Shown here piece after piece: positions 1 through 64,000 of a DNA stretch of 64,000 nucleotides; positions within the stretch are counted from its first letter, which is position 1; the number at the start of each line of letters is the position of its first letter. Origin of the DNA: Chloroflexota bacterium (GTDB lineage Bacteria; Chloroflexota; UBA11872). Under the pieces are notes generated by a model. The model had not been told where the DNA came from. It did not search any database and saw only the letters and a program-made list of their open reading frames with translations. The stretch spans positions 1 through 64,000 of the forward strand of contig JAJECS010000031.1 in assembly GCA_022821905.1 (NCBI GenBank). The letters run 5' to 3'. The position numbers and the translations under genes were made by a program.

Positions 1-232
1 TGCGCCCCGCGCGTCGGCGCGCGGGGCCAAAACCGCCGCTAATGACGCACCACCGGCCCCAAACGCCGTCAACCCGACGCCCCACGGCACCCTGTCGCCG
101 CTCCGGCGCTCTGGCACCCTGGTTGTTCAGAGCTTCCTTAGATTCCTCGCCGCGCTCGGAATGACCGGAAAGGGCGCCTCAAACCAAAGGTGGGGGTGCC
201 GCGAAACGACGGCGTTGGCTCCGCCGCACGCA
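1..232. other. Intergenic/edge region without a gene
   Basis: No coding region is supported here. Positions 4-27 form a perfect 10-bp GC hairpin with a TCGG loop (GCCCCGCGCG/CGCGCGGGGC). It has no T-tract on its 3' side for either strand, so it is not a clear terminator. Positions 139-165 carry a copy of the dispersed AGATTCCTCG...CGGAATGAC repeat. It lies downstream of the selB stop codon on the minus strand. Confidence 0.5.
139..165. repeat. Dispersed palindromic repeat, family C
   Basis: This is a hyphenated inverted repeat whose arms are GATTCC and GGAATG-type around CTCG..CGCTCGG. Related copies occur at 20081-20110, 50224-50253 and 50275-50307. It lies in noncoding DNA after selB. Confidence 0.7.
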
Positions 233-2116
233 CTACTCCGGTAGCCAGCTGCGGTCCAGGAGGATGCGCGCTTCGCCGACACGGCGGGTGACGGCCCGGG
301 CGTCGAGGTGCTCCAGGAACGCCAGGACGTACTTGCGGCTGGTGCCCAACTGGTCGCGGAGCTGGCTCACCGTCACCTGCTCGTTTTCGGCGAAGGCCTC
401 GCCAATGGCCTGCCGCCAGCGCGCATAGCCCGCCCGCGTCAGGCCGAACGTCGGCGTGATGCGCACAAGCTCACCCGCAGCCGCCAGGGAGTCGAGGAGC
501 GCGGTTGTGGCGCCCTGAGCGCCTGCCAGGGCGGGCAGGTCCGGCGGTGCGAAGCCGCCCTCATCGAGCGCCGCCAGCAGGCGGGCGGCTTCCGGGCCGC
601 GCGGCACCGCCGCTTGGCCCGGTGGCAAGACTCGACCTTCCTTGAGGACGAGCAGGCCATCGGCAGCCATGCCCTCGAGCAGCGCCGCGACGAGCGGCGC
701 GGGGGCTCCCAGCTGCCGGGGCAACGCGGCCCGCGGCAGGCCGGCGCTCGGCCCAAGCAAGGCGTCAATGCGCCGGCTCAGTGCGTCGACGGCGGCAGTC
801 GGCGCGGCGTAGCCGCCCACAATCCTCAGCCGGTCTTCGCGCTCCATCTGGCCCACGATTGCCGTCACGTCGTCGAGGCTCACCTCGGTGCGGCGTGCGA
901 TCTCGTCCGGCGTAAGCGGGCCGGCGGCCTCGACCGCCGCGGCCACCAGCTCGACGGGCGGGGCGCGGCGGGCGCGTTCCAGGGCCTCCAGCGCGGCGGG
1001 GTCGCCGCGCGGCACGTGGCGGGCCGCCGCGCGCACGATCTCGCCGCCGCCAATGGTCATCGGCGGCGAGAGCCGCCGGATCACATAGGGGTCGCCCTTG
1101 CGGATGGCGACCGCCTCGCCAAGCCGCCACTGGACCCAGCCGGCGCTCCCCGGCTGGATCGGGCCGGCCTCCAGGTAGCGCACCGCGGCCACGGCTTCGG
1201 CCGTGCCCGAGTGCCACGACACCCGCTCCCCGGGTTTCAACGCGCGCGGCGCCGACGGCAGCAGGCGCAGCGTGGCGTCCACGCGTCGCGTCTCGGCGAC
1301 GGCGCCGGGCGCGGCGACCACCGTGCCGCGCGGCACGTCGGCAGGCGCGACGCCGCCGAGGTTCACCGCCACGCGGCGTCCCGGCCAGGCGCGGTCCTCC
1401 GCCGCTCGATGGGTCTGCAAGCCGCGCACGCGTGTTCGCGCGCCACCCGGATACAGATGGACCATGTCGCCCACGTCCAGCGGCCCTCCGGCCAGGGTGC
1501 CGGTCACCACGGTGCCGAAGCCCCGCTGGGTGAAGGCGCGGTCCACCGGCAGTCGCGGTCCGCCGACCTGCGGTCGGGACAACGGCTGTGCGAGCAGCGC
1601 ATCCAGCGCGTTCAGGAGCGCGTCCAGCCCGCGGCCTTCGCGCGCGGACACGGGAACGATTGGCGCGTGGGACAGCGAGCTTGTCGCCAGAGTCTCCCGC
1701 ACCTCCTCTCTGACAAGTTCAAGCCACTCCTCGTCCACCAAGTCCGTCTTGGCCAGCGCGACTACGCCGCGCTCGATGCCCAGCAGCGTCACGATGTCGA
1801 GGTGCTCGCGCGTCTGCGGCATCACGCCCTCATCGGCGGCGACCACGAACAGACAGGCGTCGATCCCGCCCACTCCGGCCAGCATGTTGTGAATGAACCG
1901 CTCGTGCCCCGGAACGTCCACCAGGCTCACCGACCGACCGCTGGGCAGGGTGAGCCAGGCGAAGCCCAGATCGATGGTCATGCCGCGCGCCTTCTCTTCG
2001 GCGAGGCGGTCCGGATCGATGCCGGTGAGCGCGTGGACCAGGGTCGATTTGCCGTGATCGACGTGGCCCGCGGTGCCGACGGTCGCGGCCTGTGGCGCCT
2101 CGGATTCGGCGGTCAC
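233..2116 (-). CDS. selB: Selenocysteine-specific translation elongation factor SelB
   Basis: SelB is a cytosolic GTPase that carries Sec-tRNA(Sec) to ribosomes paused at UGA codons marked by a SECIS hairpin. The 627-residue protein has G1 GHVDHGKS (17-24), G2 around ARGMTID (43-49), G3 DVPGHE (67-72) and G4 AKTD (122-125). EF-Tu-like beta-barrels follow, and the C-terminal half is built of winged helices as expected for SECIS binding. It starts at GTG 2116, sharing GTGA with the end of panC, so the two are translationally coupled. No selA, selD or tRNA-Sec is visible in the window. A UGA-containing selenoprotein gene lies 3.6 kb away (5748-5999), which makes an active Sec pathway likely. Identification is firm. 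Confidence 0.96.
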   Translation of the reverse strand: MTAESEAPQAATVGTAGHVDHGKSTLVHALTGIDPDRLAEEKARGMTIDLGFAWLTLPSGRSVSLVDVPGHERFIHNMLAGVGGIDACLFVVAADEGVMPQTREHLDIVTLLGIERGVVALAKTDLVDEEWLELVREEVRETLATSSLSHAPIVPVSAREGRGLDALLNALDALLAQPLSRPQVGGPRLPVDRAFTQRGFGTVVTGTLAGGPLDVGDMVHLYPGGARTRVRGLQTHRAAEDRAWPGRRVAVNLGGVAPADVPRGTVVAAPGAVAETRRVDATLRLLPSAPRALKPGERVSWHSGTAEAVAAVRYLEAGPIQPGSAGWVQWRLGEAVAIRKGDPYVIRRLSPPMTIGGGEIVRAAARHVPRGDPAALEALERARRAPPVELVAAAVEAAGPLTPDEIARRTEVSLDDVTAIVGQMEREDRLRIVGGYAAPTAAVDALSRRIDALLGPSAGLPRAALPRQLGAPAPLVAALLEGMAADGLLVLKEGRVLPPGQAAVPRGPEAARLLAALDEGGFAPPDLPALAGAQGATTALLDSLAAAGELVRITPTFGLTRAGYARWRQAIGEAFAENEQVTVSQLRDQLGTSRKYVLAFLEHLDARAVTRRVGEARILLDRSWLPE

Positions 2117-3024
2117 GGCAGGGACTGACCGCCGCCAGTCGCAGACGCGGGGCCGGCCAGCAGCGGCGCCGGGTCGATGTCGACAAGGCCCTCACCCAAG
2201 ACGAGGTTGTCGATCAGGCGCACGTCTTCCACCCAGACGGCCACCAGCAGTGCCACGGCAGCCGTCTCGGGATTGAGGGTGTCAAGCGAAAGGGGATCCC
2301 GCGCCACTGCGTAGTCGACGGTGACGCCCGCCTCCGCCCCCATTTCCTGCCGCATCGTGCGCTCCAGGCGGTCCGCCCCCCGCTCGCCGCGTCGCCAGGC
2401 ATCGGCCCCGGCCGACAACGCGCGATGAATCACGCGCGCCGCCTCGCGGCCCGCATCCGACAGCCGCACGTTGCGCGTGCCCAGGGCCAGGCCCTGGCCG
2501 TCACGCACAGTGCCGACCACGCGCACCGCCACGCCGAGCGCAAGGTCCTCCACGACCTGCCGCACCACGCGCGTTTGCTGCCAATCCTTCTGCCCGAAAT
2601 ACGAGCAGGCGGGGCGCGTGAGTTCAAGCAGCCGCGCGACCACGGTGGCGACCCCGTCGAAGTGTCCCGGACGGCTGGCGCCTTCGAGCATGCGACCGAG
2701 GCGCCCGGCGCCAACCTGGGCGGCGGACCCCGGCGCATAGACCTCGTGGACCGGCGGCGCAAACGCCACGTCCACGGCCTCGGCGGCGAACCGGCGCAAA
2801 TCGGCCGCCTCGTCTCGCGGATATGTAGTGGCATCCCGCTCGGATTCGAACTGGGTGGGATTCACGAACAGCGTGGCCACCACGGAGGCGCATTCGCGGC
2901 GCGCCGCGCGCAGCAGGGCGGTATGGCCGTCGTGCAGCCCGCCCATCGTGAACACGGCGCCGACCGGCTCCCGGAGACCGGCGCGCGCCGCCGCCAGCTC
3001 GGCCCGCGTGCGCGCCACGATCAT
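2113..3024 (-). CDS. panC: Pantothenate synthetase (pantoate-beta-alanine ligase)
   Basis: PanC condenses pantoate with beta-alanine using ATP to form pantothenate, the coenzyme A precursor. The 303-residue product carries the HIGH-like nucleotide-binding motif TMGGLHDGH (26-34), then FVNPTQFE, a GRMLEGASRPGHFDG substrate loop, YFGQKDWQQ and the KMSKS-like LALGTRNVRLS. The ATG at 3024 begins the conserved part; the open frame continues far upstream but lacks PanC similarity there. The gene overlaps selB by four bases. It diverges from glcE across 51 bp. No other pantothenate genes are nearby. Confidence 0.95.
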   Translation of the reverse strand: MIVARTRAELAAARAGLREPVGAVFTMGGLHDGHTALLRAARRECASVVATLFVNPTQFESERDATTYPRDEAADLRRFAAEAVDVAFAPPVHEVYAPGSAAQVGAGRLGRMLEGASRPGHFDGVATVVARLLELTRPACSYFGQKDWQQTRVVRQVVEDLALGVAVRVVGTVRDGQGLALGTRNVRLSDAGREAARVIHRALSAGADAWRRGERGADRLERTMRQEMGAEAGVTVDYAVARDPLSLDTLNPETAAVALLVAVWVEDVRLIDNLVLGEGLVDIDPAPLLAGPASATGGGQSLP

Positions 3025-3075
3025 GTCGCGCCCCGGCGGTTGTTCCGGTCCTGACCGCGCTCCATACTGCCAATC

Positions 3076-4434
3076 ATGGCACTTGAAGCAGCGGCGCCGG
3101 TCGCCCCATCGACTGCGGAAATCAAGTCCGCGCTCACGCGCGACATCCCGTCCAGCCGCATCCGCGACAGCGGCCTCGAAGCGTTGGCGGTGGACGGGAT
3201 TGAGCCGTCCGTGGTCGTCCAGCCGGCGCATCCGGACGAAGCGGCGGCCGTGCTGGCGCGGTGCGATGAGGTGGGCGCCGCGGTCGTCCCGCGAGGGGCC
3301 GGCGCGCAGCTGGGCCTGGGGAATCTGCCCGAACGCGTGGACGTGGTGCTCGACACGACCGGGCTCGATGAACTCGTGGCCTACACACCCGCGGACCTGA
3401 CCCTTGGCGTCCAGGCCGGCGTCACGCTGGCCGCGCTGCAGGCTCGACTGCGCGAGGAGGGCCAGCACTTGCCGCTGGACCCGCCATTCGCGGCATCCGC
3501 CACGATAGGCGGCCTGATGGCCACCAACACCTCGGGACCCCGCCGGGTGGCCTCGGGCTCGCTGCGCGACCTGGTGATCGGCGCGGAGACGGCGGGGCCG
3601 GACGGCGCGATCACGAAGTCCGGCGGCATGGTGGTCAAGAACGTGACCGGCTATGACCTGCACAAGGGTCACATCGGGGCGCTGGGCACGCTCGGCTTGA
3701 TTACCCGTGTGAATCTCAAGGTGGCGCCGCTGCCGACCAACGAGCGCACGGCGGTCTATGGCTACGCGTCGGCGCTCGACGCCGGGGGCGCGGTCGGGTC
3801 GATCGTGGGTCTGCCGGTCTCGCCCACCGCGGTCGATCTCATCGACCGGCGACTGGTCGCGACCGCCGACGTCCCGGAGCGTCCCTGGCTGCTGGCCGTG
3901 CGCTTCGCGGGGACCGAAGCCGGCGTGGCCGCGCAGCTCGCGATGGTTCACGAGACGCTCGCCTCCAACGGCGCCGCCCCGCGCCTGCTGACGGACGACG
4001 CGCAGCGCGATTTCTGGCGCGACGCGGTGAGCGTGGCGGAACCGCCGCCAACCGGCGAGCCGTATACGGTGTGCCGCATGAGCGCCCTCTCGTCGCAGAT
4101 TCCATCACTTCTTGGATCGGCTGCGGAGATCGCCGCCGAGCACGGCCTGGACTGGCGGGCGGAGGCGCACGCCGTGAGCGGCGTGGGGCGGGTGCGCTGG
4201 ACGGACGGCGACGACGACGCGGTCTGCCGCGCCGTCGCCGATCTGCGCGGCGCCGCGCAGATGTTCGACGCGCCGGTGGTGGTTGAAGCGGCGCCGCCGA
4301 GCGTCAAGGGACGCCTGGACGTCTGGGGCACGGACCCGTCAAAGGCGGCACATGCGCTCGCGAGCGAGCTGCGGCGCGCATTCGATCCCAAGCGCACCCT
4401 CAACCCCGGACGCTTCCTGGCGGACGCCGCATGA
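3076..4434 (+). CDS. glcE: Glycolate oxidase FAD-binding subunit (GlcE/GlcD-like)
   Basis: This 452-residue flavoprotein of the FAD_binding_4/PCMH family probably oxidises a 2-hydroxy acid such as glycolate or lactate, passing electrons to the Fe-S partner encoded next. The PCMH fold spans about residues 45-225, with the FAD-contacting VVPRGAGAQLGLG loop, ATIGGLMATNTSGP, and the KSGGMVVKNVTGYDLHK segment characteristic of GlcE. The C-terminus ends in the usual FDPKRTLNPGRF. A possible promoter places CATACT seven bases before the ATG, suggesting a leaderless message. Its stop overlaps glcF by four bases (ATGA). No separate GlcD is present, so this may be a two-subunit version. Confidence 0.88.
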   Translation: MALEAAAPVAPSTAEIKSALTRDIPSSRIRDSGLEALAVDGIEPSVVVQPAHPDEAAAVLARCDEVGAAVVPRGAGAQLGLGNLPERVDVVLDTTGLDELVAYTPADLTLGVQAGVTLAALQARLREEGQHLPLDPPFAASATIGGLMATNTSGPRRVASGSLRDLVIGAETAGPDGAITKSGGMVVKNVTGYDLHKGHIGALGTLGLITRVNLKVAPLPTNERTAVYGYASALDAGGAVGSIVGLPVSPTAVDLIDRRLVATADVPERPWLLAVRFAGTEAGVAAQLAMVHETLASNGAAPRLLTDDAQRDFWRDAVSVAEPPPTGEPYTVCRMSALSSQIPSLLGSAAEIAAEHGLDWRAEAHAVSGVGRVRWTDGDDDAVCRAVADLRGAAQMFDAPVVVEAAPPSVKGRLDVWGTDPSKAAHALASELRRAFDPKRTLNPGRFLADAA

Positions 4435-5738
4435 GCGTGGCCGCGCCGCGGGTCGGCTTCAGCACAGACGACGCGCCCGATCCCGCCACCATCGCCACCT
4501 GCGTGCACTGCGGCCTGTGCCTCAACGAGTGCCCCACGTACCGCGTGCTGCGGCTGGAGATGGATTCGCCTCGGGGGCGCATTCAGCTCACCAAGGCGGT
4601 GTCCGACGGGCACATGTCCCTCACCAGCCCGACCTTTCTGAAGCACACCTTCCGCTGCCTGGATTGCCGCGCCTGCGAGACGGCCTGCCCCTCGGGCGTC
4701 AAGTACGGCGAGATCATCGAGGACGTGCGGGCGCAGACGGTGCAGGCCGGGCTGCTGCCGAAGGCGCGCCGCATCGCCGACCTGGTGCTGCGGCACGTCT
4801 TCACCCGACCGCAGGCGCTGCGGCTGCTGGGGCAAGGCCTGCGGCTGTATCAGCGCAGCGGCCTGCAGTGGTTGGTGCGCCGCAGCCGGCTGCTGCACGC
4901 GCTGGCGCCGCCGCTGGCGCGGCTCGATGAGATGTCGCCGCCGATGTCCGCAAGCTTCCTGCAGGCGAGCGACCTGCGCTTCGTGCCCGCCGAGGGCGAG
5001 CGCCGCTATCGAGTGGCATTCCTGACCGGCTGCATCATGTCGCTGTCGCTCGCCGACGCGCATCGAGCCTCGCTGCGGGTGCTGGCGCGCGCCGGCTGCG
5101 ACGTTCACATCCCCGAGCACCAGCAGTGCTGCGGCGCGCTGCACGTGCACGGCGGCGCGCGCGAAACCGCCCGCGACCTGGCCCGGCGCAACATCGATGC
5201 CTTCGCGGCGGACGCCTACGACGCCATCATCGTCAATTCCGCCGGTTGCGGCTCCACCCTTAAGGAGTACGGTCACTTGCTGGCCGGCGACCCCGTCTAC
5301 GGCGATCGGGCGCGCGCGTTTGTCGCCAAGGTGCGTGATTTCTCCGAGTTTCTCGCGGAGATCGAGGCGCCCGCCGGATCAGCCGCAGTCGAGCGCGAGG
5401 TGATCTACCAGGACGCCTGCCACCTGGTGCACGCGCAGGGCATCTCGCAGCAGCCCCGAGACCTCATCGGCGCCATTCCGGGCGTGACGCTGGTCGAAAC
5501 GGCCAATCCGACGATCTGCTGTGGCGCCGCGGGCCTCTACAGCGCCACCGACACTGAGGTGTCGCTGCAAATCCTCGACGAGAAGCTCGACGCGATCGAG
5601 GCCACCGGCGCGCGAACCATCGTTTCGGGCAATCCGGGCTGCATCCTGCACCTGCGCACCGGCGCGCGGCGAAGGGGTCTCGACCTCCAAGTGATGCACC
5701 TCGCCGAGTTCTTGGACTCGGCGAACGCCGCGGAGTAA
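4431..5738 (+). CDS. glcF: Glycolate oxidase iron-sulfur subunit
   Basis: This 435-residue (Fe-S) protein of the GlcF/heterodisulfide-reductase type accepts electrons from the adjacent flavoprotein. Two 4Fe-4S ferredoxin clusters are visible: CVHCGLCLNECP (24-35) and CLDCRACETACP (76-87). Two C-terminal CCG domains follow, with CCGALHVHGG and CCGAAGLYS. The length matches GlcF. The gene is translationally coupled to glcE by a 4-bp overlap. Its stop at 5736-5738 is followed at once by a 6-bp hairpin shared with the convergent selenoprotein gene. Substrate identity (glycolate or lactate) is inferred from family only. Confidence 0.9.
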   Translation: MSVAAPRVGFSTDDAPDPATIATCVHCGLCLNECPTYRVLRLEMDSPRGRIQLTKAVSDGHMSLTSPTFLKHTFRCLDCRACETACPSGVKYGEIIEDVRAQTVQAGLLPKARRIADLVLRHVFTRPQALRLLGQGLRLYQRSGLQWLVRRSRLLHALAPPLARLDEMSPPMSASFLQASDLRFVPAEGERRYRVAFLTGCIMSLSLADAHRASLRVLARAGCDVHIPEHQQCCGALHVHGGARETARDLARRNIDAFAADAYDAIIVNSAGCGSTLKEYGHLLAGDPVYGDRARAFVAKVRDFSEFLAEIEAPAGSAAVEREVIYQDACHLVHAQGISQQPRDLIGAIPGVTLVETANPTICCGAAGLYSATDTEVSLQILDEKLDAIEATGARTIVSGNPGCILHLRTGARRRGLDLQVMHLAEFLDSANAAE

Positions 5739-5740
5739 CG

Positions 5741-5756
5741 GCGGGCGTCAGCCCGC
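5741..5756. terminator. Short hairpin between convergent glcF and selenoprotein gene
   Basis: GCGGGC-GTCA-GCCCGC is a perfect 6-bp stem with a 4-base loop. It sits right after the glcF stop and overlaps the stop codon of the convergent SelW-like gene. It has no T-run, so termination is only an inference from position. Confidence 0.4.
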
Positions 5757-5999
5757 GAGCGCCTCCTTGACCAGCGGATAGATCTCGCCTGGCTTGGCGT
5801 GCCGTTTCAACTCACGCTTGGAGAACACCAGCTCGTCGTTAACCTTCACCTCGAACACGCCGCCGCCGGAGGGAATCAGCGTCCACTCCGCCACGTCATT
5901 CGCGAACTCGGTCAGAATCTCCTCCGTCGCACGGACGGCTCTAGGGAGATAGTTTCATTGACTGCAGTATTCGATGGAGACTCGGGCGCCATGCGACAT
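5748..5999 (-). CDS. SelW/Rdx-family selenoprotein with in-frame UGA (Sec15)
   Basis: This gene is read through a UGA codon at 5955-5957, so ordinary ORF calling splits it. The 83-residue product begins MSHGARVSIEYCSQ, then Sec, then NYLPRAVRATEEIL. That gives Cys12-x-x-Sec15, the CxxU redox motif of the SelW/SelT/SelH (Rdx) thioredoxin-like family. The rest matches the family: EWTLIPSGGGVFEVKVNDELVFSKRE and a GEIYPLVKEAL C-terminus. ATG 5999 has AGGGGAG six bases upstream. Directly 3' of the UGA is a bacterial SECIS-like hairpin (5917-5950). The role is probably a thiol oxidoreductase. Because selB is in the same window, UGA is read here as selenocysteine rather than stop. The sequence shows this directly; function is family knowledge. 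Confidence 0.88.
5917..5950 (-). promoter_or_regulatory. Bacterial SECIS-like hairpin for the SelW-like gene
   Basis: On the minus-strand mRNA a lower stem AUCUCC (5950-5945) pairs with GGAGAU (5922-5917). An upper stem CCGUC (5938-5934) pairs with GACGG (5928-5924) and closes the 5-base loop CGUGC. A CUAGAG bulge lies on the 5' side and a single A on the 3' side. The G of the apical GU is 23 bases after the UGA, within the 16-37 nt spacing usual for bacterial SECIS elements. SelB would bind this element. Confidence 0.8.
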
Positions 6000-6126
6000 G
6001 TTGCGCTCCCCTGGATGCGGTTCGAAGTTTCGGCGTGCGATTCCATCGTCGCACGCCGCGCGGCCCGCGCGCACGTCGGGAGCTGAGACCGTTGCGACAG
6101 CTTCAGTCACTCCCGCCGCCCTCCGT

Positions 6127-6150
6127 CATTCCCGCGGAGGCGGGAATCCA
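6127..6150. repeat. Dispersed palindromic repeat, family B
   Basis: CATTCCCGC-GGAG-GCGGGAATCC is an inverted repeat in the ftsY upstream region. Related copies lie at 10505-10528, 26704-26730, 33582-33610, 34680-34707 and 41305-41331. Confidence 0.75.
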
Positions 6151-6240
6151 CCCGTCCATCACTTCCGCGCAACCACCAACCCACGCGCCTCCGACCCCGT
6201 CATTCCGAGCACAGCGAGAGTCCTCCGACGTCCAGCCCTG

Positions 6241-6275
6241 CCCGTTCATGGTTCGACGAGCCCACCACGAACGGG
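6241..6275. repeat. Dispersed palindromic repeat, family F
   Basis: CCCGTTC at the left end pairs with GAACGGG at the right end, around ATGGTTCGACGAGCCCACCAC. It resembles the element at 8861-8914. It ends 16 bp before the ftsY start. Confidence 0.6.
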
Positions 6276-6291
6276 CGGCGCCCCGATCGCC

Positions 6292-7245
6292 ATGCGGCTG
6301 AGACGGCTTCGGCGAAAGAAGGACCCGAGCGTCGACGCCGGCGCGGCACCCACGCGCCGGCGCTTCGGCGGCGGTCTGCGGCGCTGGTTCGCCCGGGGCG
6401 GCCTGGACGACGCCGACTGGGAGGAGCTCGAAGAGCTGCTGATTCAAGCCGACCTCGGCCCGGAGCTGTCGCTGGAGCTCGTCGAAGGGTTGCAAGATGC
6501 CGTGCAAGACGCGGGCGTCAAGGACTCCGAGGCCGCCCGGGCGTTGCTGAGCGAACGCCTGACGGCGGAATTGGGCAGTGGCGAGCGCGCCTTCGCGGCG
6601 GGCGAGCCGCCCCAGGTCGTGCTGGTGGTGGGCGTTAACGGCGCGGGGAAGACGACGTCCATTGCCAAGCTGGCGACCCTGCTCAAGAGCCACGGCTATT
6701 CCGTGCTCCTGGCGGCAGCCGATACGTACCGCGCCGGGGCCATCGACCAGCTCCGCATCTGGGGCGACCGCATCGAGGCGCCGGTCGTCGCGCATCAGCC
6801 GGGCAGCGACCCGGGGGCGGTGGTCTACGACGCCCTCGACGCGGCCAAGGCGCGCGGCGTCGACTACGTGATCGCCGACACCGCGGGACGCCAGCACACG
6901 AACCTCAACCTGATGAACGAGCTGGGCAAGGTGCGCCGCGTGGCCGAGCGGCAGGTGCCCGGCGCGCCGCACGAGGTGCTGCTGGTGCTGGACGCCTTGA
7001 CCGGGCAAAACGGCCTGCGCCAAGCTCAGGCGTTTCGCGACGCGGTGGAAGTGACCGGCGTGATCGTCTCCAAGCTCGACAGCTCGGCCAAGGGCGGCGT
7101 GGCGTTCGCCGTCACGCGCGCGCTCGGCGTGCCGATCAAGTTCGTCGGTACGGGCGAGCGACCGGAGGACTTTGCCGTGTTTGAGCCTCAGGACTTTGCC
7201 GCCGCGGTGCTGTCGAGCGACGGCGACATGGAGCACGTCCCGTGA
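6292..7245 (+). CDS. ftsY: Signal recognition particle receptor FtsY
   Basis: FtsY is the membrane-associated GTPase that docks SRP-ribosome complexes at the Sec translocon. The 317-residue protein has a short basic N-terminus (MRLRRLRRKK), an N domain (about 33-100) and a G domain. The G domain shows G1 GVNGAGKT (114-121), DTYRAGAIDQL (144-154), G3 DTAGR (196-200) and G4 SKLDSSAKGG (260-269), ending GTGERPEDFAVFEP. The start is set at ATG 6292 because the upstream open frame is repeat-derived. The acidic A domain of larger FtsY proteins is absent. The stop overlaps the next gene by four bases (GTGA). Confidence 0.95.
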   Translation: MRLRRLRRKKDPSVDAGAAPTRRRFGGGLRRWFARGGLDDADWEELEELLIQADLGPELSLELVEGLQDAVQDAGVKDSEAARALLSERLTAELGSGERAFAAGEPPQVVLVVGVNGAGKTTSIAKLATLLKSHGYSVLLAAADTYRAGAIDQLRIWGDRIEAPVVAHQPGSDPGAVVYDALDAAKARGVDYVIADTAGRQHTNLNLMNELGKVRRVAERQVPGAPHEVLLVLDALTGQNGLRQAQAFRDAVEVTGVIVSKLDSSAKGGVAFAVTRALGVPIKFVGTGERPEDFAVFEPQDFAAAVLSSDGDMEHVP

Positions 7246-7982
7246 AGGGCGTGATTCTCGCCGGCGGCACGGGTTCGCGGCTCGATCCCCTCACGCGCGT
7301 GACGAACAAGCAACTGCTGCCCGTCTTCGACAAGCCGATGATCTACTACCCCATCGAGACCCTGGTGAACGCCGGGGTGACCGAGATCCTGATCGTGACC
7401 AGCGGCTCGAGCGCCGGGGACTTCCTCCAACTCCTGGGCAACGGGCGCGAGTTCGGCATCGACCACCTGGGCTACACCTACCAGGACGGCGCGGGCGGGA
7501 TTGCGGAAGCCATCGGCCTGGCCGAGCCGTTCGTGGGCCGCGACCGCATGCTGGTGATCCTTGGCGACAACATCATCGGCGGGAACATCATCGGGGCGGC
7601 GCGCCGATTCGAGGCCCAGCCGGCGGGGGCCAAGGTGCTGCTCACCGAGGTCGAGAATCCCCAGGCCTACGGCGTGGCGGAGCTGGACGGCGACCGTATC
7701 GTGCAGTTCATCGAGAAGCCCGAGCGCCCGCCCTCGAATCTGGCCGTCACGGGCATCTACTTCTACGACGAAACCGCCTTTGACCTGGTGCGGCAGCTCG
7801 ACCGGTCGGCACGCGGCGAGCTGGAGGTCACCGACCTCAACAACGCCTACCTGGCGCGCGGCGAGATGACCCATGACCTCCTGGAGGGCTACTGGGCCGA
7901 CTGCGGGGAGTCCATCGAGCACTACCTTCAGGCATGCAATCTGGTGGCCGAGCAGGGCGCCAACCGGATTGACGGGCAGTGA
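7242..7982 (+). CDS. Sugar nucleotidyltransferase (glucose-1-phosphate thymidylyltransferase-like)
   Basis: The 246-residue product is an NTP-transferase of the RmlA/RfbA type. It probably makes dTDP-glucose or a related activated sugar for cell-surface glycans. It shows the nucleotide-binding LAGGTGSRLDPLT (6-18), the KQLLPVFDKPMIYYP segment, LGDNIIG metal-binding aspartate and FIEKPERPPSNLA. The GTG start overlaps the ftsY stop by four bases, so expression is coupled although the functions are unrelated. It is somewhat shorter than classical RmlA (about 290 residues), lacking the C-terminal extension, as in the many short 'RfbA-like' homologues. Substrate specificity cannot be read from the sequence. 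Confidence 0.88.
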   Translation: MKGVILAGGTGSRLDPLTRVTNKQLLPVFDKPMIYYPIETLVNAGVTEILIVTSGSSAGDFLQLLGNGREFGIDHLGYTYQDGAGGIAEAIGLAEPFVGRDRMLVILGDNIIGGNIIGAARRFEAQPAGAKVLLTEVENPQAYGVAELDGDRIVQFIEKPERPPSNLAVTGIYFYDETAFDLVRQLDRSARGELEVTDLNNAYLARGEMTHDLLEGYWADCGESIEHYLQACNLVAEQGANRIDGQ

Positions 7983-8004
7983 CGCCCGACCAACGCCGTT
8001 CCTA

Positions 8005-8041
8005 CCCCCTCTCCCTCGATGGGAGAGGGCTGGGGTGAGGG
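8005..8041. repeat. Dispersed palindromic repeat, family D
   Basis: CCCTCTCCCTCGATGGGAGAGGG is a stem-loop followed by CTGGGGTGAGGG. It lies between the nucleotidyltransferase gene and tpiA. Other copies are at 10606-10643, 19336-19375, 34585-34626, 34735-34780 and 34895-34956. Confidence 0.8.
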
Positions 8042-8052
8042 TTCCGGACCCA

Positions 8053-8805
8053 ATGCGCCGCCCCCTCGTGGCCGGCAATTGGAAGATGCACACGACGCCG
8101 CAATCGGCCGTGGAGTTGGCCCGCGCCATCGTCCGCGCCGAGCTACCGGCCGACGTTGAAATCGTGCTCTGTCCGCCGGCGATCGCCGTGACCGACGTGG
8201 CCCGCGCCGTGGTGGGCACGCCGGTGCGGGTGGGCGCGCAAAACATGCACTGGGCCGACGCCGGGGCGTACACCGGCGAGATCTCGGCCCCGATGCTGGT
8301 CGGCGTGGCGGAGGTGGTGATCGTGGGCCACTCGGAGCGGCGCGCCGACTTCGGTGAGACCGACGCGATCGTGAACCGCAAGCTGCGCGCGGCGCTGGCC
8401 GCCGGTCTCACGCCGATCGTCTGCGTGGGCGAAACCGAAGCCATTCGCGACGCCGGCGGGGCGCGGGAGACCATCACGTCGCAGGTGCGGTCCGCACTCG
8501 CAGGGATCGATTCCGCCGCTGCCGAGCCGCTAGTGCTGGCCTATGAGCCGGTGTGGGCCATCGGCACCGGCCGGACGGCGACCCCCAAGCAGGCCGCGGA
8601 AGCCATCGGCTGGGCGCGCGAGGCGCTGAGCCAGGCGCTGGACGCCGCGACGGCCCAACGCACGCGGATTCTCTACGGCGGCAGCGTGTCCCCGGGCAAC
8701 GCGCGCGAGCTTCTAGCGCAGGACGGCGTGGACGGGGCGCTGGTCGGCGGCGCCAGCCTCGAGGCGGCGGACTTCATCGCCATTGCGTGGAGCGCAATTG
8801 CCTAG
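8053..8805 (+). CDS. tpiA: Triosephosphate isomerase
   Basis: TpiA interconverts dihydroxyacetone phosphate and glyceraldehyde 3-phosphate in glycolysis and gluconeogenesis. The 250-residue TIM barrel has all catalytic residues: Lys11 in GNWKMH, His93 in VGHSERR, Glu165 in AYEPVWAIGTG, and the phosphate-binding ILYGGSV. The ATG at 8053 starts the conserved RRPLVAGNWKMH. A family D repeat lies just upstream. There are no other glycolytic genes adjacent. Confidence 0.97.
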   Translation: MRRPLVAGNWKMHTTPQSAVELARAIVRAELPADVEIVLCPPAIAVTDVARAVVGTPVRVGAQNMHWADAGAYTGEISAPMLVGVAEVVIVGHSERRADFGETDAIVNRKLRAALAAGLTPIVCVGETEAIRDAGGARETITSQVRSALAGIDSAAAEPLVLAYEPVWAIGTGRTATPKQAAEAIGWAREALSQALDAATAQRTRILYGGSVSPGNARELLAQDGVDGALVGGASLEAADFIAIAWSAIA

Positions 8806-8860
8806 CCCTCGCGCCCCGGACCCGCATTCAGGCGTGTGCCAACGCAGGTGATGGGGCACC

Positions 8861-8914
8861 GTTCGTGGTGAGCCTGTCGAACCACGCGCCCTTCGACAAG
8901 CTCAGGGCGAACGG
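8861..8914. repeat. Dispersed palindromic repeat, family F
   Basis: GTTCGTGGTGAGCCTGTCGA is followed by a partly complementary segment ending TTCGACAAGCTCAGGGCGAAC. The whole can form a long imperfect hairpin between the convergent tpiA and methyltransferase genes. It resembles repeats common in many unrelated bacteria. Confidence 0.7.
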
Positions 8915-8925
8915 ACCGGGGCGCC

Positions 8926-9399
8926 CTACCGCCGCCTCAGCCGCGGCAGCCACCGGCCCACCTGTCGCCTGTAAGCCTCGTATTCCTCGCCGAACTCGCG
9001 CGCGAGGTGCGGCTCTTCGTGGAAGCGGATGACGAGCGAGTACAGGACGAACAGCCCGACCGCATACGCCAGCGGCACCGCCGTTCCAAAGAGCGCGGCC
9101 CACCCCGCGACCACCAGCAACATCGCGACGTAGAGCGGATTGCGCGAGTAGCGGTAGATGCCCCGGACGACCAGCCGTTTCGGCGCGTCGATTGGCGCGG
9201 GCGTTCCCTTCCCAATCATGGCGAAGTCCCACACGGCGCGCAGATAGATGGCGATGCCGAGCGCAAAGAGGCACACGGCCAGTCCGAGCCACGCCCCGCC
9301 GGCCACCACTCGATCGCCGCCGAGCAGGAACGGCACCAGCACCGCAACTCCGCCCGGCACCACCAGCGTGAACAGCGCGACCTTGAGGAAGAGCTTCAC
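8926..9399 (-). CDS. Isoprenylcysteine carboxyl methyltransferase (ICMT)-family membrane protein
   Basis: This 157-residue integral membrane protein has about four hydrophobic segments (approximately 4-25, 33-55, 88-103 and 105-122). It ends in the family signature GIYRYSRNPLYVAM (80-93) plus EEPHLAREFGEEYEAYRRQVGRW, the SAM-binding region of ICMT/PEMT methyltransferases. The substrate in bacteria lacking prenylated proteins is unknown; it may be a lipid. It starts at GTG 9399. It stands alone between repeat-bearing intergenic regions. Confidence 0.8.
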   Translation of the reverse strand: MKLFLKVALFTLVVPGGVAVLVPFLLGGDRVVAGGAWLGLAVCLFALGIAIYLRAVWDFAMIGKGTPAPIDAPKRLVVRGIYRYSRNPLYVAMLLVVAGWAALFGTAVPLAYAVGLFVLYSLVIRFHEEPHLAREFGEEYEAYRRQVGRWLPRLRRR

Positions 9400-9433
9400 G
9401 CGGCCCTAGCCCTGTCCGTCATTAGGGCGAAGA

Positions 9434-9462
9434 GCCGGCCCCGGACTTGATCCGGGGCCGGA
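9434..9462. repeat. Dispersed palindromic repeat, family E
   Basis: GCCGGCCCCGGA-CTTGA-TCCGGGGCCGG is a nearly perfect inverted repeat. It lies between the convergent ends of the PHP and methyltransferase transcription units. A second related element follows at 9492-9525. Confidence 0.7.
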
Positions 9463-9491
9463 AGCCAGTCGGCGTCTCGGGGGGTGAGGCC

Positions 9492-9525
9492 GGACCTGGA
9501 CCCCGGCTTTCGCCGGGGTGACGGG
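9492..9525. repeat. Dispersed palindromic repeat, family E variant
   Basis: ACCCCGGC-TTTC-GCCGGGGT is an inverted repeat with flanking GGACCTGG and GACGGG. A copy at 33633-33690 carries an extra insert inside the stem-loop. Confidence 0.7.
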
Positions 9526-9576
9526 AGAGCGCCGGAGCCACGAAGAATCGCCCCAAGGCGAGCAGACCGCCGCGCC

Positions 9577-10482
9577 TCAGGCCGGGCGCGGATTGGACCA
9601 GGCGATGCGTCCCTCGGTGTCCTCCACCTCCACGCGGATGTATCGCTCGGGATAGGCCGGCGACTGGCGCCGCTCGAAGGTGGCCTCGGTCAGCAGGTCG
9701 CCGCCGTCGGCGTCCAGGCTCATGCCGCCCGCGCGGGCCGTCATCATGGTCACGCGCCGCGCGGGCGAGCACCGCACCTGCACGTGCGTGGCGCTGATCT
9801 GCACGTCGTGCAACTCCGGACCCATTGAAGAATAGAAGTGCCCCGCGCGCATGGCCTCGATCAAGCCGCGCTGGCTGAAGTCGGTGGTGCGCACCATCAC
9901 CCAGCCGCGGCCCTCCTCATTCAGCATCCAGTGGGTGTCGTCGGTGGCGAAGCCCCAGGTGATGCCGAGCGTGTCGCCGTAGTCGTCCCAGTGGACCGAT
10001 GAAAAGCCCTTGGCCCGGTTGCGGTCGCAAATGGAGTTGAAGACTTCCATTCCCACGAAGCCTTCCAACTCGCTCATGTCGGCGGCGGTCTGTCCGAGCC
10101 AGTAGGGATGCCCCAGGATCGCCAGTCCGCCGTCAGCGTTCACCCGGTCGATGGCCTCCTGCGGGCCCAGCGTCTCGTCGCCTCGGTCGAAGCTGTGCAT
10201 GCCCAGCCCGACGATGTGGTACCGCGTCCCCAGCCACGGGTCCGGCCCGTGCATCTCCATACCCGGAATGGTGATGAACTCGTCGGTCGCGAGCGCCGAG
10301 GTGTCGCTCAGCACGCTGTGGTCGGTGAGGGCCATGAAGTCATAGCCGTTGTCGCGGTACCAATTCACCGCGTCTTCGGGGGACTTGCGCCCGTCGGAGT
10401 TGGTGGAGTGCGTGTGCAGGTTGCCGCGATACCACCGGCCCTCGACCGCAAAGGGGTCGCCCGCGTGCTCATCAGTGGTCAT
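9577..10482 (-). CDS. PHP-domain metal-dependent phosphoesterase (CehA-like)
   Basis: The 301-residue protein belongs to the PHP superfamily of trinuclear metal-dependent hydrolases. It shows NLHTHSTNSDG (21-31; the HxH metal ligands), ALTDHS (51-56), ILGHPYW and, near the middle, the conserved Asp-rich FATDDTHW. A C-terminal beta domain with many Arg/Val residues follows, as in CehA/McbA family proteins. The natural substrate is unknown and the family includes nucleotide and carbamate hydrolases. No signal peptide is visible. It is monocistronic. Confidence 0.85.
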   Translation of the reverse strand: MTTDEHAGDPFAVEGRWYRGNLHTHSTNSDGRKSPEDAVNWYRDNGYDFMALTDHSVLSDTSALATDEFITIPGMEMHGPDPWLGTRYHIVGLGMHSFDRGDETLGPQEAIDRVNADGGLAILGHPYWLGQTAADMSELEGFVGMEVFNSICDRNRAKGFSSVHWDDYGDTLGITWGFATDDTHWMLNEEGRGWVMVRTTDFSQRGLIEAMRAGHFYSSMGPELHDVQISATHVQVRCSPARRVTMMTARAGGMSLDADGGDLLTEATFERRQSPAYPERYIRVEVEDTEGRIAWSNPRPA

Positions 10483-10504
10483 GCCCTTGCCCTTTCCCTT
10501 CCAT

Positions 10505-10528
10505 CATTCCGGCGCGTGCCGGATTCCA
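10505..10528. repeat. Dispersed palindromic repeat, family B
   Basis: CATTCCGGC-GCGT-GCCGGATTCC is an inverted repeat upstream of the PHP gene. It is a diverged copy of the family at 6127-6150. Confidence 0.7.
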
Positions 10529-10605
10529 GGCAGGGCCATGGCGCGCCGCCTGTTGACCCTCGCATCCCATCCATCCAAGGACGTCCCGAGTGGGCGCCTC
10601 CGGTT

Positions 10606-10643
10606 CCCTCTCCCCACCGAGGGAGAGGGTTAGGGTGAGGGGG
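10606..10643. repeat. Dispersed palindromic repeat, family D
   Basis: CCCTCTCCCCACCGAGGGAGAGGG is followed by TTAGGGTGAGGGGG. This is a standard copy, downstream of the transaldolase-like gene. Confidence 0.8.
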
Positions 10644-10658
10644 ATATCTTCACCGCCC

Positions 10659-11708
10659 CTATACCACCGCCGCGGCGGCGTGCCGCTTGGCGATTTCGCC
10701 GTCCAGGTGCTCGCAGCCGTCGATGAAGTAGTTGCGGAACCGCACCAGCGCCGGGTATTCGGTGAACTCCGCCGTGGTCAGGCCGTCGTCGTCGTAGGCC
10801 GTGGCGAAGCGCGGAATCTTCGCCCGCAGCTCGGCAATGTCGGCGGGGTCGTCGGTCACGTGGATGCGATCGACGACCGGCCCATCCTCCTGGATCAATT
10901 CGTCAAAGGTCGACCAGTTCATCGTGATGTGTGCGTCGCCGCCCACGAACTCGGTGTAGTGGTGCGTCCCGCGCACCCCGCCGCCCAGCATGATCGTGCG
11001 GAAGCCGCGCTCCTTGATCACCTTGTATTGCTTGCGCGCGATGATCGAGCCGGCCATGCGCAGCAGCTCCGGCGCGATGTCGACTTCGTTCTCCGCCACC
11101 CACTCGCTCAGGTCGTCGTCGAGGACGCCGGTGATGTGCGTGATGAAGAAGGGCGGCGTGTTGCCGGTGGCGTCCGCGGCCTTTTCGTAGACTTCGCACA
11201 TGGCCACGGCCTGTGAAACGGCGAAGCTCTCCGTGGCGCACATGGGGATATTGAGACCGACCAGCCGCCGCATGGCCTCCATACCCGTCTCGATGACCGG
11301 AATCTTGGCCAGATAGTTCGGCGCGACCTCGCGGTGCCGCAGCGCGGCGTCCACGATCAGGTCGGGGTCCTCGTCGAGGCGGGGGTCGTCCTGCATGGTC
11401 ACGAAGCCCCAGGCGCCGCCGCTTGACTCCCACTGCGGCAGGAAACCCTCCATGAACCGGCGCGTGATGCGCTGGTAGACCTCGTCGGCGGCCTTATAGG
11501 GATCGGTTTCGACGGCGGCCACCTCGTCGATGATCGGCACGACGTACTCGGGCTCGCGCCTGAGCAAGACGGAACCGTAGGTCGGATTGGTGGTCCCCGA
11601 GACCGCCCCCGCGTCGACCGACGCGTGCAAATCGAACTCGGTTGGATTGTTCACCCACACCCGCGTCGCCGTCTCCCGCTGGACGCGGTGGAAATAGTCC
11701 TCTCGCAT
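10659..11708 (-). CDS. Transaldolase-family protein
   Basis: This 349-residue TIM-barrel protein of the class I aldolase/transaldolase type has the family's SGTTNPTYGSVL loop near residue 40, the LAKIPVIETG strand carrying the candidate Schiff-base lysine, and MCATESFAVSQ. The best-supported role is C3/C7 or related sugar-phosphate aldol transfer; the true substrate is unknown and it is longer than short bacterial transaldolases. ATG 11708 has GGGAGG five bases upstream. The upstream open frame lacks similarity. The gene diverges from the TIM-barrel protein at 11882, which may act in the same carbohydrate pathway. Confidence 0.75.
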   Translation of the reverse strand: MREDYFHRVQRETATRVWVNNPTEFDLHASVDAGAVSGTTNPTYGSVLLRREPEYVVPIIDEVAAVETDPYKAADEVYQRITRRFMEGFLPQWESSGGAWGFVTMQDDPRLDEDPDLIVDAALRHREVAPNYLAKIPVIETGMEAMRRLVGLNIPMCATESFAVSQAVAMCEVYEKAADATGNTPPFFITHITGVLDDDLSEWVAENEVDIAPELLRMAGSIIARKQYKVIKERGFRTIMLGGGVRGTHHYTEFVGGDAHITMNWSTFDELIQEDGPVVDRIHVTDDPADIAELRAKIPRFATAYDDDGLTTAEFTEYPALVRFRNYFIDGCEHLDGEIAKRHAAAAVV

Positions 11709-11881
11709 CGTCGCCTCCCGCCGATCAGTCCCGCTCGGCGCGCGGGATGGTTCCAGGCGCGCCCCGTCGCGAGCCACGCCTCCCGCCTGGATGCCAGGAT
11801 ATCCGATGGAGTGCTCGGCGGTTGACGCCTGGCCCGTGACGGCGCACCGTGAGGGGGCTTCGCGCCGCTTCGGAGAGCCAC

Positions 11882-13534
11882 ATGGCTGAGCCGTTCACGA
11901 CGCCGGGCGATGCGCGAGTCGATCTCTCCGCCGACCATCTGGCCGCCATCGAACGCCGGCGACGAATCGTCGTCCACTTCGACGTGATCATGGGCGACGG
12001 CGCCAATTTTCCGATCAAGGACATCGACGGCCTGCTGGAATTCAAGTTCGAGTGGGCCGACGATCCCGCCGTGCGCCTCGACAGCATGTGGTGGGACTGG
12101 AACGAGGGGCACCAGGCGCCCTTTCCCAGCCGCACCCAGGTCCTGATCGACGCGCCCGGGTTCCGCCGCTGGGCGGACGACGGCGTCAACATCATGCAGG
12201 TCTTCCTGGAGGCGTCCCAGCAGCGCGGCCTGGAGAACTTCTACCTCTACCGCATCAACGGCTCCGACAACGATCTCGGCCCGGTGAGCCCGATTCCCAT
12301 GAAGGAGCAGCACCCGGAGCTGCTCATGACCGCCTGGAACGCCAACGGCTATTGGAACTTCGCCCTCGACGAGGTGCACGACTACAAGCTGGGCATCCTG
12401 CGCGAGGTCGCCGAGGACTACGACTACGACGGCATCACGCTCGACTTCGCGCGCATTCCGTTGGTGCTGCCGTGGGGGCGGCAGTGGGAGCTGCGGGACC
12501 GGCTGACGACCTTCATGCGCAAGGTGCGCCACATGACGCTGGACGTCGCCGAAGCCCGGGGCCGCCCGCTGCTGCTGGCGGTGCGGGTGCCCGAGAACCT
12601 CATGGGCTGCCACTTCGACGGCATCGACATCGAAACCTGGGCGCAGGAGGTGCTGGTCGACCTGATGGTCATCGGCTGCCGCTCGTTTGACGTGGATGTC
12701 GCCGCGTTCCGCCGCATCACGGCGGGGACGCCGATCAAGCTCTATCCGGCCATCGACGACCACCACTCCTCCGACGGCTACATGTGGCCGCCCATCGAAG
12801 TGTTCCGCGGCGTATTCGCCAACTGGTTCCACCAGGGCGCCGACGGCGTGCAGACGTTCAACTGGGAGCACAGCTCGCTGGAGTCGGCCGAGCGCATCGG
12901 CCTCAAGGCCCTGAACTGGCCGGCGGCCGAGGCCCAATACCGGGCCTACATCGAGCTGGCCGAACTCGACGGCTTCCACCGCAAGGACAAAACCTTCGTC
13001 GTGCAACGGCGCGGCGGCGGCCACGGCCCCATTGTCATCCCCAACCCCGAGGGCTGGTACACGCCGCGCAACATGTATTTCAACAGCAACATGTTCGCGC
13101 CGCTGCCCGCGCCCCTGGCCTGGGACGGCGCCGCCGACACCCTGCTGACGCTGTACGTGGCCGATGACGTGGCGGGCGAGGCCGAGCACGTGGCGAGCGT
13201 GGACGTGCGCGTGCTGCTCTCGGACCCGGCCGCCAACGCGCTATCCGCCAAGGAGCGGCTGGACCCAGTGGAGATCGCCCAGATCGGCCACCCGGACCGC
13301 AGCCTGATGAACGAGCCTCCCGCCCGCGCGATCGCCGACCGCGTGGAAGTCCGGCTCAACAACCTGCGGCTCGGACCGCCCACCATCGAGGACGGCTGGC
13401 TGGTCTATCCGGCCCAGCCGAATCAGTTCGCGGTGGGGGAGAATCTGGTCGGCGTGCGGCTCGCCCGCGGCACGCCCGGCCCCCAGCCCGTCCAGATCGA
13501 GAAGCTCGAAGCGCAGGTGCGCTACCGAACCTGA
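11882..13534 (+). CDS. Putative glycoside-hydrolase-like TIM-barrel protein
   Basis: The 550-residue protein is not assigned with certainty. An N-terminal (beta/alpha)8-like region (about 25-345) carries strands such as RRIVVHFDVIMGDG, FDGIDIETWAQEVLVDLMVIG and DGITLDFARIPLVLPWG, plus acid residues placed like those of GHL10/GH-type hydrolases. A beta-rich C-terminal domain (about 370-550) probably binds carbohydrate. No signal peptide is visible, so it is likely cytoplasmic. ATG 11882 with upstream GGAGA is preferred over the GTG at 11849. The VOC gene starts 13 bp after its stop, so these two probably form an operon. Uronate- or sulfosugar-type catabolism is possible but unproven. Confidence 0.6.
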   Translation: MAEPFTTPGDARVDLSADHLAAIERRRRIVVHFDVIMGDGANFPIKDIDGLLEFKFEWADDPAVRLDSMWWDWNEGHQAPFPSRTQVLIDAPGFRRWADDGVNIMQVFLEASQQRGLENFYLYRINGSDNDLGPVSPIPMKEQHPELLMTAWNANGYWNFALDEVHDYKLGILREVAEDYDYDGITLDFARIPLVLPWGRQWELRDRLTTFMRKVRHMTLDVAEARGRPLLLAVRVPENLMGCHFDGIDIETWAQEVLVDLMVIGCRSFDVDVAAFRRITAGTPIKLYPAIDDHHSSDGYMWPPIEVFRGVFANWFHQGADGVQTFNWEHSSLESAERIGLKALNWPAAEAQYRAYIELAELDGFHRKDKTFVVQRRGGGHGPIVIPNPEGWYTPRNMYFNSNMFAPLPAPLAWDGAADTLLTLYVADDVAGEAEHVASVDVRVLLSDPAANALSAKERLDPVEIAQIGHPDRSLMNEPPARAIADRVEVRLNNLRLGPPTIEDGWLVYPAQPNQFAVGENLVGVRLARGTPGPQPVQIEKLEAQVRYRT

Positions 13535-13547
13535 GGAGGCAGATCGC

Positions 13548-14009
13548 ATGGCTGTGACCAAGGTGGTTCACGTGGGATTCACCGTGGCGGACCTGGACCG
13601 ATCCGTCGCGTTCTATAGCGCTCTGCTCGGCGAGGGCCCCCACTTTCGCCGCCGCTACGACGAGCCCTACATCAGCGACATCATCGGCTACTCCGACTGC
13701 AGCCTGGAGATCGCGCTATTCCGGCTGCCGGGCACCGAGGTCGAGCTGGAGTTGCTGCGCTACTTCGAGCCGCCGCCGGGCCGCGTCGATCTCGAGACCT
13801 ACAACGCCGGCAACGCGCACCTGTGCCTCACCGTGGACGACTGGGATGCGACCGTCGCGCGGCTGAAGGAGCTCGATGCGTCGTTCCACCGCGAAGCGCC
13901 CGTCTGGCAGACGGCCGGCGAGTTCGAAGGCACCGGCACGCTCTACCTGCGCGATCCCGACGGCATCACGGTCGAGCTCGACATTCCCGCGCCAGTGGCG
14001 GCGGAATAG
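13548..14009 (+). CDS. VOC/glyoxalase-family metalloprotein
   Basis: The 153-residue product has the paired beta-alpha-beta-beta-beta units of the vicinal oxygen chelate superfamily. KVVHVGFTVADLDRSVAFYSALLG (5-28) gives the first His ligand. VELELLRYFEPP supplies a Glu, NAHLCLTVDDWDATVARL the second His, and YLRDPDGITVELDIP the terminal Glu. These are typical of glyoxalase I-like lyases and dioxygenases; the substrate is not evident. A strong GAGGAGG ribosome binding site precedes ATG 13548. It follows the TIM-barrel gene after 13 bp. Confidence 0.85.
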   Translation: MAVTKVVHVGFTVADLDRSVAFYSALLGEGPHFRRRYDEPYISDIIGYSDCSLEIALFRLPGTEVELELLRYFEPPPGRVDLETYNAGNAHLCLTVDDWDATVARLKELDASFHREAPVWQTAGEFEGTGTLYLRDPDGITVELDIPAPVAAE

Positions 14010-14025
14010 CCGCGAGCGCTTAGGC

Positions 14026-14553
14026 CTAGGAGTCGGCTGAGCCGGACTTGGGCGAATCGGCGCTCGGTGGCTGAATTCCCGGGGACTGCTTCTCGCGCTC
14101 CGCACGCCGGCTGCGCGTGCCGTACACGAAAACACCCACGAGCGCCGCGAGGTGAGCCAATGCGGTAATCACCGCAGCCACCGGCAGCCCAATCCACGCG
14201 AATACGCCGGCCAGCGCAAGCACTGCCAGCGCCACCAGGAAGCCCGCGATCAGGCCGCCCATGCTTTGCCGGGCATCGACGGCGATCATCTTCTCCTCAA
14301 GGCGCAAGCGGTGGGCTTGCTGGATCTCCGCCATCGACAGGATTCGATCAGCTGCTCCCGGCAGAGTCTTTTCGTACTCCGCAAAGGCGTCTGGATGCGG
14401 GATTGGACCTTGATAGGTGACAGCCTGTGACTGCTCAACAATCAACTGCGTCTGGTTCCCGGCTATTTCGGAGCCGCTGGTCGATTCCCGGCGCTGCTCT
14501 ATATCAGCGGCAGTTGGGTCGCCGTCACCGGTTTGTTGGGTCTCTTCGTCCAT
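14026..14553 (-). CDS. DUF2335 membrane protein
   Basis: This 175-residue protein has a DUF2335 domain. A hydrophilic N-terminal half contains GPIPHPDAFAEYEKTLPGAADRIL (about 49-72) and a helix HRLRLEEKMIAVDARQ. Two transmembrane segments (about 98-118 and 121-145) follow. The C-terminal tail is Ser/Pro-rich. The molecular role of DUF2335 is unknown; relatives often sit in phage or mobile contexts. Its start overlaps the 3' end of a small upstream gene by 55 bp, so the two are probably co-transcribed. Confidence 0.8.
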   Translation of the reverse strand: MDEETQQTGDGDPTAADIEQRRESTSGSEIAGNQTQLIVEQSQAVTYQGPIPHPDAFAEYEKTLPGAADRILSMAEIQQAHRLRLEEKMIAVDARQSMGGLIAGFLVALAVLALAGVFAWIGLPVAAVITALAHLAALVGVFVYGTRSRRAEREKQSPGIQPPSADSPKSGSADS

Positions 14554-14741
14554 GCAGCGTCACTGCCTTGCCGGTACTGGTAGGTGTGGAGTGCCGTCCA
14601 CATGTCGCCGCCAACCGCCCGCCAATCCGCCCACGCAGCCCGTAGGTCTGCCTGGGGTCCGGACGCGGTGGGGCTATACACCGTCAGGGTGTTGCCGAAG
14701 TCAAGGATTCGCGCGACGCCGCTCACTAAGGACGGTCGCAC
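14499..14741 (-). CDS. Small conserved-looking protein upstream of DUF2335 gene
   Basis: This ORF gives an 80-residue protein starting VRPSLVSGVARILDFGNTL and continuing with TVYSPTASGPQADLRAAWADWRAVG. The pattern (SGVAR..DFG..L..Y, then ADxxA..ADW.AVG.D) looks like a family of short proteins of unknown function seen in varied bacteria. I recognise the pattern only loosely. The start (GTG 14741) is inferred from where this pattern begins; no strong ribosome site precedes it. It overlaps the DUF2335 gene by 55 bp in another frame. The upstream part of the frame looks noncoding. Confidence 0.45.
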   Translation of the reverse strand: MRPSLVSGVARILDFGNTLTVYSPTASGPQADLRAAWADWRAVGGDMWTALHTYQYRQGSDAAWTKRPNKPVTATQLPLI

Positions 14742-14872
14742 GACTACCGTCCAGGGCCGTGTCTCCGCTGACTTGCCGATTTCCCGACCTCCTCGACCGA
14801 TGGTTTGACGATAGCAAGCACCCTTGCCTCGGACAAGAGACGAGGATGCGGCTCGCCAGAGCTCCCACCGCC

Positions 14873-15451
14873 TCATTCTCTGAGCCGTCTCGAACCTGGA
14901 TCTGATTCGGGATCAGCCGCCGGCAGCCTGATCCGATAGCGCACGAGCGGCACGCCGTCCCAGTCCTCCCACTCCACGATTTCCCCGTCGGTGCGCCATC
15001 CCTGCGCCTCGTAGAACGCGCGCGACGCCTCGCTATCGGCCAGCGTCCAGAGCGTCGCGGTGTCGAAGCCGTCGGCGGCCAGTTCGTCGATGGCGGCCTG
15101 CAGCAACCGACGCCCCACACCCCGCCGCCAGTGCGTGGGGTGCACGTAGAGTCCATGCACCTCGCCCACGCGGGCCGAGTCCACGTCCTCGTCGCGCGTG
15201 GTCCCGAAGCCCACGAATCCGAGCGCCGTGTCACCCGACGCCGCGACGACGAATCGTTGGCCGGCGGACGCCGCCGGCGCCAGCTTCTGGCGAAAGCGGT
15301 CGACGCCCCGCTCGACCCGCATCGCGTCCAGCCGATCGTCGGAGACGATGCCGCGAAACGCGGTCTGCCACGCGCGCACGTGGATCTCGGCGATTTCCGC
15401 GGCGTCCGCCACTGTGGCCGGACGCAGACGCACCGCGCTGCCTACATCCAC
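14873..15451 (-). CDS. GNAT-family N-acetyltransferase
   Basis: The 192-residue protein has a complete GNAT fold. An N-terminal LRPATVADAAEIAEIHVRAW is followed by the acetyl-CoA pyrophosphate loop HPTHWRRGVGRRLLQAA (motif A, R/Q-x-x-G-x-G/R) and motif B with ASRAFYEAQGW. The acceptor is unknown. It starts at GTG 15451, within the last codons of the upstream ABC transporter gene (10-bp overlap). It is therefore probably the last gene of the marR-ABC-ABC operon and might modify the same toxic compound that the transporter exports. Confidence 0.85.
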   Translation of the reverse strand: MDVGSAVRLRPATVADAAEIAEIHVRAWQTAFRGIVSDDRLDAMRVERGVDRFRQKLAPAASAGQRFVVAASGDTALGFVGFGTTRDEDVDSARVGEVHGLYVHPTHWRRGVGRRLLQAAIDELAADGFDTATLWTLADSEASRAFYEAQGWRTDGEIVEWEDWDGVPLVRYRIRLPAADPESDPGSRRLRE

Positions 15452-17313
15452 ATGCGGCGGTTGAGGACCGTGGTTTCCGTGGCCGTCGTCTGCTCCGGCG
15501 TCTCGTCGCCGGGGAAGCCGGTGGTGTAAAGCTGGTAGTAGAGCCCCCCGGCTTCCAGCAGCTCGTCGTGCCCGCCGCGCTCCACGATCTGGCCGTCCTG
15601 GAACACCAGGATCAGGTCCGCGCCCCGCACCGTGGCCAGCCGGTGCGCGATGACGAACGACGTGCGCCCCGCCATCAGCCGGTCGAGGCCGCGCTGGATG
15701 ATCTGCTCGGTGTGGGCGTCCACGCTCGACGTGGCCTCGTCCAGGATCAGCAGGCGCGGGTCAGCCAGCAGCGCGCGGGCGAAGCAGATGAGCTGCCGCT
15801 GCCCCACCGAGAGCCGCGCCCCGCGCTCGCGCACGTCCGTGTCGTAGCCCTCGGGCATCCGCTCGATGAACTCGTGGGCGCCCACGGCCTCCGCCGCTCG
15901 CACGACCTCCTCGTCGGTCGCGTATGGCCGCGCGAAGGCGATGTTCTCGCGAATCGTGCCCGAGAACAGGTAGCTGTCCTGGGGCACGATGCCCATCTGG
16001 CCGCGCAGCGAGTCCTGGGTGACCGAATCCAATGGCACGCCGTCGATGCGGATCTGGCCGCGGCCCGCCACGTAGAAGCGGGCCAGCAGGTTCACGGTCG
16101 TCGTCTTGCCGGCGCCGGTCGGTCCCACCAGGGCCACGCGCTGACCGGGCGCCACGTCGAACGAAATGTCGTGCAGCACGTCCGTGCCGTTGTAGCCGAA
16201 GGTCACGTTGTCGAACTCCACCCGCCCCTGGATCCGCGGCAGCGCCTTTGCGTCCGACCGGTCCTCGACATCCAGCGGCTCGTCGAGCAGCTCGAATATC
16301 TTCTCTCCCGCGGCCATGGTTGACTGCAATTGGTTGTAGAACCGCGTGAGCTGCTGGATGGGCGTGAAGAAGCGCGCGATCAGCGCGATGAAGGCCACCA
16401 GCGTGCCGATGCCCATCTCGCCGTTGATCACGAACATGCCGCCCACCACGATCACCAGCGCCGTCGCCAGCGCCGAGATCGTGTCCACCACGGGAATGAA
16501 CGCCGACACGATCGCGCCTGCGCGCACGCTGGCGTCCACGTTTTGCCGGTTGGTCTGCTCGAAGGCCGCGGCGTTGCGGTCCTCGCGCACGAACGATTGC
16601 GCCGTGCGCACGCCGTCGATGCTCTCCTGCAAGTTGCCGTAGACATCGCCCACCGTGGAGCGCACCTGCCGAAAGGCGTTCCGCGCCCAGTTGCTGAACA
16701 CCCGGCTCGCCAGCCACATCAGCGGCATGACCGCCAGGGATACCAGCGCCAGCCGCCAATCCAGGCCAAACATCATCCCGACGATGATCACCAGCATGAC
16801 GACGTCGCCCACCAGCGAGGTCACGCCGAGCGTCACGAACTCGCTGATCACGTCCACGTCGTTGGTGATGCGCGACATCACCGCGCCCAGCGGGTGCCGG
16901 CTGAAATAGGAGAGCGACAGCCGCTGCAGCTTGGCGAACATGTCGTTGCGCAGCTGCCGCAGGCTCGCCTGTCCGATGGCCGCCGTGAGCAGCACCTGGA
17001 AGTAGTTGAGCGCCCACATGAGGCCCAGCGTCCCGATGTAGACCATCCCGACGATCGCCAGCAGGCCGCCGTTGCCCAGGCTGGGGTCGTCGCACGCCTG
17101 CACGCCGCCGCAGATGGCGTCGTCGATGCCGATCTTCAGCAGCAGCGGGCCTGCGTTCGCCGCTCCCGCCGCCAGCACCACCAGCACCAGCACCACGGCC
17201 AGCTGCCGCCGGTGCGGCAACAGATAGGCCAGCAGTCGCCGTGCGATCCGGTGGTCGTAGGCCCTGGTGTCGTCGCCCATGCCCCCCAGCATCATGCGTC
17301 CCTGCATGCCCAT
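15442..17313 (-). CDS. ABC transporter, ATP-binding/permease half (heterodimeric exporter)
   Basis: This 623-residue fused half-transporter has an exporter TM domain with six helices (about 35-330) and a C-terminal ATPase. Walker A is GPTGAGKTT (397-405), the signature is LSVGQ (501-505), Walker B is LLILDE with Glu526, and the switch His is 557 in VIAHRL. The signature deviates from LSGGQ. The ATG at 17313 shares one base with the upstream stop (TAATG) and has GGGAGGGG upstream, so it is coupled to its partner 17313-19388. The pair resembles multidrug/lipid exporters of the BmrCD or TM287/288 kind. The substrate is unknown. Confidence 0.92.
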   Translation of the reverse strand: MGMQGRMMLGGMGDDTRAYDHRIARRLLAYLLPHRRQLAVVLVLVVLAAGAANAGPLLLKIGIDDAICGGVQACDDPSLGNGGLLAIVGMVYIGTLGLMWALNYFQVLLTAAIGQASLRQLRNDMFAKLQRLSLSYFSRHPLGAVMSRITNDVDVISEFVTLGVTSLVGDVVMLVIIVGMMFGLDWRLALVSLAVMPLMWLASRVFSNWARNAFRQVRSTVGDVYGNLQESIDGVRTAQSFVREDRNAAAFEQTNRQNVDASVRAGAIVSAFIPVVDTISALATALVIVVGGMFVINGEMGIGTLVAFIALIARFFTPIQQLTRFYNQLQSTMAAGEKIFELLDEPLDVEDRSDAKALPRIQGRVEFDNVTFGYNGTDVLHDISFDVAPGQRVALVGPTGAGKTTTVNLLARFYVAGRGQIRIDGVPLDSVTQDSLRGQMGIVPQDSYLFSGTIRENIAFARPYATDEEVVRAAEAVGAHEFIERMPEGYDTDVRERGARLSVGQRQLICFARALLADPRLLILDEATSSVDAHTEQIIQRGLDRLMAGRTSFVIAHRLATVRGADLILVFQDGQIVERGGHDELLEAGGLYYQLYTTGFPGDETPEQTTATETTVLNRRMWM

Positions 17314-19388
17314 TAGCTTGCCCCTCCCTGCGTTGGGGCGGCAGGCGCCGACTCGGCGCCTCGCAGCTCCTCGGCCTCGGCCTCCTGGGTGAGCCACATA
17401 TCGCGGTAGAGTCCTTCCTGCTCGATCAGATCCTCATGCCGCCCGCGCTGCACGATGCGTCCCTGCTCCAGCACGATGATTTCGGCGGCGTCGCGCACGC
17501 TCCTGATGCGTTGGCTGATGATCAGCGTGGTGCGTCCCCGCTGCGCGTCCGTGAGCGCCTCCTGGATGGCTCGCTCGGTCCAGGTGTCGACGCTCGAGGT
17601 CGACTCGTCGAGCACCAGGATGCGCGGGTCGAGCAGCAGCGCGCGGGCAATGGCAATGCGCTGCTTTTGCCCCCCGGAGAGGGTGACGCCGCGCTCGCCC
17701 ACGGTCGTCTCATATCCCTGGGGCAGGCCCGCGATGAATTCGTGAATCTGCGCGGCGCGGGCCGCGGCCTCGACCTGTGCGTCGGTCGCGCCGGGGCGTC
17801 CGTAAGCAATGTTCTCTCGAATGCTCGTGGCGAAGACAAAGGGCTCCTGGTGCACGATGCCGATCTGCCCACGCAGCGAGGCGAGGCGCGCCTGCCGCAC
17901 GTCCAGGTCGTCCACCAGCACGCGGCCGGATGACGGGTCATAGAACCGCGGCAACAGATTGATGATGGTGCTCTTGCCCGAGCCGGTGCCGCCCACGATG
18001 CCGAGCGCCTCGCCGGGCCGCACGCGGAACGACAAGTCGTCCAACACCCGCTGGCCCTCGTATTCGAACGCCACGCCGTCGAATTGCAGCTCGCCGCGCA
18101 CATCGTCGAACGCCACGGCGTCGGCGGCTTCCTGCACCTCGGAGTGCTCGTCCAAGACCTCGAATATGCGATTGCCCGAGGCCACGGCGCGGGCAAAGCT
18201 GTTGATGGTCATGCCCAGCATGCGCACGGGCATCATCAGCAGGAGCAGATAGGCGTTGAACGCCAACAGCGCGCCGATCGTCGCCTGGCCCTCGATCACT
18301 TTCCAGCCGCCGTACCACAGCACCGCCACCTGACCCAACCCGAGCACTGCCGTGAACAGCGGCATGCGCATGGCGAACAGCCGCATGACCTCCACGTTGC
18401 GATCGGTGACCTCTTTGTTCACCGGCTCGAAGCGCGCCCGCTGCATCCCCTCCTGCGCGAAGGCCCGCACGACGCGCGCGCCCGCCAGGTTCTCCTGCAC
18501 CGTGGCGTTCAAGTCCGCCCAGGCCTCCTGTACCGCCTGAAACAGCGGGCGAATGCGGTGCGCGAACGTCACCGCCAGCACCGCCATCACCGGCACGGTG
18601 AGCAGGGACAGCAGCCCAAGCTGCCAGTCGGTGACCAGCAGCATCACGGCGGCGCCCACGAGCAGCAGCGCGATTTGCACGAGCTGGAACGCGCCCATGG
18701 ACACGAAGCGGCGCACCCGCTCGACGTCGCTCGTCGTCCGGGACATCAACTCGCCGGTGCGCGCGCGGTCGTGGTAGCCAAACGAGAGGCTCTGCACGTG
18801 TCGATAGAGCTGGTTGCGCATCGTGAATACGACGCGCTGGCCCAGCCACTCGGACGCAAACTGGCGCCCGAATTGCGCCGTGCCCTTCACGGCCGTCAGC
18901 GCCACCACCAGCGCCGCCAGCACGATCAGACCGGCGATCAGGCCCTCTTTCAGGCCGCTGTCCACCACCGTTTGCAACAACTTTGGAATCGTCAGGTCCG
19001 CAGCCGTCGCCAGCAGGGTGACGACGAGCGTCGCCGCCGCCAGCCGCCAATGCGGCAGCGCGTAGGCGGCCAGACGTCGCAGGACCTGCTTGCTCGACCC
19101 CAGCGCCATACGCGGCTCGGGACTCATTCCGCCCGGTCCGCCCATGCGCCGCTGGCCGTCCGGCGACCCCATGGGACCGCCGCCGCGCGGACCTCCGCGG
19201 CCTTGTCCGTCACCGGGCGAGAATCCCGGCGGTCCGTCACGGCCACCGGGTCCGCGTCGCTCCCTGCCGCGCGGCCCGCGGCCTCTCTCTTCGGTGCCGG
19301 CGCGCCGCCCACGGCGGTCCCGCCGACCGCGCCTGCCCCCTCTCCCCTCGGTGGGAGAGGGTTGCGGCGAGCGGGATTCGTCGGTCAT
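17313..19388 (-). CDS. ABC transporter, ATP-binding/permease half with RGG-rich N-terminus
   Basis: This 691-residue partner of the following half-transporter has an unusual first 90 residues rich in Arg, Gly and Pro, part of it encoded by a dispersed repeat (19336-19375). Six TM helices (about 108-400) are followed by an ATPase with Walker A GGTGSGKST (466-474), LSGGQ (570-574) and Walker B LVLDE (Glu595). The switch histidine is replaced by Gln626 (IISQRI), a hallmark of the degenerate ATP site in heterodimeric exporters. It overlaps marR by four bases (ATGA). Confidence 0.92.
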   Translation of the reverse strand: MTDESRSPQPSPTEGRGGRRGRRDRRGRRAGTEERGRGPRGRERRGPGGRDGPPGFSPGDGQGRGGPRGGGPMGSPDGQRRMGGPGGMSPEPRMALGSSKQVLRRLAAYALPHWRLAAATLVVTLLATAADLTIPKLLQTVVDSGLKEGLIAGLIVLAALVVALTAVKGTAQFGRQFASEWLGQRVVFTMRNQLYRHVQSLSFGYHDRARTGELMSRTTSDVERVRRFVSMGAFQLVQIALLLVGAAVMLLVTDWQLGLLSLLTVPVMAVLAVTFAHRIRPLFQAVQEAWADLNATVQENLAGARVVRAFAQEGMQRARFEPVNKEVTDRNVEVMRLFAMRMPLFTAVLGLGQVAVLWYGGWKVIEGQATIGALLAFNAYLLLLMMPVRMLGMTINSFARAVASGNRIFEVLDEHSEVQEAADAVAFDDVRGELQFDGVAFEYEGQRVLDDLSFRVRPGEALGIVGGTGSGKSTIINLLPRFYDPSSGRVLVDDLDVRQARLASLRGQIGIVHQEPFVFATSIRENIAYGRPGATDAQVEAAARAAQIHEFIAGLPQGYETTVGERGVTLSGGQKQRIAIARALLLDPRILVLDESTSSVDTWTERAIQEALTDAQRGRTTLIISQRIRSVRDAAEIIVLEQGRIVQRGRHEDLIEQEGLYRDMWLTQEAEAEELRGAESAPAAPTQGGAS
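19336..19375. repeat. Family D palindromic repeat inside a coding sequence
   Basis: CCCTCTCCCCTCGGTGGGAGAGGG plus TTGCGGCGAGCGGG matches the intergenic family D repeat. Here it lies in codons 5-18 of the ABC transporter gene, where it encodes SPQPSPTEGRGG. The repeat appears to have been inserted in, or recruited into, the reading frame. Confidence 0.8.
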
Positions 19389-19936
19389 GTCTTGTCTCCA
19401 GATTCGCGCCTGCCCGCATCCCTGAGCGAACGGAAATAGCCTTCGTCGCGGCGCCGGGCCATGTGCGCGTTCAGCTCCGCCAGCGCCTCATCGAGGCGCT
19501 CGAGCGCCTCGGCGGGCATCCCGTCCAGCGCCCCCGCCAGGAACGAGGCGAGGGCCTGCTCGTGGGACTCGAGCGCCTCGAGGCCGTGAGGCGTGGCGCT
19601 CACCACCGCGTGGCGGCGGTCGTCCGGGTCCTCCGCCCGCGTCGCCAGGCCCGCACGAACCAACGAGTCGACGCTCTGCGAGGCCCATTGCTTGCTCACC
19701 ATCAGCCGTCCGCCGAGATCGCTCATGCGGCAGCTCCGGTGACGCAAGGCGCGCAATGCCTGGTGCTGCGGCATGGTGAGCTCCAGCTCGTCGGCGTGAG
19801 CGGCGCCAAATCGCATCGCAATCCGACCCGTGCGCCGACCGAGCACCAGGAGCTGACGCGCCGTTTGCCTGAGGGCGTCAACCGACTCGTTGGCGCTGCC
19901 GGTCTCGGCCTGTTCGTCTACTTCACGGACCGTCAT
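19385..19936 (-). CDS. MarR-family transcriptional regulator
   Basis: The 183-residue protein has a winged helix-turn-helix of the MarR type: LTMPQHQALRALRH (helix 2-3), MSDLGGRLMVSKQWASQSVDSL (recognition helix) and the wing AEDPDDRRHAVVSATPHG with the DxR signature. Flanking helices form the dimer interface. It heads the operon with the two ABC half-transporters (4-bp overlap), suggesting local repression relieved by an exported compound. The start at ATG 19936 is chosen because a -35/-10 promoter ends eight bases upstream, giving a leaderless message; the further-upstream start (19957) would lie within the promoter. Confidence 0.88.
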   Translation of the reverse strand: MTVREVDEQAETGSANESVDALRQTARQLLVLGRRTGRIAMRFGAAHADELELTMPQHQALRALRHRSCRMSDLGGRLMVSKQWASQSVDSLVRAGLATRAEDPDDRRHAVVSATPHGLEALESHEQALASFLAGALDGMPAEALERLDEALAELNAHMARRRDEGYFRSLRDAGRRESGDKT

Positions 19937-19944
19937 GGTGGCAG

Positions 19945-19974
19945 ATCGTATGCTCACTTGACGGTCTTGTCAAG
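19945..19974 (-). promoter_or_regulatory. marR-ABC operon promoter with overlapping operator palindrome
   Basis: On the minus strand TTGACA (19973-19968) and TACGAT (19950-19945) are separated by exactly 17 bases. An inverted repeat CTTGAC-6 bp-GTCAAG (19957-19974) covers the -35 and spacer, a good MarR operator. The ATG of marR begins eight bases after the -10, so the transcript would be leaderless or nearly so. Confidence 0.75.
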
Positions 19975-20080
19975 GGACGATGCCGCAGCGGCAGCACCGA
20001 GTGACCGTCTTGAAGCCTCACGACTGTCATTTCTCGCTCCGCTCGAAGTCCAAGGCCGTTGTGCCTTTTCCCTGCCCCTT

Positions 20081-20110
20081 GGATTCCTCGCCTACGGCTC
20101 GGAATGACAG
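20081..20110. repeat. Dispersed palindromic repeat, family C
   Basis: GGATTCCTCGCC-TAC-GGCTCGGAATGAC is an imperfect inverted repeat in the intergenic region between marR and the SMP-30-like gene. Confidence 0.7.
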
Positions 20111-20142
20111 AAAGTGGCGCGCGCAGCCCGGGCCGCCGAGCC

Positions 20143-20985
20143 CTACGGCCCGAACAGCGGCAGTCCCGGAATCCCGATCTTGACCCGGTAGAGCGCGCCT
20201 TCGCGGCAGGTGATGAACAGCTCGTCCTTCTCCGGCCCGCCGAAACAGCAGTTCGCCGGCTTCTCGTGCCCCACGGGAATGTCCAGGTCGATTTCGCCCT
20301 CCGGCGTCACCCGCCGCACGCGGTACGCGCCGTACACCGCGACGTAGAGATTGCCCTCGACGTCCAGGCACATGCCGTCCGGCGCCCACCAGTTGTCCTG
20401 GCCCTCGCGCAGGTCCGCCAGCGCACCGCGATTGGCCAGCGTGCCGTCGGCGCGAATGTCATAGGTCAGCGCCTCGCCGGTATGCGAGTCGGCCACATAG
20501 GCCACGGAGCCGTCGGCGTTGACGTTCACGCCGTTGGGCCACGCCACGTCAGCCGCCAACTGCAAGTCGCCGCCCGGACCCAGCCGGTAGACGCGTCCGG
20601 GCGGTGGATCCTGCGCGTAGTGGCCCTTGGGCGCGGTGAAGTAGAGCGCGCCAGAGGGATGGAAGGTCAGATCGTTGGGCCCGCCCAGCGGGCCGCCCTC
20701 GAACTCGTCGACCACGGTGAACACCTGCCCCGACGGCGTGGCACGCGCGATGCGGCCGCCGAACAGGTCGGTGACATAGCAGTCGCCGTTCCAGTGCACC
20801 GCCGTCCCATTCGGCGCCGCCAGCCGCACGAACGGCTCGCAGCCGCCGTGGCGGGACACCCGCCACAGCGTGTGCTCGCGGCTGTCCGCCACGTAGAGCC
20901 GTCCCTCGGCATCCATCGCCGGCCCTTCGGCCGACAGCAGTCGGTCCACCCACAGCTCCACCGGCCCCTGAAATTCCGCCGCCAT
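20143..20985 (-). CDS. SMP-30/gluconolactonase-like beta-propeller protein
   Basis: The 280-residue protein has a six-bladed beta-propeller of the SMP-30/gluconolaconase/LRE family, shown by repeated blades such as AEGPAMDAEGRLYVADSR, GGPNDLTFHPSGALYFT, WPNGVNVNADGSVAYVADS and PDGMCLDVEGNLYVAVYG. The Glu at the start (EGPA) and the PND and D..DG residues match the divalent-metal site. It may hydrolyse a sugar lactone; no partner enzyme is adjacent. The start at ATG 20985 was chosen because the conserved propeller begins there; ATG 21000 is possible. Confidence 0.82.
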   Translation of the reverse strand: MAAEFQGPVELWVDRLLSAEGPAMDAEGRLYVADSREHTLWRVSRHGGCEPFVRLAAPNGTAVHWNGDCYVTDLFGGRIARATPSGQVFTVVDEFEGGPLGGPNDLTFHPSGALYFTAPKGHYAQDPPPGRVYRLGPGGDLQLAADVAWPNGVNVNADGSVAYVADSHTGEALTYDIRADGTLANRGALADLREGQDNWWAPDGMCLDVEGNLYVAVYGAYRVRRVTPEGEIDLDIPVGHEKPANCCFGGPEKDELFITCREGALYRVKIGIPGLPLFGP

Positions 20986-21071
20986 TGGCCTCGCCCCCAT
21001 GCGCCGCGCCCCGCCCGCGAGCATGCCCCGGCGCCCGCGGTGCGGCAACCGGCCGCGCCTCTCTTATTCTC

Positions 21072-21112
21072 CCCCCTAGCAGGGGGAGGGTTGGGGTGGG
21101 GTCCCTCCGGGC
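21072..21112. repeat. Left direct repeat flanking the DUF559 gene
   Basis: CCCCCTAGCAGGGGGAGGG, then a diverged decamer, then GTCCCTCCGGGC. A second copy in the same orientation lies at 21728-21769, so the DUF559 gene sits between two about 41-bp repeats. The 19-bp core contains a CCCCCTAGCAGGGGG palindrome. Confidence 0.8.
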
Positions 21113-21231
21113 GTGATGGGGTCCCACCGGCGCGCCGGGCCGACCCTCTCCGGTCGCGGCATTCATGCCGCGCCCTGCCTCTCCCTGGAAGGGAGAGGCT
21201 AGGACAGCCGGCCAATTAGGCTTGGCTGAAG

Positions 21232-21651
21232 ATGGACAATCACAAGGGAGCACCGCCGCACCCACGCTTTCGGGAAACCCCTTCCTGGTTGCTCGCGCGC
21301 GCCCGGGCGCTCCGCCGCGAACAGACTGACGCGGAAACCGCGCTGTGGTGGCTGGTGCGCCGGCGTCAGCTGGGCGTGAAGTTCCGCCGGCAGCACCCCG
21401 TCGAGCCCTTCGTCCTTGACTTCTACTGCCCGGCATTGCGGCTGGCAGTAGAAGTGGACGGCGGACAGCACGCAGCCCCGGAGAACCAAGACCGCGATGC
21501 CGCTCGAACGGCAGCCCTGGCGAGTCGCGGGATCCGCCTGATGCGCTTTTCGAACCGAGAAGTCCTGCAAACCCCGGAGGCAGTGGCGGAGGCCTTATGG
21601 CTCGCCTGCCAGCAGGCGCTGGCCGCGGTCCCCGGAGATGAGCAGCCATAG
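21232..21651 (+). CDS. DUF559 endonuclease-like protein
   Basis: This 139-residue protein belongs to DUF559, related to very-short-patch (Vsr) and restriction-endonuclease-like folds. LRREQTDAETALWWLVRRRQLGVKFRRQHPV (28-58) precedes the catalytic core VLDFYCPALRLAVEVDGGQH (66-85), with an Asp and Glu-Val-Asp-Gly-Gly-His nuclease signature. GIRLMRFSNREVL follows. It would act on DNA, but the biological role of solitary DUF559 proteins is unknown. It is flanked by direct repeats at 21072-21112 and 21728-21769, suggesting it travels with them. Confidence 0.85.
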   Translation: MDNHKGAPPHPRFRETPSWLLARARALRREQTDAETALWWLVRRRQLGVKFRRQHPVEPFVLDFYCPALRLAVEVDGGQHAAPENQDRDAARTAALASRGIRLMRFSNREVLQTPEAVAEALWLACQQALAAVPGDEQP

Positions 21652-21727
21652 CTCATCAGCGTCCTTGCGCCCGTGGTCTGCCCCTCGTTCGCTGCGAAAG
21701 ACCTTCAACAAGCACCCTCTTCACCCT

Positions 21728-21769
21728 CCCCCTAGCAGGGGGAGGGCCAGGGAGGGGGTCCCTCCGGGC
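21728..21769. repeat. Right direct repeat flanking the DUF559 gene
   Basis: Direct-orientation copy of the repeat at 21072-21112: an identical 19-bp core and an identical GTCCCTCCGGGC end, separated by a diverged 11-mer. Confidence 0.8.
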
Positions 21770-21803
21770 AGTGGGGATCGACCGCCTGGCCCGTCGTCCT
21801 CGA

Positions 21804-22814
21804 TCAGCCCGTGGACTGAATCAGCGCGCGCAGATAGCCCAGGCACCAGGCCCGGGACAGGTCGTTGTCGGCCGTGTCGCCGAGGACGCCGGGGTAGTGG
21901 TCGGGCATCACGTAGCCGTCGAAGCCGGCCTCGTGCAGCAGGCGCATGTGCGCGGCGGCGTCGAAATCGCCCTCGTCGGGGAACACTTCGTGGAAGCTCG
22001 GCACCGTGCCGCGCACGTTGCGGAAGTGGATGGCGAAGAGCTTGCCCTGGGCGCCGAAGCGGCGCAGCGCGCCGGTCATATCGCCGCCGGACTCCTGCAG
22101 GGTGCCCAGGCAGAAGAGCAGGCCCACCCCCGGATCGGCGTAGCGGTCGAGCAGGATCCCGAGCCCCTCGGGTGTCGCGAAGGGCTGGGCCACGCCGCGG
22201 TAGACCGGCAGCGGCGGATCGTTGGGATGGAAGCCCAGCCGCACGCCGGCGGCGCGGGCCACGGGCAGGACGGCGTCCATGAAGCGGTCGAGCCGGCGCC
22301 AGACTTCTGCTTCCGGGACGCGCGGACCATCGGCGCCGGGCCCGCCCCAGGTGACGAGGTCGCCGGCGTCCAGGCGGGCGGCGTCGAAGGTGCGCAGCAC
22401 GGCGCCCGCTCGGCCCAGCGGCTCGTCGCGATAGCCGCGCCAGTCGTGCTGCGCCTCGTCGGCGTGGGCGATGGCGAAGCCGCAGGTGACCAGGTCGATG
22501 CCGTGGTCGCCCAGGAGACGGATGGTCTCGCAAAACGCGTCCAACTCACCGGCGGCGCGTTCGGCGTCGCCCTGCAGCACGCCGGTGATCAGCGGGCGGC
22601 TGAGCTCCATGCCGCCCAGCGCCAGGTCGAACTCGGCGAGTCGTGCGAGCAGGGCCCGAAATCCGTCTCGATCCACGTGGCCGCCGGTGGCCTCCGCCCC
22701 GGGAAACCAGCTCCAGCGCAACGTGCCGCCCTCGACGCCGAGTTGCCGCACGAGCTGCAGATGCTCGCGGGAGGTGGAGGCGTATCGCACGCCGAGCTTG
22801 ATCATGGCAGTCAT
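21804..22814 (-). CDS. Mannonate dehydratase-like (UxuA family) enzyme
   Basis: The 336-residue TIM-barrel protein resembles UxuA, which dehydrates D-mannonate to 2-keto-3-deoxygluconate. Metal-site signatures are FHPNDPPLPVYRG, IHFRNVRGTVPSFHE and GYVMPDHYPGV. Sequence MIKLGVRYASTSREHLQLVRQLGVEG opens the barrel. ATG 22814 (MTAMIKLG) is the chosen start. No uxuB or kdgK is nearby, so uronate breakdown would rely on distant genes. Some relatives annotated as UxuA act on other sugar acids; specificity is inferred. Confidence 0.8.
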   Translation of the reverse strand: MTAMIKLGVRYASTSREHLQLVRQLGVEGGTLRWSWFPGAEATGGHVDRDGFRALLARLAEFDLALGGMELSRPLITGVLQGDAERAAGELDAFCETIRLLGDHGIDLVTCGFAIAHADEAQHDWRGYRDEPLGRAGAVLRTFDAARLDAGDLVTWGGPGADGPRVPEAEVWRRLDRFMDAVLPVARAAGVRLGFHPNDPPLPVYRGVAQPFATPEGLGILLDRYADPGVGLLFCLGTLQESGGDMTGALRRFGAQGKLFAIHFRNVRGTVPSFHEVFPDEGDFDAAAHMRLLHEAGFDGYVMPDHYPGVLGDTADNDLSRAWCLGYLRALIQSTG

Positions 22815-23003
22815 GGTATCGGGTCCCGCTCCGTCGGAGCAGCATGCGGCTCGGCGGGTGCACCGGTCCAAGCGGAACGTCTTTCCGATCAACGGTCGAG
22901 TGATTCTCAGCAGCGGGGCAGGTGCGCTGCCACGCGCGATGTGCCGAGCATCCGCTCCCGACACCCCTCGTCAGTCTGATCGTCCACGCGGGGGGGGCTT
23001 TGC

Positions 23004-23678
23004 CTAGGTGTCGTCCGGGAGATCGCGCGGTTTTAGGTTGGCGATGTGCTCAATAAGGGCGATCCCTCTCGGGTTTGGAAATACGCTGAAGTATTTCAGA
23101 TGGATGCCTACGTGCTCTGGGATCGACCAGCTGCCAGGCTGACGCTCTCCAATCTCGTGGATTCTTACACCGGACCGCACGATTAGCAGGCCATTCGCCT
23201 CTAGTCTGTCAACGACCTCCATATCTCTAGTCATTGTATTGCCGGTGGACTTGATCAGATCCGGCATCTCCAAAAACCTTAGGTGCCCGTCCCGTCTCTC
23301 CTCTAGTGTGGGGGTTGTTTTGTCGTTGATACTACGCAGTATGGCGATATCACCGGATTGAAGCTTGCTCAGCCACCGCGCGTACTCCTCATAGTCATGT
23401 TCCCACTCGTCCTCAGTCATAGACCGAGCGGCGAGGTTCTCGTAGGCCTCCCGAAGGTCAGGCCGCTCTTCCGAAGCGCCGTGCTTTGTTAGCTCGATCG
23501 CGGCTTCGACCCGCGGTTCCCTTGAAACACGACCGCTCTTACGCACCCGCTCACGCGCCGCGCTCCACATGTTGATGACACGCTTCTCGAACCATCGCGT
23601 CGCATGGCGGGTGAGGGCATCCCCCGTCGATCTGCCGTAGCCCTCAATGATCGGCTTGAGTGGGCTGTCCTCGCCCAA
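23004..23678 (-). CDS. DUF4393/Abi-alpha-like protein in lower-GC island
   Basis: The 224-residue hydrophilic protein resembles the DUF4393 (Abi-alpha) group. LKPIIEGYGRSTGDALTRH opens it. The segment RVEAAIELTKHGASEERPDLREAYENLAARSM (55-86) matches the family pattern of a Pro-rich turn then a helix ending in a conserved LL/LA-x-SM. Members are linked by name to abortive infection but their mechanism is unproven. The start is uncertain: TTG 23678 is used, but the frame stays open upstream to a CTG overlapping the stop of the RHH gene. Codon use is visibly less GC-rich than neighbours, suggesting transfer. Confidence 0.6.
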   Translation of the reverse strand: MGEDSPLKPIIEGYGRSTGDALTRHATRWFEKRVINMWSAARERVRKSGRVSREPRVEAAIELTKHGASEERPDLREAYENLAARSMTEDEWEHDYEEYARWLSKLQSGDIAILRSINDKTTPTLEERRDGHLRFLEMPDLIKSTGNTMTRDMEVVDRLEANGLLIVRSGVRIHEIGERQPGSWSIPEHVGIHLKYFSVFPNPRGIALIEHIANLKPRDLPDDT

Positions 23679-23719
23679 TGCCGCTAGCGCCGTGCCGACG
23701 GCAGCTTCGGTTTCGCTGC

Positions 23720-23968
23720 TCAGCGCGCCCGTTCCTTGAGTACCGTGCCGGTCTCTTGCGCCGGCCTGTGAGGCACGGATGCCTCAGCCTCGGCACGGTA
23801 CTCGTCCACCAAGGACTCGATGTCCTCACGGCCGATGCCCCGTGACCTAGCGTGCTGCTCTCCGTAGTGGAGCAGTTTGTGCCATTCCCACTCTTCCTTG
23901 AAGCGGAGCAGGGCGCCGCGTACCGCCTCTGTCTTCGACCGTCTCTTCCGTTGCACCTTCTCGTCCAT
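23720..23968 (-). CDS. Short ribbon-helix-helix/antitoxin-like protein
   Basis: The 82-residue protein reads MDEKVQRKRRSKTEAVRGAL followed by helices EEWEWHKLLHYGEQHARSRG and IGREDIESLVDEYRAE. The helix-turn-helix with KTEAV and the second IGREDIESLVDEYR segment are typical of CopG/VapB-like antitoxins. The usual N-terminal DNA-binding beta-strand is missing or very short, so it may be N-terminally truncated. No PIN toxin gene is adjacent. Its stop lies immediately upstream of, and probably overlaps, the DUF4393-like frame, suggesting a shared operon. Confidence 0.55.
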   Translation of the reverse strand: MDEKVQRKRRSKTEAVRGALLRFKEEWEWHKLLHYGEQHARSRGIGREDIESLVDEYRAEAEASVPHRPAQETGTVLKERAR

Positions 23969-24000
23969 TCGACATGCGCTTCGCAGACTCCGGCCCCCGC

Positions 24001-24243
24001 CTACCCCGGCCGGTGCCCCTCGGTCGCTTCGCCTCGCAGGGCGGCCAGGGCCTTCTGATAGGCGCGCTGGGACAGGAAGTGCCGCAACCGCGCGGGCGCA
24101 GAGCGGTCCATTCCCGCCGCGAGGCGGTCCACCTCGGCCAGGGCGGAGGCGACTTCCGGGCCGCGTCCCTGGTCGATGGCGTCCATCAGGCGCTCGAGCG
24201 CCGTCTCAAGTTCCGCCGCGCCGGGCCAGTCGTTGGCGGTCAT
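24001..24243 (-). CDS. Small hypothetical protein
   Basis: This 80-residue helical protein begins MTANDWPGAAELETALERLM and ends ALRGEATEGHRPG. It has alternating acidic and hydrophobic helices (LERLMDAIDQGRGPEVASALAEVDRLAAGMD) and no cysteines or membrane segment. I do not recognise a family. A proper ATG and compositional match to the genome (third-position GC high) support coding. It follows a palindromic repeat (24298-24325) on its 5' side. Confidence 0.5.
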   Translation of the reverse strand: MTANDWPGAAELETALERLMDAIDQGRGPEVASALAEVDRLAAGMDRSAPARLRHFLSQRAYQKALAALRGEATEGHRPG

Positions 24244-24297
24244 GCGTACGTTTCCACGCTCAGGGTGTGCGATTCGCCGTGCGCCCGCCCCGCAGCC

Positions 24298-24325
24298 GTA
24301 GGGGCGGTTCGCGAACCGCCCCTAC
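24298..24325. repeat. Dispersed palindromic repeat, family A
   Basis: A perfect 28-bp palindrome with half-site GTAGGGGCGGTTCG. Related copies with GGGTTTCAAACCC cores are at 26798-26826, 31959-31984, 37011-37036 and 55722-55749. Confidence 0.85.
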
Positions 24326-24350
24326 CAAAGCACGCGCCGCCAAGCACGCG

Positions 24351-24797
24351 TCAGCTCGCGAGCGCGGCGTCGAGGCTGATCTCGATGTTGTTGCGCAGCG
24401 CGTTCGAGATGGGGCAGCCCTGCTCGCCCTGGGCGGCCAGGTCGGCGAAGCCGTCGGCGTCGAGGCCGTCCACGGTTCCGCGCACGGTCAGTGCGCTCGA
24501 GGCAACCATCATGCCGCCGCCGGGCTTGGGCGCAAACGTGACCACCGCCGAGACCTCGAGCTGCGTGGGCGGATGCCCGGCCTCGGTCAGCGTGTGCGAC
24601 AGCGCCATGGCGTAGCAGCTGGCGTGCGCCGCGGCGACCAGCTCCTCGGGGCTGGTCTTGCCCTCGGGCTCCTCCGTGCGCGCGGCCCAGGTGACGCCCT
24701 GGGTCGCCATGGCGCCGCTGCCGACCGAGAACTCGCCGTCGCCCTCCAAGAGATTGCCGGTCCACACCGCGTCCGCGCGTCGCGTGATATCAGCCAT
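24351..24797 (-). CDS. OsmC/Ohr-family peroxiredoxin
   Basis: The 148-residue protein is an OsmC-type organic hydroperoxide reductase. Both redox cysteines are present: HASCYAMALSH (Cys58 region) and QGCPISNALRNN (near residue 130). The conserved Glu in PEELVAAAHASC aligns with the catalytic Glu. It protects against fatty-acid hydroperoxides and acts in the cytoplasm. ATG 24797 has AAAGGAAG a few bases upstream; the longer open frame is not needed. The gene is monocistronic, with 194 bp to the divergent TPP enzyme gene. Confidence 0.9.
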   Translation of the reverse strand: MADITRRADAVWTGNLLEGDGEFSVGSGAMATQGVTWAARTEEPEGKTSPEELVAAAHASCYAMALSHTLTEAGHPPTQLEVSAVVTFAPKPGGGMMVASSALTVRGTVDGLDADGFADLAAQGEQGCPISNALRNNIEISLDAALAS

Positions 24798-24991
24798 GGG
24801 TCTTCCTTTCGCAGCCTCGGGGTTCCCGCTGGGCGGGGTTGCGGTCATTGTGCGAAGGCGCCCATGAGCGGGCAAATCACGACCGCCCCAACGGCACGTC
24901 GCGAAGCGTCCAACCGCGTTCAGCCCGCCAGGCGCTACGCTAGCCCTGGCGACCGTCGCGGCCTGATCCGCAGAGACTCGGAGCGCTCCCC

Positions 24992-26593
24992 ATGCCGCAG
25001 CTCACCGGCGGGCAAGCCGTCGTCGACGGCCTGCGACGGGCCGGGATCACCACGCTCTTCGGCATTCCGGGCGTGCACAACGGCGGGCTGTACGACGCGC
25101 TGCTGGACGCCCCCGATTTGCGGCTGGTGATTACGCGTCACGAGCAGGGCGCGGCGTTCATGGCCGACGGCTACGCGCGCGCCTCGGGCCGCACCGCGTG
25201 CGTGGTCACGATCACCGGACCGGGCATCACCAACGCCTCCACCGGTCTGGCGGAGGCCTACGGCGAGTCGTCACCCGTATTGCATATCGCCACCGCCCTG
25301 GGCGTGCGGTCGGAGCCGGCGGAGACCGGCGAGCTGCACGAGCTGCGCGACCAATCGGGCCTGCTGCGGGCGCTGGTGGCGCATCACGAGCTCGTGGAAG
25401 CCGTGGCCGATATCCCGCACGCCATCCACCGGGCCCTGCGGGCCATGGCCGACGCGCGGCCCGGCCCGGTGAGCATCGAGATTCCGCTGGATCTGCTCAC
25501 GGCCACCGACGACGTGGCGCTGCCCGACCGGCTGCACACTCCTCCGCGCGCGCCCTCACCCGAGGCCATCGATCGTGCCGCCGCGTTGCTGGCCGACGCC
25601 GACGCGCCCCTGCTTTTCCTGGGCAGCGGCGCCATGGACGCCGGTCCCGAGGCCGCCGCCCTGGCCGAACGCCTGCACGCTCCGGTCCTGACCGCGCAAA
25701 CCGGCAAGGGCGCGATCCCCGAGTCGCATCCGCTCGCCCTGGGCTGCAAGAACCGCCGCGACGAGAGTCTTTACGAGTTCCTGCGCACGCGGGACCTCAT
25801 CCTGGTCGTCGGGTGCCGCCTGGGGGCGCGCATGACGGAGGACGGCCGCATGCCCCTGGCGCACACCGTGATCCAGATCGACCGCGACGCCGACGCGCTG
25901 GGCCGCGTGCACCCCGTTGCGGTGGAGCTGCATGCCGACGCCGCCACGGCGCTCAGCGAGTTGCTGGAAGCGCTGCCCGACCAGCCGGCGCGGGACGACG
26001 ACGGGCTCTCCGCTCAAGTGGACGCGCTGCGCCGCCTGCCCCAGGACGCGCTGGACGATCCGCGCTCCGCGGCCATCCTGGGCGCGCTGCGCGACGTGCT
26101 GCCGGCCGACGCGGTGCTCGTCAACGACATGACGCTCACGAGCTATCACGCCGCCACGCTCTTCCCGGTCGACGTCCCCCGCTCCTATATGTTTCCCATC
26201 TACTTCGGCACGCTCGGCTTCAGCCTGCCCGCCGCGATCGGCGCGCAGATCGCCTGCCCCGATCGCCCCGTGGTTTCGCTCAGCGGCGACGGCGGTTTCC
26301 TGTTCACGTCCGAGGAGCTGAACACCGCCATGCGTGAGTCCGTGCCGGTGGTGGCGGTGGTGTTCAACGACCAGTCGTACGGCGCCATCGACGGGCACTT
26401 TCGGAACATCTTTGGCGGCCGCAGCGTGGACGTGCGGCTGCGGAATCCGGACTTCGTGGCCCTGGGTCGCGCCTACGGCGCCGACGCCGAGGGCGTGGAT
26501 GATCCCGGCGCACTGGCCCAGGCCGTCAGCCGCGCCCTTCAGCGGCCAGGCCCCACGTTGATCGAATACCGCCTCGACCCCGTGTCGCCGTGA
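24992..26593 (+). CDS. Thiamine-pyrophosphate-dependent enzyme (acetolactate synthase-like)
   Basis: The 533-residue protein has the three-domain TPP architecture. The N-terminal Pyr domain holds the activating Glu in ITRHEQGAAFMADGYAR (about 47-63). A central domain carries LLFLGSGAMDAGPEA. The C-terminal PP domain has the GDGG-type metal motif SLSGDGGFLFTSEEL (about 430-444) then N in VVFNDQSYGAI. The family covers acetolactate synthase catalytic subunits, benzoylformate decarboxylase and oxalyl-CoA decarboxylase. No regulatory subunit (ilvN) is adjacent, so a catabolic decarboxylase role is at least as likely as branched-chain synthesis. Confidence 0.85.
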   Translation: MPQLTGGQAVVDGLRRAGITTLFGIPGVHNGGLYDALLDAPDLRLVITRHEQGAAFMADGYARASGRTACVVTITGPGITNASTGLAEAYGESSPVLHIATALGVRSEPAETGELHELRDQSGLLRALVAHHELVEAVADIPHAIHRALRAMADARPGPVSIEIPLDLLTATDDVALPDRLHTPPRAPSPEAIDRAAALLADADAPLLFLGSGAMDAGPEAAALAERLHAPVLTAQTGKGAIPESHPLALGCKNRRDESLYEFLRTRDLILVVGCRLGARMTEDGRMPLAHTVIQIDRDADALGRVHPVAVELHADAATALSELLEALPDQPARDDDGLSAQVDALRRLPQDALDDPRSAAILGALRDVLPADAVLVNDMTLTSYHAATLFPVDVPRSYMFPIYFGTLGFSLPAAIGAQIACPDRPVVSLSGDGGFLFTSEELNTAMRESVPVVAVVFNDQSYGAIDGHFRNIFGGRSVDVRLRNPDFVALGRAYGADAEGVDDPGALAQAVSRALQRPGPTLIEYRLDPVSP

Positions 26594-26703
26594 TGCCGCC
26601 CCTTGCCGTCAGGCAGCTGCCGATCGCTGGGCGTGGGGGAGGCTTCCCACGCTGGAGCCAGCCTGAGCCACCGGCCCCGCGGTATCCCGCGACGGGTGGG
26701 GGC

Positions 26704-26730
26704 TGGATTCCCGCCTTCGCGGGAGTGACC
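26704..26730. repeat. Dispersed palindromic repeat, family B
   Basis: GGATTCCCGCCTTCGCGGGAGTGACC, with GGGAATCC-like arms, in inverted orientation relative to 6127-6150. It sits in the noncoding region after the TPP enzyme gene. Confidence 0.7.
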
Positions 26731-26797
26731 GAGCGGGTGCGCCGCGGCCCCCACAACTCGCAGCGTTTCACCCGGCATTCAGCCCAGCCATGCCCGT

Positions 26798-26826
26798 GTA
26801 GGGGCGGCTTTGAAACCCGCCCCTAT
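26798..26826. repeat. Dispersed palindromic repeat, family A
   Basis: GTAGGGGCGG(CTTTGAA)ACCCGCCCCTAT is a slightly imperfect palindrome and a member of family A. Confidence 0.75.
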
Positions 26827-26916
26827 CGATTCCTCCGGCTGCCTCTGCCAACACACACCGCGGGCGATTCGCGAGTCGCCGGTCCGGGCAGCACCCTCCG
26901 ACCGGCCTGAAGCCTG

Positions 26917-27486
26917 ATGGCTTCCGATTCTCCACCCGCTCGCCAATGGCTGCGGCGCGCGGCCCAGATCCTGGGATTGGCGGCGGTTTTCACCATCGCG
27001 GTGCTGGCCGTCGTCTTCAGCGAGCAGGTGCAGGAGCGCTTCGCCGGACTCGGGTATCTGGCGGTGTTCGTCATCACCATCGTCGCCGCGGCCACGGTCA
27101 TCCTGCCGGCTCCCGGGGCGGTGAGCGTTGCCGCCTTCGGCGCCGTCCTCAATCCGTGGCTGGTAGGGCTGGTCGCGGCAAGCGGTCAGACCCTCGGCGA
27201 GCTCTCCGGCTACTACATCGGCTGGAGCGGGCGCGGGATCGTGCAGAACGTGCGCGGCTACGCGACGATCAAGCGCTGGATGGACCGGCACGGCGTGGCG
27301 ACGCTCTTCGTGCTGGCGATGATCCCCAATCCCGTGTTCGACGTGGCGGGAATGATTGCGGGCGCTAGCCGGTTCGGCGTGATCAAGTTCATCGCCGCCT
27401 CGTGGCCGGGGCGCGCCATCAAGAACACCGGCTTCGCCTTCGCCGGGGCCCTGGGCATCGAGTTGCTCGGCTTCCTCGGCGCGTAG
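26917..27486 (+). CDS. VTT-domain (TVP38/DedA-like) membrane protein
   Basis: The 189-residue protein has about five hydrophobic segments. Its VTT core includes GYLAVFVITIVAAATVILPAPGA (about 46-68), a short re-entrant GQTLGELSGYYIG (80-92) and FVLAMIPNPVFDVAGMIAG (131-149). The DedA/TVP38 superfamily includes lipid scramblases and flippases such as UptA, DedA and TMEM41B. It may move undecaprenyl phosphate or phospholipids across the membrane. The helix ending GRAIKNTGFAFAGALGI is typical. ATG 26917 is adopted from start of similarity; no strong Shine-Dalgarno is seen. Confidence 0.82.
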   Translation: MASDSPPARQWLRRAAQILGLAAVFTIAVLAVVFSEQVQERFAGLGYLAVFVITIVAAATVILPAPGAVSVAAFGAVLNPWLVGLVAASGQTLGELSGYYIGWSGRGIVQNVRGYATIKRWMDRHGVATLFVLAMIPNPVFDVAGMIAGASRFGVIKFIAASWPGRAIKNTGFAFAGALGIELLGFLGA

Positions 27487-27493
27487 GCGCTTC

Positions 27494-27652
27494 TCAGCCT
27501 CCGGGCGCCTCCGCGGGAGCCTCGGGTTCGCCGTCATCGTCGCTGGCCACGCGGCGTTTCAACTCGTCGTACGCGAAGAGCCCGATGGCCGCCAGGAACA
27601 GCAGCACCACCAGAAACCCAATGCCCGCCAGCAAGCCCGTGATCACCCGCAT
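27494..27652 (-). CDS. Small single-pass membrane protein (52 residues)
   Basis: This short gene would be missed by length cut-offs. It encodes MRVITGLLAG IGFLVVLLFL (one transmembrane helix, about 4-25), then AYDELKRRVASDDD and an acidic tail (GEPEAPAEAPGG). The start ATG 27652 has AGGTGG six bases upstream, with a further AGGAAAGG. The stop is TGA at 27494-27496. The topology (N-out helix, charged tail) and composition fit a real small membrane protein, but no family is recognised. It is convergent with the VTT gene. Confidence 0.6.
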   Translation of the reverse strand: MRVITGLLAGIGFLVVLLFLAAIGLFAYDELKRRVASDDDGEPEAPAEAPGG

Positions 27653-28271
27653 CGTCGACCACCTTTCCTCGCCGCGGATCGCGTCTTGCTCAGTATATCG
27701 CTGCCTACCGCCTCAACCGTTACGCCGCGGGCGCATCGAACGCGCCGCAGGTTGTGCGTCGGCAGCGGCGGGCGGTCTGCCGAAATGTCGCCGTTGGGCC
27801 GTGACGGACCTCGAGCCACCGTACGGATCGCGGCCGTCCGTGGCGACTCGTGCTGACAGCCGGACCCGGCTGCCCCGGCTCTTCACCCCGCCTTGCTGTT
27901 TTGTTCCATACACCTGTAACGCCCTCGGCGCCTCTGGTAGCGCCGCCCTGGCACCGGCGACGCCGCTTGGCTGGGCACGCGCCGCCGGCAATCGTGGCGC
28001 CTCTACTCCCGTTCTAGCAGCGCCGCGACACTGGTCGCCGCCTAGCTCCACTCGGTTGCCCAAGTGGTTCGCGTGCCGCCCCAGGCGGCGATGGCATCGA
28101 CAAACCCGCCGCGCTCTGGTATCGCCCGGCGTCACGGGTGCACCGTGCTTTAAGAATCCTTGCCGTCACTTTGGGAAATTCCGACGCTAACAGGTTTGGA
28201 GGCCTGTTGCGACGCCTATCGGCGACGGCTACTCTATAGCCTCCCGTCGAGCTCCAGGAGCCCGCCTCCCG
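27653..28271. other. 619-bp region upstream of dnaA without a clear gene
   Basis: No convincing ORF on either strand has family similarity. rpmH, expected upstream of dnaA in many bacteria, is not found. No perfect DnaA box (TTATCCACA) is seen. The only clear signal is the dnaA promoter at 28207-28235. The segment is GC-rich with several GCC/GGC repeats; its role is unknown and it may be part of a bipartite origin or simply spacer. Confidence 0.45.
28207..28235 (+). promoter_or_regulatory. Candidate dnaA promoter
   Basis: TTGCGA (28207-28212) and TACTCT (28230-28235) are separated by 17 bases. A second TATAGC overlaps the -10. The transcript would start about 28 bases before the dnaA TTG start. 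Confidence 0.6.
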
Positions 28272-29630
28272 TTGGCCGAAGTCCTCCCCAATCGAACGTG
28301 GGAAGCCGCGCTCGGCGTACTGCAACTCGAGGTTCCCAAGGCCGAGTATCTCGCTTGGTTTCAGGGCGCCCGCCTCGTGGAAGCGAGCGACGGCGAGTTC
28401 GTGGTGGGCGTCCCGACCGTCTTCGCCAAGGAGATCGTCAACCGCCGCTACCGCGATGTTGTGACGCGGGCGGCGTCGAAAGCTTCCGGTCGTGACGTAG
28501 CCGTTACTATTGTGGTCAGCCCGTCCGCAACTCCCGTCACGCCGCCCGCACTTGCCGATCCTCCGCCCAAGGCGTCCGCGGCGCGACCATCGGTCGGGCT
28601 GCATCCGCGGCTGACCTTCGAACGCTTTGTCGTCGGCACCGCCAACCGCCTCGCCCACGCCGCCGCCCTGCGCGTCTGCGAGGCGCCGGGCCACGCCTAC
28701 AACCCGCTGTTCATCTACAGCGGCGTGGGCCTGGGCAAGACCCATCTGCTGCATGCGATCGGCCACGCCATCGCGGCCCGCGATCCCGACGCCCGGGTGC
28801 TCTACGTCCCGTGCGAGACGTTCACCAACGACCTGCTCCACTCGATCCGCACCGAGGACCGCGGTGCCCGCGCGCGCCGCTTCCGCGAGCGCTATCGCTC
28901 GGTCGACGTCCTCCTCATCGACGACGTGGAGTTCCTTTCGCGGACGGAAACCTCGCAGGAAGAGGTTTTCCATACGTTCAACGCGCTGTATTCCCAAGGC
29001 CGCCAGATTGTGCTCAGCAGCGACCAGCCGCCGTCGGAGATTCCCCGCCTCTTCGCCCGCCTGCGCAGCCGCTTCGAGTCCGGCTTGGTCGCCGATCTCC
29101 AAGCGCCGGACCTCGACCTCCGCCGGGCGATCCTGGAGACCATCGCCGCGAGCGAAGGCGCCCGGCTGCCTTCCGACGTGGCGGACTTTCTGGCGCACCG
29201 CGTCCGCCGCAACATGCGCGAGCTCGAAGGCGCCCTTCGTCGCACCTTGATCTATGCCGAGTTGAGCGGGTTGCCGCTGACGCCTGACACGGCGGCTCGC
29301 GCCCTCGACGGCCTCGGCGCCGCGTCGCACCCGCGCCCGATCGCCGCGCGCCACGTGCTCGACCGCACAGCGGCACATTTCGCCGTGCCTCTCGAGGACC
29401 TCTCCGGATCCCGTCGAGACGCCCCCACCGCTCACGCCCGCCAGGTGGCCATGTATCTTCTCCGCAACGACTCGTCCCTCTCGCTGCCGGAGATTGGGCG
29501 AACCCTCGGCGGCCGCGACCACACCACCGCGCTTCACGGCTGCCGCAAGATCGAGCGGCTCATCCAGTTGGACGACCGCCTCAAGAACGACATCGAGACC
29601 ATTCGCGCTCAACTCGCGGACATCGCCTAG
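28272..29630 (+). CDS. dnaA: Chromosomal replication initiator protein DnaA
   Basis: DnaA binds origin DnaA boxes and melts DNA for replication. The 452-residue protein has domain I (1-80), a short linker, an AAA+ domain III from about 111, and the DNA-binding domain IV (about 345-452). Seen are Walker A GVGLGKTH (151-158), Walker B LLIDDVEFL, sensor RLRSRFESGLVADL and the C-terminal DnaA signature GGRDHTTALHGCRKI. TTG 28272 is the start; CAGGAG lies about 13 bases upstream. Domain II is unusually short and Pro/Ala-rich, but length is normal for some lineages. It lies next to a DnaA-box-bearing intergenic region and parAB. Confidence 0.97.
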   Translation: MAEVLPNRTWEAALGVLQLEVPKAEYLAWFQGARLVEASDGEFVVGVPTVFAKEIVNRRYRDVVTRAASKASGRDVAVTIVVSPSATPVTPPALADPPPKASAARPSVGLHPRLTFERFVVGTANRLAHAAALRVCEAPGHAYNPLFIYSGVGLGKTHLLHAIGHAIAARDPDARVLYVPCETFTNDLLHSIRTEDRGARARRFRERYRSVDVLLIDDVEFLSRTETSQEEVFHTFNALYSQGRQIVLSSDQPPSEIPRLFARLRSRFESGLVADLQAPDLDLRRAILETIAASEGARLPSDVADFLAHRVRRNMRELEGALRRTLIYAELSGLPLTPDTAARALDGLGAASHPRPIAARHVLDRTAAHFAVPLEDLSGSRRDAPTAHARQVAMYLLRNDSSLSLPEIGRTLGGRDHTTALHGCRKIERLIQLDDRLKNDIETIRAQLADIA

Positions 29631-30016
29631 CGGTTCATCGTCGATGTTTCACGGTGGGACGCTTCCGTAAACGATTCCCCACTTTCCCGCTCCCCGCGCC
29701 GTGCCGATCCGTCGGCCATTCTCAATGGTGGGACGCGGCGGCCCCGCCTTCACCACCTCTTGTGTGTGGACAACCATGTCCCTCCTGTGGATAACCACGC
29801 TTCATTGTTGATACATCGATCCCCGTGCGCCGGCGCCGCTTGCTCGGCAGCGCCTGTCCACGCTCTCCCACAGATCGTCCACCCCCGTCCAATTCGGCAC
29901 CAATTCCAGATCGCTTCGAGTCGCCGGCGGGCCACCGAGCGCAATCCACGGATTCCCCTTACCGACGACTATTACTCCGAGACTTGGTATAGATCAGGAA
30001 TCTCCTAGCGGAAGAC
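29631..30016. other. Candidate chromosomal origin (oriC) between dnaA and parA
   Basis: This 386-bp gap between dnaA and parA carries one perfect DnaA box on the minus strand (TGTGGATAA at 29786-29794) and one close variant TGTGGACAA at 29765-29773. Weaker matches are CTGTCCACG (29854-29862), TCGTCCACC (29875-29883) and TGTGGATTG (30018-30026). AT-richer tracts lie around 29800-29820 and 29965-29995. The position and boxes support an origin, but the cluster is sparse compared with well-studied origins. A degenerate half parS (29645-29653) is also present. Confidence 0.55.
29988..29993 (+). promoter_or_regulatory. Possible parA promoter -10 element
   Basis: TATAGA at 29988-29993 follows TTGG (29984-29987), giving an extended -10 (TGG-TATAGA) 23 bases before the parA GTG. 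No good -35 is visible at 17 bp. Confidence 0.4.
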
Positions 30017-30766
30017 GTGTGTGGATTGACAGCCAGCATCTACGCGATTGCGAACCAGAAGGGCGGGGTGGGCAAGACCACGACCGCGGTGAACCTCGCG
30101 GCGGCCCTTGCCGTCCGGGAACATCGCGTGCTGCTCATCGACTTTGACGCGCAGGGCAGCACCAGTCGATTGCTCGCTGAAGACCCGGCGTCATCCACGA
30201 TTGCCGACGTGCTCGTTGAAGGGGCCCCGGTCGAGAGTGCGACGGTGACGACGGGACGCCGCGGCTTGATGCTCATGCCCGGCGACGGAGCGATGGCCGA
30301 GTACGTCCTCGGCGATCCACGCGTGTTGCGGCGCGCCCTGGAGCCGGTGATCGACCGCTATGCGTACGTCATCATCGATTGCCCGCCGTCGCTGGAGGGC
30401 GCCACGCTTCTCGCGCTGCTTACCTGCGACGAGGTGATCGTGCCGGTGCAGTGCGAGTACCTGGCGCTTGAGGGACTGGCCAGCTTGATGGAGGCGCTGG
30501 AAGGCGTGGGTCGAATGCGCGCCGAGCGGCCGGTCATGCGGTATCTGCTGACAATGTTCGACCGCCGCAATAATCTGGCGTGGGATGTGGCGCGCGAGGT
30601 GCAGGGGCATTTTGGCGAGCAGGTGGCGGAGACCGTGATTCCTCGGAGCGTGCGGCTCGCGGAGTCGCCGGGGTTCCGCCGAACGATCTTCGAGCACGAC
30701 CCGCGAGGTGCCGCGGCAGCCGCCTATCAGGCGTTTGCGGTCGAGGTGGAGCGGCATGGCGCCTAG
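30017..30766 (+). CDS. parA: Chromosome-partitioning ATPase ParA (Soj)
   Basis: The 249-residue Walker-type ATPase segregates the origin with ParB-parS complexes. The deviant Walker A KGGVGKTT (15-22), switch I DFDAQGSTSR and switch II IIDCPPSLEGAT are complete. The C-terminal helices match Soj/ParA. It starts at GTG 30017, with GGAAGA upstream (GCGGAAGAC). Its stop overlaps parB by 11 bases. A nearby parS supports ParABS function. A more compact start (TTG 30026) cannot be excluded. Confidence 0.93.
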   Translation: MCGLTASIYAIANQKGGVGKTTTAVNLAAALAVREHRVLLIDFDAQGSTSRLLAEDPASSTIADVLVEGAPVESATVTTGRRGLMLMPGDGAMAEYVLGDPRVLRRALEPVIDRYAYVIIDCPPSLEGATLLALLTCDEVIVPVQCEYLALEGLASLMEALEGVGRMRAERPVMRYLLTMFDRRNNLAWDVAREVQGHFGEQVAETVIPRSVRLAESPGFRRTIFEHDPRGAAAAAYQAFAVEVERHGA

Positions 30767-31625
30767 ACGGGCCCTTGGTCGGGGGCTGGAGAACGTGTTC
30801 GCCGACACCCTGGGGGCGCGCCGGTCGGTGCCGGTGAGCAGCATTGAGCCAAACCCGCGACAGCCGCGCCAGGCGATCGGTGACGCCGAACTTGAAGGGC
30901 TGGCGGCGTCGATTCGGCGGCATGGGGTGCTGCAGCCCGTCATGATCAGTGCACGGGACGATCACCCGGGTCGCTACTACCTGGTAGCGGGCGAGCGACG
31001 GTGGCGGGCGGCGCGGTTGGCGGGCCTGCGTGAGGTGCCGGCGACGATTGTGACGGTGGACGACCGCCGGCAGTTGGAGTTGGCCCTGGTGGAGAACCTG
31101 CAGCGGACGGACCTGGATCCGCTGGATCGCTCGCAGGCCTACCGGGTCATGCTGGAGGAGTTTGGTCTGACGCAGGAGGCGGTGGCGGAGGCGTTGGGTG
31201 TGAGCCGGCCGTCGGTGGCCAACGCCCTGCGGCTCCTCAACCTCGACGAGGCGTCGCTGGATGCGTTGCGTGCGGGCGAGATCAGCGAGGGTCACGCGCG
31301 GGCGTTGCTGAGCGTGACCGATGTGTCGGAGCGCGGTCGGCTGCTGGCGGCGATCAAGCAGCAGGGGCTGTCGGTCCGGGAAGCGGAGCGATGGGCGGCT
31401 GACGGCGAAGGGGACGAACCGGCGCGGGTGCCCCAGGCAAGCAGGGGCCCGACGGAAGCAGAGATCGCGTGGAACCGGGAAGTCGGCAGCGTGCTGGAGC
31501 GGATCCAGCGCAACCTGGGCACGCGGGTGCGGCTGCGGGGCGGCGAACGACGGGGCCGAATCGTCCTCGAGTACTACAGCGAAGAAGAGTTGGCGCAGCT
31601 CATTGACCGGCTGACGGTCGCCTAG
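30756..31625 (+). CDS. parB: Chromosome-partitioning protein ParB
   Basis: The 289-residue CTPase/DNA-binding protein spreads from parS to form the partition complex. N-terminal MAPRRALGRGLENVF is the ParA-stimulating segment. The ParB/Srx domain (about 25-110) has the CTP-binding VAGERRWRA box. The HTH LTQEAVAEALGVSRPSVANALRLL (about 135-160) reads parS. The C-terminal dimerisation helix ends LAQLIDRLTVA. The ATG at 30756 is chosen because the upstream frame overlaps parA. A perfect parS begins three bases after the stop. parA and parB overlap by 11 bp. Confidence 0.95.
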   Translation: MAPRRALGRGLENVFADTLGARRSVPVSSIEPNPRQPRQAIGDAELEGLAASIRRHGVLQPVMISARDDHPGRYYLVAGERRWRAARLAGLREVPATIVTVDDRRQLELALVENLQRTDLDPLDRSQAYRVMLEEFGLTQEAVAEALGVSRPSVANALRLLNLDEASLDALRAGEISEGHARALLSVTDVSERGRLLAAIKQQGLSVREAERWAADGEGDEPARVPQASRGPTEAEIAWNREVGSVLERIQRNLGTRVRLRGGERRGRIVLEYYSEEELAQLIDRLTVA

Positions 31626-31627
31626 GA

Positions 31628-31643
31628 TGTTTCACGTGAAACA
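31628..31643. promoter_or_regulatory. parS site (perfect 16-bp palindrome)
   Basis: TGTTTCACGTGAAACA exactly matches the universal ParB-binding parS. It lies three bases after parB. Confidence 0.97.
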
Positions 31644-31691
31644 CTGCGCGCGCACCGCCTGGCATGCCGGGTGCGGGGAGCAGGGGTAGCC

Positions 31692-31928
31692 ATGTCATCG
31701 AGGCGACGATCAACCCGACGGCGCCGCCGCGACCCCGTGCGGCGGATTCCCGCCACCCTGATCCCGGCGACGGCCGACGAGGCGGCGCCAACGGTGGTCT
31801 CTCGACCGCCGCGCGGCGAGAAGACCGAACTGCCCGGACTGCCGTTCCTGCGCCGCGACCTGGCGACCGGGCTCACGATCTTGGGAGTCCTGATCGTTGG
31901 GCTGGTCGTGACGTCGCTCGTGATCTAG
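31692..31928 (+). CDS. Small Arg-rich single-pass membrane protein downstream of parB
   Basis: This 78-residue protein begins MSSRRRSTRRRRRDPVRRIP (strongly basic) and ends in a hydrophobic C-terminal helix LATGLTILGVLIVGLVVTSLV (about 57-77). ATG 31692 has AGGGG six bases upstream. A family cannot be named. It directly follows parB and a parS site, so it might be co-transcribed with the partition genes; the basic tail suggests nucleic-acid or membrane anchoring, but this is speculation. Coding is inferred from start, RBS and clean hydropathy. Confidence 0.5.
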   Translation: MSSRRRSTRRRRRDPVRRIPATLIPATADEAAPTVVSRPPRGEKTELPGLPFLRRDLATGLTILGVLIVGLVVTSLVI

Positions 31929-31958
31929 CGAGGCGCCGCCCGAGACCAGACGACCGGA

Positions 31959-31984
31959 CGGGCGGGTTTCAATCCCGCTCCTAC
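31959..31984. repeat. Dispersed palindromic repeat, family A
   Basis: GGCGGGTTTCAATCCCGCTCC is a diverged copy of the A family. It lies at the convergent ends of the small membrane protein and the SDR gene. Confidence 0.65.
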
Positions 31985-32727
31985 CCGCGGCCGATGAACG
32001 GTTGCTGCAGCGGCAGCACCGTGGCCTCCAGCAGTTGGACATGTGGCGGCAGCGACGCCATGGTCACCGCGACCTGGGCCACGGAATCCACGCCCATCAT
32101 CGGCTCGCGGTTCTCGTCGGTATCGATCTCTTCACGCCGCTCCACGCGCGTGTTACCCGGGTTGATGCAGCAGGCGGAAATGCCGTGGTCGCGGCCTTCG
32201 AGCGACGTGACCTGCGTGAGCCCCCACAGCCCGAACTTGCTGGCGCTGTAGGCGGCGGACTCTGGCCGCACCCGCTGGGCCGAGATGCTGGCGATGTTGA
32301 TGATCCGTCCGCGGCCCTGTGGACGCATCAAACGCATGGCCGCCCGCGTGCAGAGGAACGCTCCCGTGAGATTGGTGCCGATGACCGTCTCCCAGGTGTC
32401 GCGCGCGTGCTCGTGCAGCGGCGCCGGCAACGAGAGGCCCGCGTTGTTGACCAGGACGTCCAGCCGCTCGAAGCGAGAGGCGGCCTCGGCAAAGACGCGC
32501 TCGACGTCCGCTTCGACCTGCACGTCGGACGGGACGCCCACCACCACCCCGCCGTAGGCCTCGAGCTCGGCGACGGTCGCCGCGAGCAGATCCGCGTCGC
32601 GCGCCGTGATCAGCACATCGGCGCCGGCCATGGCGAATGCGCGCGCAATGCCCTTGCCGATGCCGCGATTCCCTCCGGTAACTACCGCCGTCTGGCCCGC
32701 CAACTCTCCGTTTTCCTCAGCCGTCAT
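31981..32727 (-). CDS. Short-chain dehydrogenase/reductase (SDR)
   Basis: The 248-residue SDR has the NAD(P)-binding TGGNRGIG (17-24), NNAG (94-97), catalytic Ser148 in NIASIS, and Tyr160/Lys164 in YSASK. The C-terminal substrate loop is short. A classical SDR oxidises or reduces an alcohol/ketone; substrate is not inferable. It is a single gene reading toward the parAB operon. Confidence 0.88.
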   Translation of the reverse strand: MTAEENGELAGQTAVVTGGNRGIGKGIARAFAMAGADVLITARDADLLAATVAELEAYGGVVVGVPSDVQVEADVERVFAEAASRFERLDVLVNNAGLSLPAPLHEHARDTWETVIGTNLTGAFLCTRAAMRLMRPQGRGRIINIASISAQRVRPESAAYSASKFGLWGLTQVTSLEGRDHGISACCINPGNTRVERREEIDTDENREPMMGVDSVAQVAVTMASLPPHVQLLEATVLPLQQPFIGRG

Positions 32728-32829
32728 AGCCGCGTTCCCCCTGGTCCGCCGTGATTCCCAAACTCTCCACTAGCATCGCATCGACGGCCGTAACTGGCCG
32801 TCAGCCGCAGCCGGGCGCGGTGAGCCCAG

Positions 32830-33480
32830 TCATTCTTGATCCCGAGCCATGGCGGCGAGGCGCTGGATGGCCGTCGGTGCGGGTCCTTTGTCCAGGCAAT
32901 CGCGGATAGCCTGGGCGCATTCCTCGGGACTCAAGACCGAGGTGTCGACCTCCAGGTCATAGATGCCGGGATCGTGCACGGTCCTCTGCCAGCGCACCGG
33001 GCCGGTCTCCGCGAAGTCGACCGGGCGCGTCTCGCCGTAACCCTTCGCCGAGTAGCCCGTGGCGTCCCGTCGCTCAAGGATGACCTCCAAGGGACAGCGT
33101 ACGCCGACGAGCAGCACTGGCAGGCCGAGAAGCCGGCGGGCGCAGTCGGCAAGAATTCCGCGTGGAACGGAGTAGTCGTCGTGGTGGCCGAAATCGGCGA
33201 CCACGTGCAGCCCCTGGAGGCTGTGAGCGGCCATGGACTCGTAGAGCGCGGCGTACGAGGCCACCACGTACGGCTCGAGATCCGGGCGCTCGCCCCCGGG
33301 GCGCAGGCCGATCCCGGGCCGGTAGCGACGCGGCATGACGCCGGACATGTAGGCGTCCACGCCCAGGTTCACCCAGGGCCCCTCGAAGGTGTCCTGGATC
33401 ACGGCGGCGATGCTGGACTTCCCGGACCGCGGGGCGCCGTTGAGGATGACGATCTGTCCCAGGGCAGGTGGATCAGGCAT
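32830..33480 (-). CDS. Chloramphenicol phosphotransferase-like kinase (CPT family)
   Basis: The 216-residue P-loop kinase has GAPRSGKSS (15-23), NLGVDAYMSGVM (38-49), EVILERRDATG and a conserved YDLEVDTSVLSPEECA near residue 180. These match the CPT fold used in resistance by 3'-O-phosphorylation of chloramphenicol, but most family members in environmental bacteria have unknown substrates. ATG 33480 is the start. It is flanked by the second parS (33516-33531). Confidence 0.78.
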   Translation of the reverse strand: MPDPPALGQIVILNGAPRSGKSSIAAVIQDTFEGPWVNLGVDAYMSGVMPRRYRPGIGLRPGGERPDLEPYVVASYAALYESMAAHSLQGLHVVADFGHHDDYSVPRGILADCARRLLGLPVLLVGVRCPLEVILERRDATGYSAKGYGETRPVDFAETGPVRWQRTVHDPGIYDLEVDTSVLSPEECAQAIRDCLDKGPAPTAIQRLAAMARDQE

Positions 33481-33515
33481 ACGTCTCCCTGGTCAAGCGC
33501 CCAGCGCGGCGCCAA

Positions 33516-33531
33516 TGTTTCACGTGAAACA
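33516..33531. promoter_or_regulatory. parS site (perfect 16-bp palindrome)
   Basis: TGTTTCACGTGAAACA matches parS exactly. It is in the intergenic region upstream of the CPT-like gene, about 1.9 kb from the first parS. Confidence 0.97.
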
Positions 33532-33581
33532 GTTGGGGAGCCCAGGCAGGCCGCCGTCATTTCCCGCGGAGGCTGCCCCTC

Positions 33582-33610
33582 CGTCATTCCGGCGGAACCC
33601 GGAATCCGGT
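33582..33610. repeat. Dispersed palindromic repeat, family B
   Basis: CGTCATTCCGGCGGAACC-CGGAATCCGG is an imperfect member of family B. It is followed by a nested E element (33633-33690). Confidence 0.65.
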
Positions 33611-33632
33611 TCGGGAGCTGAAGCGTGCCGGC

Positions 33633-33690
33633 CGGACCTGGACCCCGGCCCCGTATCGAGTACGGGGCAGGCTCTTCGCCGGGGTGACGA
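33633..33690. repeat. Family E repeat interrupted by a nested hairpin
   Basis: GGACCTGGACCCCGG at the left and CTTCGCCGGGGTGACG at the right match the element at 9492-9525. They are split here by about 24 extra bases (CCCCGTATCGAGTACGGGGCAGG) that form their own hairpin. Confidence 0.7.
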
Positions 33691-33733
33691 AGGGGTTGCG
33701 CAGAGGCCTCTCAATGGAAAAGAAAGCGGAACG

Positions 33734-34612
33734 TCACGCGGGCCAGACGCAGCGGAAGCCGACGTTTCCGGCTGAGCTGTCGGGCGTGTTGGCGCTGCGC
33801 GCCGCCACGCGATAGCGGTTGCAGTAGGAGCGGTGGCACAGATAGGAGCCGCCGCGCAACACCCGCGCGGTGCCGTTGGGCGGGCCTGCGGGATTCTCGC
33901 GCGGGCCTTGGACGTGAAATGTCGGGTGGAACCAGTCGCCGCACCACTCCCAGACGTTGCCGGCCGTATTGAACAGGCCGTAGCGGTTCGGCGGGTAGGC
34001 GCCCACCGGCGCCGTGCCGAGGTGGCCGTCGCCGAGCGAGTTTCGTCGCGGAAACTCGCCCTGCCAGATGTTGCAGCGGTGCTGCCGGCGGGGCGTGAGC
34101 GTGTCGCCCCAGGGATAGCGCCGCTGCTCCAGGCCGCCCCGCGCCGCGTATTCCCACTCGGCCTCCGTGGGCAGGCGGGCGCCGGCCCAGGCGGCGAAGG
34201 CCGCGGCGTCGGCCCACGACACGTGCACCACCGGGTGGTCGCCCCTTCCGTCGAGGGTGCTCTCCGGCCCTTCCGGATGCCGCCAGGTGGCGCCGGTGAC
34301 CGGCACCCACCAGGGCGTGGCCTCGGGACGTTGGGGGTGCCGCCGCTGGACTTCCTCGGACACGAGCAGGTGGAACACGAAGGACCAGCCGAAGCGCTCG
34401 GCGTCGGTGGCGTACTGCGTCGCGTCGACGAAGGCGGCGAACTGGGCGTTGGTCACGGCGCAAGCCCCCACGCGGAACGCGCCCACCGACACCCGGCGGA
34501 CGGGGCCTTCCCCGTCCTCGGGAAAACCGGCGGGGTCGTTGGATCCCATCAGGAAGGACCCGCCGGGCAGGCGGACGGCGCCGGATTCCCCCTCATCCCC
34601 GCCTTCTCCCAC
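33734..34612 (-). CDS. Formylglycine-generating enzyme (sulfatase-modifying factor)
   Basis: This enzyme converts an active-site Cys of sulfatases to formylglycine using O2 and copper. The fold is the FGE-sulfatase domain: PGGSFLMGSNDPAGFPEDGE (about 16-35), HPVVHVSWADAAAFAAWAG, RLPTEAEWEYAARGG, and the catalytic GGSYLCHRSYCNRYRVAARS (253-272) with Cys259 and Cys264, then NTPDSSAGNVGFRC. These two cysteines are the Cu(I) ligands, so this is a true aerobic FGE, not a SUMF1-like relative. The start is ambiguous: GTG 34612 lies in a dispersed repeat; ATG 34549 would give 271 residues. No sulfatase gene is in the window. Confidence 0.85.
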   Translation of the reverse strand: MGEGGDEGESGAVRLPGGSFLMGSNDPAGFPEDGEGPVRRVSVGAFRVGACAVTNAQFAAFVDATQYATDAERFGWSFVFHLLVSEEVQRRHPQRPEATPWWVPVTGATWRHPEGPESTLDGRGDHPVVHVSWADAAAFAAWAGARLPTEAEWEYAARGGLEQRRYPWGDTLTPRRQHRCNIWQGEFPRRNSLGDGHLGTAPVGAYPPNRYGLFNTAGNVWEWCGDWFHPTFHVQGPRENPAGPPNGTARVLRGGSYLCHRSYCNRYRVAARSANTPDSSAGNVGFRCVWPA

Positions 34613-34626
34613 GAGGGGAGAAGGGG
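34585..34626. repeat. Family D repeat overlapping the 5' end of the FGE gene
   Basis: ATTCCCCCTCATCCCCGCCTTCTCCC-ACGAGGGGAGAAGGGG is a diverged, longer D-type element in which the candidate GTG start of the FGE gene (34612) lies. A second copy is at 34735-34780. Confidence 0.7.
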
Positions 34627-34679
34627 CCGGACGCGATCTCGGGCCGTCCTCAGGCCCGGCGCCAGGGTCAATTGGGCCT

Positions 34680-34707
34680 GGATTCCGGCTTCCGGCGGAA
34701 TGACGGA
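34680..34707. repeat. Dispersed palindromic repeat, family B
   Basis: GGATTCCGGC-TTCC-GGCGGAATGACGG, an inverted repeat. Confidence 0.65.
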
Positions 34708-34734
34708 GGGTTGGCGGCTGTCGTGCGGCGCCGG

Positions 34735-34780
34735 ATTCCCCCTCATCCTCACCTTCTCCCACCAGGGGAGCAGGAACCGG
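34735..34780. repeat. Family D repeat copy
   Basis: ATTCCCCCTCATCCTCACCTTCTCCC-ACCAGGGGAGCAGGAACC is a diverged copy of 34585-34626. Confidence 0.65.
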
Positions 34781-34894
34781 AGGCGTCTTCCTGGGTGTGC
34801 CTCGTTCACGACCTGCGAAGTCCCCGTCCCGCGCTTCCGGGCCACGTGGCCCTCCCGGCGCGTCCGCTCCACTCCTAAGGCCTGGCGAGTTCGG

Positions 34895-34956
34895 CCCCCT
34901 CTCCCCTTGTGGTAGAGGGTTGGCGCCTGCCCCGGACTTGATCCGGGGGTGAGGGG
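34895..34956. repeat. Family D repeat with a nested family E insertion
   Basis: CCCCCTCTCCCCTTGTGGTAGAGGGTTGG is followed by CGCCTGCCCCGGACTTGATCCGG (an E-type element) and then GGGTGAGGGGG, which completes the D element. In standard D copies GTTAGGGTGAGGG is continuous, so E appears inserted into D. Confidence 0.75.
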
Positions 34957-35090
34957 GAGACCCCGCACGTGGGTGGTGCCGAGAGCTTCCGGCGACCTGC
35001 GGGGCGCAGCAGGGGGACGACGGAGGCTGAGAGCCGGTCACTGAATCCGCCTGTGTGAGAGGCCGGCGATCGGCAAGCGCGGAGCGCGTC

Positions 35091-35612
35091 CTATTCGGCG
35101 CACTCGGGCTCGGGAGACGGATCCGCCGGGCCCACCACGCTAAGGACCACCGGGTTCGTGGCGTCGCCGAAGCCCACGCGCAGCACGTCGGCGTCGAACT
35201 GCAGGTCGGCAAAAGACAGGAGCCACCGCAATCGAGCTTCGCCGTCCGGCTGGGCGGCCGCCGCGGTCAGCGCCTCGATCGCGTCCGCGCCGCCGACCTC
35301 CGTGAGCGCGCCGGGCAGCGGGTCGCCGTCGGTCGCGGCCTCGGCCAGGTGCATGACCAATTGCGCCACCTCGGTTCCCAGACGGTCCGCCAGTGCGGCG
35401 AGCAAGAACGCGGGCGTGACCGTGTCGAGGGCGGTGGCAATGGCCATCACGTGCGCCATGCGCGGCGGGCGGCGCTCGCCCTTCTCGATATGGCTGAGGA
35501 AGGAGTGGGACAGCCCGCAGCGCGCCGCCAGATCGCGGTACGACATCCCGCGCGCCAAGCGGGCGCGGCGCAATGCCTCAGGGAACCGCAGCCCAGCCTC
35601 CGCGCCTGCCAT
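35091..35612 (-). CDS. XRE-family helix-turn-helix regulator
   Basis: The 173-residue protein has an N-terminal HTH (LRRARLARGMSYRDLAARCG, then LSHSFLSHIEKGERRPPRM; about 11-50), the standard lambda-repressor type fold. A helical C-terminal region of about 110 residues may sense a ligand or form dimers. ATG 35612 has TACACT ending six bases upstream, suggesting a leaderless transcript. It diverges from the gene at 35737 and probably represses it. The -35/-10 of the plus-strand promoter sits between them. Confidence 0.8.
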   Translation of the reverse strand: MAGAEAGLRFPEALRRARLARGMSYRDLAARCGLSHSFLSHIEKGERRPPRMAHVMAIATALDTVTPAFLLAALADRLGTEVAQLVMHLAEAATDGDPLPGALTEVGGADAIEALTAAAAQPDGEARLRWLLSFADLQFDADVLRVGFGDATNPVVLSVVGPADPSPEPECAE

Positions 35613-35633
35613 GGCGGCAGTGTACGCGAATGG

Positions 35634-35662
35634 TTGACAACCGAAAAGGCTTGGCGTACTCT
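35634..35662 (+). promoter_or_regulatory. Promoter driving the 35737-36997 genes
   Basis: TTGACA (35634-35639), 17-bp spacer, TACTCT (35657-35662). GTGTAC half-sites occur at 35619 and 35667-35672, flanking the promoter; these may be bound by the divergent XRE protein. Confidence 0.65.
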
Positions 35663-35736
35663 CATCGTGTACAGCGCCAGGTGTGGTCGTGCCATGGCCC
35701 GGGCGACCATCAGGCTTCACTCGCGAAGGAGATCGT

Positions 35737-36459
35737 GTGCTCGACGTGCAGATCGACGGCGCCGCAGCCGTCATCACCGCCCAGTCAACAGGACACGACG
35801 ACAAGGCCCGCTACGCCGTTCCCACAGCCGCGCTGCGCTCGGCCATGGCGCAAACGCGCGACGGGATTCGCCTCGAGGAGTTCGAGCGCTTCGAACATGC
35901 CTGGGTGAGCCAGGTCATGGGCGCCGTTACCGACGCGGGTGTAGCCCCGGGTATCCGCCGCTACATCAGCCAGGCGTTCGACGACGAGGCGCTGGCGCGC
36001 GGTCTGTTGCTGCAAGGCCACTGGCACTGCCCGCGTTGCGGGTCGCCGGGCAGCCAATGGTCCGTTGGCTGTTTGGCCGCGACCTGTCCGCACCCGGGGC
36101 CAGTCAGCGATGCCCAGTGGGACCACTGCCGGGTCGCCACGCGCGACGACCTGCTGACGCTGATGGTCAGCGAGGGCTATCAGCGCGCCGGTCGGCTGGC
36201 GTCAGGAGGCGACGTCAAGGTCCTGGACGCCGAGTGGCGAGCCCTGTTGCGAGGTGCGCCTCCCGCATTGGCCGCCGAGCTGTCCCGCTGGGCGGAGCGT
36301 TTGCACGAGGCCTACGCCGCGCGCACGACCGACGCGCTGATGTTCGCCGCACGGCTGGGTCACGCCATCACCCTTGCCGACGAGATCGACCCGGAGCGTC
36401 AGCTCGAATCCGCCCTGTCCGCCGCGGGCCATGCCGCCCGCTCCAAAGCCGCTGCTTGA
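35737..36459 (+). CDS. Unrecognised protein with zinc-ribbon-like cysteines
   Basis: The 240-residue protein has no family I recognise. A central CPRCGSPGSQWSVGCLAATCPHP segment (about 97-119) carries CxxC and Cx4-5C pairs typical of a zinc ribbon. Two helical regions surround it, ending with RTTDALMFAARLGHAITLAD. The preferred start is GTG 35737, five bases after AAGGAG. It has an AAGGAG-led partner gene ten bases downstream. The set is read away from the XRE regulator. A mobile-element or phage-accessory role is possible but not shown. Confidence 0.55.
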   Translation: MLDVQIDGAAAVITAQSTGHDDKARYAVPTAALRSAMAQTRDGIRLEEFERFEHAWVSQVMGAVTDAGVAPGIRRYISQAFDDEALARGLLLQGHWHCPRCGSPGSQWSVGCLAATCPHPGPVSDAQWDHCRVATRDDLLTLMVSEGYQRAGRLASGGDVKVLDAEWRALLRGAPPALAAELSRWAERLHEAYAARTTDALMFAARLGHAITLADEIDPERQLESALSAAGHAARSKAAA

Positions 36460-36469
36460 AGGAGATTCC

Positions 36470-36997
36470 ATGACCGATTCCGCAACCGAACCCACCACCG
36501 CCGAGACCCAGGAGCCCGCCGACCAGGCGCCGCAGGACTTCGAAGCCGCGGTCGACCGCGAGGTCGCCGCCCGCGTCGATGCGATCGAGCGGCGCTGGCA
36601 GTCAAAGAAGGACCGAGAGGTCCATCGGGAACGCCTGCGCTCGCAGACGGACGCCGCGGCCAGGGACGACGAGATCACGTCCTGGGTGGCGGACGCGGAC
36701 CCGGCGGACGTGGGTCGCTGGCTCAAGGACAAGCTCGCGTCCCCACCCGTCGACTCCCCGCCGGAAGCCGACGCCTCGCAGGGCGAGGAGTACGTCGAGG
36801 GCGCGGCGGATGCCCCATCGCAAGCGGCGGCGCGGCAGCAACTGGCCGAGGCCCGCGCCGCCGAGCCCAGCCCCGACCTCGCGCCGTCCATGGCCGCGCC
36901 GGCGGACGCGTTCCAGTCCATCGAAGCGCGATTCGCCCGTGGCGAGATTGGCCTGGACGTGTACGAGGCGGCGCGGAAGAGACGCGGTCTGGACTAG
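36470..36997 (+). CDS. Unrecognised acidic coiled-coil protein
   Basis: The 175-residue acidic protein starts at ATG 36470, preceded by GAAGGAG five bases upstream, and follows 35737-36459 by 10 bp. It is rich in Ala, Glu, Asp and Pro: a charged helix ERRWQSKKDREVHRERLRS (about 43-61), linkers, and a short C-terminal helix IEARFARGEIGLDVYEAAR (150-168). It resembles phage scaffolding-like or short-linker proteins only in style. No DNA-packaging genes are nearby, so function is unknown. Confidence 0.5.
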   Translation: MTDSATEPTTAETQEPADQAPQDFEAAVDREVAARVDAIERRWQSKKDREVHRERLRSQTDAAARDDEITSWVADADPADVGRWLKDKLASPPVDSPPEADASQGEEYVEGAADAPSQAAARQQLAEARAAEPSPDLAPSMAAPADAFQSIEARFARGEIGLDVYEAARKRRGLD

Positions 36998-37010
36998 ATT
37001 CGCGGAACCG

Positions 37011-37036
37011 TGGGGCGGGTTTCAAACCCGCCCCAA
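37011..37036. repeat. Dispersed palindromic repeat, family A
   Basis: TGGGGCGGGTTTCAAACCCGCCCCA is a palindrome (arms GGGGCGGGTTT/AAACCCGCCCC). It lies between the acidic protein gene and mtnA, about 60 bases upstream of the mtnA start. Confidence 0.85.
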
Positions 37037-37098
37037 CCCGACGCCGATAATGGGACCGATGGCTATACTCGCGGGCGCTCGCCCGATTGGCCCGAAAA

Positions 37099-38153
<1,055 letters not shown>

Positions 38154-38154
<1 letters not shown>

Positions 38155-39059
38155 TGACGAGCTCGGGCGTTGGAGACGCGCGCGCTCGCGTCGGAGTCAT
38201 CGGCGGCAGCGGCTTCTATCAGATGCCCGGCCTGGAGGATCGCCGCGAGGTCGAGATCGACACGCCGTTCGGCGCTCCCAGTGACAACCTGGTCGTGGGC
38301 GTGCTGGACGGAGTCGAGGTGGCCTTCCTGCCGCGCCACGGCCGCGGTCACCGAATCTCGCCCACCGCCCTCAACGTGCGCGCCAACATCTGGGCGCTCA
38401 AGTCGCTGGGCGTCGAGTGGGTGCTGGCCGTCAGCGCCGTCGGCAGCATGCGCGAGCGCATTCCGCCGCTTGACGTGGTGATTCCCGATCAGCTCATCGA
38501 CCGCACCCGCGCGAGGCCCTCCACGTTCTTCGACAAGCCTGGGTTGGTGGTGCACGTGGGCATGGCCGACCCCTTGTGCGCGCGGGTCCGGAGCGTCCTG
38601 GCCGGGGCGGTGGAGGGCGCCGGTGGGACGGTCCACCGGGGCGGCGCCTACGTCTGCATTGAGGGGCCGCAGTTTTCGACGCGCGCCGAGTCGGAGCTAT
38701 ACCGCTCCTGGGGCGTGGACGTGATCGGCATGACCGCGCTGCCCGAGGCGCGGCTGGCCCGCGAGGCCGAGCTTTGCTACGCCGTCATGGCCATGGTTAC
38801 CGACTACGACGTCTGGCACGAGAGCGAGGAGCCGGTCACGGCCGCCATGGTGGTGCAAAACCTCATGGCCAATGCGGATCTGGCCTTGCGCGCGGTGCGG
38901 ACGGCGATCCCGCAGGCGGTGCGGCAGCCCCGGGACTGCGAGTGCGGCTCGGCGCTTGCCGCGGGCATCATCACCGCGCCGGAGGGCATCGACCCCGGCG
39001 TGCGGGAGCGGGTGGCGCTGCTGGTCGACGACTACCTGAACGAGCCGAACGCCACGTGA
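38154..39059 (+). CDS. mtnP: S-methyl-5'-thioadenosine phosphorylase
   Basis: MtnP cleaves methylthioadenosine to adenine and methylthioribose 1-phosphate. The 301-residue trimeric nucleoside phosphorylase has GVIGGSGFYQMPGL (12-25), the phosphate-binding RHGRGH (61-66), SAVGSMRERI and IEGPQFSTRAESELYR (about 165-180), and DYDVWHE with the Asp that reads the purine. Starts at GTG 38154, one base overlapping mtnA. Product MTR-1-P is the mtnA substrate, so the order is enzymatically sensible. It ends four bases into the kinase gene (GTGA). Confidence 0.95.
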
Positions 39060-39949
39060 GCGTCGTCATCGTTGGCACCGTCGGCATCGACGACATCGCG
39101 ACGCCAACCGGGCAGGTCTCGCGGGTCCTGGGCGGGTCGGGTACCTATGCCGCCCTGGCGGCGCGCCTCTTCGCGCCAACCGCGCTGGTCAGCGTGGTCG
39201 GCACGGACTTTCCGTCGGACCATCGGCGGCTGCTGGAAGGGCGCGGCGTCGACCTTGCAGGCCTCGACGTGGTGGAGGGCGAGACCTTCCGCTGGGGCGG
39301 GCGCTATCACGAGGACCTCAACACGCGCGACACGGAGTTCGTGGAGCTCAACGTCGTCACCGAGTTCACCCCGCGCATTCCCGCGACCAATGCGGACTAC
39401 ATCTTCGTGGGCAACATCGAGCCCGGAATCCAGCTGAGCGTCATGGAGCAGCTCGATCCGGCGGCGTATGTGGCCACCGACTCGATGGACCACTGGATTC
39501 ACGGCCAGTCGGCCGAGCTGGCCGAGGTGTTTCGCCGCAGCACGCTGGTGGTGCTGAACGACCAGGAAGCGCGGATGTTCAGCCGCGAGTCCCGCGTGCC
39601 CAAGGCGGTCGGCCCCATCCTGGCGCTCGGCCCGCAAGCCGTGGTGGTGAAGCTGGGCGAGTACGGCGCGGTGCTGGCGCACGGCGGCGAGTGGTTCTCC
39701 GCGCCCGGCTATCCCTTGCCCGAGGTGGTGGATCCCACGGGCGCCGGCGACGCCTTTGCCGGCGCCATGCTGGCGAGTTTGGCCGAGGCGGGCGCGATCG
39801 ACGGCGCCGACCTGCGGCGCGCCGTCGTTTATGGCAGCGTGGCCGCGTCGTTTACAGTTGAGGCGTTCGGCGTCGAGCGCCTGGCCGCGGTTACGCGCGA
39901 GGACGTTGAGGCCCGTTACGCCGAGTTCAAGGAGCTCGTTGCGTTTTAG
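39056..39949 (+). CDS. PfkB-family kinase (candidate adenosine kinase)
   Basis: The 297-residue PfkB/ribokinase fold has an N-terminal GG switch ([16 protein letters not shown]; about 23-38) and the anion-hole motif [13 protein letters not shown] (about 230-242), containing the catalytic Asp. The two PfkB signatures are complete. It sits between mtnP and ahcY, overlapping mtnP by four bases. AhcY releases adenosine, so removal by an adenosine kinase would drive the methyl cycle; this substrate is a context inference. Other PfkB kinases use sugars. Confidence 0.8.
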
Positions 39950-39990
39950 GCGCCGGATGGCGATCGGACTCGCGCGACAAGGAGAAATGC

Positions 39991-41262
39991 ATGGCCGGAT
40001 CGGATAGCACCTTCGAGATCGCTGACGCCGGGCTTGCCGGCCTCGGCGTCCGCCGCGTCCAGTGGGCCGATCAGTCCATGCCGGTGCTGGCGAGCATCCG
40101 CGAACGCTTCGCGCGCGAGCGGCCGCTGGACGGACTGCGCGTGGGCGCCTGCCAGCACGTCACGACCGAAACCGCCAACCTGATGCGCACCTTGCAGGCG
40201 GGCGGCGCCGACGTGGCGCTGTGCGCGTCGAACCCCCTGAGCACCCAGGACGACGTCGCCGCGGCCCTCGTCCAGGAGTACGGCGCCGCCACCTACGCCA
40301 TCAATGGCGAAGATTCCGAGGTCTACTACGACCACATCGAATCGGTGCTGAACACGCGCCCGCATCTCACGATCGACGACGGCGCCGACTTGGTCTCGAC
40401 CCTGCACACGGACCGCACGGACGTCATGGGCGACGTGCTGGGCGGCACCGAGGAGACCACCACCGGCGTCATTCGACTGCGGGCCATGGCCGAGCAGGGC
40501 GTGCTGAAATACCCCATCGTAGCCGTCAACGAGGCCATGACCAAGCACATGTTCGACAACCGCTACGGCACCGGGCAGTCCACCATCGACGGCCTCGTGC
40601 GCGCCACCAACATCCTCCTGGCCGGGCGCAATGTCGTGGTCGGCGGCTACGGCTGGTGCGGGCGCGGTCTGGCGAGCCGCGCGGCCGGCATGGGCGCCCA
40701 CGTGATCGTCACCGAGGTCGACCCCGTCCGCGCGCTGGAAGCGCTCATGGACGGCTTCCGCGTCATGCCGATGCAGGAGGCGGCGTCGGTGGGACACGTG
40801 TTCGTGACCGTCACCGGCGACAAGCACGTGATCGACCGTCCCCACTTCGAGGCCATGCCCGACGGGGCGATCCTGGCCAACTCGGGGCACTTCGACATCG
40901 AGATCAACATCGAGGCGCTGGAAGACATGGCCGTGGAAGTCGATGAAGCTCGGCCCTACGTCGACGAGTATCGACTGGCCGACGGCCGCCGCATCTTCCT
41001 GCTGGCCCAGGGGCGGCTCATCAACCTGGCGGCCGCCGAGGGGCACCCGGCCAGCGTGATGGACATGAGCTTTGCCAACCAGGCGCTGGCGATCGAGTAC
41101 CTGGCGTCCAACGCCGGCGACCTCGCGCCCGACGTGTACGACGTGTCGGCGGACATCGACCGCCGCGTCGCCACGCTGAAGCTGGAGGCGATGGGCGTGG
41201 CCATCGACACGCTGACCGAGGAGCAGGCGGCCTACCTGTCCGGCTGGCAGGAAGGGACCTAA
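39991..41262 (+). CDS. ahcY: Adenosylhomocysteinase
   Basis: AhcY hydrolyses S-adenosylhomocysteine to adenosine and homocysteine, relieving inhibition of SAM methyltransferases. The 423-residue NAD-dependent enzyme shows [39 protein letters not shown] (about 48-87), the [13 protein letters not shown] (about 150-162), the NAD loop [21 protein letters not shown] (about 214-234) and [13 protein letters not shown] 39991 with AAGGAG seven bases upstream. Follows the PfkB gene and is part of a methyl-cycle operon; a 182-bp gap with a hairpin separates metK. Confidence 0.96.
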
Positions 41263-41304
41263 CCGATCAGCCCGCGTCATGTCCGCCCCTGCCGTCATCC
41301 CTCC

Positions 41305-41331
41305 CGTCATTCCCGCGAAGGCGGGAATCCA
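41305..41331. repeat. Dispersed palindromic repeat, family B
   Basis: CGTCATTCCCGCGAAGGCGGGAATCC is a typical copy upstream of metK. Confidence 0.8.
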
Positions 41332-41357
41332 CGCTCCATGCCACCTGGCGCTGCGCC

Positions 41358-41384
41358 GGTGAGACCGGGGTCGTCCCCCTCACC
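41358..41384 (+). promoter_or_regulatory. Hairpin in the metK leader
   Basis: GGTGAG-ACC-GGGG-TCGT-CCCC-CTCACC forms a two-segment stem. It lies about 60 bases before the metK start and could modulate expression. Confidence 0.35.
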
Positions 41385-41444
41385 GCGCGGACATATGGCG
41401 CTTCGACCACAGACACTCACGTCACGCAATCGGGGGAGAGCAGC

Positions 41445-42656
41445 TTGAGCAATACGTTCATGCAGGCGCCGCGCCTGCTGTTCACGTCGGAGTCGGTGAC
41501 CGAGGGCCATCCGGACAAGCTCTGCGACCAGGTGTCGGACGCCGTTCTGGACGCCTTCCTGGCCGGCGATCCCGAAAGCCGGGTGGCGTGCGAGGCGGCC
41601 ACGACCACGGGCCTGGTGCTGGTGCTCGGCGAAATCACCTCCAAGGCCCCCGTCGACGTGCGCCGCGTCGTCCGCGACACCGTGCGCGAGATCGGCTATA
41701 CGGCCTCCGAGTTTGGGTTCGACGGCGAGACCTGCGGCGTGACGGTGGCCCTCAACGAGCAGTCGGCCGATATCAAGCAAGGCGTGGACGAGGCGCTCGA
41801 GGTGCGGGCCCTGGGCGGCGACTACGACGACGTCGAGGCATTGGGCGCGGGCGACCAGGGCATGATGTTCGGCTTTGCCTGCGACGAGACGCCGGAGCTG
41901 ATGCCGGCGCCGATTGCGCTGGCGCATCGCGCCGCGCGGCGGCTGGCCCAGGTTCGGAAGGACGGCACGCTGGACTGGCTGCGGCCCGACGGCAAGTCGC
42001 AGGTCACGGTTGAGTACCGTCACGGACGGCCCGCGCGGGTCGACAACGTGGTCATCGCGACGCAGCACGATCCCGACATCGACAACGACGCCATCGCCCG
42101 CGCCATCGAGGAAACCGTGATCCGCGAGGCGATCCCCGGCGACCTGCTCGACGCCGATACCGGCGTCATCGTCAACGGCACCGGGCGCTTCGTGGTGGGC
42201 GGGCCGATGGGCGACGCGGGCCTCACCGGACGCAAGATCATCGTGGACACCTACGGCGGCATGGCCCGCCACGGGGGCGGCGCCTTTTCCGGCAAGGACC
42301 CGACGAAAGTCGACCGCTCGGCGAACTACGCGCTGCGCTGGATCGCCAAGAACGTCGTCGCCGCCGGCCTGGCGACGCGCTTCGAGGTGCAGGCGGCCTA
42401 CGTGATCGGCAAGGCCGAGCCGCTGTCGCTCAACATCGAGACCTACGGCACCGGCACGGCGCCCGACGACCGCATCGAGGCGGCCATCCGCGACACCTTC
42501 GACCTCCGGCCCGGCGCCATCATCCGCGACCTCGACCTGCGCCGCCCGCTCTATCGCCAGGTCGCCGCCTACGGACACTTCGGCCGCGACGACCTGGCCG
42601 ACATTCCCTGGGAGCAAACCAACCGCGCCGCCGAGTTGGCCCGTTTGGCCCGATAA
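41445..42656 (+). CDS. metK: S-adenosylmethionine synthetase
   Basis: MetK makes SAM from methionine and ATP. The 403-residue protein shows [22 protein letters not shown] (13-34), a complete first domain with [22 protein letters not shown] (ATP binding), and the P-loop-like [21 protein letters not shown] plus [20 protein letters not shown]-type motif. The TTG at 41445 is supported by GGGGGAG five bases upstream. Last in the methionine cluster: with mtnA, mtnP, kinase and ahcY it forms salvage plus methyl cycle, linking SAM-derived MTA and SAH recovery. Confidence 0.96.
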
Positions 42657-42764
42657 CAGCCGCATCTCGTGGAGCACGCCGCGCTGCCACGTGCGGCGGG
42701 TCCGGACGGATGCGTTGTTCGCCTACACCCTCGACCCATAGCAAGAGATGAAATTGGGGCCGAT

Positions 42765-43211
42765 CTACTCGCCGCGTGGCGGTGTGCCGCCGGCTTCCCC
42801 CTGGCCTCGTCGAAACACCAGCCACGTCACGCTGGTTGAGATGGCCGCGGTGATGAGCGCGCCCAGCAGCGCCCAGCCGAAGCTCTCCACGTAGATCGGC
42901 GGAATGATCTGGCCGGCCAGCCAGAACATGAACGCGCCCACCACGAAATGCCCAAACCCCAGCGTCAGGACCATGAAGCAGCAGGTGAGCGGCAGCGTGG
43001 CCAGGTACATCAGCGGACGCACATAGACGTTCAGCGCCGCCAGCACCGCGGAAAACGCCGCCGCCGTCGCCCAGTACATCAGCGAGCCGGTCTCCGGCAG
43101 CCGGACGTAGGGATCCAGCAGCAGCGCCGTCAGCAGCACGCCCAGAAAGGCGCCGGCCCAGTGCACCGCGAACTGGTGAACCGTGCGCTCGAAGTTCCAG
43201 CGCACCCGCAC
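42765..43211 (-). CDS. Small four-TM membrane protein (phage-holin-IV-like)
   Basis: The 148-residue integral membrane protein has four hydrophobic helices (about 17-36, 44-66, 69-105 and 113-136) and a PLMYLATLPLTCCFMVLTLG segment typical of the mycobacterial 4-TM phage-holin superfamily IV. Function in chromosomal copies is unknown. GTG 43211 is chosen 14 bases after the upstream qor-like stop, so expression is probably coupled. A second GTG at 43205 is possible. Confidence 0.72.
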   Translation of the reverse strand: MRVRWNFERTVHQFAVHWAGAFLGVLLTALLLDPYVRLPETGSLMYWATAAAFSAVLAALNVYVRPLMYLATLPLTCCFMVLTLGFGHFVVGAFMFWLAGQIIPPIYVESFGWALLGALITAAISTSVTWLVFRRGQGEAGGTPPRGE

Positions 43212-43225
43212 CGGCGGTTGGCCGT

Positions 43226-44239
43226 TTACGACGCCGCCACCGTGGGCTCGGCCACCTTCACCAGCGCCTTGCCGACGTTCGCGCCCGTGAACAGGCCCAG
43301 AAAGGCCGCCGGGGCGTTTTCCAGTCCCTCGACGATGTCCTCCCGGTACTTGAGACGTCCCGCGTCGATCCAGCCCGCCAGCTCGCGCAAGGCCGGGTCC
43401 TGCCGGTCGAAATAGTCGTTGGCGAAGAAGCCCTCCATCCGGGCGCACGCGAGGGCCAGCGGCACCGAATGCCGCGGCACCACCTCCGGCTCCTCGAGGT
43501 TGTATTGCGATATGAAGCCGCACAGCACCACCCGGGCGTACATGCGCAGGTGCTGCAACACCATGTCGAGGATGCGGCCGCCGACGTTGTCGAAGTACAC
43601 GTCCACGCCGTCGGGACAGGCGCGTTTGAGGGCGGTCGACAGGTCGTCGGCGCGGTAGTTGATCGCCGCGTCGAAGCCGAGGTCCTGCGTGAGGTGGTGG
43701 CACTTGGCCTCCGTGCCGGCAATGCCCACCGCGCGGCAGCCCTTGATGGCGGCAATCTGGCCCACGGCGGAGCCGACGGCCCCGGCGGCGCCCGACACCA
43801 GCACGGTCTCGCCCGGTCGCGGCCGGCCGACCTCCAGCAGGCCGAAATACGCCGTGAGCCCCGGCATGCCCAGGATGCCGACACCGGTCTGGATCGGCGC
43901 GATTGTCGGATCGATGACGCGCAGCTGGTCGGCCGCGATGGCGCCGTAGGCCTGCCACCCGATGCGTCCCACCACGATCTGCCCCACGGCGACGGCGGGA
44001 GACCTCGTCGCCGCGACCTCGCCCACGACCTCGGCGGTGACGACCTCGCCGACATTGGTCCGGTCCCCGCGTATGGCCCAGCGCATGTAGGGGTCCACCG
44101 AGAGCCACAGCGTGCGCACCAGCGCCTCGCCGTCGCCCGGCTCGGGAATGGGCGTCTCTTCCAGCCGAAAGTTCTCGGCTGTCGGCATGCCATGGGGCCG
44201 GCTGGCGAGGACGAGGCGCCGATTAGTGGGTTCAGTCAT
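43226..44239 (-). CDS. NADP-dependent medium-chain dehydrogenase/reductase (LTB4DH-like)
   Basis: The 337-residue zinc-independent MDR enzyme shows the NADP-binding GAAGAVGSAVGQIAAIKGCRA (about 153-173) and DVYFDNVGGRILD, typical of leukotriene B4 12-hydroxydehydrogenase/2-alkenal reductases. It likely reduces alpha-beta unsaturated carbonyls. Catalytic zinc cysteines are absent. The start ATG 44239 begins MTEPTNRRLVLAS. It ends 14 bp before the small membrane protein gene. Confidence 0.86.
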   Translation of the reverse strand: MTEPTNRRLVLASRPHGMPTAENFRLEETPIPEPGDGEALVRTLWLSVDPYMRWAIRGDRTNVGEVVTAEVVGEVAATRSPAVAVGQIVVGRIGWQAYGAIAADQLRVIDPTIAPIQTGVGILGMPGLTAYFGLLEVGRPRPGETVLVSGAAGAVGSAVGQIAAIKGCRAVGIAGTEAKCHHLTQDLGFDAAINYRADDLSTALKRACPDGVDVYFDNVGGRILDMVLQHLRMYARVVLCGFISQYNLEEPEVVPRHSVPLALACARMEGFFANDYFDRQDPALRELAGWIDAGRLKYREDIVEGLENAPAAFLGLFTGANVGKALVKVAEPTVAAS

Positions 44240-44389
44240 GGGCGTCTGCACTCGGCGCGGGGGTGCCATGGTACCCACGGTGCGTCGGCGAATTGCATAG
44301 AATCTGCATGAGCGCTGCACACGCGCTCAATCGGCCGACGAATAGCATCCAATGGGCTGGTGCGATCGCCGTACCCAGGGAGGACCATT

Positions 44390-45088
44390 GTGAGCGGAAC
44401 GCTGCGCGTGGCGAACGGGAGCCCCGCGGCGGCGGCAACCAGGCCGTCTCACGGGCGCCTGCTGCTGCGTGACGCGGAGCCGGGCGACCGACGCCCCGCG
44501 GGTGTGCTGCTGCGCGAGGCGCTGACCCCGCAGCTCGCCGATGCCGTGTTTGGCCTGGGCTCTCCCGGCGCCTCGCGATACCTCGAGCGGCTGTTTCAGC
44601 GACCCGGCACCCTGTGGAGCTACGACATCACCACGCTGGCCGAGCTCGACGGCGAGGTCGTGGGCCTGGTGTCGCACGCGCCGTGGGCGGTGCTCGCCGA
44701 GCGGCGCCGGTCGACCCTGTGGGGATATTGGCGCGCCTACGGGCTTCGCGGCCTGCTGAAGCTGATACCTCGCATCCGTGCCCTGATGCGCGCCAGCCCG
44801 GCCGTGCCGCCGGACCATTGGTTCATTCCCTGCCTGGCCGTGGCGCCCGAGCACCGGGGCAATGGCGTCGCGCACGCCCTGTTGCAGACGGTGTACCGGC
44901 ATGCCGAGGCCCACGCCCCGGCGTGCAGCCTCTACGTGCCGACGAGCAACGGAACCGCACGCGAGTTCTACGACCGCGCGGGCTACGTGGAGCGAGGGGG
45001 CGCGGACTCGGAGTTGCTCCACCGCCTCGCCGGCGTGAGTGGACGAGTCCGATTCGAGCGGACGCTCACCGCCGGCCGATCCACCTGA
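44390..45088 (+). CDS. GNAT-family N-acetyltransferase
   Basis: The 232-residue protein has a GNAT core in its C-terminal half: WFIPCLAVAPEHRGNGVAHALLQTVYR (about 144-170) with the R/Q-x-x-G-x-G/A acetyl-CoA loop, and ARRFYDRAGY-like SNGTAREFYDRAGY. The N-terminal half has a diverged helical sequence. Substrate unknown. GTG 44390 has GGGAGGA five bases upstream. It diverges from the MDR enzyme gene across 150 bp. Confidence 0.8.
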   Translation: MSGTLRVANGSPAAAATRPSHGRLLLRDAEPGDRRPAGVLLREALTPQLADAVFGLGSPGASRYLERLFQRPGTLWSYDITTLAELDGEVVGLVSHAPWAVLAERRRSTLWGYWRAYGLRGLLKLIPRIRALMRASPAVPPDHWFIPCLAVAPEHRGNGVAHALLQTVYRHAEAHAPACSLYVPTSNGTAREFYDRAGYVERGGADSELLHRLAGVSGRVRFERTLTAGRST

Positions 45089-45142
45089 CGCCGCCTCCGC
45101 CAGCCTGGCCGGTCGTGCCGCCCGCCGGGCGGCGTGGCGCAC

Positions 45143-45391
45143 CTAGCGCCCGCGTGTTGCAGGACGCCAGGCCATCTTCATGTAGCGGTCGCCCTGCTCG
45201 AGCTCGTCCAGCAGTTGCGCCAGCCGCCGCCGCTTGGTCGGCTCCCGCTTCGCCCGGTCGATCCAGCCGAGGTAGTCGTTCCGCTGATAGGGCGGCCGCT
45301 GTCGGTAGGCCTCCATCAGGCCCCGTTCGAGCAACGCGCGCTCCACGAACTCCGGCATTGGGTTGAGGGGTCGCTTCAGTGGCAAGGTCAC
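45143..45391 (-). CDS. YdeI/OmdA-like small protein
   Basis: This 82-residue protein resembles the C-terminal OmdA/YdeI (bacteriocin-protection) domain: YQRNDYLGWIDRAKREPTKRRRLAQLLDELEQGDRYMKMAWRP (34-76) has the HR..YL.WI..AK...TR.RRI...L..L..G pattern. Only this part is present, so it is smaller than full YdeI. GTG 45391 is the start; ATG 45358 is an alternative. The role in peptide resistance is known only for E. coli YdeI. Confidence 0.65.
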   Translation of the reverse strand: MTLPLKRPLNPMPEFVERALLERGLMEAYRQRPPYQRNDYLGWIDRAKREPTKRRRLAQLLDELEQGDRYMKMAWRPATRGR

Positions 45392-45694
45392 CGCTGGCGC
45401 GCCGTGGTGCGATTGGAGACGAATGATACGCCGCGCTTTGCCTGGAGGAGGGGCCTCGCCAAGTGGTCTTCGCTCTCGGCCCTGTCCATTCCCTCCGCCT
45501 GGAGAGGCGGGCCAGCGCCTACCCCCGTCTCAGACCGGGGTGAGGTCAACGCGCAGCGGCGGAGCCGCCGCCCCACGGCGGCTTGGGAAAACCGCCGGAG
45601 TCCTGTACGATGCCCGACCCTGGCAGCGGGAGGCGCCAGTGTCGACGGCGTCTCTCCGCGCGCGGAAATCCGGCCCCGGCAGCGGGAGGCGCCT
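45392..45694. other. 303-bp region upstream of the polysaccharide deacetylase gene
   Basis: No gene is supported. A direct repeat GGCAGCGGGAGGCGCC occurs at 45622-45637 and 45678-45693; the second copy supplies the ribosome binding site of the deacetylase gene. Nothing else is distinctive. Confidence 0.5.
45622..45693. repeat. Direct repeat covering the deacetylase ribosome-binding site
   Basis: GGCAGCGGGAGGCGCC is present at 45622-45637 and again at 45678-45693, each followed by an (A/T)GTG. The first copy is followed by an AGTGTCG and the second by TGTGAGC, the real start. This looks like a local tandem duplication. Confidence 0.7.
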
Positions 45695-47122
45695 GTGAGC
45701 ACGGCTCGTCGTTCCTTGGCGCCGCTCCCTGTCGACCCGCCGCGGCTCCATCGACGGCAGATATTTCGCCTGGGCGCGGGGGCCGTGCTCGGCGGCGCGC
45801 TGAGCGTGGGGCCGGCCAAGCTGGTTGCCCAGGAGCGGAACCCATGGCTGGTCTTCGTGTCGGAGCACCGCGCCGACCTCGGGTTTGTCGTGGAAGATAG
45901 TCGCCAGGGCCAATTCGTATCGACCTACGCGGCGCTCGGCGGCAGCGCGGTCGCGGGCGCGGCCATCAGCACGCGGTTTCGGAATGGGCCACCCGGATCG
46001 CTCTACCAGGTATTCGAGCGGCTCGTCCTGCAAGTGTCGCCGGCCACGCGCACCATCCGGCCGGCGCCGCTGCTCGCGATGGCGAGCGAGCGCGGCTTCG
46101 ACGCATACCTCGAGGCCGAGCACGGGATCCCGCCGGCGAGCGCCGGGCGCGCGGCTGCAAATCTGGGGATCACCGGCAAGTTTGCGGACGCCTACCACGC
46201 CTTCGGCAACTGGCCGGTCTTGGGCGCGCCGGCGACGCCGCCGGTGCGCGCGCGGGGCGTGACCTTGCAACGCTTCGACAATGCCGTGATCGCCCTGTCC
46301 GAGGAAGGCGGAGCCGAGCGCGCCGAGCTGGTCCCCACGCCGCTCTACCTCCAGGCAGCGGGCTACTTCCTCGAATCCCCATTTCTGCCACGCTCCCTTC
46401 CCGTGTATCCAATGGAGGCGCCGCCGGTGATCCGCCGCGGCGATCCGACGCAGCCATATGTGTTCGTCACGGTTGACGACTGCTGGGACCCGAAATTGAC
46501 GGCGCGCTGCCTGGACATTGCACGGGACGAGCGGATCAAGATCACCTTCTTCCCCGTCGGCACGCAGCTCCAGCGGACCCCGGCGCTCTGGCGCCGCGCG
46601 ATCATTGAGGGACATTCGATCGAAAACCACACCCACTTGCATCTGCCATTGCCCGAGTTGACCGACAACCGCATTCGCTGGGAGCTGCACGAGGCCAGCC
46701 GTCAACTCAATGCCGCGCTTGGCTACGACTACCGCCAACGGTTCCTGCGGCCGCCGCACGGCGCGGGCTTTCCCGGTGACCGCGGACGGCTGCTGCGAAT
46801 CACCCAGTCGGCCGGGCTTCACGTTGCCATGTGGACCGCCGATTCCCAGGGCTGGCTCCGTCCCCGGGACACGAGCGTCGGCGCCCAGGATTTTGTCCTC
46901 GGTAATCTGTCCGACGATTTAACGCCTGGATCGATTCTGCTGCTGCATGCCCTGGAAAGCGACATGGCCGCCTTGCCGCGGCTCGCGCGCGAAATCCACA
47001 GCGCCGGCCTTCAAAGCGTGAATTTGCGTGACCAGCTGCATCTGCCCGGCCAGGAAATCGAAAGCCGCGATCCGTCGTCGACCTGCCCGGAAACCCTCCC
47101 CGATGCCAAGGAGTGGTGCTGA
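45695..47122 (+). CDS. Tat-exported polysaccharide deacetylase (NodB domain)
   Basis: The 475-residue protein begins with a Tat-like signal: HRRQIFRLGAGAVLGGALSV (about 20-39) with twin Arg. A long N-terminal region (50-240) of unknown function precedes a carbohydrate esterase 4 (NodB) domain. Its metal motifs are VTVDDCWD (motif 1; about 257-264), HSIENHTHLH (motif 2), RFLRPPHGAG (motif 3), MWTADSQGW (motif 4) and ILLLHA (motif 5). It removes acetyl groups from extracellular polysaccharide or peptidoglycan. GTG 45695 has GGGAGG five bases upstream. Confidence 0.85.
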   Translation: MSTARRSLAPLPVDPPRLHRRQIFRLGAGAVLGGALSVGPAKLVAQERNPWLVFVSEHRADLGFVVEDSRQGQFVSTYAALGGSAVAGAAISTRFRNGPPGSLYQVFERLVLQVSPATRTIRPAPLLAMASERGFDAYLEAEHGIPPASAGRAAANLGITGKFADAYHAFGNWPVLGAPATPPVRARGVTLQRFDNAVIALSEEGGAERAELVPTPLYLQAAGYFLESPFLPRSLPVYPMEAPPVIRRGDPTQPYVFVTVDDCWDPKLTARCLDIARDERIKITFFPVGTQLQRTPALWRRAIIEGHSIENHTHLHLPLPELTDNRIRWELHEASRQLNAALGYDYRQRFLRPPHGAGFPGDRGRLLRITQSAGLHVAMWTADSQGWLRPRDTSVGAQDFVLGNLSDDLTPGSILLLHALESDMAALPRLAREIHSAGLQSVNLRDQLHLPGQEIESRDPSSTCPETLPDAKEWC

Positions 47123-47181
47123 ATGGTCAGCGCAGGGCCGAAGCGACCGCTAACTGACGGCTAGCACGCGCGACCGGGCCG
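47123..47181. other. Convergent intergenic region
   Basis: Fifty-nine bases between the deacetylase and copA ends. TGACGG (47154-47159) pairs with CCGTCA around an intervening 14-base segment, a weak hairpin without a T-run. It may serve as terminator. Confidence 0.3.
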
Positions 47182-49656
47182 TCAATGGCCGCCCGCGCGG
47201 AACCGCCGCAGCCGCAGCGAGTTGCCCACCACCGACAGCGACTCCAGGGCCATCGCCAGCGCCGCCAGCATCGGGTCGAGCTGCACGCCCAGCACGGGGA
47301 AGAACGCGCCGGCGGCTAGCGGAATGACCAGGATGTTGTAGCCAAACGCCAACGCCAGGTTCTCCTTGATGGTGCGCACCGTGCGACGGCTCAGGCGCAC
47401 GGCCGTGAGCACGCCGTGCAGGTCGCTGCGCACCAGGGTGACGTCTCCCGCCGCCATGGCAATGTCGGCGCCGGCGCCCATGGCGATCCCCAGGTCGGCT
47501 TGGGCCAGCGCGGGGGCGTCGTTGATGCCGTCGCCCGCCATCACCACCCTCGCGCCCCGCGCTTGCAGCTCGCGCACGACGGCCGCCTTGTCGCCGGGAC
47601 GCACGCGCGCGCGGACCTCGTCGATCCCCACCGCGCGCGCCACGGCCTGCGCCGTTTCCGGCCGGTCCCCGGTGAGCATCACCACGCGCAGCCCTCCACG
47701 GCGAAGCGCGGCCACCGTGTCGGCTGCCTCGGGCCGCACCGTGTCGGCCACCGCCAGCACCCCGGCAAGCTGCCCGTCGATCGCGGCGTACAGCGGGGTG
47801 CGGCCCTGCGCCGCCAGCCTCGCGGCGTCGGCTTCGTCGGAGTCCACCGACGCGCCAGCCTGCGCCAGCAGCTCCGCCGTGCCGACGATGACCGACCGAC
47901 CCTCCACGACGGCCTCCACGCCGCCGCCGGTCACCGAGGTAAACGCCGTGGCGTGCGGCGCCACGATGCCCCGAGCCTGCGCGCCGCGCACGATGGCCCG
48001 GCCAAGCGGGTGCTCGGAGTCGACCTCGGCGGCCGCCGCGAGCCGCAATAGCTCGGACGGCGGGACGCCGTTGTGGGAGATCACGTCGACCAGCTCCGGC
48101 TCGCCCAGGGTCAGCGTGCCGGTCTTGTCCAGCAGCACCGTGTCGATCGTGCCGGCCGCTTCGAGCGCCTCGCCGCTGCGGATCAGCACCCCGTGCTCGG
48201 CGCCCCGGCCGGTCCCCACCATGATGGCCAGGGGCGTGGCCAGGCCGAGCGCGCAGGGGCAGGCGACCACCAGCACCGCCACGAAGCTCACCAGCGCGTG
48301 AGCCGCCTTGGGCTCGGGACCGACCGCTGCCCAAACCGTCAACGTGGCCAGCGCGATCAGGATCACCGCGGGCACGAACCGCCCGGCCACGCGATCCGCC
48401 AGCCGCTGCAGCGGCGCCTTGGTGGTTTGGGCCTGCTCGACCAGACGCACGATCTGCGCCAACACGGACTCGCGATCCACCGCCGTCGTGCGAATGCGCA
48501 GACGCCCCGTGGTGTTGACCGTGGCCCCGACCACCTGGTCGCCCGCGGCCTTCTCCACCGGCACGCTCTCGCCTGTGATGATTGATTCGTCGACCGCCGA
48601 CGCGCCGTCCAACACCTCGCCGTCGACCGGGATCTTGGCGCCCGGCGACACGTGGACGATGTCGCCGACCTGCACGCTGTCCAACGGAACCTCGGCGCGC
48701 TCGCCATCGCGCTCGACCAGCGCCGTCGCCGGTCGCAAGTTCATGAGGCGCTCGATCGCGACCGAGGCCTGACCCTTGGCCCGCGCCTCGATCCAGCGTC
48801 CGAGCAGCACCAGGCCGATGATGATCATGGCCGTGTCGTAGTGATGCATGGCCGCGCTGTCCGCCAGCAGCGAAGGCCACAGCGTGAACACCAGGCTGGA
48901 TCCATAGGCCGCGCTGGTGCCCACGGCGATCAGGGTGTTCATGTCGGCGCCGCGGCGCCGCAAGGCCTTCCACGTGCCCCGATAGAAGCGCCACCCGAGC
49001 ACGAACTGCACCGGCGTCGCCAGCGCCAGCTGCACGACCGGATTCGCGAAAACCTCGGGCCGCCAGAGCCCGGGGATGTAGGTCGCGCCCGCCCACAGCA
49101 CCAGCAGGCCCAGGCTCACGGCCGCGGCGGCCTGCCAGCCCAGGACACGCTGCTCGCGGCGCCGCGTGGCGCGCCAGGAGACGCCCTCCTCCTGATCGGC
49201 GGCCGATGCGGCCGCCGGTGCGACCACTCGGAATCCCGCCGTCTCGACCGCGGCGCCGAGGTCGCTCCGCGGCGCCATGCCCCGGATCGCGCGCACCTGC
49301 GCGCGGCCGCTGGCGAAGTTGACCGAGGCCTCGAGCACCCCGGGCACGGCCCGCAATGCACGTTCGACGCCGGGCACGCACGAGGCGCAGTCCATCCCCG
49401 CAATCTGGAGTCCGGTCTCGCTGGTCGGCACCCCGTAGCCCGCCGCCTCAACGGCCGCCGCGAGCGCCAGGGCGTCCGTGCGGGCCGGATCGAACTCCGC
49501 CGTGGCAGATTCCGCCGCGAGATTGACCGCCGCCGCCGCGACCCCGTCGACGCCCGACAACACCTCCTCGACGCGTCCGACGCACGCGGCGCAGGACATC
49601 CCGTCAATCCGAAACGTGACCGCGGTCGTCTCGCGCGCGGGCGCGGCGGTGGTCAC
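47182..49656 (-). CDS. copA: Copper-exporting P1B-type ATPase
   Basis: The 824-residue protein exports Cu(I) across the inner membrane. Two N-terminal HMA domains have MSCAAC (20-25) and GMDCASC (87-93). The membrane part carries the copper-transport CPC (466-468). Cytoplasmic motifs are TGES (361-364), DKTGT (510-514) and the nucleotide-binding SEHPLG near 555. Its GTG 49656 start overlaps csoR by four bases (GTGA), so it is coupled to the copper sensor. CopA is 2475 bp and complete. Confidence 0.95.
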
Positions 49657-50024
49657 GCCGAGTCCGCCGCCGCCGGCTGCGGGATCGCTCCGGCGTCGTC
49701 GAGCGCCTCGGCGACGCTCTCCAAGACGTCGCCCGTCGACGCGACCCGGCGCAGGTGGCCCGTTCCCTTCATGACTTCGAGCAGCTCGCGGATCACGCGT
49801 TCGCGCTCTCCGGGGTCGTCGCTCCGGATGGCGGCGGCGACGCAGGTCTGGAGGTGACGTTCGAGGATCGCGGCGTTAACCTTCTCGATGGCGCCCTGAA
49901 TCGCCAGCGTCTGCTTGAGAATGTCCGTGCAGTAGGCCTCGTCCGCAATCATGCGCTCGACGCCGCGCGCGTGCCCCTCGATTGACCTCCAGCGATTGAC
50001 CAGCCGGCGCGTCGCCTCGTCCAT
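49653..50024 (-). CDS. csoR: Copper-sensing transcriptional repressor CsoR
   Basis: The 123-residue all-alpha CsoR/RcnR protein (DUF156) has the Cu(I) ligands Cys32, His57 and Cys61 (YCTDIL and ERHLQTC), the C-H-C set of CsoR. It releases its operator when it binds copper, derepressing copA. ATG 50024 ([10 protein letters not shown]) is used; the longer frame overlaps the operator. It overlaps copA by four bases. Confidence 0.93.
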
Positions 50025-50038
50025 GGATTCACTCGTTC

Positions 50039-50060
50039 TACCCCACCCCACCTGGGGTGC
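50039..50060. promoter_or_regulatory. CsoR operator-like palindrome
   Basis: ACCCCA-CC-TGGGGT (50045-50058) is a perfect inverted repeat within TACCCCACCCCACCTGGGGTG. The G/C-tract dyad resembles known CsoR operators. It lies 15-35 bases upstream of csoR, where it would block the promoter. Confidence 0.7.
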
Positions 50061-50223
50061 ATGGCAAACCTACGACAGTCGAGGCGTCCAGCGCAATGGG
50101 CGCCACCTCGCGGAGCCCGCAGGACAGGCGGCGTGGGACGCGTGGTCGTTGCGGCGCGGCCTGGCGTCCGACCACGCCCATTCGTCGGCAGCGCGTCGGG
50201 CGGGGCACGGAAGCGTCAAAAAT

Positions 50224-50253
50224 GTCATTCCGAACGCAGTGAGGAATCTAAGG
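50224..50253. repeat. Dispersed palindromic repeat, family C
   Basis: GTCATTCCGAACGCAGTGAGGAATCTAAGG, copy 1; in inverted orientation relative to 50275-50307, so the two form an 80-bp hairpin. Confidence 0.75.
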
Positions 50254-50274
50254 ACGTTCGTGCTCGCTCCGCGC

Positions 50275-50307
50275 CCCTTAGATTCCTCGCGTTGCTCGGA
50301 ATGACGG
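50275..50307. repeat. Dispersed palindromic repeat, family C (inverted pair)
   Basis: CCCTTAGATTCCTCG-CGTT-GCTCGGAATGACGG, the inverted partner of 50224-50253. The pair precedes the DUF2298 operon. Confidence 0.75.
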
Positions 50308-50322
50308 ACGGGGGGTACCGGA

Positions 50323-52629
50323 ATGGCGGTCGGGGCCGGAGGCGGCCCGTCGGCCCGACGGCTGACCGTCCCTGGGCGCGTGGCTATCCTTGACGCGCGG
50401 CGCGAGGCGTGCGCCGGTGCACGGAGGGCCGGACCGATCGATCAGGCGCTCTGGCTGCTTGCACTGGTCGCCTTCGCCGTGCTCGGAGTGCCCTGGGCGC
50501 GCCTGGCCTTCGGTCGGCTGACCACCCGCGGCCTCGTCCTCGCCGCCCCCGTCGGGTTCTTCCTGTTTCACTACGTCGCCTGGCTCGGGCTGTTCACCGG
50601 CTGGTTCCGCAACGGCTCGACCTACGCGTGGGCCGCGCTCGCGGTCTTCGCGGCCGCGACGACGGCGCTGGCGTGGGTCATGCAGACGGAGCTGCGCGAG
50701 CTGTGGCCGCGGCGGCGCCTATGGGTCTGGGGCGTGGCGGCGCTCCTGGTCGCCTACGGCGTTGGCGTGGGCATGCGCTGGCTCAATCCCGAGATCGCCG
50801 GCACCGAAAAACCCATGGACCTGGCGCTGCTCGGCGCCACCATGCGCAGCACGGACTTTCCGCCACTCGACCCGTGGTTTGCGGGCGGGACGATCAACTA
50901 CTACTACCTGGGCTACTCGATGGGCGGCGCGCTGGCGCACCTGGCGGGTGCGTCGCCTGGCGTGGCCTACAACACCTACCTCGCCACGCTGCTGGCCCTG
51001 CTGGTGGTCGGCGTCGGCTCGGCGGCCTACGACCTGGCCGCCATGCTGGGCGCCGGGCCGCGGCGCGCGTTGCAGGCGGCGATCGGGTCGGTGGTCGTCG
51101 GGGTCGTCGCCGGCAACCTGGCGATCGTGCGCGCGGTGGTGACCGAGGAGTTTCGCGGCCAAACGGGCTTCTGGCCGGGCATCGGGTGGAACGCCTCGCG
51201 GGTCATCGAGCGTCAGCCGGTCGACGGGGTGGCCGACAAGACGATCAACGAGTTCCCGGCCTTCTCCTTCGTCCTCGGCGATCTCCATCCCCACGTGATG
51301 GCGCTGCCCTTCACCGTGGTGGCCGCCAGCCTGGCGTTGCAAGGTATCGCGGCCTGGTGGCGACCCGGCGCCGTCAGGGGCTGGACGCCATGGGCCGGCA
51401 CGTTGCTGGCGGGACTATTCGTCGGCGGTCTCTACGGGCTCAATGCGTGGGACCTGCCGACCTATCTGGTCCTCGTCATCGGCGCGGCGCTGCTGGCGCA
51501 CCTTGTCGGGCCGGGAACGCGTGCCTGGGGCCGGCTGCTGGCCCACGCCGCATTGATCGTCGTGGCGGCGGCCGTCGCCTGGCTGCCCTACAGCCTCAAC
51601 GTCACCCTGCTCAGCGAGGGGTTGGGGGTCGTGCCCACGCGCACGCTGGCGCTGCACTTCGTGCAAGTGTTCGGCCTGCTGGGCTTGCTCGCCGTGGGAG
51701 GGCTGGTCGCGCTGCTGGCGGACGGCTCGCGGTCGACGCGAGCCTGGCTCGGCGCGAGCCTGGTCGTCGCGGCGCTGGCCGTTGTGGTCACCGGCGGCGA
51801 GATAGTGGGCGTCCTCGTCGTCGTGCTCGCTCTCGCGGCGGCGGTGATGGCGCGACGCCAGGCAGCGCTTGGACCGTTTGCGCTGAGTCTTCTGGTGGCG
51901 GCCGCATTCGGCCTCATGCTGGTGGTCGAGCTGGTGCACGTGGACGACTTCTTCGGGCCGCCGTATGTCCGCATGAACACCGTGTTCAAGGTGCACTATC
52001 AGGCCTGGGCATTGCTGGCCATTGCCGCGGGGCCGGCGCTGCTGGTCACCTGGCGCCGGCTGTCGGACTCCGCCGGCCCGGGATGGGCGGTGATCCGCGC
52101 CGGCTACGCCAGCCTGGTCGCCGTGCTGCTGGTGCTGGCGTTGAGCTACTCCGCGGTCGCCCTGCGCGACAAGGCCGCCGACAGCGACGTCAGCGGCACC
52201 ATAGACGGGCTGGCGCTCGCCGAGCGTCTCCACGCCGACGATCTGGCGGCGGCGCGCTGGCTGGCGCGAAACGCCGGGGACGCGGCCGTCGTTCTGGAAG
52301 CGCCGGGCACTCCGTACAGTGAGATGTCACGCATCGCAACGTGGTCGGGTGTGCCGACCGTGATCGGCTGGACGCAACATGAGCAGCTCTGGCGCGGGAG
52401 CATTCCCGAGATCGGCGAGCGCGCCGCCGACGTCGATCGAATCTATGCGACGGCGGATGCCGCGGACGCACTGCAACTCATGCGCCGGTACGGCGTGACG
52501 CACGTGGTGTTCGGTCGCATCGAGCGGGCACGCTACGACGCAACCGCGGCGTCTCGCCTGCGCGCCTACCTCGAACCATTGGCGCAGTTTGGCGGCACCA
52601 CGATCTTCGCGGGTCCGGGGGCTCCGTGA
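50323..52629 (+). CDS. DUF2298 ('YYY') multi-span membrane protein
   Basis: The 768-residue integral membrane protein has over a dozen hydrophobic segments. It carries the hallmark DUF2298 motifs GTEKPMD (160-166), PWFAGGTINYYYLGYSMGG (184-202; the YYY motif) and NEFPAFSFVLGDLHPHVMALPF, plus a C-terminal soluble domain. Members occur mainly in Chloroflexi and archaea; activity is unproven but the fold suggests a membrane glycosyltransferase-like (GT-C) protein. The start ATG 50323 is just after a family C repeat. It overlaps the next gene by four bases. Confidence 0.88.
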   Translation: MAVGAGGGPSARRLTVPGRVAILDARREACAGARRAGPIDQALWLLALVAFAVLGVPWARLAFGRLTTRGLVLAAPVGFFLFHYVAWLGLFTGWFRNGSTYAWAALAVFAAATTALAWVMQTELRELWPRRRLWVWGVAALLVAYGVGVGMRWLNPEIAGTEKPMDLALLGATMRSTDFPPLDPWFAGGTINYYYLGYSMGGALAHLAGASPGVAYNTYLATLLALLVVGVGSAAYDLAAMLGAGPRRALQAAIGSVVVGVVAGNLAIVRAVVTEEFRGQTGFWPGIGWNASRVIERQPVDGVADKTINEFPAFSFVLGDLHPHVMALPFTVVAASLALQGIAAWWRPGAVRGWTPWAGTLLAGLFVGGLYGLNAWDLPTYLVLVIGAALLAHLVGPGTRAWGRLLAHAALIVVAAAVAWLPYSLNVTLLSEGLGVVPTRTLALHFVQVFGLLGLLAVGGLVALLADGSRSTRAWLGASLVVAALAVVVTGGEIVGVLVVVLALAAAVMARRQAALGPFALSLLVAAAFGLMLVVELVHVDDFFGPPYVRMNTVFKVHYQAWALLAIAAGPALLVTWRRLSDSAGPGWAVIRAGYASLVAVLLVLALSYSAVALRDKAADSDVSGTIDGLALAERLHADDLAAARWLARNAGDAAVVLEAPGTPYSEMSRIATWSGVPTVIGWTQHEQLWRGSIPEIGERAADVDRIYATADAADALQLMRRYGVTHVVFGRIERARYDATAASRLRAYLEPLAQFGGTTIFAGPGAP

Positions 52630-54371
52630 CCGGCGAGCAGACGCTGGAAGCCGGGCGATCGGACGAAATCCGCGCCTGGCTGGCGGGTCCCGCGGGCTTC
52701 GGGCTGAGCCGCGGCGAGGTGCTGCTGTACCTCGCGATTCTGGCGCTGGCCGCCGGCTTGCGGTTCTACGACCTCGGAGACCGGACCTTCCACCACGACG
52801 AGGCCATTCACGCCAAGGAATCCGTGGAGATGATCCGCGGCAAGCAGTATCGCTACGACCCCGCCTATCACGGACCGCTGCTCTACTTCACCAACACCGT
52901 GTTCTTCATGGCGGTGGGCCACGACGACGTGACGGCGCGCGTGATCCCGGCCCTGGTCGGCGTGGCCACGGTGGCGGCGCTCGTCTTGCTGCGTCCCGAG
53001 TTGGGCCGCATGGGCACGCCGCTGGCCATGACGGCCATGACGCTCTCGACGGCGTTCCTCTACTACTCGCGGTTCATCCGCAACGACATTTACGTCGCGC
53101 TCTTCACGCTCGTGCTCGTCGGGGCGCTGGTGCGCTACATGGCGCATCCGCGACGCCGCTGGATCTATATCGCCTGGGTCGCGCTGGGGCTGTCGTTCGT
53201 GACCAAGGAGAACACCTACATCCACGGCGTGCTGCTGGTCGGGCTGCTGGCCGTCTTCGGCCTCGTGGCGTGGGCCGCGGCGCGCCGGCCGTCACGCCAG
53301 GCCTCGCCGGTCGTGGGCGCCATTCACTCGGCCATGACGCACCTGCGCCGCGACGCCGAGCATCTCGTCTACGGCTTCCTCATCTTCGTGCTCATTGCGT
53401 TCCTCTTCTACACCTCGTTCCTGACCAACCTCACCGGGTTCCGCGATGCCTTCGTGGACTCGGTGGACTATTGGGCCGCGGTCCACGAGTCCGAGCGTGT
53501 CAACCAGCCGTGGTTCTACTACCCGATGTTCCTTCTGGTCTACGAACCGTTCGCCTTGCTCGTGGGCGCCTTCGCGCTCACGCGCCTGTCCACGGCGCGC
53601 ACGCCGCTGCCCTGGATACTTGCGCTGTGGGGCGTGGTCGGCATGGGCATCTACTCGACGCTCGGCGAGAAAGCCCCCTGGCTGGTGCTCCACGTCATGT
53701 GGCCCTTCCTGGTGCTGGCAAGCTGGTACGCCGGCCGGCGGCTCGAACTGGGCCAGCCGCCCGTGCTGCGCGCGGCCATGGCCGTGATGGTTGTCGGTCT
53801 ATTCGCCTGGACCGTGCGCTTCGGCGTGCCCACCACCTACGAACGCGGGGACGTGCCCATAGACTTCGTTATGTATGTGCAAACCTCGCCGGACGCGCTG
53901 AAGGGCGTCGCCGCTATCGAGGCCTCCGGCCAGGACACCGGAGAGGCCAACTACGTGCGGGCGGTGGTTGAAAACGAGTTCGCCTGGCCGCTGGCGTGGT
54001 ACTTGCGGAACTACCCGAACATTGCCTATGAGAAGGAAGTGACCTTGGAAAGTGCACTCAGCTCGCAAGTGGTGCTCCTGAAGAAAGAAACGTCGGCACA
54101 GTTGCGCCTGGATACCCACGGCTACTCCTCGGAGGTCCTGCCACTGCGGCGCTGGTTCCCCGAGTTCGCCTACCGCGGCTGGACCCTCGGGTTTCTGGGC
54201 AATTTCCTCAACGATCCCAAGGCCCGCGAGACCTTCTGGGATTGGCTCGTCCTGCGAGAGCGGACGCCGGTGCCCATCGGCAGCTTTGACTACGTGTTGC
54301 ACATCCGCGACGACCTGCGGCCCGTCCAACCCGTCCAACCCGTCCAACCCGTCGGCGAGGCGCTCAAGTGA
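52626..54371 (+). CDS. Agl23-like/flippase-associated membrane protein (TIGR03663 type)
   Basis: The 581-residue protein has about ten TM helices. Its TIGR03663 signature FHHDEAIHAKE (near 55) resembles the first luminal loop of GT39/GT-C transferases. It probably works with DUF2298 in membrane-linked glycosylation or lipid-linked sugar handling. GTG start at 52626 overlaps DUF2298. The extreme C-terminus carries four QPV repeats (LRPVQPVQPVQPVGEALK) coded by near-perfect 9-bp tandem units at 54319-54355. It overlaps the FAD gene by four bases. Confidence 0.82.
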   Translation: MTGEQTLEAGRSDEIRAWLAGPAGFGLSRGEVLLYLAILALAAGLRFYDLGDRTFHHDEAIHAKESVEMIRGKQYRYDPAYHGPLLYFTNTVFFMAVGHDDVTARVIPALVGVATVAALVLLRPELGRMGTPLAMTAMTLSTAFLYYSRFIRNDIYVALFTLVLVGALVRYMAHPRRRWIYIAWVALGLSFVTKENTYIHGVLLVGLLAVFGLVAWAAARRPSRQASPVVGAIHSAMTHLRRDAEHLVYGFLIFVLIAFLFYTSFLTNLTGFRDAFVDSVDYWAAVHESERVNQPWFYYPMFLLVYEPFALLVGAFALTRLSTARTPLPWILALWGVVGMGIYSTLGEKAPWLVLHVMWPFLVLASWYAGRRLELGQPPVLRAAMAVMVVGLFAWTVRFGVPTTYERGDVPIDFVMYVQTSPDALKGVAAIEASGQDTGEANYVRAVVENEFAWPLAWYLRNYPNIAYEKEVTLESALSSQVVLLKKETSAQLRLDTHGYSSEVLPLRRWFPEFAYRGWTLGFLGNFLNDPKARETFWDWLVLRERTPVPIGSFDYVLHIRDDLRPVQPVQPVQPVGEALK

Positions 54372-55693
54372 AGATCGCCATCGTCGGCGCCGGCATCACC
54401 GGGCTCACCCTGGCCTACCTGCTCCGAAAACGCGGGCATGCGGTGGAGGTGTTCGAAGCCGGCGGCGCGCCCGGCGGAGAGCTGGCGACCGTCGAGGTCG
54501 GCGGCGAGCCCATCGAGCGCTTCTATCACCACCTGTTCACCCACGACCGGTTCATGATCGATTTGTGCGAAGAGCTCGGCATCGGGGATCGGCTGGACTG
54601 GCACGAGCCGTTGATGGGGTTCTATGCGGGCGGGCGAGTGCATCCCTTCACCTCGCCGCTCGATCTGCTGCGCTTTGGCCACCTGTCGCTGCCGTCCCGC
54701 GTGCGGCTTGGCTTTGGGACTGTCCTCCTGCAGCGCCGTCGCAGCTACGCCGCGTTCGAGGACCGGACGGCGGCCGAGGTGATGCCGCGCTACACCGGGC
54801 GCGAGGCCTTCGACAAGATCTTCCGACCGCTCCTCGAGGCCAAGTTCGACCGCCATTGGGAAGGCGTGTCCATGGCCTGGATGTGGGCCCGCCTGATGTC
54901 ACGCGCACGCACCCGCACGCCCGACAAGCGCCGCGAGCGCCTGGGCTACTTTCGCGGCGGTTTCCGAGTCGTGGTGGACGCGCTGGCGGACACAATCACC
55001 AGCCGCGGCGTGGCGCTGCACCTGCGCTCGCCCGTGCAGGAAGTCACCATTGGATCGCCCGGTTCCCCGGCGCTGCGGGTCGGCGGCCAGGCGGTGGAAG
55101 CGGACGCCGTGGTGGCGACCGTGGGACTGCCCATCATCCGGCGCATCCTGCCCGAGGAGCGCCGCGACTTCACCAACTCCCTGGCGGCCACGAACTACGT
55201 GGGCGCCTGCGTCGTGCTGATGGAGATCGAACGCCAGCTTTCGGAGTACTACTGGACCAACATCGGCGACCGCAGCCTCCCCTTCGCCGGGCTGATCGAG
55301 CACACCAACATGGTCGAGCGCGAGCGCTACGGCGGGCAGCGGCTGCTCTACGTCAGCAACTACCTGCCGCCCGAGCATGAGTTCTTCCACATCGACGACG
55401 ACGACCTCATCGACCGGTTCGTCGAGCCGATCCAGCGGGTCTTCCCGCGCTTTGCGCGTGAGCAGATCGGGCGCTCATGGGTCTCGCGCGATCCCGTGGC
55501 GCAGCCGGTGATCGCCGCCGGCTACCAGCGCCGCAAGCCGGCCTATCGCTCGCCCATCCCCGGCTTCTACATCTGCAATACGTCGCAGATTTACCCCGAA
55601 GACCGCGGCACCAACTACAACGTGCGCATCGCCCGCGAGTGCGTCGAGGTGCTCGACGGCGACGCGGCTGAATTGACGCGCGCCGAAGCATAA
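54368..55693 (+). CDS. FAD-dependent oxidoreductase (UGM/phytoene-desaturase-like)
   Basis: The 441-residue flavoprotein opens with the dinucleotide-binding GAGITGLTLAYLLRKRGHAVEVFEAGG (7-33). FHHLF-like YHHLFTHDRF and late GTNYNVRIA residues are typical of amine-oxidase/UDP-galactopyranose mutase-related flavoproteins. Overlap with the Agl23-like gene (GTGA) suggests one operon and a role in the same envelope pathway, perhaps oxidising or isomerising a lipid- or sugar-linked substrate. Confidence 0.82.
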   Translation: MKIAIVGAGITGLTLAYLLRKRGHAVEVFEAGGAPGGELATVEVGGEPIERFYHHLFTHDRFMIDLCEELGIGDRLDWHEPLMGFYAGGRVHPFTSPLDLLRFGHLSLPSRVRLGFGTVLLQRRRSYAAFEDRTAAEVMPRYTGREAFDKIFRPLLEAKFDRHWEGVSMAWMWARLMSRARTRTPDKRRERLGYFRGGFRVVVDALADTITSRGVALHLRSPVQEVTIGSPGSPALRVGGQAVEADAVVATVGLPIIRRILPEERRDFTNSLAATNYVGACVVLMEIERQLSEYYWTNIGDRSLPFAGLIEHTNMVERERYGGQRLLYVSNYLPPEHEFFHIDDDDLIDRFVEPIQRVFPRFAREQIGRSWVSRDPVAQPVIAAGYQRRKPAYRSPIPGFYICNTSQIYPEDRGTNYNVRIARECVEVLDGDAAELTRAEA

Positions 55694-55721
55694 TCCGCGC
55701 GAGCGATCGTGTCGGTGTTCG

Positions 55722-55749
55722 GGTAGGGGCGGGTTTCAAACCCGCCCAT
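55722..55749. repeat. Dispersed palindromic repeat, family A
   Basis: GGTAGGGGCGGGTTTCAAACCCGCCCA; near-perfect palindrome between the convergent FAD oxidoreductase and comB. Confidence 0.8.
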
Positions 55750-55756
55750 CCGTGGC

Positions 55757-56509
55757 TCAGCCGTCCTCCAACAGCCGCAGGCGTCCCTCGCCACCCAACT
55801 CCGGCACCGCCGACGAAGCGTCCAGCACGGCGCAATAGGGAACGTCGTCCGACAGCCCCACATCGACCAGCGCCTGCGCGCTTTGCGACTCCGCCAGCGC
55901 CGCCGCCGGGTCCGGCTGCGCCTGCGCCACCCGCAGCGCCACGATCGCCGTCTCATCGAGCTCGACCTCGGGCTGAAATTCCAGGATGCGCGAAACGATA
56001 GCCCCCGCCGCGTAGACGTCGTCCAGCGCTAGCGTCCCCTCCTTGCCGGCGCACGCCACGGTGATTGATCCGCCCGCTCCCGCGGCCCCCACGAGGCAGC
56101 GCGCGACGGCGCTGCAATTGCGCAGCGCGCCCACGAACGTCCGCCGCGCCGCCGACCAGCGGCGCAGCGCATTGGTGCCGTTGGTGGTGACGAATACCAC
56201 TCGCCGGCCCGCATATTCGCCGGCGGCCGCTTCCCGCGGCGAGTTGCCGAAGTGGTAGCCCTCGGGCCGCAGCCCACCCTCCTCACCGCCCAGCAGCACG
56301 CCGGATCCAAGGCGCGGTGCGGCCGCGCGGGCCGCCGCATGATCGGCCGCCAGCCAAACCTCGGGATCGCCGGCCCCGGCCAGCTCGACGAGCGTGGTGG
56401 AGGCCCGAATCACGTCGACCACCGCGCACACGCCCGCCGGATCGGGCTCGATGAGTTCGGGCGCCAGGGCCACGCGCAGCTGCGGCACGGCAGGACCGGG
56501 GCGAGTCAT
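55757..56509 (-). CDS. comB: 2-phosphosulfolactate phosphatase ComB
   Basis: The 250-residue protein has the ComB family pattern: VVDVIRASTT (29-38), GGEEGG, FGNSPREA, VTTNGTNALRRW and CAGKEGTLALDDVYAAG. ComB hydrolyses 2-phosphosulfolactate to sulfolactate in coenzyme M synthesis or sulfonate metabolism. No other coenzyme M gene is present in the window. It stands alone and is convergent with the FAD gene. Confidence 0.87.
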   Translation of the reverse strand: MTRPGPAVPQLRVALAPELIEPDPAGVCAVVDVIRASTTLVELAGAGDPEVWLAADHAAARAAAPRLGSGVLLGGEEGGLRPEGYHFGNSPREAAAGEYAGRRVVFVTTNGTNALRRWSAARRTFVGALRNCSAVARCLVGAAGAGGSITVACAGKEGTLALDDVYAAGAIVSRILEFQPEVELDETAIVALRVAQAQPDPAAALAESQSAQALVDVGLSDDVPYCAVLDASSAVPELGGEGRLRLLEDG

Positions 56510-56779
56510 TTGCAGGTGCGCATGGTGGGCGGTCTGGTTGGGCGCATGTCTCCCGAAAGTAGCCGATGGAGGCTCCCGCCCGACGGGGGCGCACCGCGCG
56601 GCGACAAATCGGCCCGAGCGGTCGCCGGCGGCGAATCACGGCACTGATAGCGCCAGCATGGTGGCTTATGTAGTATTCGCTACGAAGCGTCATGTGCGCT
56701 CTGCTTGGCTGCGAGCCGGCATGCTCCCTCGTGGCCGCTGCGCCGTTGACATCTCAGCTAGACCTGGAGGCAGGCGCCA

Positions 56780-57661
56780 ATGTTGAATCTCGCTGCCCGA
56801 TTCCTCGTTCCCTCCGGTTGGCGGACGCGGATGCGCCCGCGCATGTTGCAGGGCGGTCTGTCGCTGCTGGTCATCGGCTGTTTGGCGGTCGCCGCATTCG
56901 CCTGCGGCGAATCCGAGTCGGAGGCTGCGCCGGCCCAGGAGGCCGCACCCGCCCAAGCGGCCGCAGCGACTGCCGCCCCTGAACCAACTGCCGCACCGAC
57001 CCCAACCCCTGCCCCGACGCCAACTCCCGCCCCTACGCCGACGCCCACGCCGACGCCGCTCACAGAGGCCGACGTCCTCCAGCGCGCGGGAGGCGTCATG
57101 AGTGCCGCCACGACGTTCGATTTCTCGCTGACGCATGAAGTGGGCACCAGTGAGTTCCTGCCCGGCCTGGCGGTCGAGGAGGTGAAGGGCCAGCTGGAGA
57201 TTCCCGACAAGCTGAGCGTCGAGTTCTCCGGCCTGTTCGGCGACATTCCCATCCAGGTCGAGCTCATCAAGATCGGTGACCTGCACTACATCACCAATCC
57301 GCTCACCGGAGTGTGGGAAGAGGTCCCGGCGGCGAACTCTCCCGTCGCCTTCTTCAGGCCCGAGGAAGGGATCGCTGAGATCATGTCGTCGATCGCGGCC
57401 ACCTTCGACGGCCCCGAGGGCGATGTCTACAGTCTCTCGGGGACGCTTCCCGCCAGTGCCTTCGCGGCGCTGATCGGCGACACCCTGGAGGACTCCGTCG
57501 TTGACGTGAACATCGAGATTGACGCCGACAGCTTCCACCTGACCAAGATCCGCTTCGCCGGACAGGTCAGCCCCCTCGACGACCCGAGCGTCGTGCGGAT
57601 TGTCGAGCTGTCGCGGTTCGGCGAGTCCGTCTCGATCGAGGCCCCCGACACCGGTTCCTAA
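56780..57661 (+). CDS. LppX/LprAFG-type lipoprotein
   Basis: The 293-residue exported lipoprotein has a signal peptide with LLVIGCLAVAAFAC (lipobox Cys at about 42), a low-complexity Ala/Pro/Thr stretch with PTPTP repeats (about 66-94) and an LppX-like beta-alpha domain. Members bind lipids such as diacylglycerol or sulfolipids in the cell envelope. GGAGG about nine bases before ATG 56780. Similar PTP-rich linkers are typical of Chloroflexota lipoproteins. Confidence 0.8.
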   Translation: MLNLAARFLVPSGWRTRMRPRMLQGGLSLLVIGCLAVAAFACGESESEAAPAQEAAPAQAAAATAAPEPTAAPTPTPAPTPTPAPTPTPTPTPLTEADVLQRAGGVMSAATTFDFSLTHEVGTSEFLPGLAVEEVKGQLEIPDKLSVEFSGLFGDIPIQVELIKIGDLHYITNPLTGVWEEVPAANSPVAFFRPEEGIAEIMSSIAATFDGPEGDVYSLSGTLPASAFAALIGDTLEDSVVDVNIEIDADSFHLTKIRFAGQVSPLDDPSVVRIVELSRFGESVSIEAPDTGS

Positions 57662-57756
57662 GGAGCCCGTGGTCCACGGAGCACGGCCCCAGGGGAAGGC
57701 CATGAGCGCGCGCCCAGCCGGCGTTGGGCGGCTTAGGCAGCCGGCAGGGCCATAGC

Positions 57757-59274
57757 GTGTTCCGAGTCTCTCCCTACATTGCCCTCATCCCGGTCTGTCT
57801 AGGGGTCTTCGTCGCCGCCGACGACCAGACGGTGATGGTGACGGTGCTGCCGGACATCATGTTCGATTTCCGCATCCCGCCAATCGAGCTCGACTACGCG
57901 TCGTGGACCATCACCGCCTACCTGTTGGGCTACGTGGCCGCCATGCCGCTGATCGGCAGCATGTCGGACGCCTTTGGCCACCGCCGAATGTTCGCCATCG
58001 CCACGGTGTTTTTCATGATCTGCTCGGTTGTGGCCGCCCTTTCGCCCAGCCTGCCGTTCCTCATCGGCATCAGGGTCTTCCAGGCCATTGGCGCTGGCGC
58101 GATGCTGCCGATCGCGATCGCGGTCGTGGGCGATCTGTTTCCACGGGGTGGTCGGGGACTCGCGCTGGGCATCGTGGGCGGCTCGGCGGAAGCGGGCGGC
58201 GTCATCGGTCCGCTCTGGGGCGGCCTGGTCGCGCGCTTCCTCGACTGGCCCTGGGTGTTCTGGATGAACGTGCCGCTCGGCGCGCTCGTCCTGATCGCCC
58301 TCTTCCTGCTGCTGGGCCCGAGCCCGCGGTTCAAGTCATCGCTGGACTATCTGGGCGGGTTCTTCATCGCCGTGGCCCTGGCCTCCCTCACGCTCGGGCT
58401 CTCGCGCATCGACCGGCTGGACCTGGGAATGCTTGGGCTATTGGCGCTCACCGCCGTGGCCCTGGCCGCCTTCATCTACCGCCAGCGGACGGCGGCGGTG
58501 ACCCTGCTGCCCAACTCGATGTTCCGCAGCCGCACGGTCGTGATGGCGAACGTCGCCCACTTGATGGTCGGCGTGTCGCTGATCATCGGCATGGTCACCA
58601 TTCCCATCATGACCACCTATCTGATCGGCCACTCGCCGCTCGAAGGCGGGCTCCGGCTCATGCGCATGACGATAGCGATGCCGTTCGGGGCCGTGCTCGG
58701 CGGGCTCGCCTGCCAGCGCATTGACTACCGGATCCCGAGCGTGATCGGCCTGATCCTCGTGGCCATCGGCTACGCCTTCATGACCACCTGGGACCTGAGC
58801 GTGGCCGACCCCCAGCTCACGATCCACCTCGCGCTTGCCGGACTGGGTTTCGGCCTGCTCATCGCGCCAATCGCCCTGGGCGCCACCGAGCCCGTGGGCC
58901 AGGGCGACCGCGGCGCCGCGGCGGGCGCCGTCACAGCGATGCGGCTGGTGGGCATGACGCTCGGCCTGGCGGCGATCACGGCCTGGGGGTCCCAGCGGTT
59001 CTCGCTGCTGGTGGCGGGCATCCCCATGCCCGTGCCCCAGGAAGGCGAGGCGATCGAAGTCTCCCGGCAACGGGTCGCCGAGTTCCAAGAGACCCTCACC
59101 AACATCGGCATGGACGTGTTTGTCACGTTCTTCGCGGTCGCCGCCGTCGTCGCCGCCCTCGGCATCCTCCCCGCCATCCTCATGACCTGGAACCGCGCCC
59201 GCAGTCAAGAGCTCGACCAGATCAAGCCGGGCGACGTGGAGCCGGAGGTTCCGCGCCACCCCCAGACTGCGTGA
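57757..59274 (+). CDS. Major facilitator superfamily drug exporter (DHA2-like)
   Basis: The 505-residue transporter is a DHA2/EmrB-like proton antiporter with about 13-14 TM helices. VAADDQTVMVTVLPDI (motif D1-like; near 18), LIGSMSDAFGHRRMF (motif A) and the motif C-like GGSAEAGGVIGPLWGG are seen. GTG 57757 has CAGGG upstream; the longer TTG start is less likely. It may export drugs or lipids. The stop overlaps or abuts the following helicase frame, but the helicase start is uncertain. Confidence 0.88.
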   Translation: MFRVSPYIALIPVCLGVFVAADDQTVMVTVLPDIMFDFRIPPIELDYASWTITAYLLGYVAAMPLIGSMSDAFGHRRMFAIATVFFMICSVVAALSPSLPFLIGIRVFQAIGAGAMLPIAIAVVGDLFPRGGRGLALGIVGGSAEAGGVIGPLWGGLVARFLDWPWVFWMNVPLGALVLIALFLLLGPSPRFKSSLDYLGGFFIAVALASLTLGLSRIDRLDLGMLGLLALTAVALAAFIYRQRTAAVTLLPNSMFRSRTVVMANVAHLMVGVSLIIGMVTIPIMTTYLIGHSPLEGGLRLMRMTIAMPFGAVLGGLACQRIDYRIPSVIGLILVAIGYAFMTTWDLSVADPQLTIHLALAGLGFGLLIAPIALGATEPVGQGDRGAAAGAVTAMRLVGMTLGLAAITAWGSQRFSLLVAGIPMPVPQEGEAIEVSRQRVAEFQETLTNIGMDVFVTFFAVAAVVAALGILPAILMTWNRARSQELDQIKPGDVEPEVPRHPQTA

Positions 59275-59342
59275 CTGACGACGCGCGGCACTCCGTCGAG
59301 TTGCTGCGAATCGCGATGCGACCTTTGGGCAAGGGCGGGACC

Positions 59343-61415
59343 GTGACCTACAACTCGAATCGCGCCCTGGACCTGCTGCGGCTCGGCACGCAGCAGGCAC
59401 ACGCGCGATTTCGCTCGGGCCAAGAGGAGGCCATCCGGCACGTCGTTGACGGTCGCGGGCCACTGCTGCTGGTGCAGAAGACAGGCTGGGGGAAGAGCAA
59501 CGTCTACTTCATCGCTACAAAACTGTTGCGCGAGGCGGGACTTGGACCATCGCTCTTGATCTCACCGTTGCTGGCGCTGATGCGCAACCAGATCGCGGCG
59601 GCGGAGCGAATGGGTGTCCGTGCCGAAAGGAAGAGTTCCGACAACCGCAGGGATTGGCCCCGGATCAAGGAGGCGCTCCACCGCGATGAAGTCGACATCC
59701 TGCTCATTGCACCCGAGCAGTTGGAGATTCGCGAATTCAGGGACGAATTCCTTGCCCCAATCGAAGACCGGATCGCTCTGCTGGTGATCGACGAAGCGCA
59801 CTGCATCTCGGACTGGGGGCACGATTTTCGACCGGACTACCGGCGCATCGAACGAACCGTTCGTGATCTCCCGCCAAACCTGCGGCTTCTGGCGACGACG
59901 GCCACGGCAAACGATCGGGTACTGCAGGACCTCAGGGGCGTGTGGGGGCCCTCGCTAACGGTGCGGCGGGGCGATCTCAACCGGCCCTCGCTGCTGCTCC
60001 AGACCATGTGTCTGCCCAATCAGGCCGAGCGCTTGGCTTGGCTGGCGGAACGGCTCGGCGAGCTGCGCGGCAGCGGGATCATCTACACGCTCACGGTGCG
60101 GGACGCAGAGCAGGTGGCCGCTTGGCTGCGATCGCGCGGATTCCGCGTGGAGGCATACACAGGTAAGACTGAGGATCGACGGGAGGAACTGGAGCAGGCG
60201 CTGCTGGACAACCGGGTTAGGGCGCTGGCGGCGACCACGGCGCTGGGAATGGGCTTCGACAAGCCCGACCTAGCGTTCGTGTTTCATTACCAAACGCCGG
60301 GGTCGGTGATTCACTACTACCAGCAGGTGGGCCGTGCCGGGCGAGAGCTTGACGCGGCCCACGGAGTGCTGCTGAGCGGTGAAGAAGACACTGACATCAC
60401 TGGCTACTTCATACGGACAGCGTTCCCGACGCGAGGTGAAATCGCGGAGGTGCTCGGGGCCCTTGACGAGGCACCCGACGGCCTCTCGGTCCCGGAGCTT
60501 ACGCACCGCGTCAACATTCGCCCGAGTCGCATCGAGAATACGCTCGAGCTGCTATCGCTTGAATCACCCGCTCCAATCGCTCTCGACGGCAGGCGCTGGC
60601 AGCTTGTGGCCGCAGAGTTGACCAACGAGTTTTGGGAGCGAGTCGAGCGGCTGACGGCGCTGCGGTATCAGGAGCAGGCGCAGATGCAGGAATACGTCGA
60701 TCTGCCGGGTGGACATATGGAGTTCCTGATTGCTGCGCTCGACGGCGACCCTGGAGCCGTAGTGCAACCCCGGCTCGATCCACTACCTACAACTTCTGAC
60801 ACCGGCTTGGTACGTGAAGCCGTTGAGTTCCTGCGCCGCACATGCCTCCGGATCGAGCCGCGCAAGCGCTGGCCAGCCGGCGGCCAGACTCACCTTCAAA
60901 AGAACCTGCAAATCCCGGAGGACTTGCAAGCGTCCCCTGGGAGAGCTCTATGTCTCTGGGGCGATGCCGGCTGGGGAGACTTGGTGCGACAAGGGAAATA
61001 CCGCGATGACTACTTCGCGGATGAGCTGGTGGATGCCTGCGCGAAATTGGTGCGCGAGTGGACGCCGGCGCCGCCGCCGATGTGGGTCACCGCCGTTCCT
61101 TCGCGGCGGCGTCCTACGCTTGTGCCGGACTTCGCCGAACGCTTGGCCAGGGCATTGGGTCTTCCGTTTCAGGCCGTGCTTGGGCGCACGAAAGATCACC
61201 AGGAACAGAAGGAGATGGAGAACAGCGCCTATCAAGCTCGCAACGTGTGGAAGTCGTTGGTCGTGAGTGGCGCGCTACCGGCTGGCCCGGTGCTTCTCGT
61301 GGACGACATCGTCGACTCCCGCTGGACGATGACCGTGGCGGCATTCAAGCTTCGATCCGACGGAAGCGACGAGGTTTTTCCGATGGCGCTCTCTCTGGCG
61401 GGTGGCGGGGCGTGA
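59343..61415 (+). CDS. RecQ-type helicase fused to a ComF-like phosphoribosyltransferase
   Basis: This is a 690-residue fusion. Residues 20-340 are a RecQ-family SF2 helicase: Walker [10 protein letters not shown] (44-52), [10 protein letters not shown] (74-83), [15 protein letters not shown] (150-164) and [11 protein letters not shown] (325-335). After a winged helix (380-410), the segment that in relatives holds four zinc Cys ([18 protein letters not shown]; 459-476) has none. The C-terminus (580-690) is a ComF/PRTase domain: [18 protein letters not shown] and the PRPP loop [13 protein letters not shown] (650-662). GTG 59343 is chosen; GTG 59271 would overlap the MFS stop. It is overlapped by DprA-like 61412. 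GC is lower than neighbours. Confidence 0.85.
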
Positions 61416-62671
61416 TTACCGAGCTCTCGGCCAACACGCAGGCCATCCTCATGCTGACGGCCCCGTTGATCGTCGGCCGGCGCACGCCAGGGGCCGAAGT
61501 GTTGCAGCCGCGGGAGTACAACAAGCTCGCCCAACTCCTTCACGAGAACAGCCGGGAGCCAGCCGATCTGCTGAGCCCCGAGGCTTCCCAGTTGCTGAAC
61601 GATGACTGGCTAAGCGCCGAAATTGACTCGGAACGGGTCGGCCGGCTCCTCGCCAGGGGCTTCTTGCTCAGCCAAGCCGTCGAACAGTGGCGGCAACGGG
61701 CCATCTGGGTGGTGAGCCGCGCTGACGAGCAGTACCCCCGACGGTTGAAGGCGCGTTTGGGAGGCCATGCGCCCGCCATCCTTTACGGCTGTGGCGACCC
61801 AAACATCCTGGACACCGGTGGCCTTGCCGTCGTCGGCTCACGACATGTGGACGACAAACTCCGGGACTACGCGGCGGGGATCGGCGAGCTCACGGCCAAC
61901 GCCGAATGGACGCTGGTATCCGGCGGCGCGCGGGGAATCGATCAGGCATCCATGCGGGGTGCGCTCGAAGCCGGAGGTCGGGTCGTGGGCGTGCTGAGCA
62001 ACGACCTTCAGCGGGCGGCGCTGCGCCGCGAGCACCGTGAGGTGCTGATGGACGGGCGGCTGGCGCTGGTCTCGCCCTACGATCCCGCGGCGGGCTTCAA
62101 CGTCGGCAATGCGATGCAGCGCAACAAGCTGATCTACGCCCTAGCCGATGCGGGGCTCGTCGCGAGCTCGGATTACAAGAAGGGCGGAACCTGGGCCGGC
62201 GCGGTTGAGCAACTCGATGAGTTGAAGCTCGTGCCGGTCTATGTGCGATCAGACTCGGTAAAGGGGCTTCAGGCGCTCATGGACAAGGGCGCCTACCCAT
62301 GGCCGGATCCTCAAACGCCGGAAGAGTTCTGGGACAAGATCGCGGACAGTCTCGATCAGTCTGTACCCGCGGCCGGTCAGCCCGAGCTCCCCATTGAGGC
62401 CAGCGATGAGCCAGCGGTAATAGCGACCCCACTAGGAGCGCCGGACGAGATGCTCTTTGCCGTGGTTGCCGAGTTAGTGATCGAAATGACCACACCCGCC
62501 CCTAAGTCGTTGGACGAGATTACGAGCGCCCTTGGAGTCTCAAGACCCCAGGCCACGGCGTGGCTGAAGCGTCTGGTCGGCGAGGGCAAGCTGGAAAAAC
62601 AACCGCGCCCCGCCCGCTACCAGCCGGTGACGCAGGCGACTCTGCTGCTCGATCAGCCTAAGGACTCCTAA
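61412..62671 (+). CDS. DprA-like DNA-processing protein
   Basis: The 419-residue protein has a Rossmann-like DprA core: VVGSRH (140-145), SGGARGID (170-177) and the [16 protein letters not shown] (233-248) signature. DprA proteins load RecA on incoming ssDNA in transformation; some relatives act in defence. A linker precedes a C-terminal winged helix (about 355-410: [20 protein letters not shown]). The GTG start overlaps the helicase-PRTase stop by four bases, so the two form one unit. Not a minimal DprA: the N-terminal 130 residues form an extra helical region. Confidence 0.85.
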
Positions 62672-62765
62672 GCGTTCCGGTCTAAGTCGACAACCCGTGG
62701 GGACTGCCGTAGTTGCCTGTGCCGTACGCTGCGGACTAGACGAACCGATGGAGTAAGCGAGGGGC

Positions 62766-63944
62766 ATGGCGGCTGGACGGCGGTTGGGACTGCTGGCGGT
62801 GGCGGTGCTGGCCGCTGCGGTGGGCGGCGTGGCGCTGGCGGGGCGCGGGCAGCAGTCGTCGCTGGTCAACTGGGCGCTCACGCGGCGCCTGGCGCTACGC
62901 CTGGCGGACGCCCAGGGCGAGCCGGCGTCGGCGCCCGAACTCACCGCCGCGTACACCGACCTCGTCGCCCGCAGCTATGCCGCGGTCGGCGACTACACCG
63001 GGGCGCCGATGCCGCCGGCCATGGACTCGGTGCAGGTGCTTCGGCGCGGGGATTGGATCGGCGCCAATCTCTCCAACTTCCGGCGCATCCTGCGACCGGT
63101 CATCGAGGCCTACGACCAGGCCCAGGCCGGTGGCGGCGTGGGGTCGCGCGTGCTCGGCGTGACCACGCAGGCCGGCGTCTCCGCGCAACTGGGCGTGCTG
63201 CTGGGGTTCCTGGGTCGTCGGGTCCTGGGCCAATACGACATCCCCCTGCTCGACCCGGAGCCCGGCCCCGCCGCGATCTACTTCGTCGATACCAACCTCC
63301 GCGCCGTGGCGGCCCGCGCGGGCGTTCCCGTCGACGCCTTGCGGCTATGGGTGACGCTGCACGAGGTCACGCACGCCTTTCAGTTTCATGCCGGGAATCC
63401 GCCGTGGCTTCATGGATACATGTCCGGCCTGCTGCAGGACTACCTGGAAGAAGCCGTGGCGACGCTGGGGCAGCACGGGGAGCTGCGCGCCCGGCTGAGC
63501 GCGGCGGTGCAGGAATTCCAGCGCGGCGGGCTGCGCCAATCCGGCTGGCTGCGCCTGGCCCTGTCGCCGCGGCAGGTGCGCACCATCGAGCAGATTCAGG
63601 CGCTGATGACCGTCGTGGAGGGCTACAGCAATCACGTGATGCACGCCACCGGCGCGCGCCTGATTCCCGGCTACGCCCACCTCGCCAAGCGCATGCGGGC
63701 TCGCGAGCGCTCGCAGTCCACCTGGGTGCGGCTGCTCACGCGGGCGCTCGGGCTCGACATGAAGCTCGAGCAGTACCGCATCGGCGAGGCGTTCGTGGAC
63801 GAGGTGGTCAGGCGCCGTGGCGTGGCCTTCGCCAATCGCCTGTGGGAAGGCCCGGAGCACCTGCCGACGCTGGCCGAGACGCAGGACCCGGCGGCCTGGA
63901 TGGCCCGCGTGGAGGCGGCAAGCCCGGCGGACGCCTCCGCGTAA
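62766..63944 (+). CDS. Zinc-dependent metalloprotease-like protein, F420-biosynthesis-associated (DUF2342)
   Basis: The 392-residue protein has an N-terminal hydrophobic segment (about 6-26), then the zincin motif HEVTHAFQF (199-207) and a downstream glutamate in VEGYSNHVM. This pattern is the DUF2342/zincin_2 family, members of which lie near F420 genes in actinobacteria. Enzymatic role is unproven. ATG 62766 has GAGGGG immediately upstream. No other F420 genes are in view; comB lies 6 kb away. Confidence 0.82.
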   Translation: MAAGRRLGLLAVAVLAAAVGGVALAGRGQQSSLVNWALTRRLALRLADAQGEPASAPELTAAYTDLVARSYAAVGDYTGAPMPPAMDSVQVLRRGDWIGANLSNFRRILRPVIEAYDQAQAGGGVGSRVLGVTTQAGVSAQLGVLLGFLGRRVLGQYDIPLLDPEPGPAAIYFVDTNLRAVAARAGVPVDALRLWVTLHEVTHAFQFHAGNPPWLHGYMSGLLQDYLEEAVATLGQHGELRARLSAAVQEFQRGGLRQSGWLRLALSPRQVRTIEQIQALMTVVEGYSNHVMHATGARLIPGYAHLAKRMRARERSQSTWVRLLTRALGLDMKLEQYRIGEAFVDEVVRRRGVAFANRLWEGPEHLPTLAETQDPAAWMARVEAASPADASA

Positions 63945-64000
63945 CTGGTGGGCAGCACCCCCGGACACCTTTGGCGCACGGCCTCTCGGCCTGTAGACTT
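63945..64000. other. 3' window edge
   Basis: These 56 bases follow the zincin gene. No gene is identifiable. GGTGGGCAGCACCCC can form a weak hairpin. Confidence 0.4.

Follow-up and report, generated by a model that had tools for sequence, protein, structure and literature searches.

SelW-like selenoproteins of bacteria (PF10262) share, besides their family membership, a CxxU motif and a SECIS element placed directly after the UGA codon, as described in passages of PMC1088965, PMC1794560, PMC2398784 and PMC13188914. Publications on the family date back to 2005 or earlier, a passage of PMC1088965 listing 48 SelW-like genes, and it is the most numerous family of the GOS ocean survey, an excerpt of PMC2398784 giving 427 sequences and calling it most abundant together with SelD; SelW-like selenoproteins with CxxU are also listed in parts of PMC1794560 and PMC13188914. 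Three Chloroflexi selenoproteins in three families are counted, but not named, in a section of PMC1794560, and no Chloroflexota SelW selenoprotein is named in the titles and abstract openings of the papers listed by literature searches, which is weak evidence of absence. In this study, a locus in the window, i.e. the whole 64,000-nucleotide stretch of DNA that was analysed, is, on sequence grounds, very probably a functional Chloroflexota gene whose product is a SelW-like selenoprotein with a thioredoxin fold. Compared with the known bacterial SelW-like selenoproteins, the host here is a Chloroflexota MAG, and the register of the hairpin differs between clades. The elements of the reading frame are the following.

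5748 to 5999, minus strand: SelW-like (Rdx) selenoprotein gene, 83 codons plus stop, supported by profile matches and kept in relatives
5955 to 5957, minus strand: putative Sec UGA codon, residue 15 of the CxxU motif, supported by the frame and by conservation in relatives
6006 to 6012, minus strand: probable ribosome binding site AGGGGAG, purine-rich, read from the sequence

The frame runs from the ATG at 5999-5997 to a final TGA stop at 5750-5748, and is crossed by an internal TGA in the context TGC AGT CAA TGA (C12-S-Q-U15), after which 68 codons follow. With this TGA taken as Sec and entered as Cys for the profile programs, the whole product matched Pfam Rdx (PF10262) with an E-value of 1.9e-21 and 76.5 bits (cut-off 22.6), the match spanning the UGA from position 1 to 73 of the 74 profile positions. 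The NCBIfam model NF041051, named '(seleno)protein', scored 95.3 bits against a cut-off of 88, and TIGR02174 (NCBIfam, SelT/SelW/SelH models) scored 57.9 bits against 34.2. Although an ORF list with a minimum of 80 amino acids has no minus-strand frame at the locus, the existence of the NF041051 model qualifies the first-pass claim that the gene is overlooked and would go uncalled by standard annotation. A first-pass annotation had proposed an 83-residue Rdx-family protein with UGA at the second position of CxxC/CxxU, family-like residues continuing for 68 codons beyond it, and a ribosome binding site before the ATG; the frame and the Pfam match agree with the first point, the 68 residues 3' of the UGA match Rdx even when searched alone (E 2.9e-13), and the AGGGGAG run is in keeping with the third, purine runs resembling it being also found in same-genus loci. 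On the opposite strand, an antisense open frame of 95 codons (5799-6086, plus strand) overlies the SelW-like gene; it is not known to be coding, and an ORF caller could choose it instead.

Decoding of UGA as Sec calls upon a dedicated machinery, one gene of which lies in the window.

233 to 2116, minus strand: selB, Sec-specific elongation factor, TIGR00475 match of 311.6 bits against a cut-off of 242.25

The end of selB is 3.6 kb from the SelW-like gene, as the first-pass annotation had it, and the selA, selD and selC genes on whose presence that reading was made to depend were all found, namely selA with 495.3 bits, a Sec-type selD with 379.5 bits and its own UGA in G-A-G-U-A-C-K, and a tRNA-Sec with anticodon UCA (71.3 bits) at 91685-91778 on the contig of the window, so that the Sec-decoding trait of selA, selB, selD and tRNA-Sec is complete in the genome. 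The in-frame TGA of selD is located at L042:1531-1533 (G000:C26). Within the window, ARAGORN detected no tRNA, and Rfam at gathering scores gave no match. A second match to the tRNA-Sec model RF01852, at cut-off with 47 bits (L032, G000:C2:53908-53994), is perhaps an ordinary long-arm tRNA, and 12 weaker RF01852 matches in the same genome fall below cut-off. By established bacterial Sec decoding, SelB carrying Sec-tRNA(UCA) would bind the apical loop of the hairpin, Sec would enter the chain at the UGA where translation would otherwise end, and the Cys12-Sec15 pair would form a putative small thiol/selenol redox centre; the product reads most naturally as a small thiol/selenol oxidoreductase. 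An open frame alone cannot separate Sec from another residue, and the UGA might instead be read as, for example, Trp through a recoded or suppressor tRNA, yet this is very unlikely given the tRNA-Sec (UCA), selA, selB and Sec-type selD of the genome; the window gene itself ends in UGA, its homologues in relatives end variously in TGA, TAA or TAG, and the position in question is Cys in 13 CxxC Rdx rows.

Selenocysteine at this codon was further considered among 121 genomes, comprising the own genome and relatives out to the same phylum. A selA gene was found in 56 of the 57 genomes with UGA-SelW, in 47 of the 64 without it and in 13/13 with CxxC rows, counts that ignore kinship, and this co-occurrence is weak support because selA is also common where UGA-SelW is absent; in G040, which is 77% complete, the UGA gene is present and selA gave no match. 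With respect to gene neighbourhood, the order selB-panC-glcD-glcF-selW-ftsY-rmlA is kept by tblastn in three same-genus loci of 10 kb (L086-L088), and selW lies between glcF and ftsY in the 3.2-kb same-genus loci L002, L003 and L004, L005 and L006 having ftsY and rmlA only and lacking glcF in the 1.5 kb that lie on the opposite side of selW. Among the loci of other genera, ftsY and glcF were found near selW in L008 only, and tblastn with the window proteins detected none of the window neighbour genes in L007, L009-L030 and L089-L101; because no neighbour is widely enough conserved, no functional partner is inferred.

The SelW-like search of these genomes yielded 72 match rows in 70 of the 121 genomes, with one in-frame TGA in 58 rows (57 genomes) and none in 14. 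Among the 56 TGA rows that were read (all but the G080 row and a second G012 row), the TGA sits in C-x-x-TGA without exception. Since 13 of the 14 rows free of stops are CxxC proteins of a different type (C..CGYE...) and the remaining one (G110) is cut by a contig end, no Cys form of the window gene's own type occurs among the rows read, in agreement with a passage of PMC1794560 according to which SelW-like proteins have hardly any Cys homologues, or none, in organisms that use Sec. One UGA SelW-like gene comes from beyond Chloroflexota, namely that of Salsuginibacillus halophilus, with FCMQU (L101:4989-5244). In six same-genus sequences, the variable sites from codon 29 on (55 codons) number 7, 6 and 29 at codon positions 1, 2 and 3, a skew from which coding selection after the UGA follows. 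That the locus is an Rdx pseudogene in decay whose internal TGA is an ordinary nonsense mutation, as might be read from the ORF list (at least 80 amino acids), in which no intact minus-strand frame appears at the locus, is hardly credible beside this codon-position bias, the Rdx match of the downstream part alone, and a single TGA in the matched frame of 57 of the 121 genomes that falls within CxxU in all 56 rows read. The first-pass reading of a SelW/Rdx selenoprotein with a UGA-encoded Sec and an adjacent SECIS is thus supported on both points that could have spoken against it, the machinery being present and close relatives keeping the UGA together with the downstream region rather than a true stop with nothing conserved beyond.

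The predicted fold of the product resembles those of solved SelW-related proteins. The AlphaFold model, computed from 12 sequences with Sec as Cys, has a pLDDT of 91.4 and a pTM of 0.81 and adopts a thioredoxin-like SelW fold, in which C12-S-Q-U15 is predicted at the end of the strand 5-12 and before the helix 18-32. The 21 best-ranked chains, with TM scores of 0.84-0.90 (query-normalised), are all SelW-related or Rdx-type (2fa8, 3dex, 2obk, 2p0g, 2oka, 2ojl), followed in the ranking by MIEN1, thioredoxins and mouse SelW. These solved SelW-related bacterial proteins, which we take to carry Cys at the Sec site, resemble the window product in predicted fold and in sequence (E 6.5e-16 to 1.6e-6), with the difference that the window model carries Cys in place of Sec. 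Mouse SelW (2npb) is distant, having the thioredoxin-like fold in common (TM 0.69) but only a weak sequence match (E 0.05), and a passage of PMC1088965 places the SECIS of eukaryotes in the 3' UTR. That a short peptide ends at the UGA and a separate open reading frame begins downstream, for which only the stop itself speaks, is so improbable as to be dismissed, as a single Rdx domain crosses the UGA and the predicted fold has strand 1 before it and helix 1 after it.

The second component of the proposed selenoprotein gene is an RNA element directly 3' of the UGA.

5917 to 5950, minus strand: bacterial SECIS-like two-stem hairpin, lower stem 5945-5950/5917-5922, upper stem 5934-5938/5924-5928
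5929 to 5933, minus strand: apical loop CGUGC, with its G at +23 (5932)

Folding of the 40 nt 3' of the UGA gives exactly the two-stem hairpin with loop CGUGC and G at +23 that had been proposed, at -11.9 kcal/mol. The bSECIS model, as set out in a part of PMC13188914, comprises an apical loop of 3-9 nt, an upper stem of 4-16 bp, a spacing of 16-37 nt, a G in the first two loop positions and an energy of at most -7.5. The window hairpin conforms to it with a loop of 5 nt, a stem of 5 bp, G second and then U, and 21 nt between UGA and loop, the spacing thereby lying inside bacterial limits as claimed; the energy limit is reached by the two-stem element, the upper stem alone having -5.7. Taken alone, the hairpin is not significant, because its z-score against dinucleotide shuffles is -1.46 and 18 of 200 shuffles fold equally well. 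A 54-nt fold beginning at the UGA favours a different structure (-12.0), and 23% (0.233) of the synonymous re-codings of the window gene (L001) have an upper stem at least as good. The window hairpin by itself is weak evidence, and the case for a SECIS, made from sequences, rests on comparison.

For this comparison, 45 distinct sequences were drawn from the 56 TGA rows read and scanned for hairpins with no energy limit. All 45 have a hairpin that conforms to the model in loop, stem, G and spacing, always 17-22 nt past the UGA, and in 19/45 the upper stem by itself attains -7.5; among the 13 CxxC proteins, six have any such hairpin, two of these at 17-22 nt, and the six include two strong ones (-8.2 and -11.6) placed at 33 and 37 nt. 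Taken singly, 10 of the 45 sequences lie in the lowest 5% of their own synonymous re-codings, the window gene not among them. When each genus read was represented by a single sequence (26 in all), upper-stem energy averaged -8.85, whereas 300 synonymously re-coded sets averaged -4.41 (sd 0.63) and not one was as low; the spacing was 17-22 in 26/26, the re-coded sets having 13.4 such cases on average and 19 at most; a hairpin at any spacing is also common after re-coding (mean 21.5 of 26, maximum 25). Columns 20-24 pair with columns 30-34 in 90.2% of cells, the best slid version attaining 61.8%, and the lower stem pairs in 60%. The covariation score of the upper stem was 0.215 as against 0.142 (sd 0.018) in shuffles, with 0/500 as high, although relatedness alone can exceed shuffles; less telling are pair changes on both sides, equalled in 25/500 shuffles, and pair types, equalled in 476/500. 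Third positions were constant in 12 of the 13 amino-acid-constant codons at 16-28 in the six same-genus sequences, where a single site varies, and in 23 of 45 later on, a constraint that is not hairpin-specific because codons 1-14 are equally constant (12/13); in 19 family sequences, the corresponding counts were 4/12 (codons 16-28), 1/24 (later) and 3/10 (codons 1-14). Because the UGA, the frame and the hairpin recur in relatives, their combination is not due to chance.

The best hairpin lies at 17, 18, 19, 21 and 22 nt in 8, 2, 2, 19 and 14 of the 45 sequences, respectively. All five upper-stem pairs are intact in 33/33 main-register sequences, and main-register pairs are broken only among the 12 sequences at 17-19 nt, a result that is partly circular because the register was chosen by energy. 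The G of column 26 (5932 in the window) is invariant in 45/45, and in the 12 other-register sequences it is not the loop G. Pair 23/31 joins the second base of one codon to the first base of another, and the 33 main-register sequences have UA in 20 (Val-Thr), CG in 10 (Ala-Ala), UG in 3 (Val-Ala) and CA in none (Ala-Thr); the 18 main-register genus representatives have UA in 7, CG in 8 and UG in 3. In the 12 other-register sequences, pair 23/31 is outside the best hairpin and the residues are Val-Ala in 6, Val-Thr in 2, Ala-Ala in 2 and Val-Val in 2. The arguments are evenly balanced for the proposal that the Chloroflexota SelW type has been kept in Sec form, that its coding-region SECIS shifted register between clades (loop at 17, 18, 19 or 21-22 nt), and that the two residues of the main register vary together, steered by RNA pairing and not by the protein alone.

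A scan for other TGA-interrupted frames, requiring at least 40 codons after the TGA and a Cys no more than three residues away, turned up 61 mechanical candidates; the SelW-like gene is among the 45 listed, and inspection by eye found no other convincing candidate among these 45. Elsewhere in the genome, two neighbouring Prx-like (AhpC-TSA) genes (L106 and L107, G000:C8:60146-60511 and 61851-62216) have an in-frame TGA in UxxC context and are likely to be further selenoproteins, 5 of the 11 AhpC-TSA match rows in the genome having one TGA. Neither the DsbA nor the CMD family was matched in the genome, and its formate dehydrogenase matches have no internal stop.

The window gene adds to a published family (SelW-like, PF10262, CxxU) of familiar marine kind, and is in this sense real but ordinary. 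What it contributes is a firm selenoprotein, supported by comparison, in a Chloroflexota lineage, together with a set of 45 sequences in which to see how an RNA signal within a coding region can constrain a protein. A passage of PMC1088965 points out that gene callers readily truncate or overlook genes that contain an internal UGA, so that the extent to which such uncultured bacteria use selenium is easily underrated.
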